Translations under genes and position numbers: made by a program
Shown: positions 1 through 64,000 of the stretch, piece by piece
How the letters are laid out: every line of letters begins with the position of its first letter
Numbering within the stretch: position 1 is the first letter of the stretch
The notes under the pieces: generated by a model
Databases searched by the model: none
Seen by the model: only the letters and a program-made list of their open reading frames with translations
What the model was told of the DNA's origin: nothing
NCBI GenBank assembly: GCA_030613245.1
Contig: JAUWMI010000023.1
Span: 1 to 64,000 of the forward strand
Length of the DNA: 64,000 nt
Reading direction: 5' to 3'
Source: Candidatus Sumerlaeota bacterium
GTDB taxonomy: Bacteria; Sumerlaeota; Sumerlaeia; MWCT01; JAUWMI01

Positions 1-186
1 CCTGTGCCTGACCTCTTAGATAACAAGGTCGGATTCAACGACGTCCGCGGAATGCTAGGAATAGAAGGAACACCAATCGCTTTGGTCCCGGACGTGCTGG
101 ACGACAGCAACAAAATCTCTCGAAACCTGGGGGACGATGCGAATAACCGCGGCGGCGGACTCCATCCGCAAGTGCTCTTCGAGTGA
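1..186 (+). CDS. possible 3' end of an unidentified gene
   Basis: The first plus-strand frame is open from the window edge to a TGA at 184-186, and a terminator follows 55 bases later, so this could be the tail of a gene that starts outside the window. The 61 residues show no motif that I recognise, and a short open frame can occur by chance. The terminator downstream is the main support. Confidence 0.2.
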   Translation, partial: PVPDLLDNKVGFNDVRGMLGIEGTPIALVPDVLDDSNKISRNLGDDANNRGGGLHPQVLFE

Positions 187-241
187 TGTTAAGTGCGGGG
201 AAACTTGACTTAGATTCAGTCCACAAGAGTTAGGTTTCACA

Positions 242-276
242 ACGGCGGGGCTGGGCTTAGTCCCGCCGTCCTTTTC
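242..276 (+). terminator. Rho-independent terminator
   Basis: ACGGCGGG (242-249) pairs perfectly with CCCGCCGT (262-269) around a 12-base loop and is followed by CCTTTTCTT. It would end transcription coming from the left edge of the window. Confidence 0.7.
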
Positions 277-414
277 TTCCGTGCCAAAGAGGTTGAGGGA
301 AAGGAGGTGATGGCTATCGAGCGTATCAGTACTCGGTAATGTCGGTCTGCTACAAGGTGAGCATCACCGACACGGTTCAACTTTTAAACCCTAAACGAAA
401 GGACGTGAATTGCG

Positions 415-1335
415 ATGAAAAAACTACTTACGCTGACTATTGTGCTCTTGGCGCTCCTAATCGCTGCGCCAGTAATGGGTGACACGCTTGTCGTACCTGA
501 TGACTATGCCACGATTCAGGCTGCGGTGACCGCGGCATCGGACGGGGATATCATCAGTGTGCAGCCCGGAACCTATGTGGAGAACGTTATTGTTGACAAG
601 TCAGTCACCATCCGTGGCGTTCAAGGGGCTAACGAGACGCGGGTATCAAGCCCTTCCGGCGGTACTGTCATCGCTATCACCGCAAGTGATGTGACAATCG
701 CCGGCCTAACCATTGACAGCTCCTCCGACTTCAACACCGCAGGAGTCCTGATCGGCGGAGAGTTTCCGGGCGACGAGAGGTACCTCGGTGTCGCGGATGT
801 GACAATCAGCAAGTGCATCATCGAGGGCAACCTGCAAGGCGTTTACATCTGGCATGCAAGCGATTGCACCATTGTGAACAACACGATTCGCAACAACCTC
901 GACGACGGGAGTTATGTCATGGGCTGCGGCATCATGCTCTGGGATGGGAACACGGATGCCATTGTGCAGAATACGCCGAGCCAGCGGAACTCTTTTATCA
1001 ACAACGAGATATACAAGAACGATCGTTGGGGCATCTTTGTGGGATGCTGGCCGCAGACTACGGACGGTACCGTTACCTCAGACAACAGTGGTACGAAGAT
1101 ACACGGCAACAATCTGTACAACAATGGCGACTACCGGCTGCTGGGGGGGGATTATAACTGGCTGGGTATTGGCTTCAGCTTCACCAGCGGGACAAAGAAG
1201 GTTTCCGGTAACAAGATACTCGCGACTGCTAGTGGCTATGACATCGCCCTGTTTGATGGTGTGACGGGGCTGAAGGCGGTTGGCAACCCCATAACACAAG
1301 CGCTCGGGCCCAACATCCCGATGCCGACGCCATAG
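415..1335 (+). CDS. exported right-handed parallel beta-helix protein
   Basis: The 306-residue product starts with a typical Sec signal peptide (MKKLL, a hydrophobic run to about residue 20, then a small-residue cleavage site near VMGD). The mature part opens with VVPDDYATIQAAV and ADGD/PGTY-type text, which is the usual beginning of pectin-lyase-like beta-helix proteins (NosD/PbH1 type). Asn-rich rungs such as IVNNTIRNN and KIHGNNLYNNGD follow. It is probably a surface or secreted carbohydrate-binding or carbohydrate-cleaving protein, but no catalytic residues can be assigned. The C-terminus is a short Pro/Thr tail (PMPTP) resembling the linkers of other exported proteins here but without a domain after it. 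An AAAGGA ribosome site precedes the ATG by about 10 bases. A short inverted repeat (TGTCGGT/ACCGACA, about 339-372) lies in its leader. Confidence 0.8.
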   Translation: MKKLLTLTIVLLALLIAAPVMGDTLVVPDDYATIQAAVTAASDGDIISVQPGTYVENVIVDKSVTIRGVQGANETRVSSPSGGTVIAITASDVTIAGLTIDSSSDFNTAGVLIGGEFPGDERYLGVADVTISKCIIEGNLQGVYIWHASDCTIVNNTIRNNLDDGSYVMGCGIMLWDGNTDAIVQNTPSQRNSFINNEIYKNDRWGIFVGCWPQTTDGTVTSDNSGTKIHGNNLYNNGDYRLLGGDYNWLGIGFSFTSGTKKVSGNKILATASGYDIALFDGVTGLKAVGNPITQALGPNIPMPTP

Positions 1336-2016
1336 CATGCGTCACTGAAGTTCGTGACTGCCACCCGCGCTCTGGACCACAATGAGTTGTTGACATGGCA
1401 GGGCAAGGCGAAGCCCGGCGCCGTTTCCTCGGTGGCGCCGGGCAACCACAAAATCTTTAAGTCTTCTGCATCCGTATTATCAAATTCGGAGTGCCTTTTC
1501 CGAAAAGACCCACCATTCCACAACATGCCCATTGATAAAATATAAGCAGGACAATAAAATTTCTTTGCTTCTGTAAGAAACAAGCGCCCTTGCTGGTGAT
1601 TTGTTACCCGCCTGGACGCGCTCGGAGAGAAGAACAATAAGCTAAAGAACCAGGCAAACTCTGACGATGCGCTGTATATAACGTATAAACGATAGCCCTG
1701 GAGTCTGGAGCGGCACAGATGCGCCAAAAACCGTCGCCAACAAAAATTAAGAAGATCATGAGTGCATATGGGGTTCAGCAGCGTCTCTATACTCATTTTC
1801 CCTCAGCAGCGGCGCGAATACAGCAAGTAACACTGAATCCGCGACGTCATCTTTCCTTTCAGTCGTTCGAGAAACGCAAGCGTATTATCGTGCGCAAAAT
1901 CCTTCTGCGCACGATCCGTAAGGAACTGCCCGACTAGAAGCTAAGACCCGCGCGGGGGTACCGGTTCGGACAGGGTGGCGCAAACAACCAGAAGGCTGGA
2001 TCGGCGAGTTTAAATA
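1336..2016. other. gene-free stretch with two strong hairpins
   Basis: No convincing gene is seen. A 10-bp perfect stem GCCCGGCGCC (1413-1422)/GGCGCCGGGC (1434-1443) sits 77 bases after the beta-helix gene. It has no T-tract, so it could be an mRNA 3' end or a protein-binding palindrome. A second perfect stem, ATCGTGCGCA (1887-1896)/TGCGCACGAT (1906-1915), lies 100 bases before the HD-GYP gene. Long open frames on both strands here have no domain signature. Confidence 0.5.
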
Positions 2017-3693
2017 ATGACACCAGACAGATCAAAACCCAACGACGCAAAGAAAACGCTCGAGACTAACTCTACGCGTCACACTACGGACACGCATGAT
2101 GACCAGGCCGCAAATCGCCAGCCGGAAGGCACCCCACTCAAACGGGTGCTCGTGGTGGACGATGATCGCACGCTGCGCGACACGCTCAAGCAGGTCCTTG
2201 AGCAGTGGGGCTACGAAGTGCAGCTCGCCGCAGACGGCATAGAGGGGCTCCAGCAGGTTAAGCGTGGCCAGACAGACCTGGTAGTTGCCGAACTACGGTT
2301 GCCCCGCCTCCCGGGTCTTGAGATGCTCAGGCGCATCAGAACAATTAGTGCCGGATTTCCGGTGATTATCATAACCGGCCATCCGTCGCTGGCCGATGCA
2401 GTCGAGGCAATGAAGCTCGGTGCGTTGGACTTTTTTACTAAACCCGTAGAGATTGCCAACCTAAGACGAATGATCGAGCAGGGATTGAGCATGCGGACCG
2501 CAGCGCTTCAGAATAGGCTGTTCGTGGAAGAAGTATATCAAAAAACCGAAATCGAACGCCTGAACTTCCATCTCAACGCCAAGATCGCTGAGCTCACCAA
2601 ACTCCACATGATCAGTGAGGCGCTGAATGTCTTTGTGGATAACAACAGTCTTTTTCAGCAAATTGTCAAAATCGCAGCCGAGGTGACCGGTGCGCAGAAG
2701 GTCTCGCTCATGCTCTACGACAGCGAGAACCAGTGTTTGGTTATTCGCACAGCGCGGGGGCTGTCGCGCACGATTCAGCACACAACCCGAATTCGGCTGG
2801 GCGAAGGTGTAGCGGGCACTGTGGCGCTCAAGAAGCAGCCTGTTCGCACCACCCGCTCCAGCTCCCACCCCTTGCAGCGCTCGCCACAACCGGGACACTA
2901 CGTGACAGCATCGTTTTTATCAGTCCCGATTTTCCTGGGCGACGAACTCTTCGGCATCCTGAATCTCACGGACAAAAAAGATGAGTCAGACTTCACCCGC
3001 AAGGACGAAGACTTGATCATGAGCCTGGCCCAGAAGGCAGCAATTCGAATTGAGAGCAATGCGCTCTACGAGGGAATCTATACAAACCTGCTAGATACCC
3101 TGCGATCTCTTGTTACGACAATCGAGGCCAAAGACATCTATACGCGCCAGCACAGCCTGCGCGTTACTGATCTGGCCCTGAACATTGCAGACATGCTTGG
3201 TTGCTCCCGCGAAGAGATGGAAATTCTGAGCTTTGGCGGCATCCTGCACGACATCGGCAAAATCGGTATTCGCGACTCGATTTTGCTCAAGCCCTCGCGC
3301 CTGACACCCGAGGAATACAACATCGTGAAGCAGCATCCAGTCATCGGCACGCGAATCGTCGAGCCGCTCGGCCTGATTGAAGACGAGCGCGACATTATTC
3401 GCCATCACCACGAGCGCCTGGATGGTCTCGGCTATCCAGATGGGCTTAAAGGAAACCAGATTTCCCTGCTCGCCCGAATGATGGGCGTAGCAGATGCTTT
3501 CGATGCAATGACCTCGGATCGTCCTTATCGAGTTGCACGCAGCGTGGAGCAATCCCTTCAGGAACTGATCCGGGGCCGAGGCAGGCAGTTTGATCCAGAT
3601 GTGGTCGCCGGCTTTTTGGAATGTGTGGAGCGCGAGAAGATTTCACTCGAAAGCAGAGTCCCCAGCGATCTGCTTGCCGCTTTTCTCTATTGA
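2017..3693 (+). CDS. receiver-GAF-HD-GYP protein with Glu at the phosphoacceptor site
   Basis: Domain order in the 558 residues: a charged N-terminus (1-40), a CheY-like receiver (about 43-160), a coiled segment, a GAF domain (about 195-350) and an HD-GYP domain (about 355-540). The HD pair is H411-D412 in LHDIGKIGI and the GYP is at 472-474 after HHHERLDG, so the metal-dependent c-di-GMP phosphodiesterase core looks intact. In the receiver the acid pocket (D48-D50), T120 and K142 are present. The residue that should accept phosphate is Glu92 (DLVVAELRLP, codon GAA) instead of Asp, which suggests a receiver locked in, or independent of, the phosphorylated state. No kinase lies nearby. It probably lowers c-di-GMP in response to a GAF ligand. 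The activity is inferred from the family. Confidence 0.9.
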   Translation: MTPDRSKPNDAKKTLETNSTRHTTDTHDDQAANRQPEGTPLKRVLVVDDDRTLRDTLKQVLEQWGYEVQLAADGIEGLQQVKRGQTDLVVAELRLPRLPGLEMLRRIRTISAGFPVIIITGHPSLADAVEAMKLGALDFFTKPVEIANLRRMIEQGLSMRTAALQNRLFVEEVYQKTEIERLNFHLNAKIAELTKLHMISEALNVFVDNNSLFQQIVKIAAEVTGAQKVSLMLYDSENQCLVIRTARGLSRTIQHTTRIRLGEGVAGTVALKKQPVRTTRSSSHPLQRSPQPGHYVTASFLSVPIFLGDELFGILNLTDKKDESDFTRKDEDLIMSLAQKAAIRIESNALYEGIYTNLLDTLRSLVTTIEAKDIYTRQHSLRVTDLALNIADMLGCSREEMEILSFGGILHDIGKIGIRDSILLKPSRLTPEEYNIVKQHPVIGTRIVEPLGLIEDERDIIRHHHERLDGLGYPDGLKGNQISLLARMMGVADAFDAMTSDRPYRVARSVEQSLQELIRGRGRQFDPDVVAGFLECVEREKISLESRVPSDLLAAFLY

Positions 3694-4038
3694 TGTGGAG
3701 CGTACAGCAAGGGCTGCTTTACAGATAGCGGCAATTCCAACGTTAACCACAATTAATATCGCTTCACGATTAATATCTTTCCAACCGTATTCCTCCCTGT
3801 CTTTCTAGCTCAAACTACCCGTTTTGCCATATTGTGGGGACAAATTATTATGCCCCTACAGTTATTATCCCATGCTTTTCCCTTTATAGCACAACTCTTA
3901 ACAAAAGGCGAACTAAGAAAAAAGAGATTTGTTGACATTGCCGCCATGTTTTGCTAGAAAACTGTATGATACGAGTAAACCAGAAAGGGGGTCATAAAAC
4001 AGAAAAAAGATAAATCCTTCAAGGGAGAGAAAGAAACC
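3694..4038. other. intergenic region with promoter for the exported protein
   Basis: Apart from the promoter at 3932-3960 and the leader motif AGAAAGGGGGT at 3982-3992, nothing is recognised. The first 200 bases are AT-rich and lack an obvious T-tailed hairpin. Confidence 0.4.
3932..3960 (+). promoter_or_regulatory. sigma-70-type promoter of the 4039 gene
   Basis: A perfect TTGACA (3932-3937) is followed after 17 bases by TAGAAA (3955-3960), with an extended -10 TG at 3952-3953. The leader has AGAAAGGGGGT at 3982-3992, a motif also found upstream of the paralog at 6583. Confidence 0.55.
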
Positions 4039-5085
4039 ATGACAAGACAATCATTGTTACTGAGACTGCTTTTTATTCTTTGCCTGCTCCTGGCGAATCC
4101 CGCTCTTTACGCCCAGTGGAGCGTGAGTGAGGTGTGGGTACAGGAATACACCAATGCGCAGCTCTACGGATGCGCCTACAATCCTGTGACAGACCACGTG
4201 ATTCTGGCTGCGGGAACCACGGCGCCGATCATGAATGCAAGCGACGGGAGCCCAACCGGCAGCTCGCTCCAATTGCCCGGCGACTCCGGCACATTGTTTG
4301 CCATTTCGTGTGCAGACGATGGGGTGATTTTCATCTATGATTTCACCCGTGTGCGCATCTATCGCTACGCAACCGAGTCATCAGCGCCAGAGACCCTAAC
4401 TATAAGTGGCCTGATGCTGGTCGTCCGCTGTATGCGCGCGTACGGAACTGGCACTTCGACGCGGCTCTATGTAACCGGAGGTACTCCGAACAACAAGATT
4501 CAGCTGGTGACAACAGATGGGGCCACGTGGAGCGCAGCAGATCTGGTTCCAGCACCAGCGGCCCATAACGGAGTGTTTGCCAAACCACCGTCCTTTAATA
4601 CGGTCTTCGGCATGCAGGCATTCGCCTCGGATTACGACCCAGAAAACCCGGATCCCGATCAGCAGCAGGGGTGGCCGCGCCGATTCGACTATGTCGGCGG
4701 AACGTGGACGGTGAATACCAGCTTTATCCCCGAGGACCCAAATCCTCTCGATAACAGCAGCTATTGTGTTGGTGGCGACTACATCCCTGATGACTATGGC
4801 CGCGCTGGCTTGGCGTTTATATTCTACTATAATAATAATGGCGTGTTCTGGGGTCTGGATGAAGATACCGGCACGATGGTAGTGGAGTATCAGGTGCCGG
4901 GCTATTGTTCGTACTATGCCAATGCGCATGTGGATCAGACGAACAAGAAGATCTACTACGCGGTACGGCGAGCAACAATTGGGGGCCCGGATAGCTTTAT
5001 TAATGAGGGCGTATATGGCTGCTTGTCTTACACCACGCCGGCGCCACCCGTTGCTGTTTCCGCGCCCTGGGAGCTGTATCAATAG
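4039..5085 (+). CDS. exported protein, paralog of the 6583 gene, with W-x-L-Y tail
   Basis: This 348-residue protein has a signal peptide (cleavage near LYAQ) followed by repeated segments resembling beta-propeller blades (GCAYNPVTDHV, TRLYVTGG, NKKIYYAVRR). It aligns along its whole length with the product at 6583-7602, sharing for example NASDG-PTGSSL, SSAPETLT-SGLM and YCVGGDYIP. No enzyme motif is visible and I do not recognise a named family. A short Pro-rich linker precedes the last residues, PWELYQ, which match the ends of two other exported proteins here. A GGGAGAG ribosome site precedes the ATG. The likely role is as a surface or secreted protein. Confidence 0.75.
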   Translation: MTRQSLLLRLLFILCLLLANPALYAQWSVSEVWVQEYTNAQLYGCAYNPVTDHVILAAGTTAPIMNASDGSPTGSSLQLPGDSGTLFAISCADDGVIFIYDFTRVRIYRYATESSAPETLTISGLMLVVRCMRAYGTGTSTRLYVTGGTPNNKIQLVTTDGATWSAADLVPAPAAHNGVFAKPPSFNTVFGMQAFASDYDPENPDPDQQQGWPRRFDYVGGTWTVNTSFIPEDPNPLDNSSYCVGGDYIPDDYGRAGLAFIFYYNNNGVFWGLDEDTGTMVVEYQVPGYCSYYANAHVDQTNKKIYYAVRRATIGGPDSFINEGVYGCLSYTTPAPPVAVSAPWELYQ

Positions 5086-5148
5086 CCCGAAAACGGCTAG
5101 GCGCTACGCTGGAGAACTACCGGAAAAACACACCCAACACAGGACAAA

Positions 5149-5997
5149 TTACTTCTCTACGGTATCATCTGGTGTAAGGCCTGCCTCGATATAGAGATTG
5201 TAGCGACCCTTTTTGTCCTGCAGAAGAATTCGGTGCGCAATTTCTGCTACCTCCAGGGCGTATTTCTTGGGCACAACAAGTACGCCATCGTCATCAGCCA
5301 CAATAATGTCGCCGGTATGAACTTTTACTCCCCCGCACGTAACTGGCTCCATCATTGAGCAATATTGCATTCTTCCGGGAAGCATTGTTTTGGCAATATG
5401 GCGCGCAAACACGCCCACCTTCTCCAGACGAACCTCGTGAGTATCCCTGCATCCGCCATCAATAACAATTCCTCTTGTGCCTCGGTTTTTCTCTGCCAGA
5501 GAATTGTAAGAACCAATGTAGCCGACATCTGTGCCCCGGGCGTCTATCACCAAAAAGTCGCCCGGCTTCATATACTTCCGATACGGTGTTGGATGGATGT
5601 TCTTATACCAGTCAGAGGCGTATTTTTCATATTCCTCAGCAGACATCTTCGGTATCTTACCCCACTTGGGTTTAGACTTGGTAGTAAAAGCAATGCCACA
5701 AATTGTCATCCCCGGGGTGATCGGGCGGATGGCTTTGTCCATCAGGCCAACGTTGAGCAGCCCCACGTGATCCATAGCATCAGCAACGTCTGCCACACGA
5801 AGCCCTTCGAAACTCTCGAGCAAAACCTGCCGCTCTTCATCGCTGATTGTCTTTATATTGAGTGGCGGTGTAGAATGCTTCTGAACATACCTTGTGGGTG
5901 AACTGGCGTCTATTGTCGCACAACTCGTAACCATACAGAGAAATAAACCCAATAGACCCACTAGCAGAACCAGTGACAACAATCTCGATCCAAACAT
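5149..5997 (-). CDS. RraA-fold protein carried as a lipoprotein
   Basis: The start is chosen at 5997 because AGGAGGGAT lies six bases upstream, giving 282 residues; an earlier in-frame ATG at 6072 lacks such a site. The N-terminus is a signal peptide ending in a lipobox (VTSC). The rest is the RraA/HMG-aldolase fold: ADVADAMD, GDFLVIDARG, GTRGIVIDGGCRD and GDIIVADDDGVLVVPKK. The Gly-rich block and the RD pair correspond to the substrate and metal site of the aldolase-type members (4-hydroxy-4-methyl-2-oxoglutarate aldolase). Members of this family are normally cytoplasmic, so a membrane-anchored periplasmic copy is unusual. The substrate is unknown. It is convergent with the 4039 gene. Confidence 0.85.
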   Translation of the reverse strand: MFGSRLLSLVLLVGLLGLFLCMVTSCATIDASSPTRYVQKHSTPPLNIKTISDEERQVLLESFEGLRVADVADAMDHVGLLNVGLMDKAIRPITPGMTICGIAFTTKSKPKWGKIPKMSAEEYEKYASDWYKNIHPTPYRKYMKPGDFLVIDARGTDVGYIGSYNSLAEKNRGTRGIVIDGGCRDTHEVRLEKVGVFARHIAKTMLPGRMQYCSMMEPVTCGGVKVHTGDIIVADDDGVLVVPKKYALEVAEIAHRILLQDKKGRYNLYIEAGLTPDDTVEK

Positions 5998-6081
5998 TTT
6001 ATCCCTCCTGTTGGCAATTTGTAAATCTTTGCATTTCTTCGTTACATTTATCAGAAAATGGATAATGGACAATTTTCTTAC

Positions 6082-6218
6082 GTGGGGGCGTATTGCAATA
6101 CGCCCCTACATAAAAAACTACTAAACAGCTTCTCTATAAGCTAGAAGAAATTTAACTGTGCCCAATAGTCCGACATATAATTCCCATACGTAGGGGCAGG
6201 TTTCAAGCCTGCCCCTAC
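6082..6218. repeat. two GTAGGGGC-type palindromic repeats
   Basis: 6082-6109 is a 28-base palindrome whose arms are GTGGGGGCGTATT and its complement ending CGCCCCTAC, with one mismatch. 6190-6218 has GTAGGGGCAGG and CCTGCCCCTAC around a 7-base loop. They share the GGGGC/GCCCC(TAC) arms with copies elsewhere in the window but have different centres. Confidence 0.7.
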
Positions 6219-6446
6219 TGATTTATATAAATAACCGGCGGTGTCAAGGAATTTGCGCTCTTTTAAGGAACCTTGTGTCTCTGTTGCGGTTTTCTGAAAT
6301 CGAATTATGGCTTATATCGTCCCGGTTATTACACTGGCACATCATATTGATAAATATTGAGTTATGCATATTTGTTCGCCTGGGGCGTAGAAAAACTCGC
6401 GTATCAATAAAGATGCCTCTGCAAGGCGGAATTTCTGAAATCATTC

Positions 6447-6475
6447 TTGACAGACGGAATTTGTCAGGCTTTAAT
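6447..6475 (+). promoter_or_regulatory. sigma-70-type promoter of the 6583 gene
   Basis: A perfect TTGACA (6447-6452) and TTTAAT (6470-6475, 5 of 6) are separated by exactly 17 bases. The roughly 100-base leader contains AGAAAGGGGGT at 6515-6525, as in the leader of the paralog at 4039. Confidence 0.7.
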
Positions 6476-6582
6476 CTATTCTCCTGTTAAGGAAAGTGGT
6501 TTCAATTCTTGAATAGAAAGGGGGTGAACCAGGAACCTACTCAAAATTGTTATTTTAATCATTCGAAAGGAGAAAAATTCAC

Positions 6583-7602
6583 ATGAAAAACTATGTTTAT
6601 TGTCTCACAGTTGTTGTGCTGTTAGTAATGGTTCCGAGCGTATACGCTGCCTGGACCATTACCGAAGATTGGACTGCGGATTACACCGATTCGGAGATTT
6701 CTGGCTGTGCGTATAATGTAACAACTGACCACGTCTTACTCGGCGCTAACCCTATTGTACCAATTTACAATGCGAGCGACGGAACGCCTACAGGAAGCTC
6801 GCTCACGATGCCAAGCGGAGTAACGTGGATGTTTGCCATTACGTGCGCAGAGGATGGCGTAATTTTCGGCTATGACTATTTTGGCGGTTTTCATCGCTGG
6901 GCTGATGAATCAGCAGCACCGGAGACACTGACAGTAAGCGGCCTGATGAGCACGGTACGGTGTTTGCGGGCATACGGATCAGGCAATGACACGCGGATTT
7001 ACGTTACAGGTGGCGGCGATGACAGTTATATCCAGCTGATTACAACCGACGGCGCAAATTGGACTGCTGCTACTCTGATTGCAGCACCGGCAGCCAAGAG
7101 CGGTGTCTTTGCCGTGCCACCCGCATTTACCACTGTATATGGTCTCCAGCCCTGGGGCGCGACGCCCGACTGGCCTATGCGGTTTGACTACTCGGGTACA
7201 ACGTGGAGCGTGAATACCAGTTTCGTTGGGGAAGACCCGGACATTGAGAATGATACCACATACTGCGTTGGTGGCGACTATATTCCTGCGGAAGGTGGCG
7301 AACCTGCGCTGGTTTTTATTTACTACTACAACCTTGGCCAGTTCTGGGCTTTAAACGCTGACACCGGAGCGAGGATTGCGGGCCTCGACTATACCGTGCC
7401 AGGATTTAGTACCTATGTCATGAATGCGCAGGTGGATACAACTAATAAGAAAATCTACTATGGCTGCCGTAGATCAGCCACGCAGGGCGGCGCGGGAATC
7501 GCTGAAGGCGTTTTTGGCCGCCTCTCCTACAGTTCAGGCCCGACCCCAACTCCAACACCCTATGAAGCTGCTGTTGAGATGGACTGGCAAATCTACGAAT
7601 AA
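6583..7602 (+). CDS. exported protein, paralog of the 4039 gene, with W-x-I-Y tail
   Basis: The 339-residue product has a signal peptide (cleavage near VYAA) and the same blade-like repeats as its paralog: GCAYNVTTDHV, TRIYVTGG, YCVGGDYIP and NKKIYYGCRR. A GPTPTPTP linker separates the body from the last residues, DWQIYE, which matches PWELYQ in the paralog and FWQLYK in the GH99-like protein at 40427. No catalytic motif is seen. The AAAGGAGA ribosome site, the strong promoter and the terminator just downstream indicate a single-gene unit that is probably well expressed. Function unknown. Confidence 0.78.
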   Translation: MKNYVYCLTVVVLLVMVPSVYAAWTITEDWTADYTDSEISGCAYNVTTDHVLLGANPIVPIYNASDGTPTGSSLTMPSGVTWMFAITCAEDGVIFGYDYFGGFHRWADESAAPETLTVSGLMSTVRCLRAYGSGNDTRIYVTGGGDDSYIQLITTDGANWTAATLIAAPAAKSGVFAVPPAFTTVYGLQPWGATPDWPMRFDYSGTTWSVNTSFVGEDPDIENDTTYCVGGDYIPAEGGEPALVFIYYYNLGQFWALNADTGARIAGLDYTVPGFSTYVMNAQVDTTNKKIYYGCRRSATQGGAGIAEGVFGRLSYSSGPTPTPTPYEAAVEMDWQIYE

Positions 7603-7632
7603 TCTAATTCCTCAAATAATAGAGGCATCCAA

Positions 7633-7662
7633 GGCGGCGTCCTCCAGACGCCGCCTCTTTCC
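7633..7662 (+). terminator. Rho-independent terminator of the 6583 gene
   Basis: GGCGGCGTC (7633-7641) pairs perfectly with GACGCCGCC (7647-7655) around a 5-base loop, followed by TCTTTCC. Confidence 0.75.
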
Positions 7663-7927
7663 TGTTCACTGAGCCCACAGAGTCATAAAGATACATAGCG
7701 TTAAGAGAATTGGCTCCTTTTCAGAAAAGTTCTTCTATGATTCTATTTATGCATTCATAGCCCCCTCACCCCTTCCCTCTCCCCACAGGGGAGAGGAGCA
7801 AGGTGAGGGGGTATCTCTGTACCTCCGTGCCTCGGCGTCTCTGTGGCACTTTTAATTCAATTTTCCTCTTGCATTCAGGGTAACCCGGCGGTATACAATA
7901 AAATCTGCTTCGTTGTGCAACACGAAA

Positions 7928-7954
7928 AGTGGGCATTAGCCCGCTTTTTCTTTT
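7928..7954 (+). terminator. T-tailed hairpin in the nusA leader
   Basis: AGTGGGC (7928-7934) and GCCCGCT (7939-7945) pair with one G-U around ATTA, followed by TTTTCTTTT. It lies 60 bases before the nusA start. It could end an upstream transcript or act as an attenuator that NusA itself influences; the second role is inference. Confidence 0.6.
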
Positions 7955-8006
7955 GACGTACTATCGCGCTGGCGCCTTCGCCCAGCACGTCGCAGGAGTG
8001 ATGCGA

Positions 8007-9779
8007 ATGCAACAGAATCTCAAAGGCTTTATTCGCCAGATCAGCAAGGAAAAGGATCTCGAGATCGAGATTATTAAAGAGGCCATCGAGCAGGCTATTA
8101 TCTCCGCGTCGAAAAAAACCCTCTCTCACTTCGAGAATGCTCGCCCGGAGCTCGATGTGGAGACTGGCGAACTCAAAATCTTCGCTGAAAAAACTGCGGT
8201 CAAGCAGGTCACAACTCCGCGTCTCGAAATCACTCTCGAAAAAGCCCGGCAAATTAAAAAAAGGGCCAAGCTGGGCGATGTGGTCGAGGTTGAGATTGAC
8301 CCCGGCGACTTCGGCCGTATCGCCGCACAATCCGTGCGCCAGGGCATTCTTCAACGCCTACGCGACGCAGAACGCGAAAATATCTACGAAGAATATAAAG
8401 ATCGCGTCGGCCAAGTCGTCACCGGCATCGTACAGCGCTTCGAGAGACGCGATGCAATCGTCAGCTTCGGCAAGGTCGAAGCTGTCCTTCCTCTTGAAGA
8501 AATCCCCTACGGTATTCGCTACCGGTTCGGCGACCGCCTGAAACTCATCATCGTAGAGGTCAAGAAGAGCACCAAGGGACCCCAGGTTTGCGTCTCGCGC
8601 ACCCGCCCGGAACTTGTCATGCGCCTCTTCGAGCAGGAGGTCCCGGAAGTCAGCGACGGCACAGTGAAAATCGTTGGCATGGCACGCGAACCCGGCGTCC
8701 GCACTAAGGTTGCGGTTACGAGTACCAACCCGGACGTTGATCCCGTTGGCGCATGCGTCGGCATGAGAGGATCGCGCGTCCAGATGATTGTCCGCGAACT
8801 CGAAAACGAAAAAATTGACATCATACCACATAGCTCCGACCCCAAAACCTTTATCACCAATGCCCTGAATCCCGCGGAAATTATCAAGGTCAATCTTAAT
8901 CTCGAAGAGAAATACGCCGAAGTTGTTGTGGCGAAAGACGGCTTGTCTGTTGCCATTGGCAAGAAGGGCCAGAACGCTAAACTCGCCGCGAAACTTAGCG
9001 GCTGGAAGGTTGACATTAAGAGCGAGGTGGCTGAGGCGGAAGCCCTCGCAGCTAAGGAAATTCGGCGCCGATACCTTGACGATTTCCTCAGCCAGATTGA
9101 AGACCTCTCTGAACCCATGCGCGATGCAATCACTGCCTCGGCTCTGGACAGCGTTGAGAAAATCGCTGAAGCCAAACCCGAGCGACTGGTGGAAACCATC
9201 GGCCCCGATTCCATAGAACTCGCTGAGCGGCTCGTTGAAGGTGCTAAGGAATACACCGAAGCTCTCAAAGAAATGGCAGAAGAATTAGCTGCTGGAGAAT
9301 CAGACTCTTCACAGGAAGCGCCAGCCGAAACTGCGGCTCTACAAGCCGAGAAATCTGAACCCGCTCAGCCCTCACAACCTGAAGATTCAGAGATATCTTC
9401 GGAAGATCAACAAGCTGAACCCCCAGACACCGATGAGAGCGCCGGCGCTGCAGCTGAAGCACCACAACCCGTAACTGCCGAGAATGATGACCAGCACATA
9501 GAGAAAGACACTCAAGAAAGCACCCAATCAGAAGTGACTGCTCCAGAACCCGAATCTCCGGCTGTGCAACTGCCCGAAGACGAAGCGGCTGCGGTGCCCG
9601 TCCCAGAAGAAAAATCTGCCAAGAAGCCCCCGGCTCGGCTCAAAGCGAAACGGAAGACTCGCAAAACTACGCAGCGCCCGAAATTTACAGCAAAAGCAAA
9701 ATCACGGCGGAAAACAAAAACCGCAGACAAGAAGAAGGCCGCCGCACCTAAGCGTGGTAAAAAGCGAACCACCAAGTAA
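8007..9779 (+). CDS. nusA: transcription termination/antitermination factor NusA
   Basis: NusA binds RNA polymerase and controls pausing, termination and antitermination. The ATG at 8007 is preferred because GCAGGAGTG sits at proper spacing; an in-frame ATG at 8001 is possible. The 590 residues contain the N-terminal polymerase-binding domain, an S1 domain (EDRVGQVVTGIVQRFERRDAIVSF), KH1 and KH2 (GACVGMRGSRVQMIVREL; VAIGKKGQNAKLAAKLSGWKVDI) and a helical region. The last 170 or so residues are unusual: an acidic Ser/Pro/Glu-rich stretch, then a tail made mostly of Lys, Arg, Ala and Pro, reminiscent of histone-like tails. It heads the nusA-infB-DUF503-rbfA cluster. Confidence 0.95.
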   Translation: MQQNLKGFIRQISKEKDLEIEIIKEAIEQAIISASKKTLSHFENARPELDVETGELKIFAEKTAVKQVTTPRLEITLEKARQIKKRAKLGDVVEVEIDPGDFGRIAAQSVRQGILQRLRDAERENIYEEYKDRVGQVVTGIVQRFERRDAIVSFGKVEAVLPLEEIPYGIRYRFGDRLKLIIVEVKKSTKGPQVCVSRTRPELVMRLFEQEVPEVSDGTVKIVGMAREPGVRTKVAVTSTNPDVDPVGACVGMRGSRVQMIVRELENEKIDIIPHSSDPKTFITNALNPAEIIKVNLNLEEKYAEVVVAKDGLSVAIGKKGQNAKLAAKLSGWKVDIKSEVAEAEALAAKEIRRRYLDDFLSQIEDLSEPMRDAITASALDSVEKIAEAKPERLVETIGPDSIELAERLVEGAKEYTEALKEMAEELAAGESDSSQEAPAETAALQAEKSEPAQPSQPEDSEISSEDQQAEPPDTDESAGAAAEAPQPVTAENDDQHIEKDTQESTQSEVTAPEPESPAVQLPEDEAAAVPVPEEKSAKKPPARLKAKRKTRKTTQRPKFTAKAKSRRKTKTADKKKAAAPKRGKKRTTK

Positions 9780-10025
9780 TTCCCCGCGCGCTGCCTTCTT
9801 GCGCACAGCGCTCGGCTTGGTATTGCTCATATACGACTACTAAACAAGCTTACGCCACAGTGTGAATTCTTTTAACTTGACTAATAACAGGCAACCCGTT
9901 TTCATATACGACTTGTCTACGGCAATAACAGCGCTTACTCTATCGGGCTAGCGGCTCTAACATTCTCGTCGAATAGGCGCGTTTTCCAACTGCAAAATGC
10001 CGGGACAAAAAGGTAAGAATTTCGT

Positions 10026-12569
10026 ATGCGTATTCACGAACTAGCAAAAATCCTTGGCGTATCCAGCACGCAGCTCATCAAGGACTTTAAACGCATTCGC
10101 GTCCAGGTTAAGAACCATATGAGCGCGGTGGAAGATAAGCACGTGCGCCGCATCATGAAGACTTACGAAAAGCGCCGCGCTGAGGCCGCGCTCAAGGCCG
10201 AAGAAGAACGCAAACGCAAGGAAGCTGAGGACCGCAAACGACGTGAGGCAGAAGAGCGCAAACGCAAAGAACTGGAAGAACGTCGTCAGCGTGAGGCTGA
10301 ACAACGCAGACGTAAAGAAATCGAAGATCGTAGACGACTTGAGGCCGAAGAACGCAAACGCAGAGCCGAACTCCTTGCCCAGCGCAAGGCTCGCGCTGAA
10401 GCAAAAAAGAAACAAAAAGCCGCACCCAAGGAACGCGCTAAGCCAAAAAAATCCACTGCTGTAAAGGCCCCCGACAAGCCCAAGCACGCGCCCGCCCCTG
10501 AAATAGCTAAAAAACCATCAGAACCCCTTGCCCCTTCTAAACCTGTCCCTCTCGTGGTTCCAAAGATTGAAGTAATGAGCTTTAAAGACACGCGCCGCGG
10601 CCGCCCTTCAAAGAAACGACCTGCAGCCAAGCGTGATGGGAGAAAGCCGCGCCCAAGTAAAGTCATCAAGATTGGCGATGTTTCGCCTCCCTCTCGCGGT
10701 CGACCTAGAAAAGATATTCGTGAAAAGAAAATCCGACCGAGCTTTATCGTGCAACCCTCTTCAACCGCAGTGAAAGAACCCCCTCCTCCACCGGCAAAGG
10801 CGCCTGCCAAGTCCTCCATCGTCACTATTCGTGGAGATATTACGGTGGGCCAGCTCGCCGAAAAACTCAATATGCCCGCATCAGACATCATCTCAAAGTG
10901 CCTTGAAACGGGTGAGATCATCACAATCAACCAGCTTATGGACGCTGACCTTTGTGCTCTCGTGACTTCTGAACTCGGCTTTGAGCTTGAAATCATACCT
11001 GAAAGCGATGAGCACGACGTCGAACAATTTATTGTAAAAGATTCACCTCGGTCACTCAAACCGCGCCCCCCTGTCGTTACTATTATGGGGCACGTTGACC
11101 ATGGTAAGACCACTTTCCTTGATAATATACGCAAAACAGACGTTGTCGGTGGCGAGTTTGGCGGTATCACTCAGCATATCGGCGCCTATTATGTAACTGC
11201 TCCAAATGGCGACATCGTCTTCCTCGACACACCTGGCCATGAAGCATTCACCTCCATGCGCGCTCGCGGCGCTTCCGTCACTGACATTGTTGTTCTTATT
11301 GTCGCTGCTGACGACGGCGTGATGCCACAGACCGTCGAAGCCATCAATCATGCCAAGGCCGCTGGCGTCCCTATTCTAGTGGCCATAAACAAGGTTGATC
11401 TTCCCAACGCCAATCCCGATAGGGTAAGGCAGGCCCTGCTTCAATATGAACTCGTGCCCGAAGAGCTCGGCGGCCAGACGATCTTCGTGGAAATCTCTGC
11501 CAAGAAGGGTACGGGCATTGATCGGCTTCTCGAAATGATTCTCCTCCAGGCCGAGGTGCTCGAACTTAAGGCAAATCCCGGCCGCCCTGCCCTTGGCCGC
11601 ATCATCGAGTCGCATATTGATCCACTTCGCGGCGCCGTGGCCACCGTTCTTGTCCAGAATGGAACTCTCCGCATTGGCGACGTCTTCCTCACCGGGAAGC
11701 AGCACGGCAAAGTCCGTGCCATGAACGATGAGCATCTGAGACTTGCCCACGAAGCAGCACCTTCGAGACCTGTAGAGATAATTGGTTTAGCGGGAGCGGC
11801 TGAGGTCGGTGACCTCTTTCTCGTACTCCCTGAGGAAAAGACCGCCCGCCACATCGCTGCGGTCCGCTCCTCTCGCCGGCGTGCAAAAGGCCTGCGTCAA
11901 ACCCCGATGGTTGCCCTCGAGAACCTGCACGAATTCGTCGAGCAGGGAAAAATTAAAGAACTCAACCTTATTGTCAAGTGTGACGTTCAGGGCTCCATGG
12001 AGGCCATCCTTCAGTCTCTCAATAAGATCTCCTCCCCTGAGGTCCGTATCAATGTCATCCATGCCGCAGTCGGCGGCATCAACGATTCCGACGTCAACCT
12101 TGCCATTGCATCCGGTGCAATTATTATTGGCTTTAACGTCCGGCCCGAATTTACTGCTGGCGTGCTGGCCGAGCGCGAAGGGGTTGACGTCAAGATCTAC
12201 CGCGTGATCTACGAACTGATCAGCGACATTAAGAAAGCCTTGACTGGCATGCTCGAACCGAAATATCGCGAAGTGTTTAAGGGTCGCGCCGAGATTCGAC
12301 AGATCTTCCGTGTCTCCAGACTTGGCAATATCGCAGGTTGCTTTGTTGCTGAAGGCGAAATCCTTGCCAATGCCCGTGCTCGTGTCATTCGCGATAGCAC
12401 CATTGTTTACGAAGGCTCCATCGCCTCGCTTCGTCGCATCAAGGACGATGTCAAACGCGTCCAGGCTGGCCTCGATTGCGGTATCTCCCTCACCAATTTT
12501 AATGACATTAAGGAAAACGACATTATTGAAGCGTACATCATGGAAGAAATACTCCAGGTCATAGAATAG
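10026..12569 (+). CDS. infB: translation initiation factor IF-2
   Basis: IF-2 is the GTPase that places initiator tRNA on the ribosome. The 847 residues start with an IF2_N module ([20 protein letters not shown]), then a long charged linker with repeated E-E-R-K-R-K/A-E-E units (about 45-130) and basic Pro/Lys-rich text, then a second IF2_N module ([18 protein letters not shown]). The G domain has GHVDHGKT (355-362), [17 protein letters not shown] and SAK. Domains II to IV follow ([12 protein letters not shown] near the end). All GTPase motifs are intact. It follows nusA by about 250 bases, in which CATATACGACT occurs twice (9828 and 9901). Confidence 0.97.
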
Positions 12570-12577
12570 CTAGCTGA

Positions 12578-12595
12578 CGCGTCCCAAAGGACGCG
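12578..12595 (+). other. hairpin after infB
   Basis: CGCGTCC (12578-12584) pairs with GGACGCG (12589-12595) around a CAAA loop, 8 bases after the infB stop. There is no T-tract, so termination is uncertain. Confidence 0.4.
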
Positions 12596-12661
12596 CTCCA
12601 GCACAATTATTCCCATACGAGAGCCCTCCGGCTTCTCATAACCGCGGCGCGCGGCTCGCTC

Positions 12662-12943
12662 ATGATTATCGGGCTGCTCAGAGTTAATCTCTTTATCCCA
12701 AACTGCAACTCTCTCAAGGCTAAACGCAGTGTTGTGAAAAAGCACGTCAACTACTTGCGCCGCCACTATAACGTTGGAGTTGCTGAAGTTGACAACAACG
12801 ACCTCTGGCGTACGTGCACCCTTGCTATTGTCACGGTCTATTCCCTGCGAGACGCTGTCGAAAAAACGTTCTATACTATTATTAACGACCTGGAGAAAAC
12901 CAGCGACATTCAGCTCAGCCACTACGAAATCGAACTGCTCTAA
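12662..12943 (+). CDS. DUF503 family protein
   Basis: The 93 residues match the DUF503 (YlxP-like) family: MIIGLLRVNLFIPNCNSLKAKR at the start, then a compact alpha/beta fold. In many bacteria this small gene lies between infB and rbfA, exactly as here, and a link to ribosome maturation is often assumed without proof. The length is typical. It starts 92 bases after infB and ends 84 bases before rbfA. No strong ribosome site is visible. Confidence 0.85.
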   Translation: MIIGLLRVNLFIPNCNSLKAKRSVVKKHVNYLRRHYNVGVAEVDNNDLWRTCTLAIVTVYSLRDAVEKTFYTIINDLEKTSDIQLSHYEIELL

Positions 12944-13027
12944 GCAAAGTCGCTGCGCACAAGATCCCAACTTACCTGTTTTGGCAGACAAGTCCAGTGC
13001 GCCCCATGCGCCTGCAGGAGTTCTACC

Positions 13028-13414
13028 ATGCTTCATTCACGAATCAAACGTGTTGAAAATTTGATCCGCGATCAGGTCGCACAAATTCTCCTCCTCGAGC
13101 TACAGGATCCGCGCTTTCGCTTCATCACGGTCAACTCGGTCAGAGTTACCAAAGACCTTCAGCGTGCCATTGTCTTTGTCAGCATGCTGGAAGAGGACGA
13201 AACGAAGGTGCACGACACCCTGGAGGCCCTCGCACGCGCTAAAGGCTCCATCAAACGTCTGCTTGCCTCCCGCATCGTTCTCAAATTCATGCCTGATATC
13301 ACATTTGAACGCGATGCTTCACTTCGCCGCGTTGCACGCATCGACCAGATTCTCCACAAGATTCACAACGAAGAACCACCTGATCCTGAATCCAACTCGC
13401 CTGAAAGCGACTGA
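13028..13414 (+). CDS. rbfA: 30S ribosome-binding factor A
   Basis: RbfA acts in late maturation of the 16S rRNA 5' end. The 128 residues show the KH-type fold with RIKRVENLIRDQVAQIL, LQDPRF, ITVNSVRVTKDL and the helix KGSIKRLLASRI...PDITFERD. An acidic/Pro tail ends the protein. AGGAG precedes the ATG by 8 bases. It closes the nusA-infB-DUF503-rbfA cluster; truB, which often follows, is absent. Confidence 0.93.
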   Translation: MLHSRIKRVENLIRDQVAQILLLELQDPRFRFITVNSVRVTKDLQRAIVFVSMLEEDETKVHDTLEALARAKGSIKRLLASRIVLKFMPDITFERDASLRRVARIDQILHKIHNEEPPDPESNSPESD

Positions 13415-13844
13415 TATTGCCTGCTTCATGACCCTTCCCTCATTCCAATGTTCACCGCAATAACTATAATCAGTTGACGCCCCTGGCAGAATTACGTAAT
13501 GCTCTCACCATGGTATAGCAAAATCCCGCTGATGTCTTTTCCAAACAGCATACATCCATAAATCCAGATTTTGCGTTAAACAAGAATTTCTGCTTTTTTA
13601 AATTCAGAGTACAGTTTTTAATTCTTTTAGACAGGATTTACAGGATCAATAGGACTTATCGGGATTGACGGGGTTCTCTACATTTTTTCATCCTGTTCAT
13701 CCTATTATCCTGTCTAATAATTATGCATTTGCTTTATCCTTTTTTTAAGCTTTTTGAGACAGGATTTACAGGATCAATAAGATTTATCACGGATTGATGG
13801 GATTCTTTTGGTAGCGAGACAGACGTCCACGTCCCGGAGGAATA
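13415..13844. repeat. intergenic region with ACAGGATT-type direct repeats
   Basis: Two direct copies of a roughly 45-base unit start with GACAGGATTTACAGGATCAA (about 13630 and 13760) and continue with related text (GGATTGACGGGGTTCT, GGATTGATGGGATTCT). Between them lie inverted versions (CATCCTGTTCATCCT, TATCCTGTCT). Spacing is not regular enough for a CRISPR. No gene is seen. Confidence 0.6.
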
Positions 13845-14771
13845 ATGACATCTCGCGAATTACGCAAAAATGTCGGGGCGATTCGCAAATCGCCCATGCT
13901 CGGCCTATGGTTCGGCGTATGTGCAGTCTCGGCAGCGCCAATTCTGATCAAGCTTACCCAGGCGCCGGCTCTGGCTATTGCTGCCTATCGCCTTGGCTTT
14001 GCAGTTGTCCTCCTCTACCCGGCCTTCTACGCCCGGCGCTTTCGCGCGCAAATGCCTTACACAGCCTCAGATTTCGCCCTGAGCACATTCGCCGGCCTGC
14101 TCCTTGCGCTCCACTTTGCCACCTGGATTAGCTCTCTCAGCTTTACCTCTGTGGCAAGTTCCATTGTGCTGGTATCAACGACTCCTGTCTTTGCCGCCCT
14201 GATCTCACACTTCTTTACACGCGACAAGGTCACACTCAATCTGTGGCTTGCCGTCGGGATCACCCTCATCGGGAGTGTAATCATTGTCTGGGAAGACCTG
14301 CATCGTGCGCATACAGCGTTCTTGGGCGACCTGCTGGCCCTGGCGGGTGCAATCACGGGTGCGGGATATCTCCTGGTAGGCCGCCGTGCACGCCGTTCGC
14401 GCGACCTGCTCTCCTACATCTTTCCCCTCTATTTCGCTGCCGGCGCGCTCTTGTTTCTCGGCTGTCTTGTTGTAAAAACCCCGCTTGGCGGATATCCCTC
14501 AAGCGCATGGCTCTATCTCTTTCTCCTTGCCTTGGTGCCAACCGTGCTGGGACATTCCAGTATCAATTGGTCGCTCAAATATTTTCAGCCCGCAATGGTG
14601 GGCATCTTTCTCCTGGCAGAACCGGTAATCTGCATAATCCTTGCCTACTTTATCCTCAGCGAAGCTCCCAGTGCAGTGAAGCTCCTCGGGTGCACAGTGG
14701 TAATTGGTGGCATTGCTCTCGGGTTTATGCACAAGACCAGGCCAGAAACATTGGAAGGGTTAAAGGGTTGA
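13845..14771 (+). CDS. EamA/DMT-type transporter, 10 membrane segments
   Basis: The 308 residues form two EamA repeats of about five membrane segments each; the first begins LGLWFGVCAVSAAPILIKL and the second after DLLALAGAITGAGYLLVGR. The ends of both halves show the usual sequence (SIVLVSTTPVFAAL; AMVGIFLLAEPVICIILAY). Members export metabolites such as amino acids or nucleotide-linked compounds; the substrate cannot be told from sequence. GGAGGA precedes the ATG. It stands alone and is convergent with the glycosyltransferase at 15132. Confidence 0.9.
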   Translation: MTSRELRKNVGAIRKSPMLGLWFGVCAVSAAPILIKLTQAPALAIAAYRLGFAVVLLYPAFYARRFRAQMPYTASDFALSTFAGLLLALHFATWISSLSFTSVASSIVLVSTTPVFAALISHFFTRDKVTLNLWLAVGITLIGSVIIVWEDLHRAHTAFLGDLLALAGAITGAGYLLVGRRARRSRDLLSYIFPLYFAAGALLFLGCLVVKTPLGGYPSSAWLYLFLLALVPTVLGHSSINWSLKYFQPAMVGIFLLAEPVICIILAYFILSEAPSAVKLLGCTVVIGGIALGFMHKTRPETLEGLKG

Positions 14772-15131
14772 GCCATTCGCGCAGTCATTTGTTGCATTCG
14801 TGTGCTTATACCCGTTTGCAAAATAAATAACCGGAAATCAAAAAAGAGAAAGGGCGAACACATAGGTTCGCCCCTACGGAGCAATTTTGTCCCAAACCTG
14901 ACGATTCCATTTAGCAGCGGTAAAATTAGTGCGTGACGTAGGGGCAGACCCGTGTGTCTGCCCCATTGATGTTTGCTGCGAATTGCGGACATTTAATATG
15001 CAAAACGGTATATAAACAGCAGCTACCACTAATGATCACGAACAAAAACGAATTACACCAATTAACTCCTGTTTTAGGAAAAACTCCGCACCTCAGCCAC
15101 GCACCTCGTACTGGAAAAATACGCCTGCCAT
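14772..15131. repeat. intergenic region with two GTAGGGGC palindromes
   Basis: 14852-14876 has GGGCGAAC/GTTCGCCC followed by CTAC. 14938-14964 has GTAGGGGCAGAC with GTCTGCCCC, a 9-bp stem. They lie between two convergent genes and could end transcription, although T-tracts are lacking. Confidence 0.6.
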
Positions 15132-16784
15132 CTATAACTTTGGAATGTAGAGCTGAATGGGGGTGTTTAAGGTATGAATCGGCTTCTCGAGCAGGGGTTT
15201 ATAGAAACGTTCAATGGCGTCGCGAATTGGTGGAATACGGCCCGTCTGGTTGAGGTCCAGCACCACAATAGGAATCTGCTTCCCGGCCAGCGCATTAGCA
15301 ATGCTCTCTGCTTTCCGCACTCCCTCCCCTGGCCGCTTTTCCACGATTACTTCATTCTTATACTTAATCGTCCAGATGAAGAGCTCTGAATACTCCTCAT
15401 AGAGCCGGCGCTTTGAGATAAAGGCGTAGTACGGCGGCGCGAGAATTGGGTCTCCGGGTTTGCTATGCTTCTCAATGTAGCTAACGATCTGCCGCACACC
15501 TTGCGCGTCCTGCTCGTAATTCTTTTGAAGCAGCGTTACGCGAATAAATGCGATTCCAATGACTGCGCAAACCAAGACCAGCAGCCCCGCACCAATCAAA
15601 CTCACCACCCGCGACGTATCGCCCGCAACATCTATCTTCTCCTCGGCTGGTTGGCTAGTCCCTCCGTCGGTTTGGTCAGTTGCTCGGTAAGTCCGTCTCG
15701 TAAACTCAATCACAAAGTATGCAGCAAACAACGCCACGAACGGCTCGCCCAGCGTAAAGATATATTCCATTGTCGCGCCCTTCGAGACGAACACTATCGA
15801 AAGCATCGAAAACAACCCATACCACCCGATATACTCCCGCACACGTTGATTATTAAAAACAGGCTGGGATGCCTGCGCTACCAAGCCTCTGCGCATAAAC
15901 CCAATCAACCCCAGCAGCGCAAGCACAATATACGGCCCTTCCCAGAAGAGCACGTCCTTTCCTTCACGCATAATCTTTCCTATCGCATACGCTACCACGC
16001 TCTGGCCGCTAATCGCCCTCTTGGGAAACGTCGCTACCTGGTTAAAGAACACATTGCCAAGATAATTCCCACCGCTCAGCAGCTCGAGCACCGCAATTCC
16101 AACTATGCTCAGCCCCGCAATCGGCACAAGATACCAGAGGACCAGCCTGCGCCGCCGTACCAGCAGCCAGAGCGCACTGAACCCTACGTATGGCACTGCG
16201 GTCATGTTCGTGAATATTGCGCATACGGCCAGCACGCCTGCTACTGCCATCTTCTTTCCCGCGGCTTCCGGACGTGAGGCGAGCTGGAGCCCACCGGCTT
16301 CAATAAAGCAGAGAAACGAGAGCATCAGAAAGAGAATTTCCAGCAGCTCCGACTCATATCCTAGGCTCCACCAGAAACCAATTGGGAGCAGCAGGTAAAT
16401 TGCCGCTGTTACTACACCACCTGCACGATTTCCAATCACCCGCCTCCCCACCATGTACATCACCAACATGGTTCCCAGATGCAGCAGTATGCTGAACACT
16501 CGAACCGTATACAGCGCACTCCCCAGCGCGCGCCCTATCCAAACCAGCACCGCTCCAAGATAAAGATGAAACGGCGGCTGCGGCGACAGAATGTCTCGGT
16601 ACAGCACCAGCCCGTCTGCAAGGCGTGTGGAAATATAGAGATAGTTTCCATCTCCGAAATCAATGTAGGCAATGCTCAGGTGGCTCGCCACAAGCAAAGC
16701 GTAAACTATGGCAAATATACCCAGGATAACTGCCACCCAGCACCGCTCATTGGCCTCTTCGCTCTTTTCTCTCTTTATTTCCAC
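15132..16784 (-). CDS. GT-C type membrane glycosyltransferase (ArnT/PMT-like)
   Basis: The 550-residue protein has about ten or more membrane segments, with an acidic site in the first periplasmic loop (YIDFGDGNYLYIS) and a downstream PPFHLYLGA segment, as in GT39/RgtA-D-like glycosyltransferases. These enzymes move sugars from lipid-phosphate carriers to lipids or proteins in the periplasm. The C-terminal 120 residues are soluble and contain YAFISKRRLYEEYSELF. The acceptor is unknown. The gene stands alone, with a repeat-containing gap before nagA on the same strand. Confidence 0.8.
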   Translation of the reverse strand: MEIKREKSEEANERCWVAVILGIFAIVYALLVASHLSIAYIDFGDGNYLYISTRLADGLVLYRDILSPQPPFHLYLGAVLVWIGRALGSALYTVRVFSILLHLGTMLVMYMVGRRVIGNRAGGVVTAAIYLLLPIGFWWSLGYESELLEILFLMLSFLCFIEAGGLQLASRPEAAGKKMAVAGVLAVCAIFTNMTAVPYVGFSALWLLVRRRRLVLWYLVPIAGLSIVGIAVLELLSGGNYLGNVFFNQVATFPKRAISGQSVVAYAIGKIMREGKDVLFWEGPYIVLALLGLIGFMRRGLVAQASQPVFNNQRVREYIGWYGLFSMLSIVFVSKGATMEYIFTLGEPFVALFAAYFVIEFTRRTYRATDQTDGGTSQPAEEKIDVAGDTSRVVSLIGAGLLVLVCAVIGIAFIRVTLLQKNYEQDAQGVRQIVSYIEKHSKPGDPILAPPYYAFISKRRLYEEYSELFIWTIKYKNEVIVEKRPGEGVRKAESIANALAGKQIPIVVLDLNQTGRIPPIRDAIERFYKPLLEKPIHTLNTPIQLYIPKL

Positions 16785-16818
16785 CTCTCCTGCCTCTGTG
16801 ATCTCCTGTTTTATAGCT

Positions 16819-16847
16819 GTAGGGGCTCAAAACTTTGAGCCCTTTAC
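16819..16847. repeat. GTAGGGGC-type palindrome
   Basis: TGTAGGGGCTCAAA and its near-complement TTTGAGCCCTTTACA form an imperfect palindrome 35 bases upstream of the glycosyltransferase start. Confidence 0.6.
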
Positions 16848-16863
16848 ATCGTTAATCTTCTCG

Positions 16864-16978
16864 CTTCTTTTTCAAATGAGCTAGCATCTCGCGAGGAAGA
16901 TGATCCCTACGCACAAGGCGCATTTTCAACCTTACCTCGCTCCTCTCCCCTCAGGGGACAGGGATGGGGTGAGGGGCC
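16864..16978. repeat. dispersed repeat, copy 1
   Basis: CTTTTTCAAATGAG...CCCTACGCACAAGGCGCATTTTCAACCT recurs at about 59136-59240. The following CCTCTCCCCTCAGGGGA hairpin and GGGTGAGGGG also resemble the element at 7761-7811. Confidence 0.6.
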
Positions 16979-17051
16979 CTTTGGAGCAAACTGCCGTGAC
17001 GTTTCAGCTATCCTGGAAGCCTGTACATGCTGGAGTTTCTCAATGTCTCAG

Positions 17052-18257
17052 CTACAAACCTTCAGCCTGATATACGATACGACCCTCACAAAGCGTATAC
17101 TTCACGTTAAAATCATCATCCATCACCACAAGATCTGCATTCTTACCCTCTTCAATTGATCCTGTATGCTTATCTATTCCAATCGCCGTTGCCGGTGTAT
17201 TGCTTGCCATCTCAACAGCCTTCAACATGTCAATCCCACCAAACTGCATCATCCTTTCTACTGACCGGTTGAGCAGCAACGCACTGCCCGCCAGTGTCCC
17301 GTCTTCCAGACGAATTGCCCCATCCTTCAACATAATCTCTCCGCCAACACCCTTTATCTTTGTTCCCTCCGGCAGCCCGCATGGCGCTGTTGCATCGCTT
17401 ATAAGCACAAGACCCTTGCTCCCCTTTAGCCTCACCAGCAGGCGTAGCACCGCGGGATGCAGATGAATACCGTCTGGAATTACCTGTATGAACACCTCAT
17501 CTTCGAGCAGCGCTGCCCCTATTAGTCCGGGTTCGCGATGATGCAGCGGCTCCATTGCGTTAAACCCGTGCGTGAGCTGGGTTGCTCCGAGAGAGAACGC
17601 TCGCCGCGCCACATCGAACGTCGCCATGCTGTGGCCTAGCGAAACGCAAATCCCTCTCCGCACCGCCTCCTGAATTATCGCCTCTGCTCCTTCCAGCTCC
17701 GGCGCGATCGTGATCAGACGCAGCAATCCCTCGGATATCTCCAAAATCGCGCGAAACTCATCCAGATCAGGTGCCCTGATATATTCCGGACCAAATCCTC
17801 CGCGCTTCGCCTCGTTCAAATAGGGCCCCTCCAGATGCACACCAAGTATCCGTGCTCCCTCTCCAGTCTCCTCACAACATTGCTTCAGGCTGGCGATTAA
17901 CTGACGAAATTCCTTTAGATTCCTGTCCTCCTTACTAATCGTCGTTGTCGCCAGCAGACTCGTGCAGCCTCCTCTGGCTGCCCCCTCTGCGATCGTCCTC
18001 ACTGCCTCGACAGTTGCATCCAGGAAGTCCGCTCCTCCGCATCCCTGAATATGAAGGTCTATGAATCCCGCCGCAACAGTGAACCGCGAGGCATCAAGCG
18101 TTTTCTCATCTATCTTGCTTCCCTCACTACCCTTGCCACCGCAGCTTTCTATCCCCTGAATTTTCCCCTTGCTCAGTTTTAACAGTGCGCGATGCCGAAC
18201 GCCACCGCGTGTAAGAAGCTTTCCACACACAACCTGTTCCACGCACCGTCCCTTCAT
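17052..18257 (-). CDS. nagA: N-acetylglucosamine-6-phosphate deacetylase
   Basis: NagA removes acetate from GlcNAc-6-P, a step in amino-sugar or peptidoglycan recycling. The 401 residues show the amidohydrolase fold with GFIDLHIQGCGGADF, HLEGPY (E143), LGHS (H209), THGFNAM (H230), DGIHLHP (H265) and catalytic LISDAT (D288), and close with GKNADLVVMD. The first metal motif is H69-x-Q71 rather than the two histidines of two-metal members. E. coli NagA also lacks the HxH pair, so a single-metal enzyme is likely. nagB and sugar transporters are not nearby. Confidence 0.93.
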   Translation of the reverse strand: MKGRCVEQVVCGKLLTRGGVRHRALLKLSKGKIQGIESCGGKGSEGSKIDEKTLDASRFTVAAGFIDLHIQGCGGADFLDATVEAVRTIAEGAARGGCTSLLATTTISKEDRNLKEFRQLIASLKQCCEETGEGARILGVHLEGPYLNEAKRGGFGPEYIRAPDLDEFRAILEISEGLLRLITIAPELEGAEAIIQEAVRRGICVSLGHSMATFDVARRAFSLGATQLTHGFNAMEPLHHREPGLIGAALLEDEVFIQVIPDGIHLHPAVLRLLVRLKGSKGLVLISDATAPCGLPEGTKIKGVGGEIMLKDGAIRLEDGTLAGSALLLNRSVERMMQFGGIDMLKAVEMASNTPATAIGIDKHTGSIEEGKNADLVVMDDDFNVKYTLCEGRIVYQAEGL

Positions 18258-18740
18258 CTCTTTGCCTCGTCCTTACTCCCTCACAATTTCTGTCCGTGCG
18301 CTATTCTTCCTGCCAGCCTCTTTTCCCAAAGTCAAACCAAACATACAGCTATTCACTACTCTACCCCGAATTTTGCAATTGCCCTTAAGGACAAACCAAG
18401 TAAATAGCCGTAGCTAAAGGAAGGTCTGTCACCCAGCGATACTGTCAGCATTACTCCCTGGCTCACCCTATGGTGAGCCAGGAGCCAATGGCGATTTCAT
18501 TCACCGAAGCCTTGCGAAGGCGAATGAAATCGCCCGTAAAGAAAGGTTTAGGAGGGGAGCTCGAGGGGTAACCCTTTTTCTAAAGGGTTCCCCTCGCAAT
18601 ATCAGTTAATCCTCTGTGCCTCCGTGTCTCCGTGGCAAAATTTAAATACCAGAAGCTTGACTTTTCCTTGCGTTTCTGCGACCTTGCTGCTTTGATTTCC
18701 TTACAATCTTAAAAATCCATCTATCTTCCTATCAACACCC
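18258..18740. other. intergenic region with three long hairpins
   Basis: This divergent nagA/mazG gap holds three unrelated hairpins within 140 bases. CCTGGCTCACC/GGTGAGCCAGG is an 11-bp perfect stem with a 4-base loop at 18457-18482. GCGATTTCATTC/GAATGAAATCGC (18491-18502/18522-18533) encloses a smaller GCCTT/AAGGC stem. The third (18562-18596) pairs CGAGGGG-T-AACCCTTT with AAAGGGTT-CCCCTCG. A CCTCTGTGCCTCCGTGTCTCC repeat (18610-18645) follows. Confidence 0.65.
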
Positions 18741-19532
18741 ATGTCAACTAAAGAACTTGAGCTTTTTCAGAAACTTCTCAATATCATGGCCACTCTCCTT
18801 GGTCCAAACGGCTGCCCCTGGGATAAAGAGCAAACCCATCATTCTCTTAAACCCTTTCTCGTCGAAGAAGCCTACGAAGTCAACCAGAGCATTGACAACT
18901 CAGACTTTGAAGCACTGAAGGAAGAACTTGGCGATCTCATGCTCCAGATCGTCTTTCATGCCGAACTCGCAAAGCTGGCGAAAAATTTTACTATTACCGA
19001 TGTGCTCCAGAGCATTTGTAACAAAATGATTCGCCGTCATCCTCATGTCTTTGCCTCTGATAAGTTGAAAACATCCGCCGAGGTCCTTAAAAACTGGGAA
19101 CATCTTAAAACACAGGAAAAGCAGCAAGATTCCGACTCGTCTATCCTTTCTGGTATTCCCATTCAACTGCCAGCGCTAATTCGTGCCCACCGTATTCAGG
19201 ACCGCGCCGCACGCGTGGGCTTCGACTGGGAACACACACAGGACGTAATCAACAAGGTCGAAGAAGAGCTCGCAGAGCTCAAAGAGTCTTGCGCATCCGA
19301 AGATCCTAAGAAAATTGAAGAAGAATTCGGCGACACCCTCTTTGCCCTTGTCAACCTCTCGCGCTTCCTTTCCGTCCATCCTGAAGAGGCCTTGCAAAAA
19401 ACAATCTCAAAATTCATCAAGCGATTTAAATACATCGAACAGAAAGGTCGCGAATGTAACAAGAACCTGAAAGACATGACCTTTGAAGAAATGGACAAAT
19501 TATGGGAGGAGTCTAAAACTGCTGAGTCGTAA
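18741..19532 (+). CDS. mazG: nucleoside triphosphate pyrophosphohydrolase MazG
   Basis: MazG hydrolyses NTPs or dNTPs to monophosphates and clears aberrant nucleotides. The 263 residues have the characteristic CPWDKEQTHHSLKPFLVEEAYEV and KEELGDLMLQIVFHA in the first half (ExxE...ExxD metal site), and a second copy EEELAELKE...EEEFGDTLFALVNLSRFL in the second half. Length is typical of the two-domain form. It lies upstream of the DUF4190/pseudopilin-like tandem genes, with no obvious functional link. Confidence 0.95.
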   Translation: MSTKELELFQKLLNIMATLLGPNGCPWDKEQTHHSLKPFLVEEAYEVNQSIDNSDFEALKEELGDLMLQIVFHAELAKLAKNFTITDVLQSICNKMIRRHPHVFASDKLKTSAEVLKNWEHLKTQEKQQDSDSSILSGIPIQLPALIRAHRIQDRAARVGFDWEHTQDVINKVEEELAELKESCASEDPKKIEEEFGDTLFALVNLSRFLSVHPEEALQKTISKFIKRFKYIEQKGRECNKNLKDMTFEEMDKLWEESKTAES

Positions 19533-19612
19533 TTGCCACCATGCAAAAGCCTGCATTCATCTCTTTATAGCGGCGATCCAGCGAATCGCCCTCCTTGCCC
19601 CAGGTAAAGAAG

Positions 19613-20512
19613 ATGACCAGTCAAAAGCCAATCCAGCACGCGGACACAAAACCCGGCGACACTGAACAACCAGCCAAAACGAAACCCAGGATCAGCCGCC
19701 TCGCCATAGCAAGCCTGCTCCTGGCCATCCTTATTCTTTTCCCTCGATACGGCCCCCTGTTTGGAGTCGCCGCTGTAATTACTGGTGGTGCTGCCTGGCA
19801 ATGGATTGCCCGAAGCCCCAGCAAATTAAAAGGCCATAGATTAGCCACTACCGGCCTAGTGCTGGGAGTGATTGGCCTAATGTGTTTCTCGGTCATAGAA
19901 GATCTCCAAGTTTGCGTCATCCGAAGATTACCCCGAGCATGGGTTCGACCAGTAGCAAACTTTACGGGAATGGGAATGGCTGTATTTCGTAGCTTTAGAA
20001 GTAGGGTCTCGCGGGTAAAAGCGGACCTCCGATCTATATCTATGGCGCTGGAGGCTTACTATCAGGAGCATAATTCATATCCCGCCTGGGCCAAGGGTGA
20101 AAGCGGGGCAAATAGCTTTGCTGGACCTAATAGCGGCGCTTATTACATTCATACCTTTCGCATCTGGAAAAACGAGAACGAAGCGGGTGCTTTTTATACT
20201 TTAACCACTCCCTTGGCTTATTTCACCAAATATATTTCTGATCCATGGGCTGACACCTGGGGTACGACTTATGGCTATTATGCGGACGAACACGGCTGGA
20301 TACTTTACAGCTGGGGTCCCGATATAGATGAAAATGGAATAGGGGACCCGGGAGATTTGGAACCTGATGTTGAGCAGGTTTACCGAAGTAGTATATCCCA
20401 GCCCTCTCTCACTCTCATTGCCGGGAGCAGCTCATCATCCCATGAGGCATACACGTATGATGTCACTAACGGCACCATCAGCCCGGGTGACCTCTGGCGA
20501 GTTAGACAGTGA
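19613..20512 (+). CDS. DUF4190-like membrane protein with pseudopilin-like C-terminus (no zinc ribbon)
   Basis: The ATG at 19613 follows AGGTAAAG; an upstream TTG at 19595 is less likely. The 299 residues start with a charged segment, then two membrane segments of the DUF4190 type (AIASLLLAILILFPRYG...; LATTGLVLGVIGLMCF). A GspG-like core follows (SRVKADLRSISMALEAYYQEHNSYPAWAKG), with TTPLAYFTKYISDPWAD, YGYYADEHGWILYSWGPD and the final YDVTNGTISPGDLWRVRQ. The C-terminal half matches the soluble part of major pseudopilins, but no prepilin peptidase site (GFTLIE-type) is present. Unlike its two paralogs it lacks the zinc ribbon. Function unknown; it is probably an inner-membrane protein with a periplasmic domain. 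Confidence 0.72.
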   Translation: MTSQKPIQHADTKPGDTEQPAKTKPRISRLAIASLLLAILILFPRYGPLFGVAAVITGGAAWQWIARSPSKLKGHRLATTGLVLGVIGLMCFSVIEDLQVCVIRRLPRAWVRPVANFTGMGMAVFRSFRSRVSRVKADLRSISMALEAYYQEHNSYPAWAKGESGANSFAGPNSGAYYIHTFRIWKNENEAGAFYTLTTPLAYFTKYISDPWADTWGTTYGYYADEHGWILYSWGPDIDENGIGDPGDLEPDVEQVYRSSISQPSLTLIAGSSSSSHEAYTYDVTNGTISPGDLWRVRQ

Positions 20513-20526
20513 CATTCATTATACTT

Positions 20527-20821
20527 TAACGCGATGTGCAAGTTTTTGGGACTTGCATAGATAATTAAAGATCCCCGGCTAAGTGGTTGTGGTAAGGTAA
20601 CTTGGAGTGCGTAAGCGCAGCGACAGCGGAGCTTGCGCTTTTAGATGCCGAAGCGCAGCTTCGGCCTTTTTGGCCCGCCACGGCGGGCCTTGAGCAAGGC
20701 GGTAGCTTTACTACGTTTCGCTACCGCACTCCATATGGCTATACGGTTCAAACGTTTACAGCATCCTACAAACAGTTTGCGACTGAAATATTAAGGCTCT
20801 AAAAACTTGCATATCGCGTTA
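20527..20821. mobile_element. 295-bp MITE-like element with 21-bp terminal inverted repeats
   Basis: The left end TAACGCGATGTGCAAGTTTTT (20527-20547) is the inverse complement of 20801-20821 with one mismatch. A third partial copy (ACTTGCATA, 20551-20559) lies just inside. The interior is packed with hairpins: GCCGAAGC/GCTTCGGC (20647-20665) followed by CTTTTT, GGCCCGCC/GGCGGGCC, and GCGGTAGC/GCTACCGC. No open frame looks real. CTTTAA occurs at both edges but overlaps the left repeat, so a target duplication is not secure. Confidence 0.55.
20647..20671 (+). terminator. terminator-like hairpin inside the element
   Basis: GCCGAAGC (20647-20654) pairs with GCTTCGGC (20658-20665) around a GCA loop, followed by CTTTTT. 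It could end the transcript of the 19613 gene. Confidence 0.6.
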
Positions 20822-20865
20822 GTCTTTAAACACTAATTCGATGGCCTGAGGGGAGTGAAGCTACT

Positions 20866-21819
20866 ATGTTTTGTCCGAAATGTGGCAGTGAATTGGAAGA
20901 AGGAACAAGGGTTTGTCAGAAATGTAGCACCGGTTTCCGTATTGAGCCAGCCCCAACAGCTGGCCAGCAAGAACCGGCTACTAGGCCAAGAGTCTATTGG
21001 CCCGCCATCGCCAGTATGATTCTTGGCATCCTCATTCTTTTGCCCATTTTGGGACTTCCGTTTGCTATTGCTGCCGTAATCACCGGTGCAGTGGCTTTAA
21101 TTCGCATAACTGCAAGCCGGGGTAAATTAATCGGAAATGAAATGGCTGTTTGCGGCATTATTCTTGGCATGCTGGGTATCCTACTATTTCCGTTTATCTT
21201 CTCGATTCACAGACCATTTATATCGAATCTGCCGAAGATTATTGTCCATCCTGTAGCAAGATTCACAGGAATGGGAATGATGCTATACGGCGATGCCCCT
21301 GGCGTTCGATCAAAAGTTTCCCAAGTAAAAACAAATTTGCGAACCATAGCCACATCCCTGGAGGCTTACTTTGTTGATACTATGCTATATCCAGCATACG
21401 CCAGGGGCGATCAGGGAGCAAACAGTTTTGCAGGTCCTCATGCCGGCGCCTATCATATCCACACGTTCAGAACATGGCGAGACGATAGCGAGCGAGGTAC
21501 ATTTTATACACTGACAACTCCCATACCTTATTTGCCTTCTTACCTGCGCGACCCATTTGCCTCGACCAGAGGCGCTACGTATGGCTATTATTGTGACCTG
21601 AACGGCTGGATACTTTACAGCTGGGGCCCGGATATGGACGAAAACAATGCGTATCAATGGGATCTGGAACCTGACGTAGAAATGGTTTACAAAAGTTTCA
21701 TAAGGCAGCCTTCACTTACTCTCATGTGCGGCACCAGCTCATCATCCCATGAGGCATATACCTATGATCCCACAAACGGCACCATCAGCCCGGGGGACGT
21801 CTACCGCGTTAAACAATGA
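20866..21819 (+). CDS. zinc ribbon-DUF4190-pseudopilin-like protein, paralog 2
   Basis: The 317 residues begin with a zinc ribbon (MFCPKCGSELEEGTRVCQKC, two CxxC pairs). A DUF4190-type membrane region follows (AIASMILGILILLP...AVALIRI-RGKLIG-MAVCGIILGMLGILLF), then a GspG-like segment (SKVSQVKTNLRTIATSLEAYFVD-MLYPAYARG). The end matches the neighbours: YGYYCDLNGWILYSWGPD and YDPTNGTISPGDVYRVKQ. The N-terminal ribbon should be cytoplasmic and the C-terminal domain is probably periplasmic. No prepilin cleavage site is present. It is very similar to the product at 21907 and clearly arose by duplication. Function unknown. Confidence 0.78.
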   Translation: MFCPKCGSELEEGTRVCQKCSTGFRIEPAPTAGQQEPATRPRVYWPAIASMILGILILLPILGLPFAIAAVITGAVALIRITASRGKLIGNEMAVCGIILGMLGILLFPFIFSIHRPFISNLPKIIVHPVARFTGMGMMLYGDAPGVRSKVSQVKTNLRTIATSLEAYFVDTMLYPAYARGDQGANSFAGPHAGAYHIHTFRTWRDDSERGTFYTLTTPIPYLPSYLRDPFASTRGATYGYYCDLNGWILYSWGPDMDENNAYQWDLEPDVEMVYKSFIRQPSLTLMCGTSSSSHEAYTYDPTNGTISPGDVYRVKQ

Positions 21820-21906
21820 TATTCATTACAGCTTGGAATTAAGTGGCCAATAATATAATGAGGGCCAAATCTATCTTAATCAAAGAAATCGGGGGGTGCA
21901 GACATC

Positions 21907-22854
21907 GTGTTCTGTCCCAAATGTGGCGGTGAATTAGGGGAAGGGGCAAGGGTTTGTCCAAAATGCGGGGCACTGTTGTCTATGGAACCGGAACCAAGTG
22001 ATGATCAGCAAGAACCTGTGACAAGGCCTAAAATCTGTGGCCGCGCTATCACCAGCCTAATCCTCAGCATTCTGTTTCTTGTTCCACTAATTGGCAATCT
22101 ACTTGCCCTTTTTGGCATAATCTTTGGCGCCAACGCCTTAATCCGCATTGCCAGAAGCCGGGGTAAACTAACCGGCACCAAATTTGCCGTGTGCGGGATC
22201 ATCATAGGCATACTCGGTATCATAATGCTAATTCCACCAACTGCTTGGACCGCAAGAAGGGTTTTATCCAGGCTGCCAGACCTCTTGGCTCAACCGGTTA
22301 TAAGGCACACCGGGATGGGGATGATGATACGCGTTGTAACTCGTGGAAGGGTTTCACAAGCAAAAACTGATTTACGCACCATAGCTACGGGCTTGGAGGC
22401 TTACTTCGTGGATAATATGCAATATCCAGCCTGGGCTAAGGGCGATCAGGGAGCAAACAGTTTTGCCGGCCCTAAGGCTGGGGCTTATCATATTCACACA
22501 TTCAGAATATGGCGTGACGAGAGCGAGGTAGGCACATTTGCTACGTTGACTACTCCAGCTGCCTATTTACCATATTACCTCTCTGATCTGTTCGCCTCAA
22601 CCAGAGGTGCTACGTATGGATATTACTCGGATGAAAACGGATGGATATTATTTAGCTGGGGGCCTGATTATGATGAGAACAAAAGAGAAAGTTGGGACTT
22701 AGATCCTGACGTAGAAATGGTTTACAAAAGTTCCATAAGCCAGCCTTCTCTTACTCTGCTTACTTGCACCAGCTCTCTATCAGGCGAGGCTTATACATAT
22801 GATCCCACAAACGGCAGCATCAGCCCGGGTGACGTCTACCGCGTTAAACAATAA
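21907..22854 (+). CDS. zinc ribbon-DUF4190-pseudopilin-like protein, paralog 3
   Basis: It starts at GTG 21907 after a GGGGGG-rich site, which places the zinc ribbon (FCPKCGGELGEGARVCPKCG) at the N-terminus as in its neighbour. The same order follows: DUF4190 membrane region (AITSLILSILFLVPLIG; FAVCGIIIGILGIIML), GspG-like helix (RVSQAKTDLRTIATGLEAYFVDNMQYPAWAKGDQ), YGYYSDENGWILFSWGPD and YDPTNGSISPGDVYRVKQ. The three genes are in tandem with short gaps and may be co-transcribed. They may be under recent duplication pressure, because the N-terminal segments differ more than the C-terminal ones. Confidence 0.78.
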   Translation: MFCPKCGGELGEGARVCPKCGALLSMEPEPSDDQQEPVTRPKICGRAITSLILSILFLVPLIGNLLALFGIIFGANALIRIARSRGKLTGTKFAVCGIIIGILGIIMLIPPTAWTARRVLSRLPDLLAQPVIRHTGMGMMIRVVTRGRVSQAKTDLRTIATGLEAYFVDNMQYPAWAKGDQGANSFAGPKAGAYHIHTFRIWRDESEVGTFATLTTPAAYLPYYLSDLFASTRGATYGYYSDENGWILFSWGPDYDENKRESWDLDPDVEMVYKSSISQPSLTLLTCTSSLSGEAYTYDPTNGSISPGDVYRVKQ

Positions 22855-23174
22855 CGCATGATTTGCAACGGCCTGACCACCTCAACAGGAGATTTTGCCA
22901 AAGAACAATATGAAAATCATCCATCACGATCCATTATGTGAAAATGGTAGGGGCAACCCTTGCGGTTGCCCAAAACAATAAATCCTGGGCAGGCACGAGG
23001 CCTGCCCCTACGAATGGACGAAATCGTCCGTCACCAATGTAATAAATATTGTAATGTTTCATAAAGCGTCTCTATAACACCAATCAACACCACGCTCTGT
23101 CGTACACACGAGAAATTTTCGTAGGGGCAACCCTATGTGGTTGCCCAAATATCTCTGCAGCAAAGCCATTCGAC
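22855..23174. repeat. intergenic region with three GTAGGGGC palindromes
   Basis: Copies lie at 22947-22971 (GTAGGGGCAACC...GGTTGCCC), 22987-23011 (GGGCAGGC...GCCTGCCCCTAC) and 23121-23146 (GTAGGGGCAACC...GGTTGCCC). The first and third share arms and point the same way. No gene is present. Confidence 0.7.
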
Positions 23175-25169
23175 ATGAACACTAAATACATAGAGCGCTA
23201 CTCCCTCTGGTCTGCCGCAATCGCGGGGGCCGGAGTAATGAGCCTTGAGATATCCGGCTCTCGTATAGTAGCGCCTTATTTTGGCACGGGAGTTTGGGTC
23301 TGGAGCTGCTTGATATCCGCAACCCTGGCGGGATTAGCATGGGGATATCACCACGCAGGAAAGAAAGCCTCCGCAGAGCGTACAGAATTTCTTATCCCTC
23401 GACTGTTTTTTCGCTCCGCACTCTATGTATTAGTCGTAATAGCAATTTTCCATCGCCCATTACTTTTTCTTTTTGCTTATTCAGGCTATCTGCTTGGAAG
23501 TCTGGTAAGTACAGCCGTATTCTTCATTTACCCCATGTATTGTTTGGGTCAGGTTCTTCCTTATGCCGTGCGCTGGATGAAAAGTGGCAATGAGCAGGCA
23601 TCATGGCGCGCAGGACGAGTCTATTCGCTCTCTACTGTGGGCAGTATTTTCGGCACCTTACTCACAGGTCTCGGACTAGCGACCTGTTTTGGAGTGAGAC
23701 CCTTAATAGCTTTCTGGGTATTAATATTCCTTGTTGTATCGGCCTGGGGGAGACGCCTGACCGGAAAGCGTCCGCTCTATGGAATATTTTGGGTTTTCCT
23801 GTTCGCGATAATAGACTTAACAATGTCTCTCTTTTTGCCCCCATTCTACTATTCTTATCCACCGCCCGTTTATAGCAGCGGAGCCTACGGCGAGATAATG
23901 ATTTTTCAAGGCGACCCCATGGTAATGAGCATAGATGGATTGCCCCAAACAGGATTGCCAAAAGAACTCCTGAAACGAAAGGTCTCGGAGGACTATTTCT
24001 ATAACCAGCGCTATTTTTTGCCATTGCTTATGCGAATACGCCCGGAAGGAAAAGAGGCGCTGGTCATCGGGCTTGGTGGTGGGTTGATGGAAAAGGTATT
24101 CAACTCCATGGGCGTTAAGTGTGAATTTGTAGAAATTAATCCCAAAGTGATAGAGTTTGCCCGCGAATATTTTAAGGTCACCTCTCCTGTATACCACTCA
24201 GATGGTAGATGGTTTTTAAGAAAGACCAAAAAGAAATATGACTTCATAGTACTTGACGTCTACCAATCAGACCAATTGGGCTGGCACATGCTCACCCATG
24301 AGGCATTGGAGCTCGCTACGAAACGCCTGGAAAAGGATGGTGTTTTAGCGGTTCATCTTTTAAGTTTCGCCAAGTCCAGTCGTATAAACAATTCCATAAG
24401 CCGAACATTGAGAAAAAGTTTTCCTTACGTTGAGGTAATATCCACTTATCCAGACAGCCCCGAACAGTTACAAAGTTTATTCCTTTTCGCCTCTCGCCAG
24501 CCCATGTCGTTACCTGAAAATGTTCCTGGAGTAGCAGAGCTAAAAAGGTTTCAATTAAAATTACCAGCCCAAAAGGGCGTTATATTGAAAGATGGTTACT
24601 TCCCTTTGGAACTTGCCTGGGCGGGAATAGCACAGGACTGGCGGCGGAATTTTAGAGCACATGAATTTGGACTATACGATGCTGGGATCCTGGGTATGGC
24701 AATAGCAGGATTTATGGACGCGCAGATAAGAAGTAAAGTAAGCCGTGTCAAACTTCAAACAAGAGATCTTTCGCAGCACTTTGAGAAGTTTGAAAAGGAC
24801 TATGGACGCCTACCCGATAATCAAGAGGGACTGAAATCTTTGGAAAAGTACTATCAACAACAAGGAAGGACTGAAGAGACACTTAAAATTCAACAACTAA
24901 TAATAGACCCATTTAGCGAACACCGAGAGTTTCTATTCTATCGCTATTCTAATACGCCGGATGAGCTAGCAATCATTGGAAGCCGTGGGCCAGACCAAGA
25001 TATTGATTTTCTATCCGAATTCATTAAGCTTACGGAGAAGACAGATCAAGAAAACTTTTGGTACTGGCTATTAGGACAAAGAATGAATAAACAATTCATT
25101 GAACTAATCTATGATCCCACCAATGGTATTATCAGTAATGGGGATATTATCTATTTGATTGATCAGTAG
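23175..25169 (+). CDS. spermidine-synthase-like membrane protein fused to a pseudopilin-like C-terminus
   Basis: The 664 residues start with about seven membrane segments, with MSLEISGSRIVAPYFGTGVWVWS typical of fused MFS/spermidine-synthase proteins. A Rossmann domain follows: VIGLGGGLMEKVF, VEINPKVIEFAREYF and FIVLDVYQSD, which keeps the conserved Asp of aminopropyltransferases. After about residue 490 comes a segment like those of the three upstream genes: GMAIAGFMDAQIRSKVSRVKLQTRDLSQHFEKFEKDYGRLPDNQEG, then YDPTNGIISNGDIIYLIDQ. This is the same C-terminal signature on a different carrier. Polyamine synthesis is not certain because many fused members lack it. A GTAGGGGC palindrome lies just upstream. 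Confidence 0.75.
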   Translation: MNTKYIERYSLWSAAIAGAGVMSLEISGSRIVAPYFGTGVWVWSCLISATLAGLAWGYHHAGKKASAERTEFLIPRLFFRSALYVLVVIAIFHRPLLFLFAYSGYLLGSLVSTAVFFIYPMYCLGQVLPYAVRWMKSGNEQASWRAGRVYSLSTVGSIFGTLLTGLGLATCFGVRPLIAFWVLIFLVVSAWGRRLTGKRPLYGIFWVFLFAIIDLTMSLFLPPFYYSYPPPVYSSGAYGEIMIFQGDPMVMSIDGLPQTGLPKELLKRKVSEDYFYNQRYFLPLLMRIRPEGKEALVIGLGGGLMEKVFNSMGVKCEFVEINPKVIEFAREYFKVTSPVYHSDGRWFLRKTKKKYDFIVLDVYQSDQLGWHMLTHEALELATKRLEKDGVLAVHLLSFAKSSRINNSISRTLRKSFPYVEVISTYPDSPEQLQSLFLFASRQPMSLPENVPGVAELKRFQLKLPAQKGVILKDGYFPLELAWAGIAQDWRRNFRAHEFGLYDAGILGMAIAGFMDAQIRSKVSRVKLQTRDLSQHFEKFEKDYGRLPDNQEGLKSLEKYYQQQGRTEETLKIQQLIIDPFSEHREFLFYRYSNTPDELAIIGSRGPDQDIDFLSEFIKLTEKTDQENFWYWLLGQRMNKQFIELIYDPTNGIISNGDIIYLIDQ

Positions 25170-25921
25170 AATTGCGAAAATCTTTGCTTCAATGAATTTA
25201 ATTCCAAAATTTCTCTGCTTGTTTTTCTACTAAAGTATTTATATATATAAACAATATATATAAAGCTAGTTATAGTAGTAGGTACAAGAATTATGGGGAA
25301 TACACAGCCAAGGTATGAATTTTGAGTGATAAGGCATGTTAACAACCGACACTGGGTTTTTCAGAAAACACTAACAGCATTTAGTTGTAAAAAGAATATG
25401 AAAAATCTTTGTTTAGATTATCAACAATCTGGCTCTCAAGTTGTGAATCATTCTATGAGATGATTTGGGGATTTAGCGCCGAAAGATTCTCCCAGAAAGG
25501 CCATCATACTCCACCAAATGCCTATATATAATTATCCACAGGGTTATCCACAGGCTAAAACAGGTTCTGACACATGGAAAAGGGCAGCCATCTTTATCTT
25601 AAATGGTTGATATAACAAGAGATACAAGGACAAAGCAGATTAACCTTTAGAAGGGGAGTTTTTGAGTTATCCACAGGCAGCATTTGTGTTCTGATTGCTG
25701 GTAAAGGGATGTTCAAAGCTCACGATTCAGAAACATTTATATGGAATCAGGTCAATAAACCGCCCCTCTTGAGCGTGGAGTTTTCCACAATTGATTCTCT
25801 TCCTCCATAGACGGTTCCTAATAGCACGAAATAAGGCCCAAAAGCAAAAGGGTCTTGACATATGCGAAAGGATTTCTCTATAAATATGGCTTTGTTTGGC
25901 TAGCAAGGGGAAAGCACAATA
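25170..25921. other. putative origin of replication region
   Basis: Three perfect DnaA boxes (TTATCCACA at 25532-25540, 25544-25552 and 25667-25675) and two one-mismatch boxes (TTATCAACA 25418-25426; TTTTCCACA 25781-25789) point in the same direction. An AT-rich track (about 25225-25280, TATATATATAAACAATATAT) could be the unwinding element. The region ends at rpmH, which borders oriC in many bacteria. dnaA is not adjacent, so the call rests on boxes and synteny only. Confidence 0.6.
25855..25884 (+). promoter_or_regulatory. promoter of the rpmH-rnpA cluster
   Basis: A perfect TTGACA (25855-25860) and TATAAA (25879-25884) are 18 bases apart. The start of rpmH lies 38 bases downstream. Confidence 0.65.
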
Positions 25922-26056
25922 ATGAAGAGAACTTTTCAGCCCAGCAATCGGAAGAAGAAAAATAAGCACGGCTTTCGCAAGCGCATGAGCAGCAAAGGGG
26001 GAAAGCGTGTTCTTAAACGTAGGCGCGCAAAGGGACGCAAGCGCCTGTCGCATTAG
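25922..26056 (+). CDS. rpmH: 50S ribosomal protein L34
   Basis: The 44 residues [18 protein letters not shown] and so on are a full-length L34, very rich in Lys and Arg. It is the usual first gene of the rpmH-rnpA-yidD-yidC set, and rnpA starts 9 bases downstream. AAGGGGAAAG precedes the ATG. Confidence 0.95.
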
Positions 26057-26065
26057 TCCGCGACC

Positions 26066-26446
26066 ATGCCGCACGTCATTATGAGCGAACGCTTTACCCA
26101 CGCGCATCGGATCCACAAAACTTCGGATTACGATTGCGTTTATACAAACGGTAATGTGCTCAGGAACAGCAGGCTGGTTCTCTACTACGTATGTAAGAAT
26201 AGAGACGAACCAACGCGTCTCGGCATTACGATGTCTCGTAAGCATGGCAACGCGGTAGTGCGCAACCGCCTGAAGCGAATAGTGCGCGAGTCGTTTAGAA
26301 AACTTCTGCCATATCTTGCTCCTGGCTATGACATTGTTGTCCACTATCGCCGTTCCCCCGGTTCTGTAAGCCATGCTGACGTGCTAACCAGTCTTCAAAC
26401 ACTCTTAGCAAAGGCAGGGATACTCAAGTCAAATGAAGAGGATTGA
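26066..26446 (+). CDS. rnpA: ribonuclease P protein component
   Basis: RnpA is the protein subunit of RNase P, which cuts the 5' leader from tRNA precursors. The 126 residues contain MSERFTHAHRIHKTSDYDCVY, the conserved RNRLKRIVRESFR helix and YDIVVHYR. The true start may be the Met at residue 6, since MSERF resembles other family starts. It overlaps yidD by 14 bases. Confidence 0.92.
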   Translation: MPHVIMSERFTHAHRIHKTSDYDCVYTNGNVLRNSRLVLYYVCKNRDEPTRLGITMSRKHGNAVVRNRLKRIVRESFRKLLPYLAPGYDIVVHYRRSPGSVSHADVLTSLQTLLAKAGILKSNEED

Positions 26447-26663
26447 TTCGATAATACGCCGCATTCTGTTACGTGTAGTTCTATTTTATCAGCGCTATAT
26501 TTCTATTTTTCTGCCAAATTGCTGTCGTTTTGTTCCCTCTTGTTCAAACTACGCGGCAGAAGTCTTGCAGCGAAAGGCATTGCTACCAGCTCTCTGGCTT
26601 ATTGTGAGGCGAATCATCAAGTGCCATCCCCTTCACCGCGCCGGGTTTGATCCCGTGCCGTAG
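26433..26663 (+). CDS. yidD: membrane protein insertion efficiency factor
   Basis: The 76 residues are typical YidD: an amphipathic helix (IIRRILLRVVLFYQRYIS), then CRFVPSCSNYAAEVL with the conserved cysteines, then HRAGFDPVP. YidD assists the YidC insertase. Its start lies inside the end of rnpA, which suggests translational coupling. Confidence 0.92.
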   Translation: MKRIDSIIRRILLRVVLFYQRYISIFLPNCCRFVPSCSNYAAEVLQRKALLPALWLIVRRIIKCHPLHRAGFDPVP

Positions 26664-26815
26664 AAGTTAAGGCCAAGAAACAGTAAGAGAGGAATTCTCA
26701 GGGGGTTAGTACGCGGATCTTTAAAGAATGTACCATGGGCTTGACGCCCGCAAGATATTCAAGTTAGTGCGCAAATCCCGATCGCCCGTAGTGGCGATTT
26801 AGAGTATAACGGTCA

Positions 26816-28612
26816 ATGGATAAACGTTGGATACTTTTTCTACTCGTTCTGTTTCTCATCATTAACTTCTACAGCATGATGATGAGGCCTCCCGAGGAGC
26901 CGCAGGCTCCGGAAGGTGCAGCTGTCGAGCGGGGCGAGGTTGTGGAAAAACCCGGGGCGGAGGAAACGCCCACTGCCCGTCGCCGTCCCGAGACGATCTC
27001 CGCGGCCGAGGAGCTTACCCCTGGAGACTTTGAGGCTGCGGAAAAGTTAACAGTCACCACCGACTTCTACCACATTGTCTTCAGCACCCTGGGCGCACGT
27101 CCTATCAGCTGGCAAATTGTTGACCCCAGATATGTCTCCACCCAAGATAATGAAATAAGCAAGCCTATTCAATTGATACCCCAGGTGGCAAATCCTGGAG
27201 GCCGTGAATATCCGCTGGAAATTGACATGCGCGAATTTAATGCTGGCGGATACAGCGAGTTCAATCAGATGGTATTTACGTCTGAGCGATCTATAGGTCG
27301 CCATGGGAATACCATCCTAACGTTTACATCCCCGCCGCTAGAAGGTATCCGCCTCAAAAAGGTCATTAGCATCCCAACGCGTGGCTACTTGTGTGATCTC
27401 CGTGTCACAGTTGAAAACACAACTGATGCCAGGTACCGCTTCGACTACGACGGCAGGGGTTTGAGTGTTTCATGGGGCGCTGGAATTGGTTCAATTGAGC
27501 CACTCGAACCCGGGCATCACTATGACGTTAAGGCCATTTTCAAGGGAGCGGCAAAGCCGAAAGGTGTGGCTGCGAAAAAAGACAAGCCGTTTGAGTATGC
27601 AGGTCCAGTTGAATGGGCCGGTCTTCAGACGAGGTTTTTCCTCACCGCTATTGTCCCTGTGTCTGACACTTCCATTGCCGTTCTCAGCCAGGTTAAGTAT
27701 CGGAACATTACCGAGGAATACTCGAATCCGGAAAACAAACTGGCCCCACCAATGTCAATCGAGCTCTTTCATCCTCAGTTTACCCTGGAGCCAGGCGAAA
27801 TAAGGGCATATGAATATAGGCTCTTTGTCGGTCCTAAAGAGTATAATATTCTCAAAGCCGCCGATCACAATCTTGCCAAGGTTCTCTTCCATACGAGCTT
27901 TAGGTGGATGAGAGCTCTCTGCATTGGGCTGCTAAAGATCCTGCAATATTTGAACCTCGTGCTGCATAATTACGGCCTGGCTATTATTACTATGACCATC
28001 CTCTCGCGCGTTGTGATGCATCCACTCACACACAAAGGTATGAAAATTCAGGCTAAAGCCATGGCCGAGCAACAGAAAATTAAGCCGTATATTGACGAGA
28101 TTACGAAGAAATATAAGGACAATCCCCAGAAAAGAAATCAGGAGACGATGAAGCTCTATAAGCAGCATGGGATTAATCCCTTTGGTATGTTGCGGGGCTG
28201 CTTTCCCATGATGCTCCAGATGCCGATCTTCTTTGCCCTCTATCGGCTGCTCAGCCAGGCCATTGATCTGCGCCAGCAGGGATTCCTCTGGATCAAGGAT
28301 CTTTCCGGTCCAGACGCATTGCTCAAGTTTGACTTCAGCATTCCCCTGCTGGGTCCCTATTTAAACATCCTGCCTCTCATTATGGGCCTGTCGCAATTTA
28401 TGGTTTCGCGCTTTTCCACAACAAACATTAAAGATCCAACACAGCGCCAGATGATGTTTATGATGCCAATAGTATTTACCTTCATTCTCTACAACCTGCC
28501 ATCCGGACTGGTGCTCTATTGGTTGGTATCCAACATCTGGCAAAGTGTTCATCAATTGATAGCCAATAAGCTGGTTAAGAAGGAGAAAGCAAGCCCGGTC
28601 TCGGCAACATAA
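26816..28612 (+). CDS. yidC: membrane protein insertase YidC
   Basis: YidC inserts inner-membrane proteins alone or with SecYEG. The 598 residues have the N-terminal membrane segment (WILFLLVLFLIINFYS), a large periplasmic domain (about 60-370) and the C-terminal insertase core (LNLVLHNYGLAIITMTILSRVVMHPLTH; GCFPMMLQMPIFFALYRLL; VSRFSTTNIKDPTQRQMMFMMPIVFTFI). The periplasmic domain marks it as the diderm form. It is 152 bases from yidD; no clear ribosome site is visible. Confidence 0.95.
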   Translation: MDKRWILFLLVLFLIINFYSMMMRPPEEPQAPEGAAVERGEVVEKPGAEETPTARRRPETISAAEELTPGDFEAAEKLTVTTDFYHIVFSTLGARPISWQIVDPRYVSTQDNEISKPIQLIPQVANPGGREYPLEIDMREFNAGGYSEFNQMVFTSERSIGRHGNTILTFTSPPLEGIRLKKVISIPTRGYLCDLRVTVENTTDARYRFDYDGRGLSVSWGAGIGSIEPLEPGHHYDVKAIFKGAAKPKGVAAKKDKPFEYAGPVEWAGLQTRFFLTAIVPVSDTSIAVLSQVKYRNITEEYSNPENKLAPPMSIELFHPQFTLEPGEIRAYEYRLFVGPKEYNILKAADHNLAKVLFHTSFRWMRALCIGLLKILQYLNLVLHNYGLAIITMTILSRVVMHPLTHKGMKIQAKAMAEQQKIKPYIDEITKKYKDNPQKRNQETMKLYKQHGINPFGMLRGCFPMMLQMPIFFALYRLLSQAIDLRQQGFLWIKDLSGPDALLKFDFSIPLLGPYLNILPLIMGLSQFMVSRFSTTNIKDPTQRQMMFMMPIVFTFILYNLPSGLVLYWLVSNIWQSVHQLIANKLVKKEKASPVSAT

Positions 28613-28692
28613 GCGAGGAGGCTTTGCGACCCAAAGAAGCCAAAAGCAGGGGAAACAAATCGCATCATGAAGTATAGTTAGGAGTGAGGCAA

Positions 28693-29355
28693 ATGAGTGA
28701 GATCGAAATCACGGCAAAGAACATTGAGGAGGCAATGCAGTTAGCTATGGAGAAGCTGCAGGCGCCACGCGATGCTATTGAGCTTCTTCGTGTTGATGAG
28801 GCCGACGACACTCTCGAAGGCGCCGAACCACTTGAGGTACGCGTCAGGGTGAGCCGAAAGAAAGACTATCTCGTCGAGATTGCACGCGAAAAAGTAACTG
28901 GCATCCTCAAGCACATGGACATGCTTGCTGAAGTGCGAACACAGCTGGCTGGTAATATGATTAAGGTTAACCTGACCACAAGAGATGGCTCGATTCTGAT
29001 CGGCAGAAAAGGCGAGACGCTCGACGCTCTCCAGCACATCGTCAACCGCATGGTGAACCGCGGCGGTAGAGAACAGCCCTTCGTCTTACTGGATGTGGAA
29101 AACTACAAAGAGCGCCGTCATGCGCGCCTGGAGCGCGAGGCAAAAAGCGCCGCTAGTGAAGTCGTCGAGACAGGGAAAGAGATCGTTCTCGAGCCAATGC
29201 CCGCAGGCGACCGCAAAATAATTCATAACCTCCTGGAGTCGTTCGAAGGTGTCATAACTTACAGCCGTGGCCCAGAGGGACAACGCCAGGTTATTGTAGC
29301 CCCCCAACAAAAGGAAGCAACCGATGTTATGGAGCCTTCTGGTAACATAGGCTGA
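28693..29355 (+). CDS. jag: Jag/KhpB-type RNA-binding protein
   Basis: The ATG at 28693 is chosen because AGGAG lies 8 bases upstream; a GTG at 28684 is less likely. The 220 residues have a Jag_N domain (IEITAKNIEEAMQLAMEKL), a KH domain (GSILIGRKGETLDALQHIVNRMV) and an R3H domain (ENYKERRHARLEREAKSAASEV...MPAGDRKIIHNLLE). Family members bind RNA and affect cell envelope growth. It lies in the usual place between yidC and mnmE. Confidence 0.93.
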   Translation: MSEIEITAKNIEEAMQLAMEKLQAPRDAIELLRVDEADDTLEGAEPLEVRVRVSRKKDYLVEIAREKVTGILKHMDMLAEVRTQLAGNMIKVNLTTRDGSILIGRKGETLDALQHIVNRMVNRGGREQPFVLLDVENYKERRHARLEREAKSAASEVVETGKEIVLEPMPAGDRKIIHNLLESFEGVITYSRGPEGQRQVIVAPQQKEATDVMEPSGNIG

Positions 29356-29401
29356 GCCGTTTTCGGCCCATCTCGCTAATCTTCGTTATCGGTTTCACGC
29401 G

Positions 29402-30826
29402 ATGTACAATCAGGATACAATTGTTGCCCGGGCAACGCCGCCTGGTGAAGGTGCTATTGCCATTGTCCGCATGAGCGGGAATGGAGCACTTGAAATTTTG
29501 CAGTCAGTATATCGTCCTGCCAGGGCTCGCCTTCCAATTGAGCAGCTCGAATCCAGCGTTCTGACCCTGGGAGCTATTATTGATCCAGCAACAGGAGAAA
29601 GAATTGACACGGTTTTACTGGCACTCATGCGGGCGCCGAGGAGTTATACTGGAGAAGATGTCGTTGAAATCCACTGTCATGGTGGGGCCTCGGTTGTGCG
29701 GCGCATCGTTGAAGTCTTGCTAGATAATGGCGCGCGCCTCGCCGTGCCGGGTGAGTTTACCCGCCGGGCTTTTCTTAACGGCCGCCTCGACCTTGCACAG
29801 GCCGAAGCAGTTTGCGATCTAATCCAGGCATCAACAGACGCTGCGCGAACAATTGCATTGCGCCAGCTCAACGGCAAACTTTCAGAAGTGATTAAGGATC
29901 TGCGTAATCGCCTGATTGATGTTGCCGCTGAAATAGAGGCTCGCCTTGATTTTCCTGACGAGCAAATCCCAGAACCCGATCTGCTAGCAATGCGTACGAC
30001 AATTGCCGATGTTCAGAAAAAAGTTGAACAGCTCCTGCGCGAAGGGAAAAAGGGTCGTGTCTACCGCGAAGGTGCTCGGGTTGTGTTTGTGGGAAGGCCA
30101 AATACGGGCAAATCCAGTTTGTTTAATGCCATGCTTGGGCGTGAGCGTGCAATCGTGACCGCACACCCCGGAACTACGCGTGATAGCATTGAAAGCACAA
30201 TTGATCTCCGTGGTGTGCCGGTTACGTACATTGACACCGCCGGACTACGCGCGGCGAAAAATGAAATCGAAGTCGCGAGCACACGGCGAACTGAAGGTGA
30301 GATCAAAACCGCTGATCTCGTCCTCTTTCTTGTTGATGTAAGCGAGCGCTTGCAGCCCGAGGATATTGCTTGCTATGCACCCGTAAAGCAGGCTAGCCAA
30401 ATCTGTGTGCTGAATAAGATTGATCTTCCCGAGCAACTTGATCGAAAAGAGGTAAAAGTCGCACTTGCAATTCCAGACAACGTGCCCTTTGTTCGACTTT
30501 CAGCCTTGAAGCGCACGGGTCTGGACACGCTTGAAAATCTGATTATTCAGGAGATGGTAGAAGAACAACGCAGCATCGAGAGCGAAGGCCTGCTGGTGTC
30601 GAACATCCGGCACATAACGACCCTCGAGCAGATCAAGCAAAGCCTCGCGCGGGTTTTGCAAGGGCTGAACAGCAACCTTTCCCGTCCTGAATTAGGAATC
30701 GAGGCCGGCGAACTCATCATGGTGGATCTCAATGAGGCACTGGCTAAGCTCGGCGCAATTGTCGGCCTCACCATAGACTCTGAGATTCTCGACCGCATCT
30801 TCAGCCGTTTCTGCGTCGGAAAATAG
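29402..30826 (+). CDS. mnmE: tRNA modification GTPase MnmE
   Basis: MnmE with MnmG adds the aminomethyl-type group to wobble uridine 34 of some tRNAs. The 474 residues contain the N-terminal formyl-THF-binding region (TIVARATPPGEGAIAIVRMSG), an inserted G domain with GRPNTGKS (231-238), TTRDSIE, DTAG and NKID, and the C-terminal CVGK with the family cysteine. Length is normal. mnmG and rsmG, which often follow, are not found in the window. Confidence 0.96.
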   Translation: MYNQDTIVARATPPGEGAIAIVRMSGNGALEILQSVYRPARARLPIEQLESSVLTLGAIIDPATGERIDTVLLALMRAPRSYTGEDVVEIHCHGGASVVRRIVEVLLDNGARLAVPGEFTRRAFLNGRLDLAQAEAVCDLIQASTDAARTIALRQLNGKLSEVIKDLRNRLIDVAAEIEARLDFPDEQIPEPDLLAMRTTIADVQKKVEQLLREGKKGRVYREGARVVFVGRPNTGKSSLFNAMLGRERAIVTAHPGTTRDSIESTIDLRGVPVTYIDTAGLRAAKNEIEVASTRRTEGEIKTADLVLFLVDVSERLQPEDIACYAPVKQASQICVLNKIDLPEQLDRKEVKVALAIPDNVPFVRLSALKRTGLDTLENLIIQEMVEEQRSIESEGLLVSNIRHITTLEQIKQSLARVLQGLNSNLSRPELGIEAGELIMVDLNEALAKLGAIVGLTIDSEILDRIFSRFCVGK

Positions 30827-30911
30827 GGGCAAGCCTCACGGGTGCCCAAAACGATATGGCATGAGACGTGTTCTTACAATATTGTAGGGGCGTTTAATTA
30901 AACACCCCCAC
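30824..30911. repeat. two GTAGGGGC palindromes between mnmE and proS
   Basis: 30824-30847 starts TAGGGGCA and ends TGCCC. 30884-30911 is a 28-base palindrome with GTAGGGGCGTTTAATT as the first half. The second shares its GTTTAATTAAAC centre with the copy at 39034-39061. Confidence 0.65.
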
Positions 30912-30940
30912 GCACTCTGAAGAACCGAAAAAGGAGATCG

Positions 30941-32389
30941 GTGGTGGCAGCAGAGAAGGAATTTGTCAAGGAACTGACGTCTAAAAGCGAGGATTTCTCT
31001 CAATGGTACGTGGATGTCATTCGCAAAACAGACATGGCCGATTACTCCAGCATCAAGGGCTGCATGGTGATTAAGCCCTATGGCTATGCCTTGTGGGAGA
31101 ACATCCGCGACGGGCTGGACCGTCGCATCAAAGCCACTGGCCATCAAAATGCCTATTTCCCCCTCTTCGTTCCCGAAAGTCTGCTGCGCCTGGAAGCTGA
31201 GCACATCGAAGGCTTTGCCCCGGAGGTCGCTTGGGTAACTCACGGCGGCAACGAAAAACTCGAGGAGCGCCTTGCTATCCGCCCGACTTCCGAGGCTATC
31301 ATTTGCAGCATCTACGCCAAGTGGATTCATTCTTACCGCGACCTTCCCATTCTCATTAACCAGTGGGCCAACATAGTGCGCTGGGAAAAAGTCACCCGCC
31401 TCTTCCTGCGCACCACGGAGTTTCTCTGGCAGGAGGGGCATACATGCCATCGCACCGAAGAAGAAGCGCAGGAAGAAACAATTAAAATGCTGAATGTATA
31501 TAAAGAGTTTATGGAGACGGAGCTCGCAACCCCTGTGATTGTGGGGCAAAAAACTGAAAGAGAAAAGTTCGCTGGTGCTCTGCGCACCTATACCATCGAG
31601 GCACTGATGGCAGATGGTAAAGCGCTTCAGGGCGGAACTTCACACAACCTGGGCCAGCACTTTGCCAAAGTCTTCAAGATTAAGTTCCTTGATGAAGACC
31701 AGAGCGAAAAGTACGTCTGGCAAACCTCCTGGGGCGTGAGTACACGGCTTGTTGGTGGCGTGGTCATGGTGCATGGCGACGACGCTGGGCTTGTATTGCC
31801 TCCGCGCATCGCCCCCATTCAGGTGGTGTTCGTCCCGATCTACTTTGAACGCACAAAGGAAGAGATCAGAGCAAAGGTGACCGCTCTGGCCGAGGCGCTT
31901 CCCGGAATTCGCGTTGAAGCAGATCTGCGCGACACTTTTACGCCCGGATGGAAATTTAACCACTGGGAGATGAAGGGTGTGCCTGTACGGATAGAAGTCG
32001 GGCCAAAAGATATTGCCAAGCACCAGGTAGTTATTGTTCGGCGCGACACACGCGAAAAGATCTTTGTCCCCGAGACCGAAATGCGCGCTACTGTCGAGCG
32101 GCTCCTGGTTGATATTCAACGCTCGCTCTTCGACCGCGCTACTGCGTTTCTGAAAGAAAACACCCGTAGCGTCACGGACTACGGCGAGTTTAAAGAGCTG
32201 ATTGAAAGCAAGCGCGGCTTCCTCGTGGCAGACTGGTGCGGCCAGGCCGCTTGCGAGGATAAGATCAAGGAAGATACGAAGGCCACCATCCGCTGCATTC
32301 CCTTTGATCTCTCCCCTTCGCCACAGGCCACATGTATATGTTGTGGAAGTGGGGCCAACCACAGAGTCTATTTTGCCAGGGCCTATTGA
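30941..32389 (+). CDS. proS: prolyl-tRNA synthetase, archaeal/eukaryotic-type
   Basis: The 482 residues charge tRNA-Pro with proline. They follow the short form without the bacterial editing insertion: class II motifs around [19 protein letters not shown] and [24 protein letters not shown], an anticodon-binding domain, and a C-terminal zinc-type region ([18 protein letters not shown]). This form is also found in several bacterial groups. It starts at GTG 30941 (or 30944), 12 bases after AAGGAGA. Its TGA overlaps the next ATG by one base. Confidence 0.95.
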   Translation: [482 protein letters not shown]

Positions 32390-32769
32390 TGCAGTTGAGG
32401 ATGTCCCGAATGAAAAGGACAGCATCACCAATGGCCACTTTCTTCATTCTCGTGTGGGGGAAGCTGCGCCGCACCTACCTATACTTTGTGCGTATGGATT
32501 ACGTGAAGCAGGGCCATGCGCGTCGCCATGGCGAGTGTCGCCGCTGTGGTCGCTGCTGCTTCATGGTCTTTCGCTGCCCTTTTTATCACCTGGAGGCCGG
32601 GCTGCCGGCCTGTCGCATTCACAAAACCAAGCCGCGCGTATGTCGCATCTTCCCTATTGATGAACGTGACTTGCGCGACCGCGATATGGTGGCGAATAAC
32701 ATTCCATGTGGCTACTTCTTTAATGAACGCGAAACCTCTAGGGCGCCAGACAGCACAAACTCATCATAA
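32389..32769 (+). CDS. YkgJ-like cysteine-cluster protein
   Basis: The best start is ATG 32389, overlapping the proS stop; alternatives are 32401 and 32410. The protein of about 126 residues contains a CRRCGRCC cluster, CPFY, CRIHKTKPRVCRIFP and a final cysteine near CGYFF. This pattern is that of the YkgJ/zinc-or-iron-binding family (Cys-rich, often called Fe-S or Zn chelating), whose function is poorly known. The N-terminal segment (TFFILVWGKLRRTYLYFV) is hydrophobic and could anchor it. The overlap suggests co-expression with proS. Confidence 0.7.
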   Translation: MQLRMSRMKRTASPMATFFILVWGKLRRTYLYFVRMDYVKQGHARRHGECRRCGRCCFMVFRCPFYHLEAGLPACRIHKTKPRVCRIFPIDERDLRDRDMVANNIPCGYFFNERETSRAPDSTNSS

Positions 32770-32814
32770 GTAGCGCCTTCAGCAATCCGAGCTGCTGCAC
32801 AACTGGTATGGTAG

Positions 32815-32833
32815 AACAGGCTTCTAGCCTGTT
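32815..32833. other. hairpin before the O-antigen-ligase-like gene
   Basis: AACAGGCT (32815-32822) pairs perfectly with AGCCTGTT (32826-32833) around TCT. Its position argues against the first in-frame ATG at 32808 as the start of the downstream gene. Confidence 0.5.
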
Positions 32834-32855
32834 AACAAAAACAAGAAGATTACAA

Positions 32856-34832
32856 ATGCAGAAGTCCCAGCCTTCATTTGTTCACCAGAACGCGCCCCTC
32901 ATCGCCTTCTTCGGCCTTCTAATAATACTATTCCTCTCACATCTTTATCCCCAGCAAGCCTATCCGCTGCACTCGCTTTTTATAGTTATGTGCATCTGCT
33001 TGGTTCTGCTCGTCGTCTTGCTCCGCTGTCTCTCGCAGTCTTCGCTTGAGCGGTCGCAAATTCTCTGGCTCTGCGCGTATTGCGTATTTCTCTGCTGGAG
33101 CGTGGCAGCCGCAGTCCGCGCACCGCTGATCTCAGAGGCCAGGCCCGCGATGGTCTCCTTCCTTGAGGGCATGTGGGTGCTAATCATTGCAGTATTGATA
33201 TTAAGAAGCAGCGCTGCTATCAGGCCGGCGAATGCGTACCAGCCCCTACGGCTGGTGACGAGTTTTTTCGTTATTACTGCGCTGCTGCTCTGCCTCTATG
33301 CGATTTATCAGTACGCGTGGGGATTCGGCAGGTTGTATGAACAACTCAAAGGGCAAGAGCAACTCCTTCGCATGGATCGTATTGAGTGGGGCATTTTGCA
33401 TGCGCTTAAGGAAAAACGGGTGTTTGCCAGCTTTGGCAATCCGAATGTCTTTGGTGGCTTCCTTGCTCTTGCTTTTCCGTTCGTGCTTGCTTCAACTGTT
33501 GGGGTACGCCGCACATGGCTGAGACTGGCTTTGCTCGCACAAATAGCCCTTACCTGCGTAGTGCTCTATCTGACTAAATCACGCGGCGGCATGCTCTGCG
33601 CAGCGCTGGCAATTATTCTGACCCTTTTGCTGCTCAACCGCCGGCTCCTTCTTCAGCACGCAAAGACCATTCGTATAGCATTCCTCAGCGCAATAGTTCT
33701 CCTGCTGCTTGTCGCCGGTCTACTGATCCGCGCTGCAGCCCTCGCCCCATCTGAAGAGAACCGGTCAAACGCCCTGATCCAGCGTCTCACCAATCTAACC
33801 ACTGTCAGAGAGCGGCTCTTCTACCTGGAAATTGGTGCCCAGATGATTCCGCGCGCCCCATTGCTTGGCAATGGACTTGGTGCGTATGGAGTCCTATATC
33901 CTCAATACCGCCTGCCACAAGCTCGGGAATCCAGATACGTACATAACTTCGCAGCACAGCTCTGGATTGAGCAAGGCTTAATCGGCCTTATTGTTTTCCT
34001 GATTTTTGCAATAGGGGTTCTCGTGCGGGGCATGAGAATATACTGGAGCACGGAGGATAAACGCCAGGCTGCACTGCTCACGCCCGTAATCGTAGCGTAT
34101 GTCATCTTTCTCTTGAACGGATTAGTGGAATATACATTTTACGTTCGTGAGATTTTCTTGGATTGGTGTCTCCTTGGAGGGTTAATGGTTGGATGCCGTG
34201 CAATTCCCGGGGGTACTGCAAGCCATGCCCTTAATCAAAGAGGAGGGGAGGCAATAGGAGGGTCGGCGCCTGGCAAGAACGGCATAGCCCGAGTCCTCAT
34301 TATTGTCTTGGGCCTGGCGCCGATAATTCTTTTACCCTATTTTCTAGTACGGCCCGCTGTAGGCTTGTTTTATTCTTATCATGGTGATCAGGCGGTGCGT
34401 GAGGGCAATAAGGCCCGCGCACTGGTGCTCTACCGTCGCGCGTACGCCTGGGATCCCGCTCATTCGGTCCACGCCGCGCGTCTTGGCCGTACGCAGTTTG
34501 ATCTCGGACAGTTTGAGCTCGGTATTCTCAAGATGAAGCGTGCAATCCAGCTCAATCCCTACTCTGCATCCCTTCGGCATGAGCTGGCTCAGGCATATCG
34601 TCGTATATTCCAGTACCAGGAGGCCATACACTACGAGCAACAAGCAGTGCGCTGCTATCCTCTTCATCCGCTCTACCACTACTACCTGTCGCTGCTATAT
34701 GAAGAGATAGGCGATATGGACGCCGCCCTACGTGAGGCAGAGCAATCCCTTATCGTGGAGAGCCCTTTCGGGGCTGCCTACGAAAACCATCTCAGACGGC
34801 TCAGGGAACAAGGTAAAGGAAGGCAAGAGTAG
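32856..34832 (+). CDS. O-antigen ligase/polymerase-like membrane protein with TPR domain
   Basis: The start at 32856 is preferred over 32808 because a hairpin occupies the interval. The 658 residues contain about ten membrane segments, with FASFGNPNVFGGFLALAFP, LTKSRGGMLCAALAIIL and GNGLGAYGVLYPQYR, as in the Wzy_C/O-antigen ligase superfamily. About 150 C-terminal residues form TPR repeats (ALVLYRRAYAWDPAHSVHAARLGRTQFDLGQFE; YQEAIHYEQQAVRCYPLHPLYHYYL). These proteins join or polymerise glycans at the periplasmic face. The substrate is unknown, although glycosyltransferase genes nearby support envelope polysaccharide work. Confidence 0.82.
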   Translation: MQKSQPSFVHQNAPLIAFFGLLIILFLSHLYPQQAYPLHSLFIVMCICLVLLVVLLRCLSQSSLERSQILWLCAYCVFLCWSVAAAVRAPLISEARPAMVSFLEGMWVLIIAVLILRSSAAIRPANAYQPLRLVTSFFVITALLLCLYAIYQYAWGFGRLYEQLKGQEQLLRMDRIEWGILHALKEKRVFASFGNPNVFGGFLALAFPFVLASTVGVRRTWLRLALLAQIALTCVVLYLTKSRGGMLCAALAIILTLLLLNRRLLLQHAKTIRIAFLSAIVLLLLVAGLLIRAAALAPSEENRSNALIQRLTNLTTVRERLFYLEIGAQMIPRAPLLGNGLGAYGVLYPQYRLPQARESRYVHNFAAQLWIEQGLIGLIVFLIFAIGVLVRGMRIYWSTEDKRQAALLTPVIVAYVIFLLNGLVEYTFYVREIFLDWCLLGGLMVGCRAIPGGTASHALNQRGGEAIGGSAPGKNGIARVLIIVLGLAPIILLPYFLVRPAVGLFYSYHGDQAVREGNKARALVLYRRAYAWDPAHSVHAARLGRTQFDLGQFELGILKMKRAIQLNPYSASLRHELAQAYRRIFQYQEAIHYEQQAVRCYPLHPLYHYYLSLLYEEIGDMDAALREAEQSLIVESPFGAAYENHLRRLREQGKGRQE

Positions 34833-34943
34833 AGACAGAAATTCCCCCAACAGATTCTAAGAAGAAACCGTCACGTACCAAGGTCGGAGGACATCATACA
34901 ACTGAACCCGGGTTTATGCACCATCAGCGGCGCATTGGAAGTC

Positions 34944-35411
34944 TTAGCCGATGCCTGCCTTATGGTATGCGTCATCGGGCTTGTAGAGCATACGGCCGCA
35001 ATGTTCGCATACATATACATCTTCGGCAAGCGCTGTCAAGTTCGACAGCGGCACCGAAATGTAACACCCACTGCATGTATTACGCTCCAGCCGCGCAATT
35101 GCAGTCTGGCCATAGCGCTGCTTTAACACCTCGTACTTCTCTAACACCTCAGGGTCCACTTCTGCCTTGCAACGGTCAATCTCAGCTTCTGCTTTCCGCT
35201 TTTCTGCCTTTTTAGCAAAGTCAGTTTTGAACTCGAGCTCCTGCAGTCTGATTAACGCTGACAACGTGTCTAACACCCTTCTGTTCACCTCCTTTCTCTT
35301 ATACGGGTGCGGATTTGATATTCCGCTTACTTCCTTCCGTTCTTTATTAATACTTCTCAGCATTTTTCGTACCAACAGTTGATCCACCTGGGAAATATTT
35401 GCAGCCATCAA
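34944..35411 (-). CDS. C4-type zinc ribbon protein with coiled-coil N-terminus
   Basis: The 155 residues have a Lys/Glu-rich helical segment (KTDFAKKAEKRKAEAEIDRCKAEVDPEVLEKYEVLKQRYG), then a zinc ribbon: NTCSGCYISVPLSNLTALAEDVYVCEHCGRMLY. The two CxxC pairs and spacing match the zf-RING_7 (C4-type zinc ribbon, formerly DUF164) family. Usual members are about 230-250 residues with a longer coiled coil, so this is a shortened form. The role is not established; nucleic-acid or protein contacts are assumed. Confidence 0.72.
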   Translation of the reverse strand: MMAANISQVDQLLVRKMLRSINKERKEVSGISNPHPYKRKEVNRRVLDTLSALIRLQELEFKTDFAKKAEKRKAEAEIDRCKAEVDPEVLEKYEVLKQRYGQTAIARLERNTCSGCYISVPLSNLTALAEDVYVCEHCGRMLYKPDDAYHKAGIG

Positions 35412-35975
35412 TGCTAAGATCCAAAGTTACAGGCAATAAGGCCGTCAGAAAAATCTTCGATATTTTCTTTCACAAATCCCAGACCATTCTCCCGCTGTTG
35501 GAAATGATACGATGCTTTCCAAATCAAACAGCACTACTCTGTATTTTCGCCTTCAGATTACCCTGTAGGGCAAACCGGTGTCAAGGGAAAAATTTCATAT
35601 GTAACCTCTTTCAATGCAAGCTCCTTAAATACCGACCATTTTGCCCATGCGAAGGTTTGGCGAAGGGGTGCCCCGTTTTAGTGCACAGCACTTTACTATT
35701 TATTCATAGGAAATTAAAATAATGGCCCTTGTCTTGGTTAATTCCTTTTTGGTTTTGTAAAAATGTGCACAATTGTCACATACCCTGAGGCCAGTTAGAT
35801 AAAGTGTGCCAATTTGACCATATGACGCTTGGCCTTCACATCCAGCATATGCCCCGATAATGAATTTGCGTTATACTGTTGCACATGTAAAAATCCGTCC
35901 TATCACCTTTTGATTGAATAAACCGCGTATAGTCAATGAGCCTCAGGCTCATAAAGAATACCCAGAATAGGAACA
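35412..35975. other. gene-free stretch
   Basis: I see no gene, palindrome or strong promoter in these bases between two minus-strand genes. The composition is AT-richer than neighbouring coding sequence. Confidence 0.4.
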
Positions 35976-36359
35976 TTACTCAGTTGATGGTTCTGGCTCG
36001 TGAAGCAAGCGCCGGATTTCGCCGACTAACACTTCAGTGTCGAAAGGCTTCACCAAGTAGGCCGAGGCCCCTAGCCCCACTGCGCGCTCCCGCGTTTGTT
36101 GCCCATCATCTCCTGTAACCACGATCACCGGTAAGGCCGGAAGGCTTTTTCGAAGCTGGCTCAGCACGTCAAATCCGTCAACAACCGGCATGCGCAGGTC
36201 AAGCACCAGCAGATCAGGCCGGTACATATTTGCCATTTGCAATGCTGCCTTTCCTGTGCTTGCAGTCATAGCCTTATAACCCGAGGATCGTAGCATCAAA
36301 TCAAGCGTTGCCAATTCATCGGGATCGTCGTCAATCACCAGAATACGCTTTGGTTCCAT
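35976..36359 (-). CDS. receiver-only response regulator
   Basis: The 127 residues are a complete CheY-like receiver: ILVIDDDPDE (acid pocket), D54 in LLVLDLRMP (phosphoacceptor), T82 and K104 (YLVKPFD), with no output domain. It probably works as a phosphorelay or protein-interaction switch. No kinase is nearby. In contrast to the receiver at 2017-3693, the Asp is intact. GGGAGGTATGTT precedes the ATG on the minus strand, giving a good ribosome site. Confidence 0.9.
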   Translation of the reverse strand: MEPKRILVIDDDPDELATLDLMLRSSGYKAMTASTGKAALQMANMYRPDLLVLDLRMPVVDGFDVLSQLRKSLPALPVIVVTGDDGQQTRERAVGLGASAYLVKPFDTEVLVGEIRRLLHEPEPSTE

Positions 36360-36547
36360 AACATACCTCCCAGTGGGCTCTCTCTAAATTGTAATAATAC
36401 TCCTCTCCCTGCTTTGTCAAGAGACTTAGATGGTAATAACTCCCGATTCTTTCGACACTAACGGATCAACTGAATAATCGTATTGCCGCGTAGTCATAAT
36501 CCCTGACTCTTTCGAAACCCTCCGGGGCACAACACGCCGTGCCCGCA

Positions 36548-38815
36548 CTAAAACAGATCTCTTACAGCTTTCTCGACGTACTCCATCACCAGTTCCGGCG
36601 TAGTGCAGCGCATCTGGTAGTTCACGGGAAGGCCCATTAACTCCTCGGCAGAAAGATCAAACGGACACGCCCGCACTACCCCATGGTTCTCGTGCTCCCA
36701 CATAGCACCCCACCGGTGCTCATCAGAGGCGCCATACAGCGTAATTGTGGGAGTACCCAGAGCAAAGGCAAGATGTTTGGCGCCCGAGTCTGGTGTAATA
36801 AGCAGGCGTGCACGTTGGAGCAGCGCACCAAGCTCTACAAGCGATGTCCCCGCATAGTTTCTCGCCCGCAGTTTATAGAGGTTGATCATACCATCAAGTC
36901 GTGCTGCTAGCGCCTGCTCGCCGCTGAACACTATCTGCGCGCGAGATTTCGACTTGTCCGCCGCGGCGGATTCCAGCATCTGCGCCAGCTTCCCCCACGC
37001 CTCCTCTGGCCACTGCTTGGCAGGCAACTTGGCCCCCGGGCTGATGACGATCAGCCGCGACGCCTCAATCTCGTCCGCCGCAAGCCGCGCGCAAATGCGT
37101 GCCTCCACGTCCTCGGGAATTACGAACTCATACGGCTCGGGCGATCCCTTTACTCCCAGCGGCTCCAGAAGCTGCACACCGTTTAAAATCTCGTTTATGC
37201 CGAGATTCTTTACAACTGGATGCGAAACCATCTGGTACCAGAGCCGTCTGGAAAAACCAATGTCCTGGTCATATGCTATAGTTGGTGCCCGGGTAGTCAG
37301 AAAGAGTGGCCCTGGCGGCGCACCATGATAGTATTCTATCACAACCACAGAAAACTTCCTGCTGCCGAGCCGTTTGGCAATTAGCTTACGCCGTTGCCTC
37401 CATGTTCCCCACTGCTCAGGCGGACACACAATAATTTCACTAAAGATCCGCTGGGCCGCGGAAGCTGGACCGCCATGCGCATAGAGCTCAGCCCCTTGAG
37501 GGTATGTAAGCAGCGTAAGCGTGGCCTCAGGCAGACAGCGTCTCAATAGCCTGAGCGACGGCTGAAGGAGAATCAGATCCCCCAGGTATCCACACGCAAC
37601 AATGAGTATCGATCCAACAGGCGCTGGTAGCGCAGTCCGCCCAGGCGAATTTTCCCTCGGCAGCGGCGCCCCCCGAGGCATCACAAACGTTCTGTACCCC
37701 ACTACAGCCGCCCTGCGCACTGGGCGTTTCGCTGTATCGCAAAGATGGCGCGCCAATTGCCGCCCGATCTCCACGCCTGCCGATATGCTGCGGCGCACGC
37801 GAGCACCCGAGTGCACATAGCCCGCAATAAACCCCGCCTGGCGTACGCCCCAAAGCAGATTCATAGCCAGAACAGATAGGATGCCGCGCACTTCTTTCGA
37901 ATAAGAAGACAGGTCGTGCAATGGTGCAGCGCACTTACCGTCCTGCTGGCATGTGCGCCCCGGGATTCCGGGTGTGGTTGGTTTCCCCTTCTCCTTAAAC
38001 AGGTAGATCATAAGTTTTTCCAACGTGCCCAGTGGAAGGGCGACAATGTCATAGCATGCGAAAGAAAGATACTGGCGCTTCTGTTCGCGAATGTAATACG
38101 CTACCCCGTCGCTGTACGCACGTCGCAGCAGATAGCCGAGACGTAAGCGCTCCTGCCCGATGTAATGATACACAATAAGACCAGGTACCAGGCGCACGCG
38201 AAAGCCTTTGACCCGCAGCCGACGCCATAGCTCCGCATCCTCGCGGCCTGCATCATAGCGTCTTGCTTCGATGCGCATATCGCCACCAATCTCCTGGAAT
38301 CGCTCCTGCGCGAGAATCTCGTGTCGCACCGCCATATTCGCGGTCTGCGCATAATACCGCGCCCCAGTTGTCGAATACCCGGGCCCGCTACTGAGCATTC
38401 CAGGTACCGATAATCCCACCAGCCACCCAAGTTCTGGATGCCACCAGCGCGGGAATCGCAGCCTACCCGCTGGCAGTACTAAACCGCCAATGGCGTCCAC
38501 TTCTTTAAGCTCGTGGCCAATTTTCTCCAGCCAGCGTGGCTCAGCTGTGCAGTCGTCGTCTATGAACGCTACGATCTCACCGTGCGCAGCATCAAGCCCG
38601 CGGTTGCGCGCCTCAGCAAAGCTGCCGCCTGTACGATTTTCTACCCGCACGATGCGGCACCCCGTGTGCTGCATGATCATCTCCGCAGTTCCATCAGTCG
38701 AGCCGTTATCCACGACAACGACTTCGAAGTCACGCGCTGTCTGCTGCTCAAGACTTTCCAGGCAACGCTGTAGCTCGACTTTGCGATTACGGGTGAGGAG
38801 CAAAACGCTAATCAT
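36548..38815 (-). CDS. GT2-GT9 fusion glycosyltransferase
   Basis: The 755 residues start with a GT2 (GT-A) domain (ISVLLLTRNRKVELQRCLESL, VVVDNGSTDGT, IVAFIDDDC with the DxD-type motif, to about residue 260). A middle region follows with a possible membrane-contacting helix. A GT9 domain runs from about residue 400: SILIVACGYLGDLILLQPSL, VISPGAKLPAKQWPEEAW and LLITPDSGAKHLAFALGTPTITLYG. GT9 members (heptosyltransferases) build the LPS inner core, so the pair may transfer two sugars in sequence to an envelope glycan. This order on one chain is uncommon. The neighbour at 39131 is another GT2. Confidence 0.85.
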   Translation of the reverse strand: MISVLLLTRNRKVELQRCLESLEQQTARDFEVVVVDNGSTDGTAEMIMQHTGCRIVRVENRTGGSFAEARNRGLDAAHGEIVAFIDDDCTAEPRWLEKIGHELKEVDAIGGLVLPAGRLRFPRWWHPELGWLVGLSVPGMLSSGPGYSTTGARYYAQTANMAVRHEILAQERFQEIGGDMRIEARRYDAGREDAELWRRLRVKGFRVRLVPGLIVYHYIGQERLRLGYLLRRAYSDGVAYYIREQKRQYLSFACYDIVALPLGTLEKLMIYLFKEKGKPTTPGIPGRTCQQDGKCAAPLHDLSSYSKEVRGILSVLAMNLLWGVRQAGFIAGYVHSGARVRRSISAGVEIGRQLARHLCDTAKRPVRRAAVVGYRTFVMPRGAPLPRENSPGRTALPAPVGSILIVACGYLGDLILLQPSLRLLRRCLPEATLTLLTYPQGAELYAHGGPASAAQRIFSEIIVCPPEQWGTWRQRRKLIAKRLGSRKFSVVVIEYYHGAPPGPLFLTTRAPTIAYDQDIGFSRRLWYQMVSHPVVKNLGINEILNGVQLLEPLGVKGSPEPYEFVIPEDVEARICARLAADEIEASRLIVISPGAKLPAKQWPEEAWGKLAQMLESAAADKSKSRAQIVFSGEQALAARLDGMINLYKLRARNYAGTSLVELGALLQRARLLITPDSGAKHLAFALGTPTITLYGASDEHRWGAMWEHENHGVVRACPFDLSAEELMGLPVNYQMRCTTPELVMEYVEKAVRDLF

Positions 38816-39130
38816 GATTATACCAGACTCGCTTTATTAGTCGTAAGCGTAGCTTACGGAACAGGCCAAAGCCGCTGAAGGCCTTATTTTTGTGCGGATG
38901 CTTAGCCTTAAAGTGTGCCATTCAACGTGGCACGGGCATCACGCCACAGGCGTATTTTCAACTTGCCCGTGTAGATTCATCCGCCTAGGCGGATGCCACG
39001 CATAGAACAAAAAGAGGTTCTTGGGATTCCATAGTAAGGGCGTTTAATTAAACGCCCCTACAAGCTATACAAATCTCAACAACTTGAATAGCCATGCCTG
39101 AATGGATTTGATATGCCGGAGATTCGTGTG
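38816..39130. repeat. intergenic region with a long dispersed repeat and a palindrome
   Basis: About 38864-38994 (GGCCAAAGCCGCTGAAGGCC...CATCCGCC) recurs at 49046-49152, and this copy has about 22 extra bases (ACGCCACAGGCGTATTTTCAAC). 39034-39061 is a GTAGGGGC-type palindrome with the GTTTAATTAAAC centre. No gene is present. Confidence 0.65.
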
Positions 39131-40075
39131 TCATTCTGTGAACGCGCGGAGAAGTTCCTTGTCGCTAATCCGAACAGGATCTCTCCGACGCAGACGATGG
39201 CCCAGGATACGCGGAACGCACCGTAGCGCTCGCAGAAATGCTTTCGTCAGCGTGAAGCCGCTGCCCGTTAAAAACTCCCTGCCAATGTGCAAAGGTAGCC
39301 AGAGAAAATGCTTGGTCAGCAAATCAATATCTGTCAGGTTGAGCCAGGTGAAGAGCATCTGGTTTCGCGCCATGAGCGACGTAACCCCTGCATGCCCGAG
39401 CTTCTGCCGCATCGAACTTTTTCCTAGATGGTAGGCCTGACTTCGCGGTTCGTACAGGTTCGTATAGCCACACTTTGCCGCACGGTAGGCCAGATCGTAA
39501 TCTTCCCAGTATCCCGGCGAATAGAGCAGACCGAATCCACCTAGCTCAAGAAAAACGCTGCGCCGCATCGCACACGCACCGCCTTGAAGAAAAAGCGTTC
39601 TCGCTTGCTGCGGTGATTCTCTCCATTGAAGCTCGAAAAGACCCCGCACAAAGCGCGCTGACATGTTAATCTGGTTCGGCTGCTGGTCGCCCCACGACAC
39701 CGTACGCGCGCTCACGCCAAACAGCCGCCCGGATTCCGGGCGAAATGGCTCTAGCAGAGCAGAGAGAAAACCTTCTTTTGCTATAATATCATTATTAATC
39801 AGCACCGCGATCTCGCCTGCTGCAGCAACGACGCCGCGATTCACACTCGCAGCAAACCCCGAATTCGTTTCATTGCGCAGCAGCCGCACTCGCGGAAAAC
39901 GCTCTTCCACTATTTGCCAGCTTTCGTCAGTGCTCGCATCGTCAACCACAATCAGCTCGTACGATAGACCGGTTCTCTTAGCAGAAAGCAGTAGTGATGA
40001 GAGACAACGCCCAAGGTACGGCTTCCCATTCCAGTTTGGTACAATAATACTGAAAGCCAGAGTTTCACGTTCCAT
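39131..40075 (-). CDS. GT2 family glycosyltransferase
   Basis: The ATG at 40075 begins MERETLAFSIIVPNWNGK, the standard GT2 start; a TTG further upstream would add 47 residues without homology. The 314 residues include LIVVDDASTDES, IAVLINNDI (metal-binding region), FLQGGACAMRRSVFLELGGF and YWEDYDLAYRAAKCGY, as in rhamnosyl-type GT2 enzymes. The C-terminal part is basic and hydrophobic. It probably adds a sugar to a polysaccharide repeat or LPS-like glycan at the inner membrane face. It is next to the GT2-GT9 fusion on the same strand. Confidence 0.85.
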   Translation of the reverse strand: MERETLAFSIIVPNWNGKPYLGRCLSSLLLSAKRTGLSYELIVVDDASTDESWQIVEERFPRVRLLRNETNSGFAASVNRGVVAAAGEIAVLINNDIIAKEGFLSALLEPFRPESGRLFGVSARTVSWGDQQPNQINMSARFVRGLFELQWRESPQQARTLFLQGGACAMRRSVFLELGGFGLLYSPGYWEDYDLAYRAAKCGYTNLYEPRSQAYHLGKSSMRQKLGHAGVTSLMARNQMLFTWLNLTDIDLLTKHFLWLPLHIGREFLTGSGFTLTKAFLRALRCVPRILGHRLRRRDPVRISDKELLRAFTE

Positions 40076-40426
40076 TGGCAATTGGCTTCCCGCAAAGCGC
40101 CTGTGTAAATATCTGAAGAGAGGCGTCTGTCTCGGCGGAGGTTTTCTCTTGCGCGCCTCCCGCCTGAATTGATCGTACAACGGGACGACTGTAGTGCGAC
40201 ACCCGGAGCTTGTCAATATTCATGTCAGCTGCGCCAATCGGCAATCTTCGCCGAACAATGGCCCACCAAAATTCCTCATGATACAGTATTTGTCCCTGTG
40301 TGTTTAACAGCATAACGCACTGGAAAAATTCCAATTGACCACCTCTCAAGAGCAAGATATTCTAGGCTGTGATAAATAGAGCAAGCAATTAAATTCTAAA
40401 AATCCATGGTGGGCATTTGACAAAAA
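40076..40426. other. gap between divergent glycan genes
   Basis: A minus-strand open frame (stop at 40065) covers most of it, but only a TTG or an internal ATG could start it and it has no family signature. No clear promoter or hairpin was found. Confidence 0.35.
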
Positions 40427-41968
40427 ATGAGCCTGACGTATCGACAGTTTCTATTAAACCCCTTTTGTCTTTTGCAAATATTGTTCTCATTAATATGCTT
40501 TTGCTTTATTGCCCAAAATGCTGATTGCTTCTCTTCCACCGAGCACATTGTGGGAGCATATTATTTTGTCTGGTATCAGAACAATGAGTATACAGACCTT
40601 GAAGGAGATGGAAGAGATGCAGATGATAACTATCGCTGGGAACCGCTGCCAAGCAATCCTTGTGATATGTCAGTCGCTTGGCATAAAAAGGAAATCAAAG
40701 ATATGATGGAAGCATTGATCGATGTGGTTCTTGTCGATACCTGGTCGCCGAGCTGGTTCTGGAACAGCCTGAACAATTTGGTCACCGCAATAAACGAGCT
40801 GAAGGCCGAAGGCTATGAGCCGCCGAAATTAGCACTTTTCTATGATACTCCACTCTTATCAGGTCCAGCCAGAGATTTGACGAATTCAACGGATTTAGCC
40901 TATTTCTATAACATAATTAAGCAATTTTATGATGTCGTTCCTGACTCGCTGAGAGCAAAAATTGATGGCCAGCCGTTGTTGCTCTTCTTTATCCCATATA
41001 ACTATCCAGCGGCCCGCTGGGTTGATTATTGGGATGCCAACACGTTTTCTTATGTAAAGAACAATTTTGTAAATGATTTTGGCCAGACACCCTATATCTT
41101 AACGTGCGACCATCTCCATGGCGATTTCTATGGCAGCTGGAATGGAGCAGATAAAGACGGTACCTTGCAGGATGTCTCGAGTGCAACCGATGGAGAATTT
41201 CGCTGGTTTGCTTCTTTAGGAGATAGCGATGGGCCGCTGGTTCTTCCCAAAACTATCTCCATCAGCCCTGGCTACTGGTTTGTGAGCAATCCCCATCCCG
41301 ACCCTACATATCCCAGCTCTACTTATCCTAAGGCGTACCGTCATAGCGGCGCAAGATATACAAGTGATTGGACTATCGCCAATAGTAATAGGTCGGGTAG
41401 ATTTCTGGTAATTATCGAGACCTGGAACGAATTATTTGAAGGCACCAACATTAGTGAATCATCCACCACCACAAGTTATCCCGACCAGGGCGCCGATAGC
41501 TGGGGCAGTGACCCACGACTGTATATTGATATAACCGCGCAATATGCCAAAAGTTGGAATGACAATATTGATTTTAACTGCATGTTTATTGACGACAGCA
41601 TTTCAACAAGTATGGTTGCCGGGAGTGTATACAATGCTACAATCACGGTGCGAAATATCGGTGATGATAAATGGCAGGCGAGTTCTTTTCTCCTGGCACA
41701 GGACGACACGGACGGTGTGCCCGGGCTTTTTCATCCGAGCACTCCCAATTTTGTAAATAATCGACGTGTTGGACTTGGCTTAGAGCAAATTTATCGAGGA
41801 AAGCCGCTCAACTTTAATGTGGTTCTTCAGGCTCCCTTAATACCAGGGGTTTACACCCCACAATGGAAGATGGTGAAGAATTCTTCGATCTGGTCTACTG
41901 GTTCGCTGGGAAAAACAATTAATGTAACTCAACCAACTTCAGCACGATTTTGGCAACTATATAAATGA
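40427..41968 (+). CDS. secreted GH99-like protein with Ig-like domain and W-x-L-Y tail
   Basis: The 513 residues have a signal-type hydrophobic segment (LLQILFSLICFCFIA). A TIM-barrel part follows with HIVGAYYFVWY, KLALFYDTPLL and IIETWNELFEGTNISES, the last matching the WNEW-x-EGT block of GH99/GH71/WbsX-like proteins. Residues about 385-500 look like an NBR1-type Ig domain (SMVAGSVYNATITVRNIGDDKW; PGVYTPQWKMV). The ending FWQLYK parallels the tails of the two paralogs at 4039 and 6583. It may cut alpha-mannan-like glycans outside the cell, but the substrate is not provable from sequence. Confidence 0.75.
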   Translation: MSLTYRQFLLNPFCLLQILFSLICFCFIAQNADCFSSTEHIVGAYYFVWYQNNEYTDLEGDGRDADDNYRWEPLPSNPCDMSVAWHKKEIKDMMEALIDVVLVDTWSPSWFWNSLNNLVTAINELKAEGYEPPKLALFYDTPLLSGPARDLTNSTDLAYFYNIIKQFYDVVPDSLRAKIDGQPLLLFFIPYNYPAARWVDYWDANTFSYVKNNFVNDFGQTPYILTCDHLHGDFYGSWNGADKDGTLQDVSSATDGEFRWFASLGDSDGPLVLPKTISISPGYWFVSNPHPDPTYPSSTYPKAYRHSGARYTSDWTIANSNRSGRFLVIIETWNELFEGTNISESSTTTSYPDQGADSWGSDPRLYIDITAQYAKSWNDNIDFNCMFIDDSISTSMVAGSVYNATITVRNIGDDKWQASSFLLAQDDTDGVPGLFHPSTPNFVNNRRVGLGLEQIYRGKPLNFNVVLQAPLIPGVYTPQWKMVKNSSIWSTGSLGKTINVTQPTSARFWQLYK

Positions 41969-42000
41969 GGGGTCGGAGATAAAACTCCCCGACCCCTCAT
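41965..42000 (+). terminator. long hairpin at the stop codon of the 40427 gene
   Basis: ATGAGGGGTCGG (41965-41976, including the TGA) pairs perfectly with CCGACCCCTCAT (41989-42000). No T-run follows, so it may stabilise the mRNA end rather than terminate. Confidence 0.5.
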
Positions 42001-42658
42001 CCCGACACTGAACGAAGTGAAGGGGAGGGATCTCCTTGTCAAGCCATTATAGAGATCCATCCACTTCGGATTTATTGATTCTATCACCCTTATTTTCTTT
42101 TCACGTCTCCAACCCTTTATCTGACGCTCTCTACGACGAGCACTTACTATATCAGCAAAAACGCCATAATATACCGGTATGCCTTTTTATGGAACTTGGT
42201 CGCCAAGGCGACCGAGATTCGTCTCACCAAGTTACTACTTGACCCTACATATAACACACGATTATTCTTGTTTGTAAGAACATATACATATCCTAATCTA
42301 TTTCTCATATCGTTAGTCATTATAGGGGTAAGATCCTTCGTCGTTTCGCTCCTCAGGATGAGCAGTCGGCGTTTCAAAATTCCCCGACTGCTCATATAAA
42401 TAATATCGAATTTGTTTCATTGCAAAGATAAACGTTGTTTTACAAAAACACTCTTTGGCATAAAGGTAAAAATATTCGATAAAGATTGTATATTGGTACT
42501 TTAAGCAGCACCTCAATTTTTACAACTCTCTTGCACCCATGCTAACCCAGGACTTAAATTAAGAACGCTCTCTCTTTTATGCGAAAGAACGTAACTTTGC
42601 AACAAAGGAACCGCAAAGAGCCAATCTCACCCTCAAGGCTAAGGAGATCTATCTGCCA
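41969..42658. other. gene-poor stretch with hairpins and a gene remnant
   Basis: It contains the hairpin at 41965-42000, a GIY-YIG fragment (minus strand), a GATCCTTCGTCG...CAGGATG repeat-like segment (about 42332-42360), and a second 12-bp stem ATGAGCAGTCGG (42358-42369)/CCGACTGCTCAT (42384-42395) that resembles the first. No intact gene is found. Confidence 0.5.
42147..42320 (-). pseudogene. GIY-YIG endonuclease remnant
   Basis: A frame starting about 42320 or 42308 reads GYVYVLTNKNNRVLYVGSSSNLVRRI, the N-terminal half of a GIY-YIG domain (UvrC/URI type). After RRI the expected conserved helix and Glu are missing and a stop follows within 20 residues. A 16-base palindrome (GGTCGCC-AA-GGCGACC, 42198-42213) sits exactly at the break. 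The gene is probably broken; such small GIY-YIG genes are often mobile. Confidence 0.6.
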
Positions 42659-43864
42659 ATGAGCAATACCGACCGCAAGCTCGCAAACCTGTATCGTCAG
42701 GTTATCCGCAAAGCTGATGCACTGAGATCCCTAATAGTCGCCGCGAGTAAATTCATCCACGATCACCCAGAACTGGGCGAACAGGAATTCGAATGCTCGC
42801 AGCGCTTAGTAGATGAGCTCCGTGCGCATGGCTTCCAGGTTGAAATGCCCATTGGCGGGATGCCCACCGCGTTCCGCGCCACATTGAAAGGTCGGCGTAC
42901 CGGCCCCACAATAGCTTTCCTTGCCGAATACGACGCACTGCCGACTGTAGGCCATGGATGCGGCCATAATTTTATCGGCACCGCTTCAGCCTTTGCTGGC
43001 ATCGTGCTCTCTGATGTAATGAACTCACTCAACGGACGCATCCTCGTGATCGGCACTCCAGCGGAAGAGACTATTGGAGGCAAAATCACACTCCTTGAGG
43101 CAGGGATCTTCGCGGATGTAGATGTGACCCTCATGGTTCATCCCAGCACCGAAACGCGCATTTACTATAGCTCCCTGGCCGCCCAGGTCATCGAGATCGA
43201 ATTTCGTGGCAAGCCTTCCCATGCTGCTGCATCTCCCTGGCTGGGTATTAATGCCCTCGATGCCCTGGTTCAGACTTATGTAGCCATTGATAACTTGAAG
43301 AAACAGCTCAGCCCCTCAGTGCGCATCCCCGGCATTATTACCTACGGCGGCGCTCGCCCCAATATTGTTCCCGAGCGAGCCGTCGGCCAATTCAGCGTGC
43401 GGGCCGAGAGCTCAGCCGCGCTCTCAGACGTGATAAAAAAGGTAAAAGCATGCGCAAGAGGAGCAGCTCTTGCCACACGTGCCCGTCTCTCCTTCCGTAT
43501 TATAGACCGCCGCTATGACGAAATGCGAAGCAACCGTACTCTCGCTAGCCTGTTTGAAAACCGCTGGCGTGCGCTCGGCGGCCAAATTCGCGAATCCTCC
43601 CTTAAAGGTCGAGGCTCGGTTGACATCGGAAATCTCAGCCACGTAATCCCTGCTATTCATCCGTCAATTGCAATCACCAATCCAGAAACGCCCGGGCACT
43701 CCCGAGAGTTCGCGCATGCCGCTATTAGTCCTCGCGCCAATTGCGAACTTCTCCGCGTTGTAAAAACCCTGGCCCTTACGGCACTTGACATTTTAACTCA
43801 GAAACAGGCTCTTAAAAAGATTAGGGCAGAGTTTCAACTGCAACGCAGCGCCAAAAGCAAGTAA
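42659..43864 (+). CDS. M20-type amidohydrolase (AbgB/PM20D2-like)
   Basis: The 401 residues carry the family features: FIHDHPELGEQEFECSQ, AFLAEYDALPTVGHGCGHN (metal-binding Cys/His), GTPAEETIGGK (metal-binding Glu) and FRGKPSHAAASPWLGINALDA (dimerisation-domain start). Near the end are IPAIHPSIAITNPETPGHSREF and its His. Members hydrolyse N-acyl or gamma-glutamyl-type amide bonds, such as p-aminobenzoyl-glutamate or dipeptides; the substrate is not fixed here. It lies alone between repeat-rich gaps. Confidence 0.9.
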   Translation: MSNTDRKLANLYRQVIRKADALRSLIVAASKFIHDHPELGEQEFECSQRLVDELRAHGFQVEMPIGGMPTAFRATLKGRRTGPTIAFLAEYDALPTVGHGCGHNFIGTASAFAGIVLSDVMNSLNGRILVIGTPAEETIGGKITLLEAGIFADVDVTLMVHPSTETRIYYSSLAAQVIEIEFRGKPSHAAASPWLGINALDALVQTYVAIDNLKKQLSPSVRIPGIITYGGARPNIVPERAVGQFSVRAESSAALSDVIKKVKACARGAALATRARLSFRIIDRRYDEMRSNRTLASLFENRWRALGGQIRESSLKGRGSVDIGNLSHVIPAIHPSIAITNPETPGHSREFAHAAISPRANCELLRVVKTLALTALDILTQKQALKKIRAEFQLQRSAKSK

Positions 43865-44052
43865 AAAGATAAATTCGCCCCAGGCGGATAAATCCTGGCA
43901 ATGTTAAAGGTGCTCGGGAGTGAGGATTAAGCTCTCGGCAGGAAAGAAGGAGTCATACCGAATTCCACGGCAGGATGCAGAAATAGCCCTTATGATCCTG
44001 CGGGCGTTGAGAATATTACGCGAAACGTATTAACGGGGAAATACGAAGAAAG

Positions 44053-44071
44053 GCGGCGTTTAGCCGCTTTC
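44053..44071 (-). terminator. terminator of the small gene at 44060
   Basis: On the minus strand GCGGC, a loop of TAAAC and GCCGC (44053-44067) overlap the stop codon and are followed by CTTTCTTCG. Confidence 0.55.
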
Positions 44072-44251
44072 TGGACTTACTGTGAGCACGCTGGCGCCAG
44101 TTTTGAAGAGGTTTCCCTTCTTCACACCACGAAAATTCTTCGCCTTTGCCATCGCATCCATGATACTGTTGGCTCGCACGTACACCGACCTCTCAGTGTA
44201 CTTCCCGCTTCCCGCATGTCCGCATTTCACTATGCAACGATACAGCTTCAT
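44060..44251 (-). CDS. small hypothetical protein, 63 residues
   Basis: The product begins MKLYRCIVKCGHAGSGKYTERSVYVRANS and has an alpha/beta-looking composition, with paired CIVKC cysteines. AGAGGT lies about 10 bases before the ATG and a terminator-like hairpin overlaps the stop, both favouring a real gene. I do not recognise a family. Confidence 0.5.
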   Translation of the reverse strand: MKLYRCIVKCGHAGSGKYTERSVYVRANSIMDAMAKAKNFRGVKKGNLFKTGASVLTVSPESG

Positions 44252-44767
44252 TATGATTTTACCTCTTCAACACTGTTATGATGCAATATTTATACCAGCA
44301 TGCATTTATTTCTTTATTTTTGTATGTATGTTTGAAAACATTGGAGTTATACTGCTAAGCAAAAAATACACAGAAAGCATAAAACCGGAGCAGTAGACGC
44401 AAATTGCAACGCTTAATTGCAAAAAGCAATTGCTGTGCGCTAATTGTTACAGATAACCTTGACAGGCAAGGGTAACAGCCTGTCCTGGTAACTAAGGAAG
44501 GGGGCGAGTTAGATCACCAGAAGTCTCAGGGCGGCCCCTACGACTAATTTCGTGCAGATGGTTTGGCACAGGGATAAACGCATGCAATTGAACTATCGAT
44601 AAATAGCATTGGCACAATATTCCGTTTATCCTGGACGATTTCACCCGTTGTAAGGCAGCCCGCCGCGGCGAGCGGCCCTGCTGTCTCCAGGGGAATGTGA
44701 CAAAGTCATAACGTGCCCAGGTACTTATTCGGGGGCGGTTGTCTTCTCGCCGGGTCAGGCGAGTAAG
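44252..44767. other. gene-free stretch
   Basis: Short inverted repeats occur: TTAATTGC/GCAATT around 44415, GACAGGC/GCCTGTC near 44461-44484, and CTCGCC/GGCGAG at 44746-44763 just downstream of the PBP4 gene. A half copy of the GTAGGGGC element is near 44533. No gene is recognised. Confidence 0.4.
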
Positions 44768-46288
44768 TCAGATTACTTCAGACGACGCAAGAGCCACTAC
44801 CAGCCTGTCAATCAAATCCCGTGCTACCTTGTTCGGACATCCAAAGTCATTCACGATAATTGAGTAGAACATCTTCTTGCCCACAGCATTCGTAACAAGA
44901 CCCGAGAGCGAATGAACGCCTCCAATGTAGCCAGTCTTTCCAAGAATGCGCGACTCAACAGCCCGTTCTTCCGGCGTGTCACGAAATCGCGTGCGCAGAC
45001 TTCCCCCGGCCTGGCCTCCCCTTGGCAGCGAATCGAAAAACACTGCGCTCTCTTTGTGCCCATCCATAAAGCGCAGCAAATCCACCAACTGATGCGCCGA
45101 CACCCGATTCAGGTACGACAATCCCGACCCGTCAATCAGAATATGCCCCGGCTTGTAGAGACCTTCATTATGGAGGAACTCCTGTACTGCCTCCACGCCA
45201 GCTTCAAAACTGCCCTCACCCTTCACTTCTGCCCCCAGGGTCTTGAGCACCTGCTCGGCATAGAAATTCTGGCTGCGACGATTGATGACCCTTACAATCT
45301 CCGACATTGGTGGCGAGACAAAGAAGGTGACCTGCCGCAAGTTCTGGCGCAGCTCTGCCTTCTCCTCATCCGAGAGCGCGTCAATATCGCGCGGCCTACC
45401 TTGCACTTTGACACCCCTGTCGCGCAGCACATCGTTAAAAACGGTCACAAAGAAAAGCGTCGGATTGTAAATCGCGGCATAGTCGTAATTCTCCTGTTTC
45501 GCAGGTACACTCCCTTTAGCCACTATCGAGTTGCTCTTATCCTCGCGCAAATACGAAAGGTCTGCTGAGCCCTTTGCCTCACCCGTGGTCACATTATTGA
45601 CAATCTCCACGTAGTCTGTCCGGGGATTCAACGTAAACTTCACTGTCCTGCCCTGCTTGCGCGCCCCTTTCCAGAGTATGTCAATGCAGTTATCGTTAAA
45701 CGAAAGCGCCGAGACCTCCGCACAGTACCACTCGCCTCGCTCCTTCGGATACCACCCCTTGCCAAAGTAGACGTCGTCAAAGAGATCGTCGTCTCCGATT
45801 AAATCGCCGGTCACAATCCTGACCTTCTCCTTCCTGATATCCTTTGCCCAGTCGCGCAGCGTCTTGGTCAGGTCGCGGCTATTTTCCTGAAAACGGCCGG
45901 AAATTGTTGGATCGCCTGAACCCACTACAACAAGGTTTCCTGCCAACTTCTTCCCATTGATCTGACCGCTATAATAAACTCGCGTAGTGTAGGTATAGCC
46001 TGAGCCAAGATAATAAAGCGCAGCAGCGGAAGTGTGAAGCTTGTTACAAGATGCTGGCTTCAAGGGAATGGCGCCGTTATGGTCATAGAGGAGCTGCGGC
46101 AAGGCCACGTCTTCCACCCGAATTCCCACTGTTCCCCCTTTCAGGTCGGTCTCCTGAAGAATCGCTGCAAGCTCGGCTTGCAGACTTGCCAGATCGCTCG
46201 CTTGCGCTGTTGCGACGCAGGTCAACCCACAGAAAAAAAGCAACGCAATAACAAAAACAAGCGCTCCTACACAGTAACGTTGTCTCAC
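44768..46288 (-). CDS. dacB: D-alanyl-D-alanine carboxypeptidase/endopeptidase, PBP4 type (peptidase S13)
   Basis: The start is GTG 46288, because GGGAGGT lies 6 bases upstream; an ATG further up would place 33 odd residues before the signal peptide. The 506 residues include the signal peptide (LVFVIALLFFCGLTCVATAQA), the SxxK motif in KPASCNKLHTS, SxN in RRSQNFYAEQVL and the GKTGYIGG motif. All three penicillin-binding motifs are intact. The enzyme acts in the periplasm, cleaving D-Ala from peptidoglycan stem peptides or crosslinks. It lies downstream of an amidohydrolase gene on the same strand. Confidence 0.93.
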   Translation of the reverse strand: MRQRYCVGALVFVIALLFFCGLTCVATAQASDLASLQAELAAILQETDLKGGTVGIRVEDVALPQLLYDHNGAIPLKPASCNKLHTSAAALYYLGSGYTYTTRVYYSGQINGKKLAGNLVVVGSGDPTISGRFQENSRDLTKTLRDWAKDIRKEKVRIVTGDLIGDDDLFDDVYFGKGWYPKERGEWYCAEVSALSFNDNCIDILWKGARKQGRTVKFTLNPRTDYVEIVNNVTTGEAKGSADLSYLREDKSNSIVAKGSVPAKQENYDYAAIYNPTLFFVTVFNDVLRDRGVKVQGRPRDIDALSDEEKAELRQNLRQVTFFVSPPMSEIVRVINRRSQNFYAEQVLKTLGAEVKGEGSFEAGVEAVQEFLHNEGLYKPGHILIDGSGLSYLNRVSAHQLVDLLRFMDGHKESAVFFDSLPRGGQAGGSLRTRFRDTPEERAVESRILGKTGYIGGVHSLSGLVTNAVGKKMFYSIIVNDFGCPNKVARDLIDRLVVALASSEVI

Positions 46289-46420
46289 CGCCGTACCTCC
46301 CTTTTGCTTGATGTAACGTCTTGTTTTTGGTCCGCCTGGCGTGCCGCCACACGCACGTTCGCCACCCCGCTTCTTCCGTTTCACCACACGCTGCCATACT
46401 CCCGTGTGCCTCGCAGCCCG

Positions 46421-48034
46421 CTACGCCTCGCCCAGGGTTCCATAGACGCACTCCCCATTCACAATGGTTGCACGCACGCTAATCTCCAGGAGCGCCTCTT
46501 CCGGAACTGATAGTGGATCCCCGGAAAGCACCACAAAATCAGCTAACTTGCCCGGCTCGATCGTGCCTTTCATGTGCAATTCGCCTGCTGTCATGGCCGG
46601 CTGCTTCGTGTAAGCCGCCAGCACCTTCTCGCGCCCGAGCCGTTCCTCCGGATACCACCCCCCCGCCGGTTCACCCGCGAGATTCTTGCGCGTCACTGCT
46701 GCATAAAACCCAAGCAATGGGTTTATTGGCTCCACCGGCGCATCTGAGCCAAAAACCAGCGTAGCACCAGCATCCCCCAGGCTTTTAAATGCATACGCAT
46801 AGCGTGCGCGCCGACCCCAGAAATTATCCGCTGCACCCATGTCGCTGCAAAGATGCAACGGCTGCACAGACGCCACAATGTCAAGCTCTCGCACCAGTGC
46901 CAGATCATCTGGATGAACCAGCTGAAAATGCTCAATACGATTGCGCATCCCGGCTTGAGCTTTTTTGCCTGCGGATCCTACCGATTTCCGAAACGCCCGG
47001 AGCGTCTCGCGCACCGCTCGGTCGCCAATCGCGTGTACCGCTACGCTAAGCCTGTGGCTGTTCGCCCGCCGAACTGCCTCTTCCAGCTCTTTCTCCGTCA
47101 TCACACACATGCCTGAGTTCAAGGATTCATGCTCGAATGGCTCGAGCATGAATGCTGTTCGCCCACCGAGCGAGCCATCAGCAAAAAGCTTTATGCCACC
47201 TATCCGCAGCCATTCATCGCCGAACCCACTTTGCAGCTGCAGCTTGATGAGATCCTCCATACTGTCCAACGGCAAGTAGAACGTAACCCGCACGCTAAGA
47301 CGCCCTTCACGCGCTAGCTCCTGGAACGCCTGAAAACTATCGAGATCTTCCATATCATGAATTGACGTAATCCCCAACTCATTTGCCATGCCGCATGCGC
47401 GCTTGAGCATCTCTTTCAGCGCCTTGATGCTCGGACGCCCTATCCGATCCAGCACCAGCTCAATGGCTGTCTCTTTGAGAATGCCGCTGAGCTCGTTTGT
47501 CTCAGGATTGCGCGCAATTTCGCCGCCTGAAGGTGCTGGCGTGGATTCCGTGATCTCACATTGCTTAAGCGCAGTGGAATTCACCCACAGAAGATGTCCA
47601 CACTTACTGTTCAGCGCCACCGGTACATCCGGAAACACGCGGTCAAGCGAAGCACGAGTTGGCAACTCTGATCGCACCCACTGATTATGGCTCCAACCAA
47701 ACCCGCGTATCCACCCCCGCTGTTTGCTTATCGGGCTACGCTTGAGTATTTCGATTGCCTCCTCTTCACTTTGCGCACCCAAGAGGTCAATCTCCTCAAG
47801 CTTCTCGGCAAAAGAGCGAAAGTGAATGTGAGCATCACAAAATCCAGGTAGTACAGTGGCTCCTCCGAGATCAATCTCTTTGTCTGACGGAAAGCCAGTT
47901 TGGTTTGCCATATGATCGTTACCTACTGCCAGGATTCTACTGCCACATACCACCATCCAAGAGGCTGTCAAGCACTGCGGATTCCCCGTATAGATGCGCC
48001 CATTTCGCAGCAGGGTTGTCTTTATGGTCTCCAT
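46421..48034 (-). CDS. YtcJ-like amidohydrolase
   Basis: The start METIKTTLLRNGRIYTG at 48034 is preferred over 48082. The 537 residues have the Amidohydro_3 layout: GATVLPGFCDAHIHFRSF (HxH), a long insert with GFGWSHNQW, VAVHAIGDRAVRETL, RIEHFQLVHPDDL, FGSDAPVEPINPLLGFYAAVTR and GKLADFVVLSGDPL. Family members hydrolyse C-N bonds in varied small molecules and the substrate is unknown. It may be co-transcribed with dacB, 132 bases away. A CTACTGCCTACTACCTACC repeat lies upstream. Confidence 0.85.
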   Translation of the reverse strand: METIKTTLLRNGRIYTGNPQCLTASWMVVCGSRILAVGNDHMANQTGFPSDKEIDLGGATVLPGFCDAHIHFRSFAEKLEEIDLLGAQSEEEAIEILKRSPISKQRGWIRGFGWSHNQWVRSELPTRASLDRVFPDVPVALNSKCGHLLWVNSTALKQCEITESTPAPSGGEIARNPETNELSGILKETAIELVLDRIGRPSIKALKEMLKRACGMANELGITSIHDMEDLDSFQAFQELAREGRLSVRVTFYLPLDSMEDLIKLQLQSGFGDEWLRIGGIKLFADGSLGGRTAFMLEPFEHESLNSGMCVMTEKELEEAVRRANSHRLSVAVHAIGDRAVRETLRAFRKSVGSAGKKAQAGMRNRIEHFQLVHPDDLALVRELDIVASVQPLHLCSDMGAADNFWGRRARYAYAFKSLGDAGATLVFGSDAPVEPINPLLGFYAAVTRKNLAGEPAGGWYPEERLGREKVLAAYTKQPAMTAGELHMKGTIEPGKLADFVVLSGDPLSVPEEALLEISVRATIVNGECVYGTLGEA

Positions 48035-48125
48035 GTAACGAATCAGAACTCCGTGCGCAGACTTTTTGCGCGAAAATCGCACCGCCGCACTTCGCTATCT
48101 CGCTTCACAATCCTTTCGCGCCTTC

Positions 48126-48171
48126 CCTTGTCTACTGCCTACTACCTACCGTCTACTGTTTACCGTCTGCC
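48126..48171. repeat. CTACTGCCTACT low-complexity repeat
   Basis: TCTACTGCCTACTACCTACC and following TCTACTGTTTACCGTCTGCC make a short degenerate repeat. A related GTAGGCAGCACACAGTAGATAGTAGAG lies at about 48964-48990, so the tonB-like gene is flanked by both. Confidence 0.45.
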
Positions 48172-48939
48172 TCATTGCAGAATGCTGAAGTCGAACGTCA
48201 CACTCAGCGTAACGTAATTACGCTTAACAGTATCGGGCAACGGCCCGAGAGTTCTCGTGACTTCTAGGCTGCGCACCGCAAAATTGTCCAGTTGTACGTT
48301 GCCCGAGGACTTGATAATGCGAATATTGGTTATCGTGCCGTCACGCAAAACAGCGAATTCTACTTTGGTTGTCGCAGGTAGATTCTTAAGATGCCTGGGA
48401 ATGTGGAAATTGCCCTCGATCTTCGCCAGCGCACCCTGAAAGTAAAAGTCCGGCAGGTCAACTTTCTCGAAGGTGACCGGCCGTGGTTGGGGCGCTGGAA
48501 GAGTACGGACAGGCGTTACCACGGGCTGGACAACAGGACGTGGCGTTGGTGCTGGTGTAGAGCGTGGCCGCGGCGTTCGCCTGGGTGTTGGTTTAGGCGT
48601 TGCCTTTGGCTTTCTGGGCGCTGGCGTAGGAGTCTTCTTTGGCTTTTGAACAATTTTCTTCGGAGTCGGCTTGGGCTTCGGGGTCTGCTTAGGCTTAGGC
48701 GTTGCCTTTGGCTTCGGCTGGACAACAGGTCGAGGCTTTTGAACCTTCGTGGCCAGAGTCTTTGGCTTGGGAACACTGTAGAGACGCACCATGCGAAATG
48801 GCACGATGCGCCGATAGGACGGCCGCGCAATGTTCATACCAACGAACACGAGAAACACCAACACGTGACCCACAACTGAAATGAGAGCGATTCGCCATAA
48901 CAGCCGATCTTCGCTTTGCAGAATCCCAAACATCATCAC
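48172..48939 (-). CDS. TonB/TolA-like envelope-spanning protein
   Basis: The 255 residues have one N-terminal membrane segment (LISVVGHVLVFLVFVGM), a long Pro/Lys-rich periplasmic spacer (KPKPTPKPKQTPKP-type repeats, about 60-150), and a C-terminal TonB-type domain (FAVLRDGTITNIRIIKSSGNVQLDNFAVRSL). With the TolQ/TolR pair upstream it forms an energy-transducing complex from inner membrane to outer membrane. Whether it serves uptake (TonB) or envelope constriction (TolA) cannot be told; tolB and pal are not adjacent. Confidence 0.88.
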   Translation of the reverse strand: MMMFGILQSEDRLLWRIALISVVGHVLVFLVFVGMNIARPSYRRIVPFRMVRLYSVPKPKTLATKVQKPRPVVQPKPKATPKPKQTPKPKPTPKKIVQKPKKTPTPAPRKPKATPKPTPRRTPRPRSTPAPTPRPVVQPVVTPVRTLPAPQPRPVTFEKVDLPDFYFQGALAKIEGNFHIPRHLKNLPATTKVEFAVLRDGTITNIRIIKSSGNVQLDNFAVRSLEVTRTLGPLPDTVKRNYVTLSVTFDFSILQ

Positions 48940-49205
48940 TACTCACAGCCAATAGTATGAAGTAGGCAGCACACAGTAGATAGTAGAGACAGGTGCCTTC
49001 GGATTGGATTATGGTTCTTATTGTTTTTCGTATAAATAAAGTAACGGCCAAAGCCGCTGAAGGCCTTATTTTTGTGCGGATGCTTGGCCTTCAGCTGTGC
49101 CATTCAACGTGGCACGGGCATCTTGCCCGTGTATATTCATCCGCCTGGGCGGACCAAGAATCTTGCATAAGAGACTTTCGTCACCATACTTTCAAAAATT
49201 GTGTA
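48940..49205. repeat. intergenic region with dispersed repeat, copy 2
   Basis: 49046-49152 (GGCCAAAGCCGCTGAAGGCC...ATCCGCC) matches 38864-38994 without the extra 22 bases found there. It contains the stem GGCACGGGCA/TGCCCGTG. A TAGTAG-rich stretch precedes it. Confidence 0.65.
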
Positions 49206-49646
49206 CTATCTACTGCTTGATCGCTTCGTTACGGGCTGTGTCACGATTCCGATGTTCTCAACCCCTGCGTCTTGCACCGCCGCTATCACCTGTGCAAATC
49301 TGCCGTACGATGCATTCTTGTCCGCCTCGATCACAACGTCAATGTTCCGCGCACGTTCGTAATTCGCATGCAGCTCTTCCGTCAGCTCATCCAACGTCAC
49401 ACGCTTGTCATTTAGATAAATGCGCTCGGACTCCTCTTCATCCAACTGCTTCTGAATCGTGATTGTAAATGTGGTTTTTTGCTCAATCCGCTTTGCGGTT
49501 TTCACTTCAGGCAGCTCCAGCCTGAGGCCGTACTTTAAAAGCGGCGCAATGACCATAAAGGCGATAAGCAGCATGAACGTAACATCGAGCAGTGACGTTA
49601 GGTTGATTGAAGAAAGAACGGGCAGATCGCGATGATGCCGCTTCAT
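49206..49646 (-). CDS. tolR: TolR/ExbD-type proton channel subunit
   Basis: The 146 residues have one membrane segment with the conserved acid (INLTSLLDVTFMLLIAFMVIAP, Asp in SLLDVTF) and a periplasmic C-terminal domain ending VQDAGVENIGIVTQPV. With TolQ it uses the proton motive force to drive TolA or TonB. The start overlaps the tolQ stop by 4 bases, so the two are translationally coupled. The name tolR rather than exbD is a choice based on the neighbours. Confidence 0.88.
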   Translation of the reverse strand: MKRHHRDLPVLSSINLTSLLDVTFMLLIAFMVIAPLLKYGLRLELPEVKTAKRIEQKTTFTITIQKQLDEEESERIYLNDKRVTLDELTEELHANYERARNIDVVIEADKNASYGRFAQVIAAVQDAGVENIGIVTQPVTKRSSSR

Positions 49647-50449
49647 CTTTTTTTACCCCTCTTCAACAACTGCTTCTGGATGATGTTCGAGAGTTCCAAG
49701 GCAAAGGAATCCATACGGCTTATGAGAATCTGAACCTTGTTCGTGAGATAATTATAGCAAATGACCGCCGGGATCGCTGCCACCAGACCCGCCACTGTGG
49801 TGCTCAGGGCTGTGGAGATACCCGGCCCCAGAGCCTGCACCGCAGATGCCCCCTGTGTCCCAAGGCTTTGAAAACAGCCCAGAATGCCCCAGACCGTGCC
49901 AAAAAGCCCAATAAATGGACAGACGTGCGCAGTAGTCGCCAGGAAAATTAGGTAACTCTGTAGATTCGAAATCTCACCCGATATCGTTCGCTCCATCACC
50001 CGCTCAGTTCCAACCTTGGCAATGTCCACACGCGTGTTCAGATCCAGGCCATAGTCATCCTTGTACCAGTTTTCCATCTGCACTTCAACGTATGCCTCGC
50101 GCATTATCAGCGCCAGCGGACTGTCGGGATAGTCTGCTGCGCTCTTGTACGCATCATCCAGACTCCCGCCTCCGCCCATGCAACTCTCCGTAAATTCGTC
50201 GGTCTGCTTCGTCGCCTGATATATATGCAGAAACTTGTAGCCAATAATCGCCCAGGAGATTACAGAAAACATCCCCAGCACAATCAGGCATGCATGCCCA
50301 ATAAGATCCGTTGATTTGAACGCCGCAATAATATCAACACCAAGCCAGCCGACGCGCGCCTGACTCTGCAGCATGGGAAAAAAGCTCTCTTGCACGATTG
50401 AGAGAAAAAGCGAGTGAACAGGATTCATGAGCCCCAGACTCCTTTTCAA
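49643..50449 (-). CDS. tolQ: TolQ/ExbB-type proton channel subunit
   Basis: The 268 residues belong to the MotA/TolQ/ExbB family: first membrane segment (LIVLGMFSVISWAIIGYKFL), a cytoplasmic stretch, and two closely spaced segments (LIFLATTAHVCPFIGLFGTVWGIL; GISTALSTTVAGLVAAIPAVICYN). It forms the proton channel with the TolR-like protein. It lies about 200 bases upstream of parB and on the same strand. Confidence 0.9.
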   Translation of the reverse strand: MKRSLGLMNPVHSLFLSIVQESFFPMLQSQARVGWLGVDIIAAFKSTDLIGHACLIVLGMFSVISWAIIGYKFLHIYQATKQTDEFTESCMGGGGSLDDAYKSAADYPDSPLALIMREAYVEVQMENWYKDDYGLDLNTRVDIAKVGTERVMERTISGEISNLQSYLIFLATTAHVCPFIGLFGTVWGILGCFQSLGTQGASAVQALGPGISTALSTTVAGLVAAIPAVICYNYLTNKVQILISRMDSFALELSNIIQKQLLKRGKKR

Positions 50450-50530
50450 CTGCCATTAAGATCTGCCGGAAGAATTTACCCACCTGCGGCGGGCAAGTCC
50501 AAAGATGCCTTATAGCCGAGTAGAAATTGA

Positions 50531-50546
50531 CCTGTCTGCCGACAGG
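50531..50546. repeat. short palindrome
   Basis: CCTGTC (50531-50536) and GACAGG (50541-50546) flank TGCC, with an overlapping CTGCC/GGCAG pairing. It lies between parB and tolQ. Confidence 0.4.
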
Positions 50547-50645
50547 CAGATTGGGTCATCTACTGCAATGTCAATATGGAGAATAGGCCATTTTGGCGCT
50601 GATTAAGAATCCGTATCCGCCAAAAGACCGTTACAAAATGATACA

Positions 50646-51512
50646 CTAATGCATATCTAACCCTATGATTGACAATATTCTACCAATTTCTTCAAGTGAG
50701 CTGTAATGTATCTCGATTTTCCCCTTTGTCTTTGATTTCGGCGTGATTCGGACCTTTGTGCCGAGCCTGGCCAGTAGCTGCTCCTCCAGTAGCGCAATAT
50801 GCGGGTCCCTCTGCCGCACCTCTTCCCTTTTCGCACGTCTTCCTTCAGCAATGCGCCTGGCTTCTCGCTCTGCCTCTCTAACTGATAGCTCTCTGGCAAG
50901 TATCAAAGACCTCAATTGACGCTGTTGAGGTAGATTGTCAAGAGAGAGAATTGCACGGGCATGTCCTGGCGTTAGCCTTTGCTCCTCCACGTCCTTTTGC
51001 ATTTCCGCGGGCAAGGAAAGAAGCCGCAGAGTGTTCGCCACAGACGAGCGATCCTTTCCCACGCGCTTGGCAACTCCGTCCTGCGTTAGCTTGAAATGCT
51101 GAATCAGAGTTTTATAGGCATTTGCCTCATCAATCGGATTCAGGTCTTCTCGCTGTAGATTTTCGATAAGGGCAAACTCCAAGACCTCATTATCCGTCGC
51201 TTCAACAATGAGTGCCGGAATACGCTCGAGCTCTGCTATCCTTGCAGCCCGAAGGCGCCGCTCTCCAGAAACCAGCTGGAAGCGGTTGTCCACGCGCCGC
51301 ACCACAATCGGCTGAAGCAATCCCGTTGTCTTGATTGACTCAGCCATTTGCTTGATCGTCTTGCTGTTGAACTGATGGCGCGGCTGATATGGATTGGGCT
51401 GCACCTGATCAATGGGAATTTCTTGCACGGCCCTCTTCTTCTCATCTTCAATAACGTCTTCGACCTTTGGAATAAGGGCACTAAGACCCCTTCCCAGGGC
51501 GCGCTTTTTCAT
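50646..51512 (-). CDS. parB: chromosome partitioning protein ParB
   Basis: The ATG at 51512 is preferred because GAGAGGAGG lies 9 bases upstream. The 288 residues contain KRALGRGLSALIP, the CTPase domain with QPNPYQPRHQF and SGERRLRAARIA (GERR motif), ALIENLQREDLNPIDEA, a helix-turn-helix with RVGKDRSSVANTLRLL, and the C-terminal dimerisation domain. ParB spreads from parS sites and works with ParA to segregate the origin region. It is directly downstream of parA on the same strand. Confidence 0.95.
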   Translation of the reverse strand: MKKRALGRGLSALIPKVEDVIEDEKKRAVQEIPIDQVQPNPYQPRHQFNSKTIKQMAESIKTTGLLQPIVVRRVDNRFQLVSGERRLRAARIAELERIPALIVEATDNEVLEFALIENLQREDLNPIDEANAYKTLIQHFKLTQDGVAKRVGKDRSSVANTLRLLSLPAEMQKDVEEQRLTPGHARAILSLDNLPQQRQLRSLILARELSVREAEREARRIAEGRRAKREEVRQRDPHIALLEEQLLARLGTKVRITPKSKTKGKIEIHYSSLEEIGRILSIIGLDMH

Positions 51513-51647
51513 AAATCTCGGCCTCCTCTCCCAGACAGCAGCTGTACCAGATGGCGGCCGCCTGGCTATGGCTACCGGGGTTTTGCCAATTGAGGCAAAC
51601 ACTCCCGGAAATGGCAGGGGCATTTCATGAACTGCCCCGCCACTAGA

Positions 51648-52514
51648 TTATTTGGGCTCTTCTCCAGAGTCCGGGGCAAAGTCTTCTCTTGTCTCGGACG
51701 GCTGATCCGTCAGCCGCTCCACCCTCTGTTCTGGCACTGATGGGCTGATCTCTTCATTCAGCCCGACAATCTCCTGGCAGAGGTCAATATACGATGCGCT
51801 GCCAGAGGATCGGAAATCGTAGAAGATAATCGGCTTGCCAAAGCTGGGAGCCTCGCTCAGCCTCACACTTCGCGGAATAATGGTGTTGAGAACAACGTTG
51901 CCAAAGTAGTTCTTCACCTCATCAATCACCTGCTGGGAAATGTTGGTTCGCGAATTCGACATTGTCATCAGGATACCACTGAGCTTGAGTCTGGGATTGA
52001 AGTTTTTGTTGACGCGCTGAATCGTCTCTACAAGCAGCGACAACCCTTCGAGCGCATAGTACTCACATTGTACCGGGATTATGACGTTGTGAACCGCAGT
52101 GAGGACGTTGATAGTGAGCAGGCCGAGCGATGGCGGTGAGTCAATTACAATATAGTCAAATGAGTCGCAGATGTCGTGGATTGCGAGTCTCAAGCGTTGT
52201 TCGCGAAACGGGATGGGGACCAACTCAACCTCGGCTCCGATCAGCTGAATATTTGCAGGCAGAACAGAAAGGTTGTCAAAAGTGGTCTTGAGAATGGCGT
52301 CGCTTGCGGGAGCCTCATTCAGGAGCACGTCGTAGATGGTGTTTTCAAGGCTGTTCTTGTCCACGCCAACGCCACTGGTGGCGTTTCCCTGAGGGTCCAT
52401 GTCAATAAGGAGGGTCTTGTGCAGCGCGGCGCCCAGGCAGGCTGCCAGGTTAACGGCAGTTGTTGTCTTCCCTACTCCGCCCTTTTGATTTGTAATCCCG
52501 AGGACTATTGCCAT
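51648..52514 (-). CDS. parA: chromosome partitioning ATPase ParA (Soj type)
   Basis: The 288 residues have a deviant Walker A, KGGVGKTTTAVNLA (11-24), the DMDPQGNATSGVG block, DYIVIDSPPSLGLLT (Walker B) and a Soj-like C-terminus with an added Pro/Glu tail. There is no N-terminal DNA-binding extension, as in chromosomal ParA. Two parS sites lie within 105 bases upstream, so ParB could also bind close to its own operon promoter. Confidence 0.95.
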   Translation of the reverse strand: MAIVLGITNQKGGVGKTTTAVNLAACLGAALHKTLLIDMDPQGNATSGVGVDKNSLENTIYDVLLNEAPASDAILKTTFDNLSVLPANIQLIGAEVELVPIPFREQRLRLAIHDICDSFDYIVIDSPPSLGLLTINVLTAVHNVIIPVQCEYYALEGLSLLVETIQRVNKNFNPRLKLSGILMTMSNSRTNISQQVIDEVKNYFGNVVLNTIIPRSVRLSEAPSFGKPIIFYDFRSSGSASYIDLCQEIVGLNEEISPSVPEQRVERLTDQPSETREDFAPDSGEEPK

Positions 52515-52564
52515 TTCGACTCTTTACGCTCGAGCTGGATTTTCGCTATCGGAACTCACAAGAG

Positions 52565-52580
52565 CGTTTCACGTGAAACA
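52565..52580. promoter_or_regulatory. parS site 1
   Basis: cGTTTCACGTGAAACa matches the chromosomal parS consensus TGTTTCACGTGAAACA at 15 of 16 positions (C for the first T). Confidence 0.9.
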
Positions 52581-52602
52581 CCGTGAGTCAGACCAGCACC
52601 CT

Positions 52603-52618
52603 CGTTTCACGTGAAACA
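52603..52618. promoter_or_regulatory. parS site 2
   Basis: cGTTTCACGTGAAACa, again 15 of 16 matches to parS, lies 38 bases from site 1. Confidence 0.9.
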
Positions 52619-52693
52619 TTCGCTTGCAGTATGTCACTTACCTCAATTGGGTTCAGCAATGGCGTATAATACACTCAGTACAGTTTAGCCCTC

Positions 52694-53002
52694 CTAGTCT
52701 TTATCCTTCGAGGATTTCGTGCCTTGTTTGCTACTCTTTTTATCTTCAGCCTTGCTGCCAGGCTTTGCCTCGGCTGGGCGCGATGTCTCGTCGGGGTGCG
52801 CGCCTTTTTTCTTCGCCTCCTTCGCTTTATAGTCGGTTGCGTAGAAGCCGGAGCCCTTAAAGATAAGTCCCGCTCCCGAAGAGATGAGCTTTGTTAAATT
52901 ACCACCGCACGCCTCGCATTTTGTCTTTGGCGCCTCACGCAAGGATTGAAAATACTCAAATGTGCGATTGCATTGCTTACACTGGTATTCATACGTTGGC
53001 AA
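52694..53002 (-). CDS. FmdB-family zinc ribbon protein
   Basis: The 102 residues begin MPTYEYQCKQCNRTFEYFQS, with C8, C11, C29 and C32 forming the zinc ribbon, then LISSGAGLIFKGSGFYATDYK as in the FmdB/CxxC_CxxC_SSSS family. A Lys/Ala/Ser-rich tail ends the protein. FmdB was first described as a regulator in methylotrophs, but the general function is unknown. It lies upstream of parA, on the same strand. Confidence 0.85.
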   Translation of the reverse strand: MPTYEYQCKQCNRTFEYFQSLREAPKTKCEACGGNLTKLISSGAGLIFKGSGFYATDYKAKEAKKKGAHPDETSRPAEAKPGSKAEDKKSSKQGTKSSKDKD

Positions 53003-53308
53003 CGTACCTCAGATCCTCCAGAAAAAAAAACGCTCCGATTGATGCTTTGCTTTCAAACTACAGGCAAGCAGGTTGTGTTTATCAGGTGTAATTTCAGAAT
53101 TCAAGAAAATATTTTGTCGTCTTGTGGCTGATTATTTTTAGGTCCAGCGCTTCTTATACTTGTGGCAAGTGAAACTCGAAGAGAGAAGAGATTTGAAAGC
53201 AAAAAAGATCCCGGCTCTCCGTGCCCGGAACCTGAGCAGGGAGGCCGGGATTCATTATCTGGTTGGCCGAGTTATGCCGCTAGGGCGCACATGTTTTTTG
53301 AATTACTG
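53003..53308. other. intergenic region with a minus-strand terminator
   Basis: It is gene-free apart from the hairpin at 53201-53251. The rest shows no repeat or promoter that stands out. Confidence 0.4.
53201..53251 (-). terminator. Rho-independent terminator of the 53309 gene
   Basis: ATCCCGGC-T-CTCC (53208-53220) pairs with GGAG-GCCGGGAT (53240-53251), about 12 base pairs with one bulge. On the minus strand it is followed by CTTTTTT (53201-53207). Confidence 0.75.
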
Positions 53309-54139
53309 CTAGTCAATATCCTCGCCACACGGAATGGGATAACGAATAAGCGGCAGTACGGTCTTTCTGCCAAGCGGGTCAATTTGCACTGCGTAGCCAT
53401 TGAGGTCTATTCGGCCTCGTCCCATCCAAATAATGTCTATACTCCCCTCTGTCCACGATGGCAATATGGTGTTAACTTCCTCGGGTAATAGCTTCTGGAC
53501 GCCATTCGGTGGCACGGTCAGGAGTTCAGACATTCCGGCAGGTGCCCCATCCGGCTTAAAAAAGAGCAAGCGAAACTGGCGCGGATGGCGAAAATTGTTA
53601 TTGCGGACGTATAGAGCCAGCCCGTTATCGCCCTGGATAGTGCCATAAGGCAGCACCAGTTTTCCGAGACAGAAGACTGGTGGACTGGGTGGGACTTGCC
53701 ACAGAGCAACCGTGATGAAGCTACCGGGGTCGCCGTGGATTACGATATCAATGGTCTTTGTGCCAGGAGTGAGTCTGATTGGCTTCTGAACCACAGGTCT
53801 TTTGCTGTTCAGATCCCGGGGAGTAACGACGAGGTGGCCATTAATACCGATACTCCCGCTTGTAACGGGATTGCCCAGGAGCAAAGCAGGCAGAATCCAG
53901 TTTCTCCCGACACCATTGAGAACCAAGAGATGGCATTGACCAGGCCTTTGAACCTCAAAGCTGTCAGAGAAGAACACAGGCGATTGGTCAGTGATCTCGT
54001 AGCGTTCCGGGCCAAAAAGGAGAATTTGGCCTGTACGGTAATCAGGGTCCGGCTTAGACTCCCTGGCATAGAGACCAATGGCGAGCCCTAACACCAGTAA
54101 AATCAATGGGATACAAATACCAATGTGCCCTTTACGCAT
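53309..54139 (-). CDS. exported protein of unknown function
   Basis: The 276 residues start with a short basic segment and a hydrophobic stretch (IGICIPLILLVLGLAIGLYA), then a beta-rich body (VLPYGTIQGDNGLALYVRNNN, LLTVPPNGVQKLLPEEV). I do not recognise a family or active-site motif. A strong AAAGGAGG ribosome site precedes the ATG and a good terminator follows, so it is a real single gene. It is probably periplasmic, anchored at its N-terminus or secreted. Confidence 0.6.
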   Translation of the reverse strand: MRKGHIGICIPLILLVLGLAIGLYARESKPDPDYRTGQILLFGPERYEITDQSPVFFSDSFEVQRPGQCHLLVLNGVGRNWILPALLLGNPVTSGSIGINGHLVVTPRDLNSKRPVVQKPIRLTPGTKTIDIVIHGDPGSFITVALWQVPPSPPVFCLGKLVLPYGTIQGDNGLALYVRNNNFRHPRQFRLLFFKPDGAPAGMSELLTVPPNGVQKLLPEEVNTILPSWTEGSIDIIWMGRGRIDLNGYAVQIDPLGRKTVLPLIRYPIPCGEDID

Positions 54140-54400
54140 TGTGCTAATACCTCCTTTCTGCTAATATGATTTAACTTGTAACGGCATGGGCGCCGTTCAA
54201 GTAAATGGACTTATTTACAATATCCACGCCAGAGCATGTAGACTTAAATGCAGAGGCTTTTTTGAATGTATATAGTTGATATTATTGGCCTTATATAAAA
54301 CGGCTCATAGTAAGATGGTGCTTTGCTTGTCTGGCGCTGTGTACGTTTTGGGTCAGAGTCATGTACGCAGTCGTTCGCCAGAGAGCAGGGGCCGGGTGAT

Positions 54401-54913
54401 TCATTCCTTGAGTTTATCATAGACAGCCTTAAAGACATTGTAGGTACGGTCGTCGAACAGAACAAAGTAGACCCTCTCGAGCAACTTGCTATTCTTGAGG
54501 AAGCCGCAGGTTTCTCGAAGCATAATTTCAGCGCAGCGATCCACAGGAAAGCCAGCCACACCAGTGCCAATTGCAGGGAATGCGATTGATTTGAGGGCTT
54601 TGTCTTCGGCGCGGAGCAGGCTGTTGCGAGTAGAGTGGGCAAGGGACTTCTCGGTGGTGAGGCTTTCCTGTCCCATGCTGGCAGCGTGAATGACATAGCG
54701 TGCGGGGAGATCGCCTGCGCCTGTAATAGCAGCCCCTCCAAGGGCGACGGGGCCATGCTCGTTGCACTCCTTCTGAATAGTTGGCCCGCCTTTGCGCCGG
54801 ATCGCACCCGCCACCCCTGCACCGAGGATGAGATCCGTATTCGCGGCGTTGACGACGGCGTCAACCTTCATATCTGTAATATCGCCTTTTTCGATGACAA
54901 TCTTTTTCTTCAT
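54401..54913 (-). CDS. macro domain protein (ADP-ribose-binding, YmdB-like)
   Basis: The Met at 54913 gives a standard macro-domain start (KKKIVIEKGDITDMKVDAVVNAAN). The 170 residues include LGAGVAGAIRRKGG, ALGGAAITGAGDLPARYVIHAA and AFPAIGTGVAGFPVDRCAEIML, all expected for ADP-ribose or O-acetyl-ADP-ribose deacetylase binding. Bacterial members remove ADP-ribose-type modifications or deacetylate OAADPr. No ADP-ribosyltransferase is next to it. An upstream extension to 55000 would add a hydrophobic segment without homology. Confidence 0.9.
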   Translation of the reverse strand: MKKKIVIEKGDITDMKVDAVVNAANTDLILGAGVAGAIRRKGGPTIQKECNEHGPVALGGAAITGAGDLPARYVIHAASMGQESLTTEKSLAHSTRNSLLRAEDKALKSIAFPAIGTGVAGFPVDRCAEIMLRETCGFLKNSKLLERVYFVLFDDRTYNVFKAVYDKLKE

Positions 54914-55213
54914 GGGCCAGCCCTTTTCATTAAGGGCGGCTATAATTCCGAGCAAGATAAGTATTAAAATCCCCTGACATTTGGAGGAGAAGAATATCAT
55001 GAACAGGCGGAGTTTGGCAAGGGAAAACGTATTGGAACAACTTCTGCCAATAGAACATCAGGAGCTTAGTGCTCAAATTAGGGGCATATTTAGCAGAGGG
55101 CCCGTCCTTAGGTGTCAGTAATTAGACGCTTTTCTTCTAGACATTGCGCGGGTATGAATCTATTCCCGGGTATATGTAGGTGTTGGTGAATTGCGTATTT
55201 CTTTGGGACGAAT
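54914..55213. other. divergent gap before the 744-residue protein
   Basis: Nothing is recognised apart from possible promoters for the two divergent genes. No long hairpin is present. Confidence 0.3.
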
Positions 55214-57448
55214 ATGCTGGAGTCACTTTCAATGGCCCTGACAGGTACTGGAAGTTGGAAGAGATCCGCGAGAGCCCGACTCGCAATTTTTTTCATCTTT
55301 ATTACGAGCACGTTTTTTTATGCTGCGCAGCCCTCCGTTGCAACGCCGCTTGAGACGCCGTATTTGAAATACGATGCTGCAGAAAAGAGGCTGGGAATTT
55401 ATTTTAATGAAACCCTGGTGGGGTGGATTGGCAGAGGCGATGCATATTTCTTGCTCGAGCAGCAAGGAAAGCCCCCTGAAGAAATACCGATTAGCTCAAC
55501 AAGTCTCTGGTCAGATAGTGTTGCTTCGCAACGACAAAACACAAAGCGCTTTTCTCAGCTAACTAGCGCAACAAAAAGTCTGACTGTAACGGGAAAATTG
55601 AGCTCGCTCGGGCGTTTTGAAGAGACATTCCAAATCGAGACACTCCGCGCTTCACAGATTATAAAGTCGCGGCTCACGATTACGCTTGAAAAGTCGGCGA
55701 GTTTTATTTTGCTCCGGCCTTATTCTCTCGGAGCTAAAGCGAAGCCGATCTTTCTCGCACCGGGATACATTTACAATACCAATAATCAGGTCATTTCCGA
55801 CGGCAAGTTTCCCCAGTTATCCTACAAGTCCTCACCCGGTATTCCCGAGAGTTCCGTTTTCTTTTTCCGCAGCGATCGCAGCAGCTACTGCGCGGTTATG
55901 GCAATTTATGATGGTTGGATTCTTGCACTGTGTGCTCCCGAGGGCATCCAGCTCCCCCCAGACAGATTTTATTATAATGGGCTGGCGATTGACACGTCGC
56001 AAAAAGAGATGGACACACTCTATTTGACGTTGGGTTATAAGAATTTTCCCGCTCGCTATAACGGCAATTGCTCTCCGCGCATAGCACCACGTTGGGAAGA
56101 GGGGCCCAACTACGGGTTTATCCGCGGTAAGGCTAATGATGTCCTGACTCTGGAGAGCATTATTTACGTTGCCCCGGCTAGTGACCTTTTCGCGTATGAG
56201 AATGCTAATAGGGTGTTTTACTATTTCCTTCGCCAGGAGCCTATGCGGCGTACCTCTCCCAGCGAAGCAGCGCGACTTATAGCGGATGCAATTGTGAACG
56301 ATGCGGTCACTACTGCGTCAGGGCTCTTCCGTGTGATTGATGGGAGCGATGAGTGCGATATTGGGTGGACCGGAGGAATGATGATTGCGTACCCGTTGCT
56401 TCGTGCGGGAAAGATTTACGAAGAGCCTCGGTGGCGCGCAGTTGCTATCGCTGCAATTGATACGCTCTGCCGCGATGGCTTCAACTCGCGCGCAAATATG
56501 TTCTATGACTGCTTCAAAGAGGGCAAGTGGACGACTCGTGGCTGGTGGACCCACTGGACGGGTGGCGAACACCTCGCGTATACTAATGGCCAGGCAGCTT
56601 ATTTTATCCTCAGGTCATACCAAGAGCTTACGCCGGAGGAGAAAACGAAGAAGGGCTTTTGGCTAATCGCAGTAAGAAAAATTCTTCGCCAGGCAATTCG
56701 CTATCAGCTAGCGGATGGGAGTTTTCCTGGTTCCTTTTCATCTGCAGACGGGTCGCCGGTTGATATCGAAGGATTTGGCAGCTGCTGGCTCTTGCCGTCG
56801 TGTGTCTTGATGTATCAGCTGAGCGGTAAAGAAGAATTCCTACGGGCGGCAATCCGCGCCGAAAAGTTTTATTTCGACTGGCTTGCAACTCTCGAGCCCT
56901 GGGGAACGCCACTCGACGCCGAGAAAAGCGTAGACATGGAAGGTAATCTCGCGTTGTGCATTGCAGAGCGACATCTACACGAAGCTACTGGAAGTTCTCT
57001 TTATCTCGACCATCTGGAGCGCAGCATCCACTTTGACCTTTCGTGGAAGTGGGCATACAATACGTTTCTGGAGAATGATCCGCTGCGGGGGCTTAACTGG
57101 CGTAGCATCGGTAGCAACTCTGCCTCTACGTGTAACATTCATCTTCACCCGATGAGCAATATGATTCTTGGCGAGATCTGGTATGCGTACAAAAAGACTG
57201 GCGATATGTACTACCTCGACCGGCTACGCGACTCGTTCTATTTTGGTCTCGGGTGCGTGAACCTCAAGGACGGCGAATTTGGATTCGGCAAGATCGGCTG
57301 GGTCACTGAGCAGTTCCTTCACACTGACGCGCTGCAAGGTGGGACGCCTGCAGATGGAGGTGTGTGGAAACGGTATTTACCGTGGGCAGCCGCAGCAATT
57401 CTCACTTCCCTGACCGAAGAATTTGCAGCTGCGCGGGAAGTCAGATAG
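55214..57448 (+). CDS. large exported protein with alpha-helical-barrel C-terminal domain
   Basis: The 744 residues start with a basic stretch and a hydrophobic signal segment (RLAIFFIFITSTFFYAA). Residues about 45-340 are beta-rich (KYDAAEKRLGIYFNETLVGWIG). From about 360 the text becomes alpha-helical with Trp/Gly/Asp-rich motifs (DECDIGWTGGMMIAYPLLRAG; GWWTHWTGGEHLAYTNGQAAYFILRS; DGSFPGSFSSADGSPVDIEGFGSCWLLP), as in six-hairpin glycosidase or polysaccharide-lyase folds. I cannot name the family. The combined architecture suggests extracellular carbohydrate processing. It stands alone on the plus strand. Confidence 0.65.
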   Translation: MLESLSMALTGTGSWKRSARARLAIFFIFITSTFFYAAQPSVATPLETPYLKYDAAEKRLGIYFNETLVGWIGRGDAYFLLEQQGKPPEEIPISSTSLWSDSVASQRQNTKRFSQLTSATKSLTVTGKLSSLGRFEETFQIETLRASQIIKSRLTITLEKSASFILLRPYSLGAKAKPIFLAPGYIYNTNNQVISDGKFPQLSYKSSPGIPESSVFFFRSDRSSYCAVMAIYDGWILALCAPEGIQLPPDRFYYNGLAIDTSQKEMDTLYLTLGYKNFPARYNGNCSPRIAPRWEEGPNYGFIRGKANDVLTLESIIYVAPASDLFAYENANRVFYYFLRQEPMRRTSPSEAARLIADAIVNDAVTTASGLFRVIDGSDECDIGWTGGMMIAYPLLRAGKIYEEPRWRAVAIAAIDTLCRDGFNSRANMFYDCFKEGKWTTRGWWTHWTGGEHLAYTNGQAAYFILRSYQELTPEEKTKKGFWLIAVRKILRQAIRYQLADGSFPGSFSSADGSPVDIEGFGSCWLLPSCVLMYQLSGKEEFLRAAIRAEKFYFDWLATLEPWGTPLDAEKSVDMEGNLALCIAERHLHEATGSSLYLDHLERSIHFDLSWKWAYNTFLENDPLRGLNWRSIGSNSASTCNIHLHPMSNMILGEIWYAYKKTGDMYYLDRLRDSFYFGLGCVNLKDGEFGFGKIGWVTEQFLHTDALQGGTPADGGVWKRYLPWAAAAILTSLTEEFAAAREVR

Positions 57449-57527
57449 TAAAATGTCGGGCCCGCAGCTGAGGACGTTTTTGGAATGGATAGTTTTGTGC
57501 AAGACTTTGTGACATGGGAGATTGTGC

Positions 57528-57557
57528 TTGACACTAGCGTGAGAAAATTTCTATCTT
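57528..57557 (+). promoter_or_regulatory. promoter of the 57595 lipoprotein gene
   Basis: A perfect TTGACA (57528-57533) is followed after 18 bases by TATCTT (57552-57557). The start codon lies 38 bases further on. Confidence 0.45.
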
Positions 57558-57594
57558 TTATGTATAAGAATAAAGCTAAAGAAAGGAGAGTATC

Positions 57595-58002
57595 ATGGGA
57601 AAAAAGGCTATGGTGTTCTGCCTGGGCGTGGCGCTGCTAGTATTTGTTTTCGGTTGTGCTTCCCTGCAAAAAGGGACTAGTTTTAATGGGCTCAACCTTA
57701 CAGCCGAAAACAAATCCAATGTTGCGCATTATAATGGAACAAATTGGGGCATATATCTTCTTGGTATCCCATTGATTACCGGTGACACAGACAAGGCTGT
57801 GGATGGTGTGATGTTCAACACATCGCTTTTAAACGATACCGTGAACCTCGATAGTGTGGGGGATATGATCACGAAAGTCGCCAAGAAAGATGGTTCAACA
57901 GCAGTAGAAGATCTGGTATCTTCGCGAAAGAGCATCTGGCTTATGCCAACGCTTGTATTGTTCTATAAACGTGTGGAGATGTCAGCAAATGGAGTAAAAT
58001 AG
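57595..58002 (+). CDS. small lipoprotein of unknown function
   Basis: The 135 residues begin with a signal peptide and lipobox (FVFGCAS), so the mature N-terminal Cys is near residue 21. The body, NGTNWGIYLLGIPLITGDTDKAV and SIWLMPTLVLFYKRVEMSANGVK, shows no named motif. The segment WGIYLLGIPLITG appears in other short lipoproteins, which I recall only vaguely. AAAGGAGAG precedes the ATG. Confidence 0.6.
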   Translation: MGKKAMVFCLGVALLVFVFGCASLQKGTSFNGLNLTAENKSNVAHYNGTNWGIYLLGIPLITGDTDKAVDGVMFNTSLLNDTVNLDSVGDMITKVAKKDGSTAVEDLVSSRKSIWLMPTLVLFYKRVEMSANGVK

Positions 58003-58144
58003 AGTTTGGGGTATTTTTCTCCATAATCTGAGATGCATTAAACGTAGGATACATTAAGACAGTGGATCTATATTTAATGAGCGATAAACCTTGCCCTTCT
58101 CAGTAGAAAAAGAAATATATTTTTCTTAAAAAGGTGAGAATTCG

Positions 58145-58969
58145 ATGGCTAAGAAAAAGGTAAAAAAAATAATAATTTCAATAGTTGCGGTTTTATTTAT
58201 TGTAGTAATAGTTTCCGGCATAGTCTTTTTTGCTAATCTTAATACGATTGCCAAAGCTGGTATTGAAAAGGTTCTTTCTTATGTGCTTCAAGTTGACGTG
58301 TCACTTCAGAAGGTCAAGGTTTCGCTTTTGGGGGGAAGTGTGAAACTCAAGGGACTGGTCATTGGAAATCCAGAAGGTTTTAAAACAGAAAAAGCCTTTT
58401 CGGTTGATGAAGTAACAGTAAAAGTGGACATAAAGTCATTCGCAACAGACGAACCTAATATCAAGCTAATATCAATCAAAAGCCCAGAAATCACGCTTGA
58501 GCAGGGGTTCAAGGGATCCAACCTAAGCCGGCTTGTTGAAAATGCCTCTCGTTTGGAAAGCGAAGAAGCAGAGGAAGCGCCTGAAGGGTCGCAAAAGAAT
58601 GTTAGAATCGGAGAAGTAATTGTTGATGGGGCACAAATTGCTCTGTCAGCTCCGGTTTTGCGGGGAAAAGAAATTTCTTTCCCTTTACCCAGAATCGAAC
58701 TCAATGACATTGGCGGGGAAAAAGAACCGGTGAGCATTGCTGAAGCAATGGAAGTATTTTTTACTGAAATTCTTAGCCAGTCCATAAAAGCTGGCAAAGG
58801 CATCATCCCGCCAGGACTTGATGAAGCTCTCCAGAAATCCCTAGACAGCGCCCTTGAAAGCATTGGTGATGCATCCGGTGTTTTGAAGGAAGGTGTTGAA
58901 GAGCTTAAGGAAAAGACGGGTATTCTCAAAGAAGCGACGCGAGGTTTATTTGGAAAAAAGGAAGAGTAA
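58145..58969 (+). CDS. AsmA-like membrane-anchored protein
   Basis: The 274 residues have an N-terminal membrane helix (IIISIVAVLFIVVIVSGIVFF) and a beta-rich periplasmic part with LGGSVKLKGLVIGNPEGFKTEKAFSVDEVTVKVDIKSF, typical of the AsmA/DUF748 superfamily, then a helical Glu/Lys-rich C-terminus. Members help lipid transport or outer-membrane assembly. This is a short version. AAGGTGAG lies 8 bases before the ATG. It could be co-transcribed with the 57595 lipoprotein gene, 142 bases away. Confidence 0.7.
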   Translation: MAKKKVKKIIISIVAVLFIVVIVSGIVFFANLNTIAKAGIEKVLSYVLQVDVSLQKVKVSLLGGSVKLKGLVIGNPEGFKTEKAFSVDEVTVKVDIKSFATDEPNIKLISIKSPEITLEQGFKGSNLSRLVENASRLESEEAEEAPEGSQKNVRIGEVIVDGAQIALSAPVLRGKEISFPLPRIELNDIGGEKEPVSIAEAMEVFFTEILSQSIKAGKGIIPPGLDEALQKSLDSALESIGDASGVLKEGVEELKEKTGILKEATRGLFGKKEE

Positions 58970-59397
58970 AATAGTCAATAGTGGTTTTGTTTTCGCGGGC
59001 GTCAAAAGCAAGAAAGATGTAAAAAGGCATAAAATTTAAGACACTGCCAAATGATATAAAAAAAGTTTGGGCGGCCCCTTCCATGCAATTCTGCTCAAGC
59101 TGAAAGTCAACTCCGTACTCTATTTCTTCATAGGCCTCTTTTTCAAATGAGTCAGAAATTCAGGTAGCAAAAAGGAAAGGCAATCCCCACGCACAAGGCG
59201 CATTTTCAACCTCACCTTGATCCTTTCGCCTAAGGGGAGTTGAAATAATAAGCAGATAGAACTTCTTTTTATATAAGGAGATAGATATAAACGATTCATC
59301 AAAAAACAGGATTTGTTGTGCAAGCCTAAACATACTGGACTTACTCTATATCTCACCAATTATTTTAGTAATCTATATGAAAAAGAGCAGGCCATTT
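58970..59397. repeat. intergenic region with dispersed repeat, copy 2
   Basis: About 59136-59240 repeats the 16864-16978 element: CTCTTTTTCAAATGAG, then the shared CGCACAAGGCGCATTTTCAACCT. The rest is AT-rich and gene-free. Confidence 0.55.
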
Positions 59398-60813
59398 TTA
59401 ATTACGCCCCCAATAATAGTGTAGAACTAAGTTGCCTTTGGTTGTGGAGATCTCCGCGTTGTCGAAAAAAACCGAGAGTTTGCTGTTGTTCTTATCTATG
59501 TTGGGAAAAGTCGAAGGACTGGATTGACAGATAGTTTTTATTTGAAAATCCCTGAGCTTCAGGTGGCGCGCTTTAAGGCTTTTGGCTTTTATTGTAAGCT
59601 TGTAGTGGTACCGGCCATTAATTAGAGGTTTGGGAATATCAAATGTTTTTTCACCCTTAAATTTTCCTTTGATTTCACCGATCTTCGTTTCCTTTTCTTT
59701 TCCCCTGGAAAGAAAAACCGCCACAACATTGTCCCCGTGTTTCGATACGAGCTCAAGAGTTACACTTGCACTTACGACGACAAAGGGGAATTTCTTATCA
59801 TAAATAATCGTTGCTTCTTTAGAGGGATCAGAAGGTTTTAGATATTTACTTAGCCAGCCGGCACGTTTAAAATTTACAATATTCTGCGGCAGTCTTTTAT
59901 GTTGTGATAGCCGGGGCTTAAAGCTGTGCACAAAAATACAATTGGAATAGCTTTTAGGATCGGGCGATTTGGGGTATATTTTTTTGATGTGGCCCAGGTT
60001 TGAAGTTTTAAAGCGTGTCCATACTTCTCCGGGAATTAAATCAAAGAGAAGTTTATGGCCCAGGGTGATACCGTGAGTGGGGTTATTGTTTTCTTTAGTA
60101 GCATATAGATTTGCCATCTTCTTTGAATTATAGCCAGTGGGATCTTTCGTATTCTCTATAATTTCTGGATGATCCGCGAGATATTCTATTCCGGCCACGG
60201 TTCCGTCTTGTTTTGAATAGAAAACCCGGTGGTCAGGATCGTACACATGCCATTCGTTGTCATAATAGACTTCGGGAACCACATGACCACCTAGGCCCCG
60301 ACTCCTTGATTTTAAGCCGGCGGTTTGCCATAAGCCGGCTAGAGCCCTCGCGGAATCGTCACAAAGGCCATATCCATAAATATTGATCAACTTAACCGGA
60401 TCGTGACACTCGTTATCACCCGTTACGGGATACCAATGCTTGACTTTCTTTATGACGAATTTCCATAGAGCTTCGGCTTTTTCTCGATCGCTTTTCGCAT
60501 TCGCACAAATATGTTTTACAATAGAGTCTGCAGAGCTTGTATCAATCTCCGAAAAGGCCTTGATATTTTTAATTGTTTGTTCGGTGCTATTTTCTAATGC
60601 CAACAAATAGGGTTTAGTTGCAGATTTGGGCAATGGCGGTTTCAGCTGGCCGGGTTTTTCCAAATTCTTGCTGAAGCTTATTAGTCCTGTTTTGTCAAAA
60701 TCAGGTGCGGCCCATGGAGAACCATCAGGATGATAGACATGAAGAAGAGAGGTACAAGAGAAAAGGGCCGTGAATATGAAGAGCGGAAGAAAGTGTTTTT
60801 TTAAGGATTGCAT
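59398..60813 (-). CDS. transglutaminase-like lipoprotein
   Basis: The 471 residues begin MQSLKKHFLPLFIFTALFSC, a signal peptide with lipobox near residue 20. A transglutaminase-like core follows, with the Cys in YGYGLCDDSARALAGLWQTAG, the His in GLGGHVVPEVYYDNEWHVYDPDH and the nearby Asp. These give the Cys-His-Asp triad of the bacterial transglutaminase-like superfamily, most of which are proteases or amidases. The C-terminal 200 residues are beta-rich. The role is probably in processing proteins in the periplasm, but the substrate is unknown. Confidence 0.82.
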   Translation of the reverse strand: MQSLKKHFLPLFIFTALFSCTSLLHVYHPDGSPWAAPDFDKTGLISFSKNLEKPGQLKPPLPKSATKPYLLALENSTEQTIKNIKAFSEIDTSSADSIVKHICANAKSDREKAEALWKFVIKKVKHWYPVTGDNECHDPVKLINIYGYGLCDDSARALAGLWQTAGLKSRSRGLGGHVVPEVYYDNEWHVYDPDHRVFYSKQDGTVAGIEYLADHPEIIENTKDPTGYNSKKMANLYATKENNNPTHGITLGHKLLFDLIPGEVWTRFKTSNLGHIKKIYPKSPDPKSYSNCIFVHSFKPRLSQHKRLPQNIVNFKRAGWLSKYLKPSDPSKEATIIYDKKFPFVVVSASVTLELVSKHGDNVVAVFLSRGKEKETKIGEIKGKFKGEKTFDIPKPLINGRYHYKLTIKAKSLKARHLKLRDFQIKTICQSSPSTFPNIDKNNSKLSVFFDNAEISTTKGNLVLHYYWGRN

Positions 60814-61070
60814 TTTTATCCAGTGCCCTTTGCTTTGGGTGGTTGAAACCTACCCCTATAATGTTTAAGGAGGGTCTTGTTGGGGTTATCAGACACAACA
60901 TCTCTTTATAGCCAGGCGTCTCTCCAAATGTGTCAATCAGGGAATCATTGGCGTACTGTATATGTCAAGACGAAAAGCCTGGGTGGGTTTGTGTTTAGTA
61001 TCTGGGGCGGCGGGATTTAATATTTTTGTGTGCGGGGGGGTCTAAAAAATAGAATGAATGGCGACGGGCG

Positions 61071-61610
61071 ATGACGAGTTTTTCTGATGACGAGCTGCTC
61101 AGGGAATTTTTGCGGGGAGACGAGGCAGCTTTTTCGCGATTGGTGGAGAAATATCAGAAGCGCATCTATACGCTGGCGTTCCGGTTGGTTCGTGACCATG
61201 ATGCGGCTGATGATATAGCTCAGGAGACATTTGTATTGTTGTATAAAAAGGCGGGGAAATTCAGGGGGAAATCGCAACTTTATACCTGGCTATATCGCAT
61301 TGCAGTGAACGTGTATAAGAACTATATCCGTTCGCATCGAGGGCGGGAGATGGTGTCGCTGAGCGAGGCACCGCAAGGTTTGTCAGCCACAAGCGCGAGT
61401 TCATTGAGCAGAGTGTCAGCCAGGGAGCGCCTGGGCCGGGTAGTTGAGGTTGCCGAGCGGTTGCCGTACAAGCAGAAGATGGCGTTTGTACTGCGGATAG
61501 GAGAGAACTTGCCGTTCAGGGAAATCGGTACGATTCTTGGGTGTTCGCAAAACTCCGCGATTGTGAATTATCATCTGGCGGTAAAGAAGATTCGCGAGCA
61601 GGTAGGTTAG
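61071..61610 (+). CDS. ECF sigma factor
   Basis: The 179 residues contain region 2 (FSRLVEKYQKRIYTLAFRLVRDHDAADDIAQETFVLLYKKAGKF) and region 4 (LPYKQKMAFVLRIGENLPFREIGTILGCSQNSAIVNYHLAVKKIREQV), a complete sigma-70 family RpoE-like factor. It redirects RNA polymerase to stress promoters. The adjacent gene encodes a zinc anti-sigma factor and the third a periplasmic LTxxQ protein, so it likely responds to envelope stress. Confidence 0.92.
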   Translation: MTSFSDDELLREFLRGDEAAFSRLVEKYQKRIYTLAFRLVRDHDAADDIAQETFVLLYKKAGKFRGKSQLYTWLYRIAVNVYKNYIRSHRGREMVSLSEAPQGLSATSASSLSRVSARERLGRVVEVAERLPYKQKMAFVLRIGENLPFREIGTILGCSQNSAIVNYHLAVKKIREQVG

Positions 61611-61618
61611 GCACTGAG

Positions 61619-62299
61619 ATGAACGAGTGTCATAAGCGAGAATTAATGCTAATGAAATATGGCGAAGGACTGCTTGAGGGCATAGTGCGGGGCGAAGTTG
61701 AGGTGCACCTGGCAGAGTGCCGCACGTGCCAGCAGTGGCTCGAAGAATACCGACGCTTAAAGGAGACGGTGCAGTCAGAGGGATTTCCGGACAGGGGAGG
61801 TGAATACTGGGAGGCATTTCAGAAGTCGGTCTTGGAGCGAGTGAAGGAGCGAGGCTTACGGCGGCGAGTTGGTGCGGGTAGACCTAAAGGGGACACGTTG
61901 GGACATTGGCGTTTTTTCAAGCGCTACGTGATGCCAATGGCAGGTGCGTTGGTGTTATTCGTGCTGGTTATAGGGCTGGCTCGTATCGTCTTGTTCACCT
62001 CTAAAATGGAACTGGGTGAACCTCCAATTGTTATGACAGATTCAGATATTGAAATTGCACTTATTATGGGGATAGAGAACCGGACAGAGACGTATCAGGA
62101 GCGGGAGCGTCTGTTCAAAGAGTTCATGGACAGGCAAATGGAAGAGACTCTCTTGGGGCGCCTGCAGGCGATAGATGAGCAGACCGACTTTTTCTCAACA
62201 CTGCAGCAATTACCTACTAATGGTACCAAGGCTGAAGAGGAGTTCTATCGTGAACTTTTTGATATACCAGCGATTCAAAACAGCTGGCAGAAAACTTAA
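61619..62299 (+). CDS. zinc-type anti-sigma factor with one membrane segment
   Basis: The ATG at 61619 begins MNECHKRELMLMKYGEGLLEG. The 226 residues include the anti-sigma zinc motif in VHLAECRTCQQW (HxxxCxxC) and one membrane helix near residue 108 (MAGALVLFVLVIGLARIVL), with a periplasmic part. It probably binds the sigma factor encoded just upstream, 8 bases away. Release may depend on membrane signals, as in RsrA/RseA-type systems. Confidence 0.8.
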   Translation: MNECHKRELMLMKYGEGLLEGIVRGEVEVHLAECRTCQQWLEEYRRLKETVQSEGFPDRGGEYWEAFQKSVLERVKERGLRRRVGAGRPKGDTLGHWRFFKRYVMPMAGALVLFVLVIGLARIVLFTSKMELGEPPIVMTDSDIEIALIMGIENRTETYQERERLFKEFMDRQMEETLLGRLQAIDEQTDFFSTLQQLPTNGTKAEEEFYRELFDIPAIQNSWQKT

Positions 62300-62314
62300 G
62301 AAAGGAGGAGCGTG

Positions 62315-63019
62315 ATGAAAAGAGCCACATTCCCTTATGTTCTCCTCGTCGTGCTGGTCTTCGCGTGGTCGCTCCCCATGCTGGTGGGGGCAGTTTCTTC
62401 GGAGCACAAGGGAGAAAAGGGTAAGCAGGAGGCCTGCAGCGCAGCGAAAGGAGATTATAAGGGCGAGCACGCCAAAGAGCACTCGATGGCGACCTGGGCA
62501 GGGAAGAAACAGTATAAAGGCGAGAACGCCATTGAGTGCTTGATGACACTCAAGGATAAATTGCAGCTGGAAGACGATCAAATGGCAGAGGTAAAAGCGT
62601 TGCTGGAGGCGAAAAAAGAAGGACTCAAGGCAACAATGGAGCAGCTGAAGGAGATAAATGCATCGAAGGAGGAGTTCAAGAAGGCTATTCGAGAAGCGAG
62701 TACAGAGTTTGAGGCAAATCTGGCAGAAATCCTTAGCTCCGAGCAGGCGGAAAGTTATAAAGAGCTAAAGACGAGTTTCAGGAAGTGGAGGACGAAACGG
62801 CCTGGGGAAATCGGCGAGAAGAAAGGCCCGCTAGCCAATCTTAGCCTGACAGAAGACCAGAAGTCGAAATTCAATGAGATCACAGAGCGTTATCATGAAA
62901 TGCAGAAGGAGCTTTTCAAGCAGATGCAAGAGGATCTCAATGAGGTACTGACGCCGGAGCAGATCGAAGAGTTTAAGGCAATGAAAGAGCACCATAAGAA
63001 GTCAGGGCCAGTTGAATAG
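62315..63019 (+). CDS. Spy/CpxP-like periplasmic LTxxQ protein
   Basis: The 234 residues (ATG at 62315 after AAGGAGGAG) have a signal peptide (VLLVVLVFAWSLPMLVGA) and a charged, mostly helical mature part with the LTxxQ-type repeats DKLQLEDDQ, LSLTEDQKSKF and LTPEQIEEF. Periplasmic members of this type (Spy, CpxP, ZraP) act as chaperones or metal-linked stress sensors. The Lys/Glu/His-rich N-terminus (HKGEKGKQEACSAAKGD) may bind metal. It is the third gene of the sigma/anti-sigma set. Confidence 0.78.
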   Translation: MKRATFPYVLLVVLVFAWSLPMLVGAVSSEHKGEKGKQEACSAAKGDYKGEHAKEHSMATWAGKKQYKGENAIECLMTLKDKLQLEDDQMAEVKALLEAKKEGLKATMEQLKEINASKEEFKKAIREASTEFEANLAEILSSEQAESYKELKTSFRKWRTKRPGEIGEKKGPLANLSLTEDQKSKFNEITERYHEMQKELFKQMQEDLNEVLTPEQIEEFKAMKEHHKKSGPVE

Positions 63020-63114
63020 AGAAGTGGCTTGTTGTGGAGGAGAGCCCGCCAGCGGCGGGCGCCACATGAGTTATTTTGTTTTTGGCAGTTAGTGCTGAAA
63101 TATTGTAGGGCAGT

Positions 63115-63148
63115 TAGGGGTTTGATTAATCAAACCCCTACTTTTTTA
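63115..63148. terminator. bidirectional terminator
   Basis: TAGGGGTTTGATT (63115-63127) pairs perfectly with AATCAAACCCCTA (63128-63140), a 13-bp palindrome, followed on the plus strand by CTTTTTT. It separates the plus-strand sigma set from the minus-strand dinB. A nearby stem, GCCCGCC/GGCGGGC, lies at about 63045-63061. Confidence 0.75.
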
Positions 63149-64000
63149 AATGAGTCTAGGGTGTGTGGTCGGGGTGAGGGAGGAGAGGGAGTTGGCGCGG
63201 AGGAGGGCGGAAGTGCCATAGCGGGTTTTGATGCGGTCAATTGAGCGGTAGAGGTGGTCAAGTTTTTCGGTGCGGTTTATGTCAAGCAAATCTACTTGCC
63301 ATCCATCAGTGAGAAGGTTACTTGCAGAGATGCCAATCAGGCGGATTCTGACCCTGCGGGTATAGGCTTTGAGGAGCAGGGTTTTCGCCACGCGGAAGAT
63401 TTCTGTATCGTACCAGGTTGAATATGTGAGTGTTGTAGATCGGGTGAGTGTTTTGAAGTCGGAGTAGCGGAGTTTTAGTGTCAAGGTTCTTGCCTTTGCA
63501 TTCATCTCGCGAAGGCTTTGTCCCACATCCTCGCACATATACGATAGCATAGCGCATACGGTCGGCAGGTGGCAGGTGTCTTCCTGGAAGGTGTGCTCGC
63601 GGCCAACAGACCGCGCTGGTCGGGTGGGCTCCACAGGCGAGTCATCAATCCCCATCGAGCGTTCGTAGAGGAGGGCGCCTCCTGTTGTGCCGAAGACTCC
63701 CTGCAGGGTCTCTTCGCCCAGGTGGGTGAGGTCGCTGATGGTGGTGAGTCCGAAGCGTTCCAGGCGCTGGGCGCAGTGCTTGCCGATGCCGGGGAGCTTG
63801 CGCAGGGGTAGGGGAGCGAGAAATGCGCGTTCGTAGCCCGGGCGGACGACTGTCAATCCGTTGGGCTTGGCGCACCCGGAGGCGACTTTGGCGAGCAGCT
63901 TGTTAGTAGCCAAGCCGAGGGAAACGGGGAGGCGGAGTTCGGCGGTGATCTGGTGATGGATCTTTTCCGCAGTGACGGGCGCAGGGCCATGGAGGCGGTG
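63146..64000 (-). CDS. dinB: DNA polymerase IV, partial
   Basis: The frame is open from the right edge (64000) to a stop at 63146, and the start lies outside the window. The visible 284 or so residues are the C-terminal part of a Y-family polymerase: PVSLGLATNKLLAKVASGCAKPNG (palm), PLRKLPGIGKHCAQRLERFGLTTISDL (helix-hairpin-helix thumb) and the little-finger domain (SVGREHTFQED...ARTLTLKLRYSDFKTLTRSTTL). It is used in translesion synthesis. The catalytic acidic residues would be in the missing N-terminal part. Confidence 0.9.
   Translation of the reverse strand, partial: HRLHGPAPVTAEKIHHQITAELRLPVSLGLATNKLLAKVASGCAKPNGLTVVRPGYERAFLAPLPLRKLPGIGKHCAQRLERFGLTTISDLTHLGEETLQGVFGTTGGALLYERSMGIDDSPVEPTRPARSVGREHTFQEDTCHLPTVCAMLSYMCEDVGQSLREMNAKARTLTLKLRYSDFKTLTRSTTLTYSTWYDTEIFRVAKTLLLKAYTRRVRIRLIGISASNLLTDGWQVDLLDINRTEKLDHLYRSIDRIKTRYGTSALLRANSLSSLTPTTHPRLI

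Follow-up and report, generated by a model that had tools for sequence, protein, structure and literature searches.

The hallmarks of a pilin are a leader that is cleaved off and a helix through which filaments form. A departure from this plan with some likeness to the genes described here is found in the split pilins of Geobacter, whose head is encoded without the leader and the helix. The two-protein terms PilA-N and PilA-C are used in PMC9207759. As regards the pseudopilins, the Ca ion in the GspG structure 3G20 is held by the main chain of P114 and V119 together with the side chains of D117, T122 and D125 (PMC3396595).

The window analysed in this study is a stretch of 64,000 nucleotides of one contig (C17) of a draft metagenome-assembled genome of Sumerlaeota (4.29 Mb in 97 contigs, 96% complete). 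The first-pass annotation described three adjacent genes with a DUF4190 region, preceded in two of them by a zinc ribbon, and the common ending YD(P/V)TNG(T/S)ISPGD. Coordinates, Pfam scores and endings all agree with this description of the trio, but a fourth gene bearing the same C-terminal domain had been missed. The features are as follows:

19613..20512, + strand: gene 1, DUF4190 and a leaderless pseudopilin domain, zinc ribbon absent
20000..20509, + strand: pseudopilin domain of gene 1, from alignment and profile search
20866..21819, + strand: gene 2, zinc ribbon, DUF4190 and a leaderless pseudopilin domain; AlphaFold models made
21301..21816, + strand: pseudopilin domain of gene 2, folded alone (mean pLDDT 84.8, pTM 0.82); top four Foldseek matches GspG
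21907..22854, + strand: gene 3, zinc ribbon, DUF4190 and a leaderless pseudopilin domain; GTG start
22345..22851, + strand: pseudopilin domain of gene 3, from alignment and profile search
23175..25169, + strand: gene 4, polytopic, spermidine-synthase-like (NF037959, E 2.7e-37), T2SSG 21.1 bits, aligns with the trio
24732..25166, + strand: pseudopilin domain of gene 4, from the T2SSG match and alignment

DUF4190 (PF13828) scored 38.4, 40.1 and 39.4 bits in genes 1, 2 and 3, respectively, all above the Pfam cut-off of 35, and Zn_Ribbon_1 (PF13240; cut-off 25) scored 25.2 bits in gene 2 and 29.6 in gene 3, with no match in gene 1, for which two starts (ATG at 19613 or TTG at 19595) can be considered. 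The three proteins end in YDVTNGTISPGD, YDPTNGTISPGD and YDPTNGSISPGD, respectively, and their C-domains are closely related, with 78% (gene 3) and 65% (gene 1) identity to that of gene 2. The Ka/Ks values were 0.10-0.21 for whole genes and did not exceed about 0.27 in the N-terminal part, with some Ks values saturated; at Ka/Ks of about 0.1-0.3, the genes of the trio are real and evolve under purifying selection.

The 353-base gap between genes 1 and 2 contains several inverted repeats (20590-20730), including a terminator-like stem at 20647-20665. Promoter and terminator counts were near those of shuffled sequence, and an Rfam search of 19000-25500 gave no match. Gene 4 encodes a membrane protein related to fused MFS/spermidine synthases, whose C-terminus is the pseudopilin domain of the trio. 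Between genes 3 and 4 lies a dispersed palindromic repeat, GTAGGGGCAACCCTTGCGGTTGCCC, at 22947-22971 of the window and again near 23121; it has 17 copies in the genome at no more than 2 mismatches, and a control pattern has 0.

The GspG-like character of the C-terminal half, as originally proposed, was confirmed at the level of both profile and structure, and neither search pointed to an unrelated fold. With a profile of 65 C-domains, the first eight matches among PDB sequences were GspG structures (best 2kep, E 8.9e-6). In a Foldseek search with the AlphaFold2 model of the gene 2 C-domain, GspG occupied places 1-4 (4lw9, probability 0.97; 3g20, probability 0.85) and pilins places 1-13, at weak E-values (best 0.022); those of the full-length model were weaker still (best 0.32), and the C-domain was therefore folded separately. 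The family models are passed only in part: T2SSG (PF08334; cut-off 21) is exceeded by gene 1 (22.3 bits), not reached by gene 3 (17.0) and unlisted for gene 2, and the curated GspG model TIGR01710 (cut-off 88.85) is missed by all, at 19.2 bits or less. The GPD of the C-domain matches the GPD of 3G20 and is kept in 0.95 of the leaderless rows. The alignment of the second Asp of the Ca site is uncertain; it plausibly corresponds to that of the final S.GD.

A class III prepilin leader, strict or loose, was absent from the coding frames of 19400-25300 in an all-frame scan that did detect a control prepilin, and the FTLIELLIVV codon pattern, present at 17 places in the genome, does not occur in contig C17. 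No hidden prepilin peptidase site or pilin N-terminus was thus found upstream, and the earlier claim that DUF4190, in two of the three genes together with a zinc ribbon, takes the place of the leader is upheld.

The C-terminal ending itself is not peculiar to these genes. The YDPTNG codon pattern occurs 36 times genome-wide (0 in the reversed control), and extraction with a looser motif yielded 38 ORFs with a YDPTNG-type ending, of which about 20 carry a prepilin leader, in most cases FTLIELLIVV, and about 18 are leaderless. As about half of the occurrences belong to prepilins, the ending is no hallmark of leaderless genes. The N-terminal partners of the leaderless heads in the same genome include zf-HC2 with FecR, thioredoxin with TPR, HEAT repeats, a DUF3352-like lipoprotein, helical lipoproteins and a single TM. 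A true prepilin of the genome (C55, near 63798) carries a zinc-ribbon-like CxxC...CxxC insertion within its head domain. The co-occurrence with prepilin peptidase, raised by the first-pass annotation as a point to be checked, was found: the genome encodes one prepilin peptidase, at C50:21142, and about eight GspF/PilC-type platform proteins, and therefore true pilin assembly exists in it.

In a tree of the 65 C-domains the trio forms one clade (SH-aLRT 96), which adjoins a prepilin of the same genome, C65:6241-6801 (83); the branch of gene 4 is very long (4.04) and its placement was left unused. Since the neighbour of the trio in the tree is a true prepilin from its own genome, the leader was probably replaced, and we infer the direction of the swap to be from prepilin to leaderless fusion. 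The leaderless label requires 8 changes on the tree as compared with a mean of 17 after shuffling; well-supported branches alone force at least 2 changes, and it is uncertain how many swaps were independent. On the simplest reading, more than one transfer of a prepilin head behind a new N-terminus took place.

The pattern of conservation agrees with a loss of the filament function and retention of the head, as the core is kept and the start of the helix is relaxed. Core positions stand at 0.9-1.0 in the leaderless rows, with E166, Y168, D171, P176, P219, D229, G254, P255, D256, N304, G305 and G310 (gene 2 numbering) at 0.95-1.00, although the conservation of YDPTNG and LEAY, in contrast to the other positions, is partly circular, as these motifs served in collecting the sequences. 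In the retained helix start, on the other hand, Q and K each fall from 0.89 to 0.30 and S from 0.89 to 0.60.

The closest relatives in named records belong to the Sumerlaeota (BRC1). A scan of genome contigs with the full-length trio alone gave no match, and matches appeared only once relatives had been added to the query. The zinc ribbon-DUF4190-pseudopilin architecture, for which the first-pass annotation recommended a search of genomes, was recovered with a leaderless head in two loci: L137, whose gene is also that of L089 and which belongs to the same order, and L160, which is identical with L118, belongs to the same class and has a different ribbon type. The gene of the latter (L160:2064-2963) lies within a cell-division cluster, between ORFs that by eye resemble ftsW and murG. 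Other Sumerlaeota use other anchors: a two-gene tandem (L156), a single TM (L157), a single TM in tandem (L158), a polytopic region (L161), a lipoprotein (L145) and GYF_2 with a TM (L153). In two Sumerlaeota the pilin segment is found in the middle of envelope-like proteins of ~2,500 residues (L165, 2502-9950; L172, 3022-10584). A 668-residue protein from outside the phylum, with a PilA-type segment (L238:809-2812, reverse complement), has a similar-looking architecture.

Fusions of DUF4190 with a pilin are also found beyond the phylum, and the swap is therefore not the accident of one lineage. In L199, DUF4190 is joined to a head ending in YDPTNGLKSAGD, and within 30 bases the gene is followed by an ORF of 367 residues bearing two leaderless heads. 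L197 combines a zinc ribbon and DUF4190 (E 5.3e-14) with a PilA-type pilin (typeIV_PilA_Myxo, E 1.3e-15), which has kept the AIAIPNF helix and lacks the leader. L192, L193 and L200 are probably similar fusions, judging by an AIPNF-type helix and their mutual similarity (best family E 0.05), and the same may be true, less surely still, of L194 and L195. A tandem pair of leaderless PilA-type heads on polytopic anchors (L234:953-1855 and L234:1819-2682) occurs in a genome that shares its genus with that of L197.

DUF4190 is not mentioned in the open literature searched (subscription journals for the most part and bioRxiv lie outside its scope, so that an earlier description is possible), nor does any paper in it combine DUF4190 with a pilin; papers on Sumerlaeota and pilins, as far as their available text extends, do not treat such fusions. 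Within this literature, the combination is indeed not a described system.

Architecture and recurrence are well supported. As to function, we suggest, on balance, that the products of the trio are membrane-locked, non-polymerising pilins, whose periplasmic heads would serve as modules for interaction or for Ca binding. With no more than the C-terminal half of its first helix left, the head of a GspG-type prepilin resident in the genome would have been joined behind a new anchor, DUF4190, and the fused gene, in two of three cases with a zinc ribbon in front, would then have undergone tandem duplication. By established pilin biology, a product without leader, Glu5 and the hydrophobic half-helix should neither be cut by prepilin peptidase nor enter a filament, and would be held in the inner membrane with its head most likely in the periplasm. 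There, the head would act as an interaction module. It would probably dock on pilins or assembly platforms of the same cell, or bind Ca, and might perhaps relay a signal to the zinc ribbon on the inner side. Docking or Ca binding in the periplasm, in connection with the pilins of the cell, is thus the likeliest role.

The main rival, which we regard as possible rather than probable, is generic domain reuse: the pilin head would be merely a stable extracytoplasmic module placed on many envelope proteins, with no functional tie to pili left. It gains from the very different partners within one genome (FecR, thioredoxin-TPR, HEAT, DUF3352-like lipoproteins and the spermidine-synthase-like gene 4), from the relaxed helix positions and from the neighbourhoods, since no neighbour genes are common to the window, L137 and L160 and no conserved link to pilus or T2SS genes was found among them. 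However, the trio is close to one resident prepilin and the core of the head is fully conserved. The occurrence of the same domain on many N-terminal partners in the genome does indicate that a resident pilin head has been fused repeatedly, rather than that a single system exists. Hence, of the surface or periplasmic scaffold distinct from type II secretion envisaged by the first-pass annotation, the dedicated system is not supported, owing to the many partners and the lack of shared neighbours, and the periplasmic site depends on the DUF4190 passes.

The DUF4190 region has one hydrophobic stretch on each side of a positively charged loop; the first, of ~36 residues, has a P/G region at its centre. 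Taken as a hairpin followed by one pass, the DUF4190 region would give an N-in, C-out orientation, as in pilins. In the AlphaFold model of gene 2, on the other hand, two long hydrophobic helices are seen, 45-83 (drawn as one) and 91-114, and residues 45-83 as a single helix would permit two passes with the head inside. The head would then act in the cytoplasm, e.g. with the zinc ribbon. We consider this unlikely, as a charged loop separates the hydrophobic stretches and those leaderless relatives whose N-terminus is simple (by sequence, a single TM, a signal peptide or a lipobox) place the head outside; moreover, the fusions that retain a pilin helix after DUF4190 (L197) suggest the N-in, C-out orientation of pilins. 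A periplasmic head is thus most likely, although it hinges on the number of passes.

It might also be proposed that the C-domain, including the YDPTNG...GD end, serves as a tag for sorting or secretion and directs diverse proteins to a common export route, as many unrelated proteins have the same module close to their very C-terminus. This seems very improbable, because the module is the normal head of ordinary, leader-bearing prepilins and a folded domain of about 150 residues, which in L165 and L172 stands mid-protein. An artefact (frameshift, misassembly or decaying pseudogenes), conceivable in a metagenome-assembled draft of 97 contigs, is refuted by three diverged open copies with Ka/Ks of 0.10-0.27 and by the same architecture in independent assemblies.

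Returning to the membrane-locked pilins, it may tentatively be proposed that they form a widespread, unnamed class, recurrent in several phyla. Its members would face pilus and secretion machinery as fixed partners, decoys or sensors, and those with DUF4190 would connect a head in the periplasm to a zinc ribbon in the cytosol. Since leaderless heads are nearly as numerous as prepilins in one genome and the swap recurs beyond the phylum with a different pilin type, counts of pili or T2SS based on matches to pilin domains can mislead. The data suggest a second life of pilin heads as envelope modules.

Among known systems, the nearest relatives of the trio C-domain are the YDPTNG prepilins of Sumerlaeota (e.g. 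C65:6241-6801, L065), which share the ending TYDPTNGTISPGDVYRVKQ and differ in having FTLIELLIVVAIIAILAAIAIPNF where the trio has DUF4190. With GspG, the major pseudopilin of the T2SS (PF08334, TIGR01710), the trio has in common the head fold, the YP and SxGPD features and, plausibly, part of the Ca site; in contrast to GspG, it has neither the class III leader nor the hydrophobic half-helix and lies outside any gsp operon. The two-part membrane region is shared with DUF4190 proteins (PF13828), often bearing a zinc ribbon, most of which, among those retrieved, end after this region or run into other domains, and only some into a pilin domain. Finally, in the split pilins of Geobacter the head is a separate protein, whereas in the trio it forms one chain with an unrelated, polytopic anchor.
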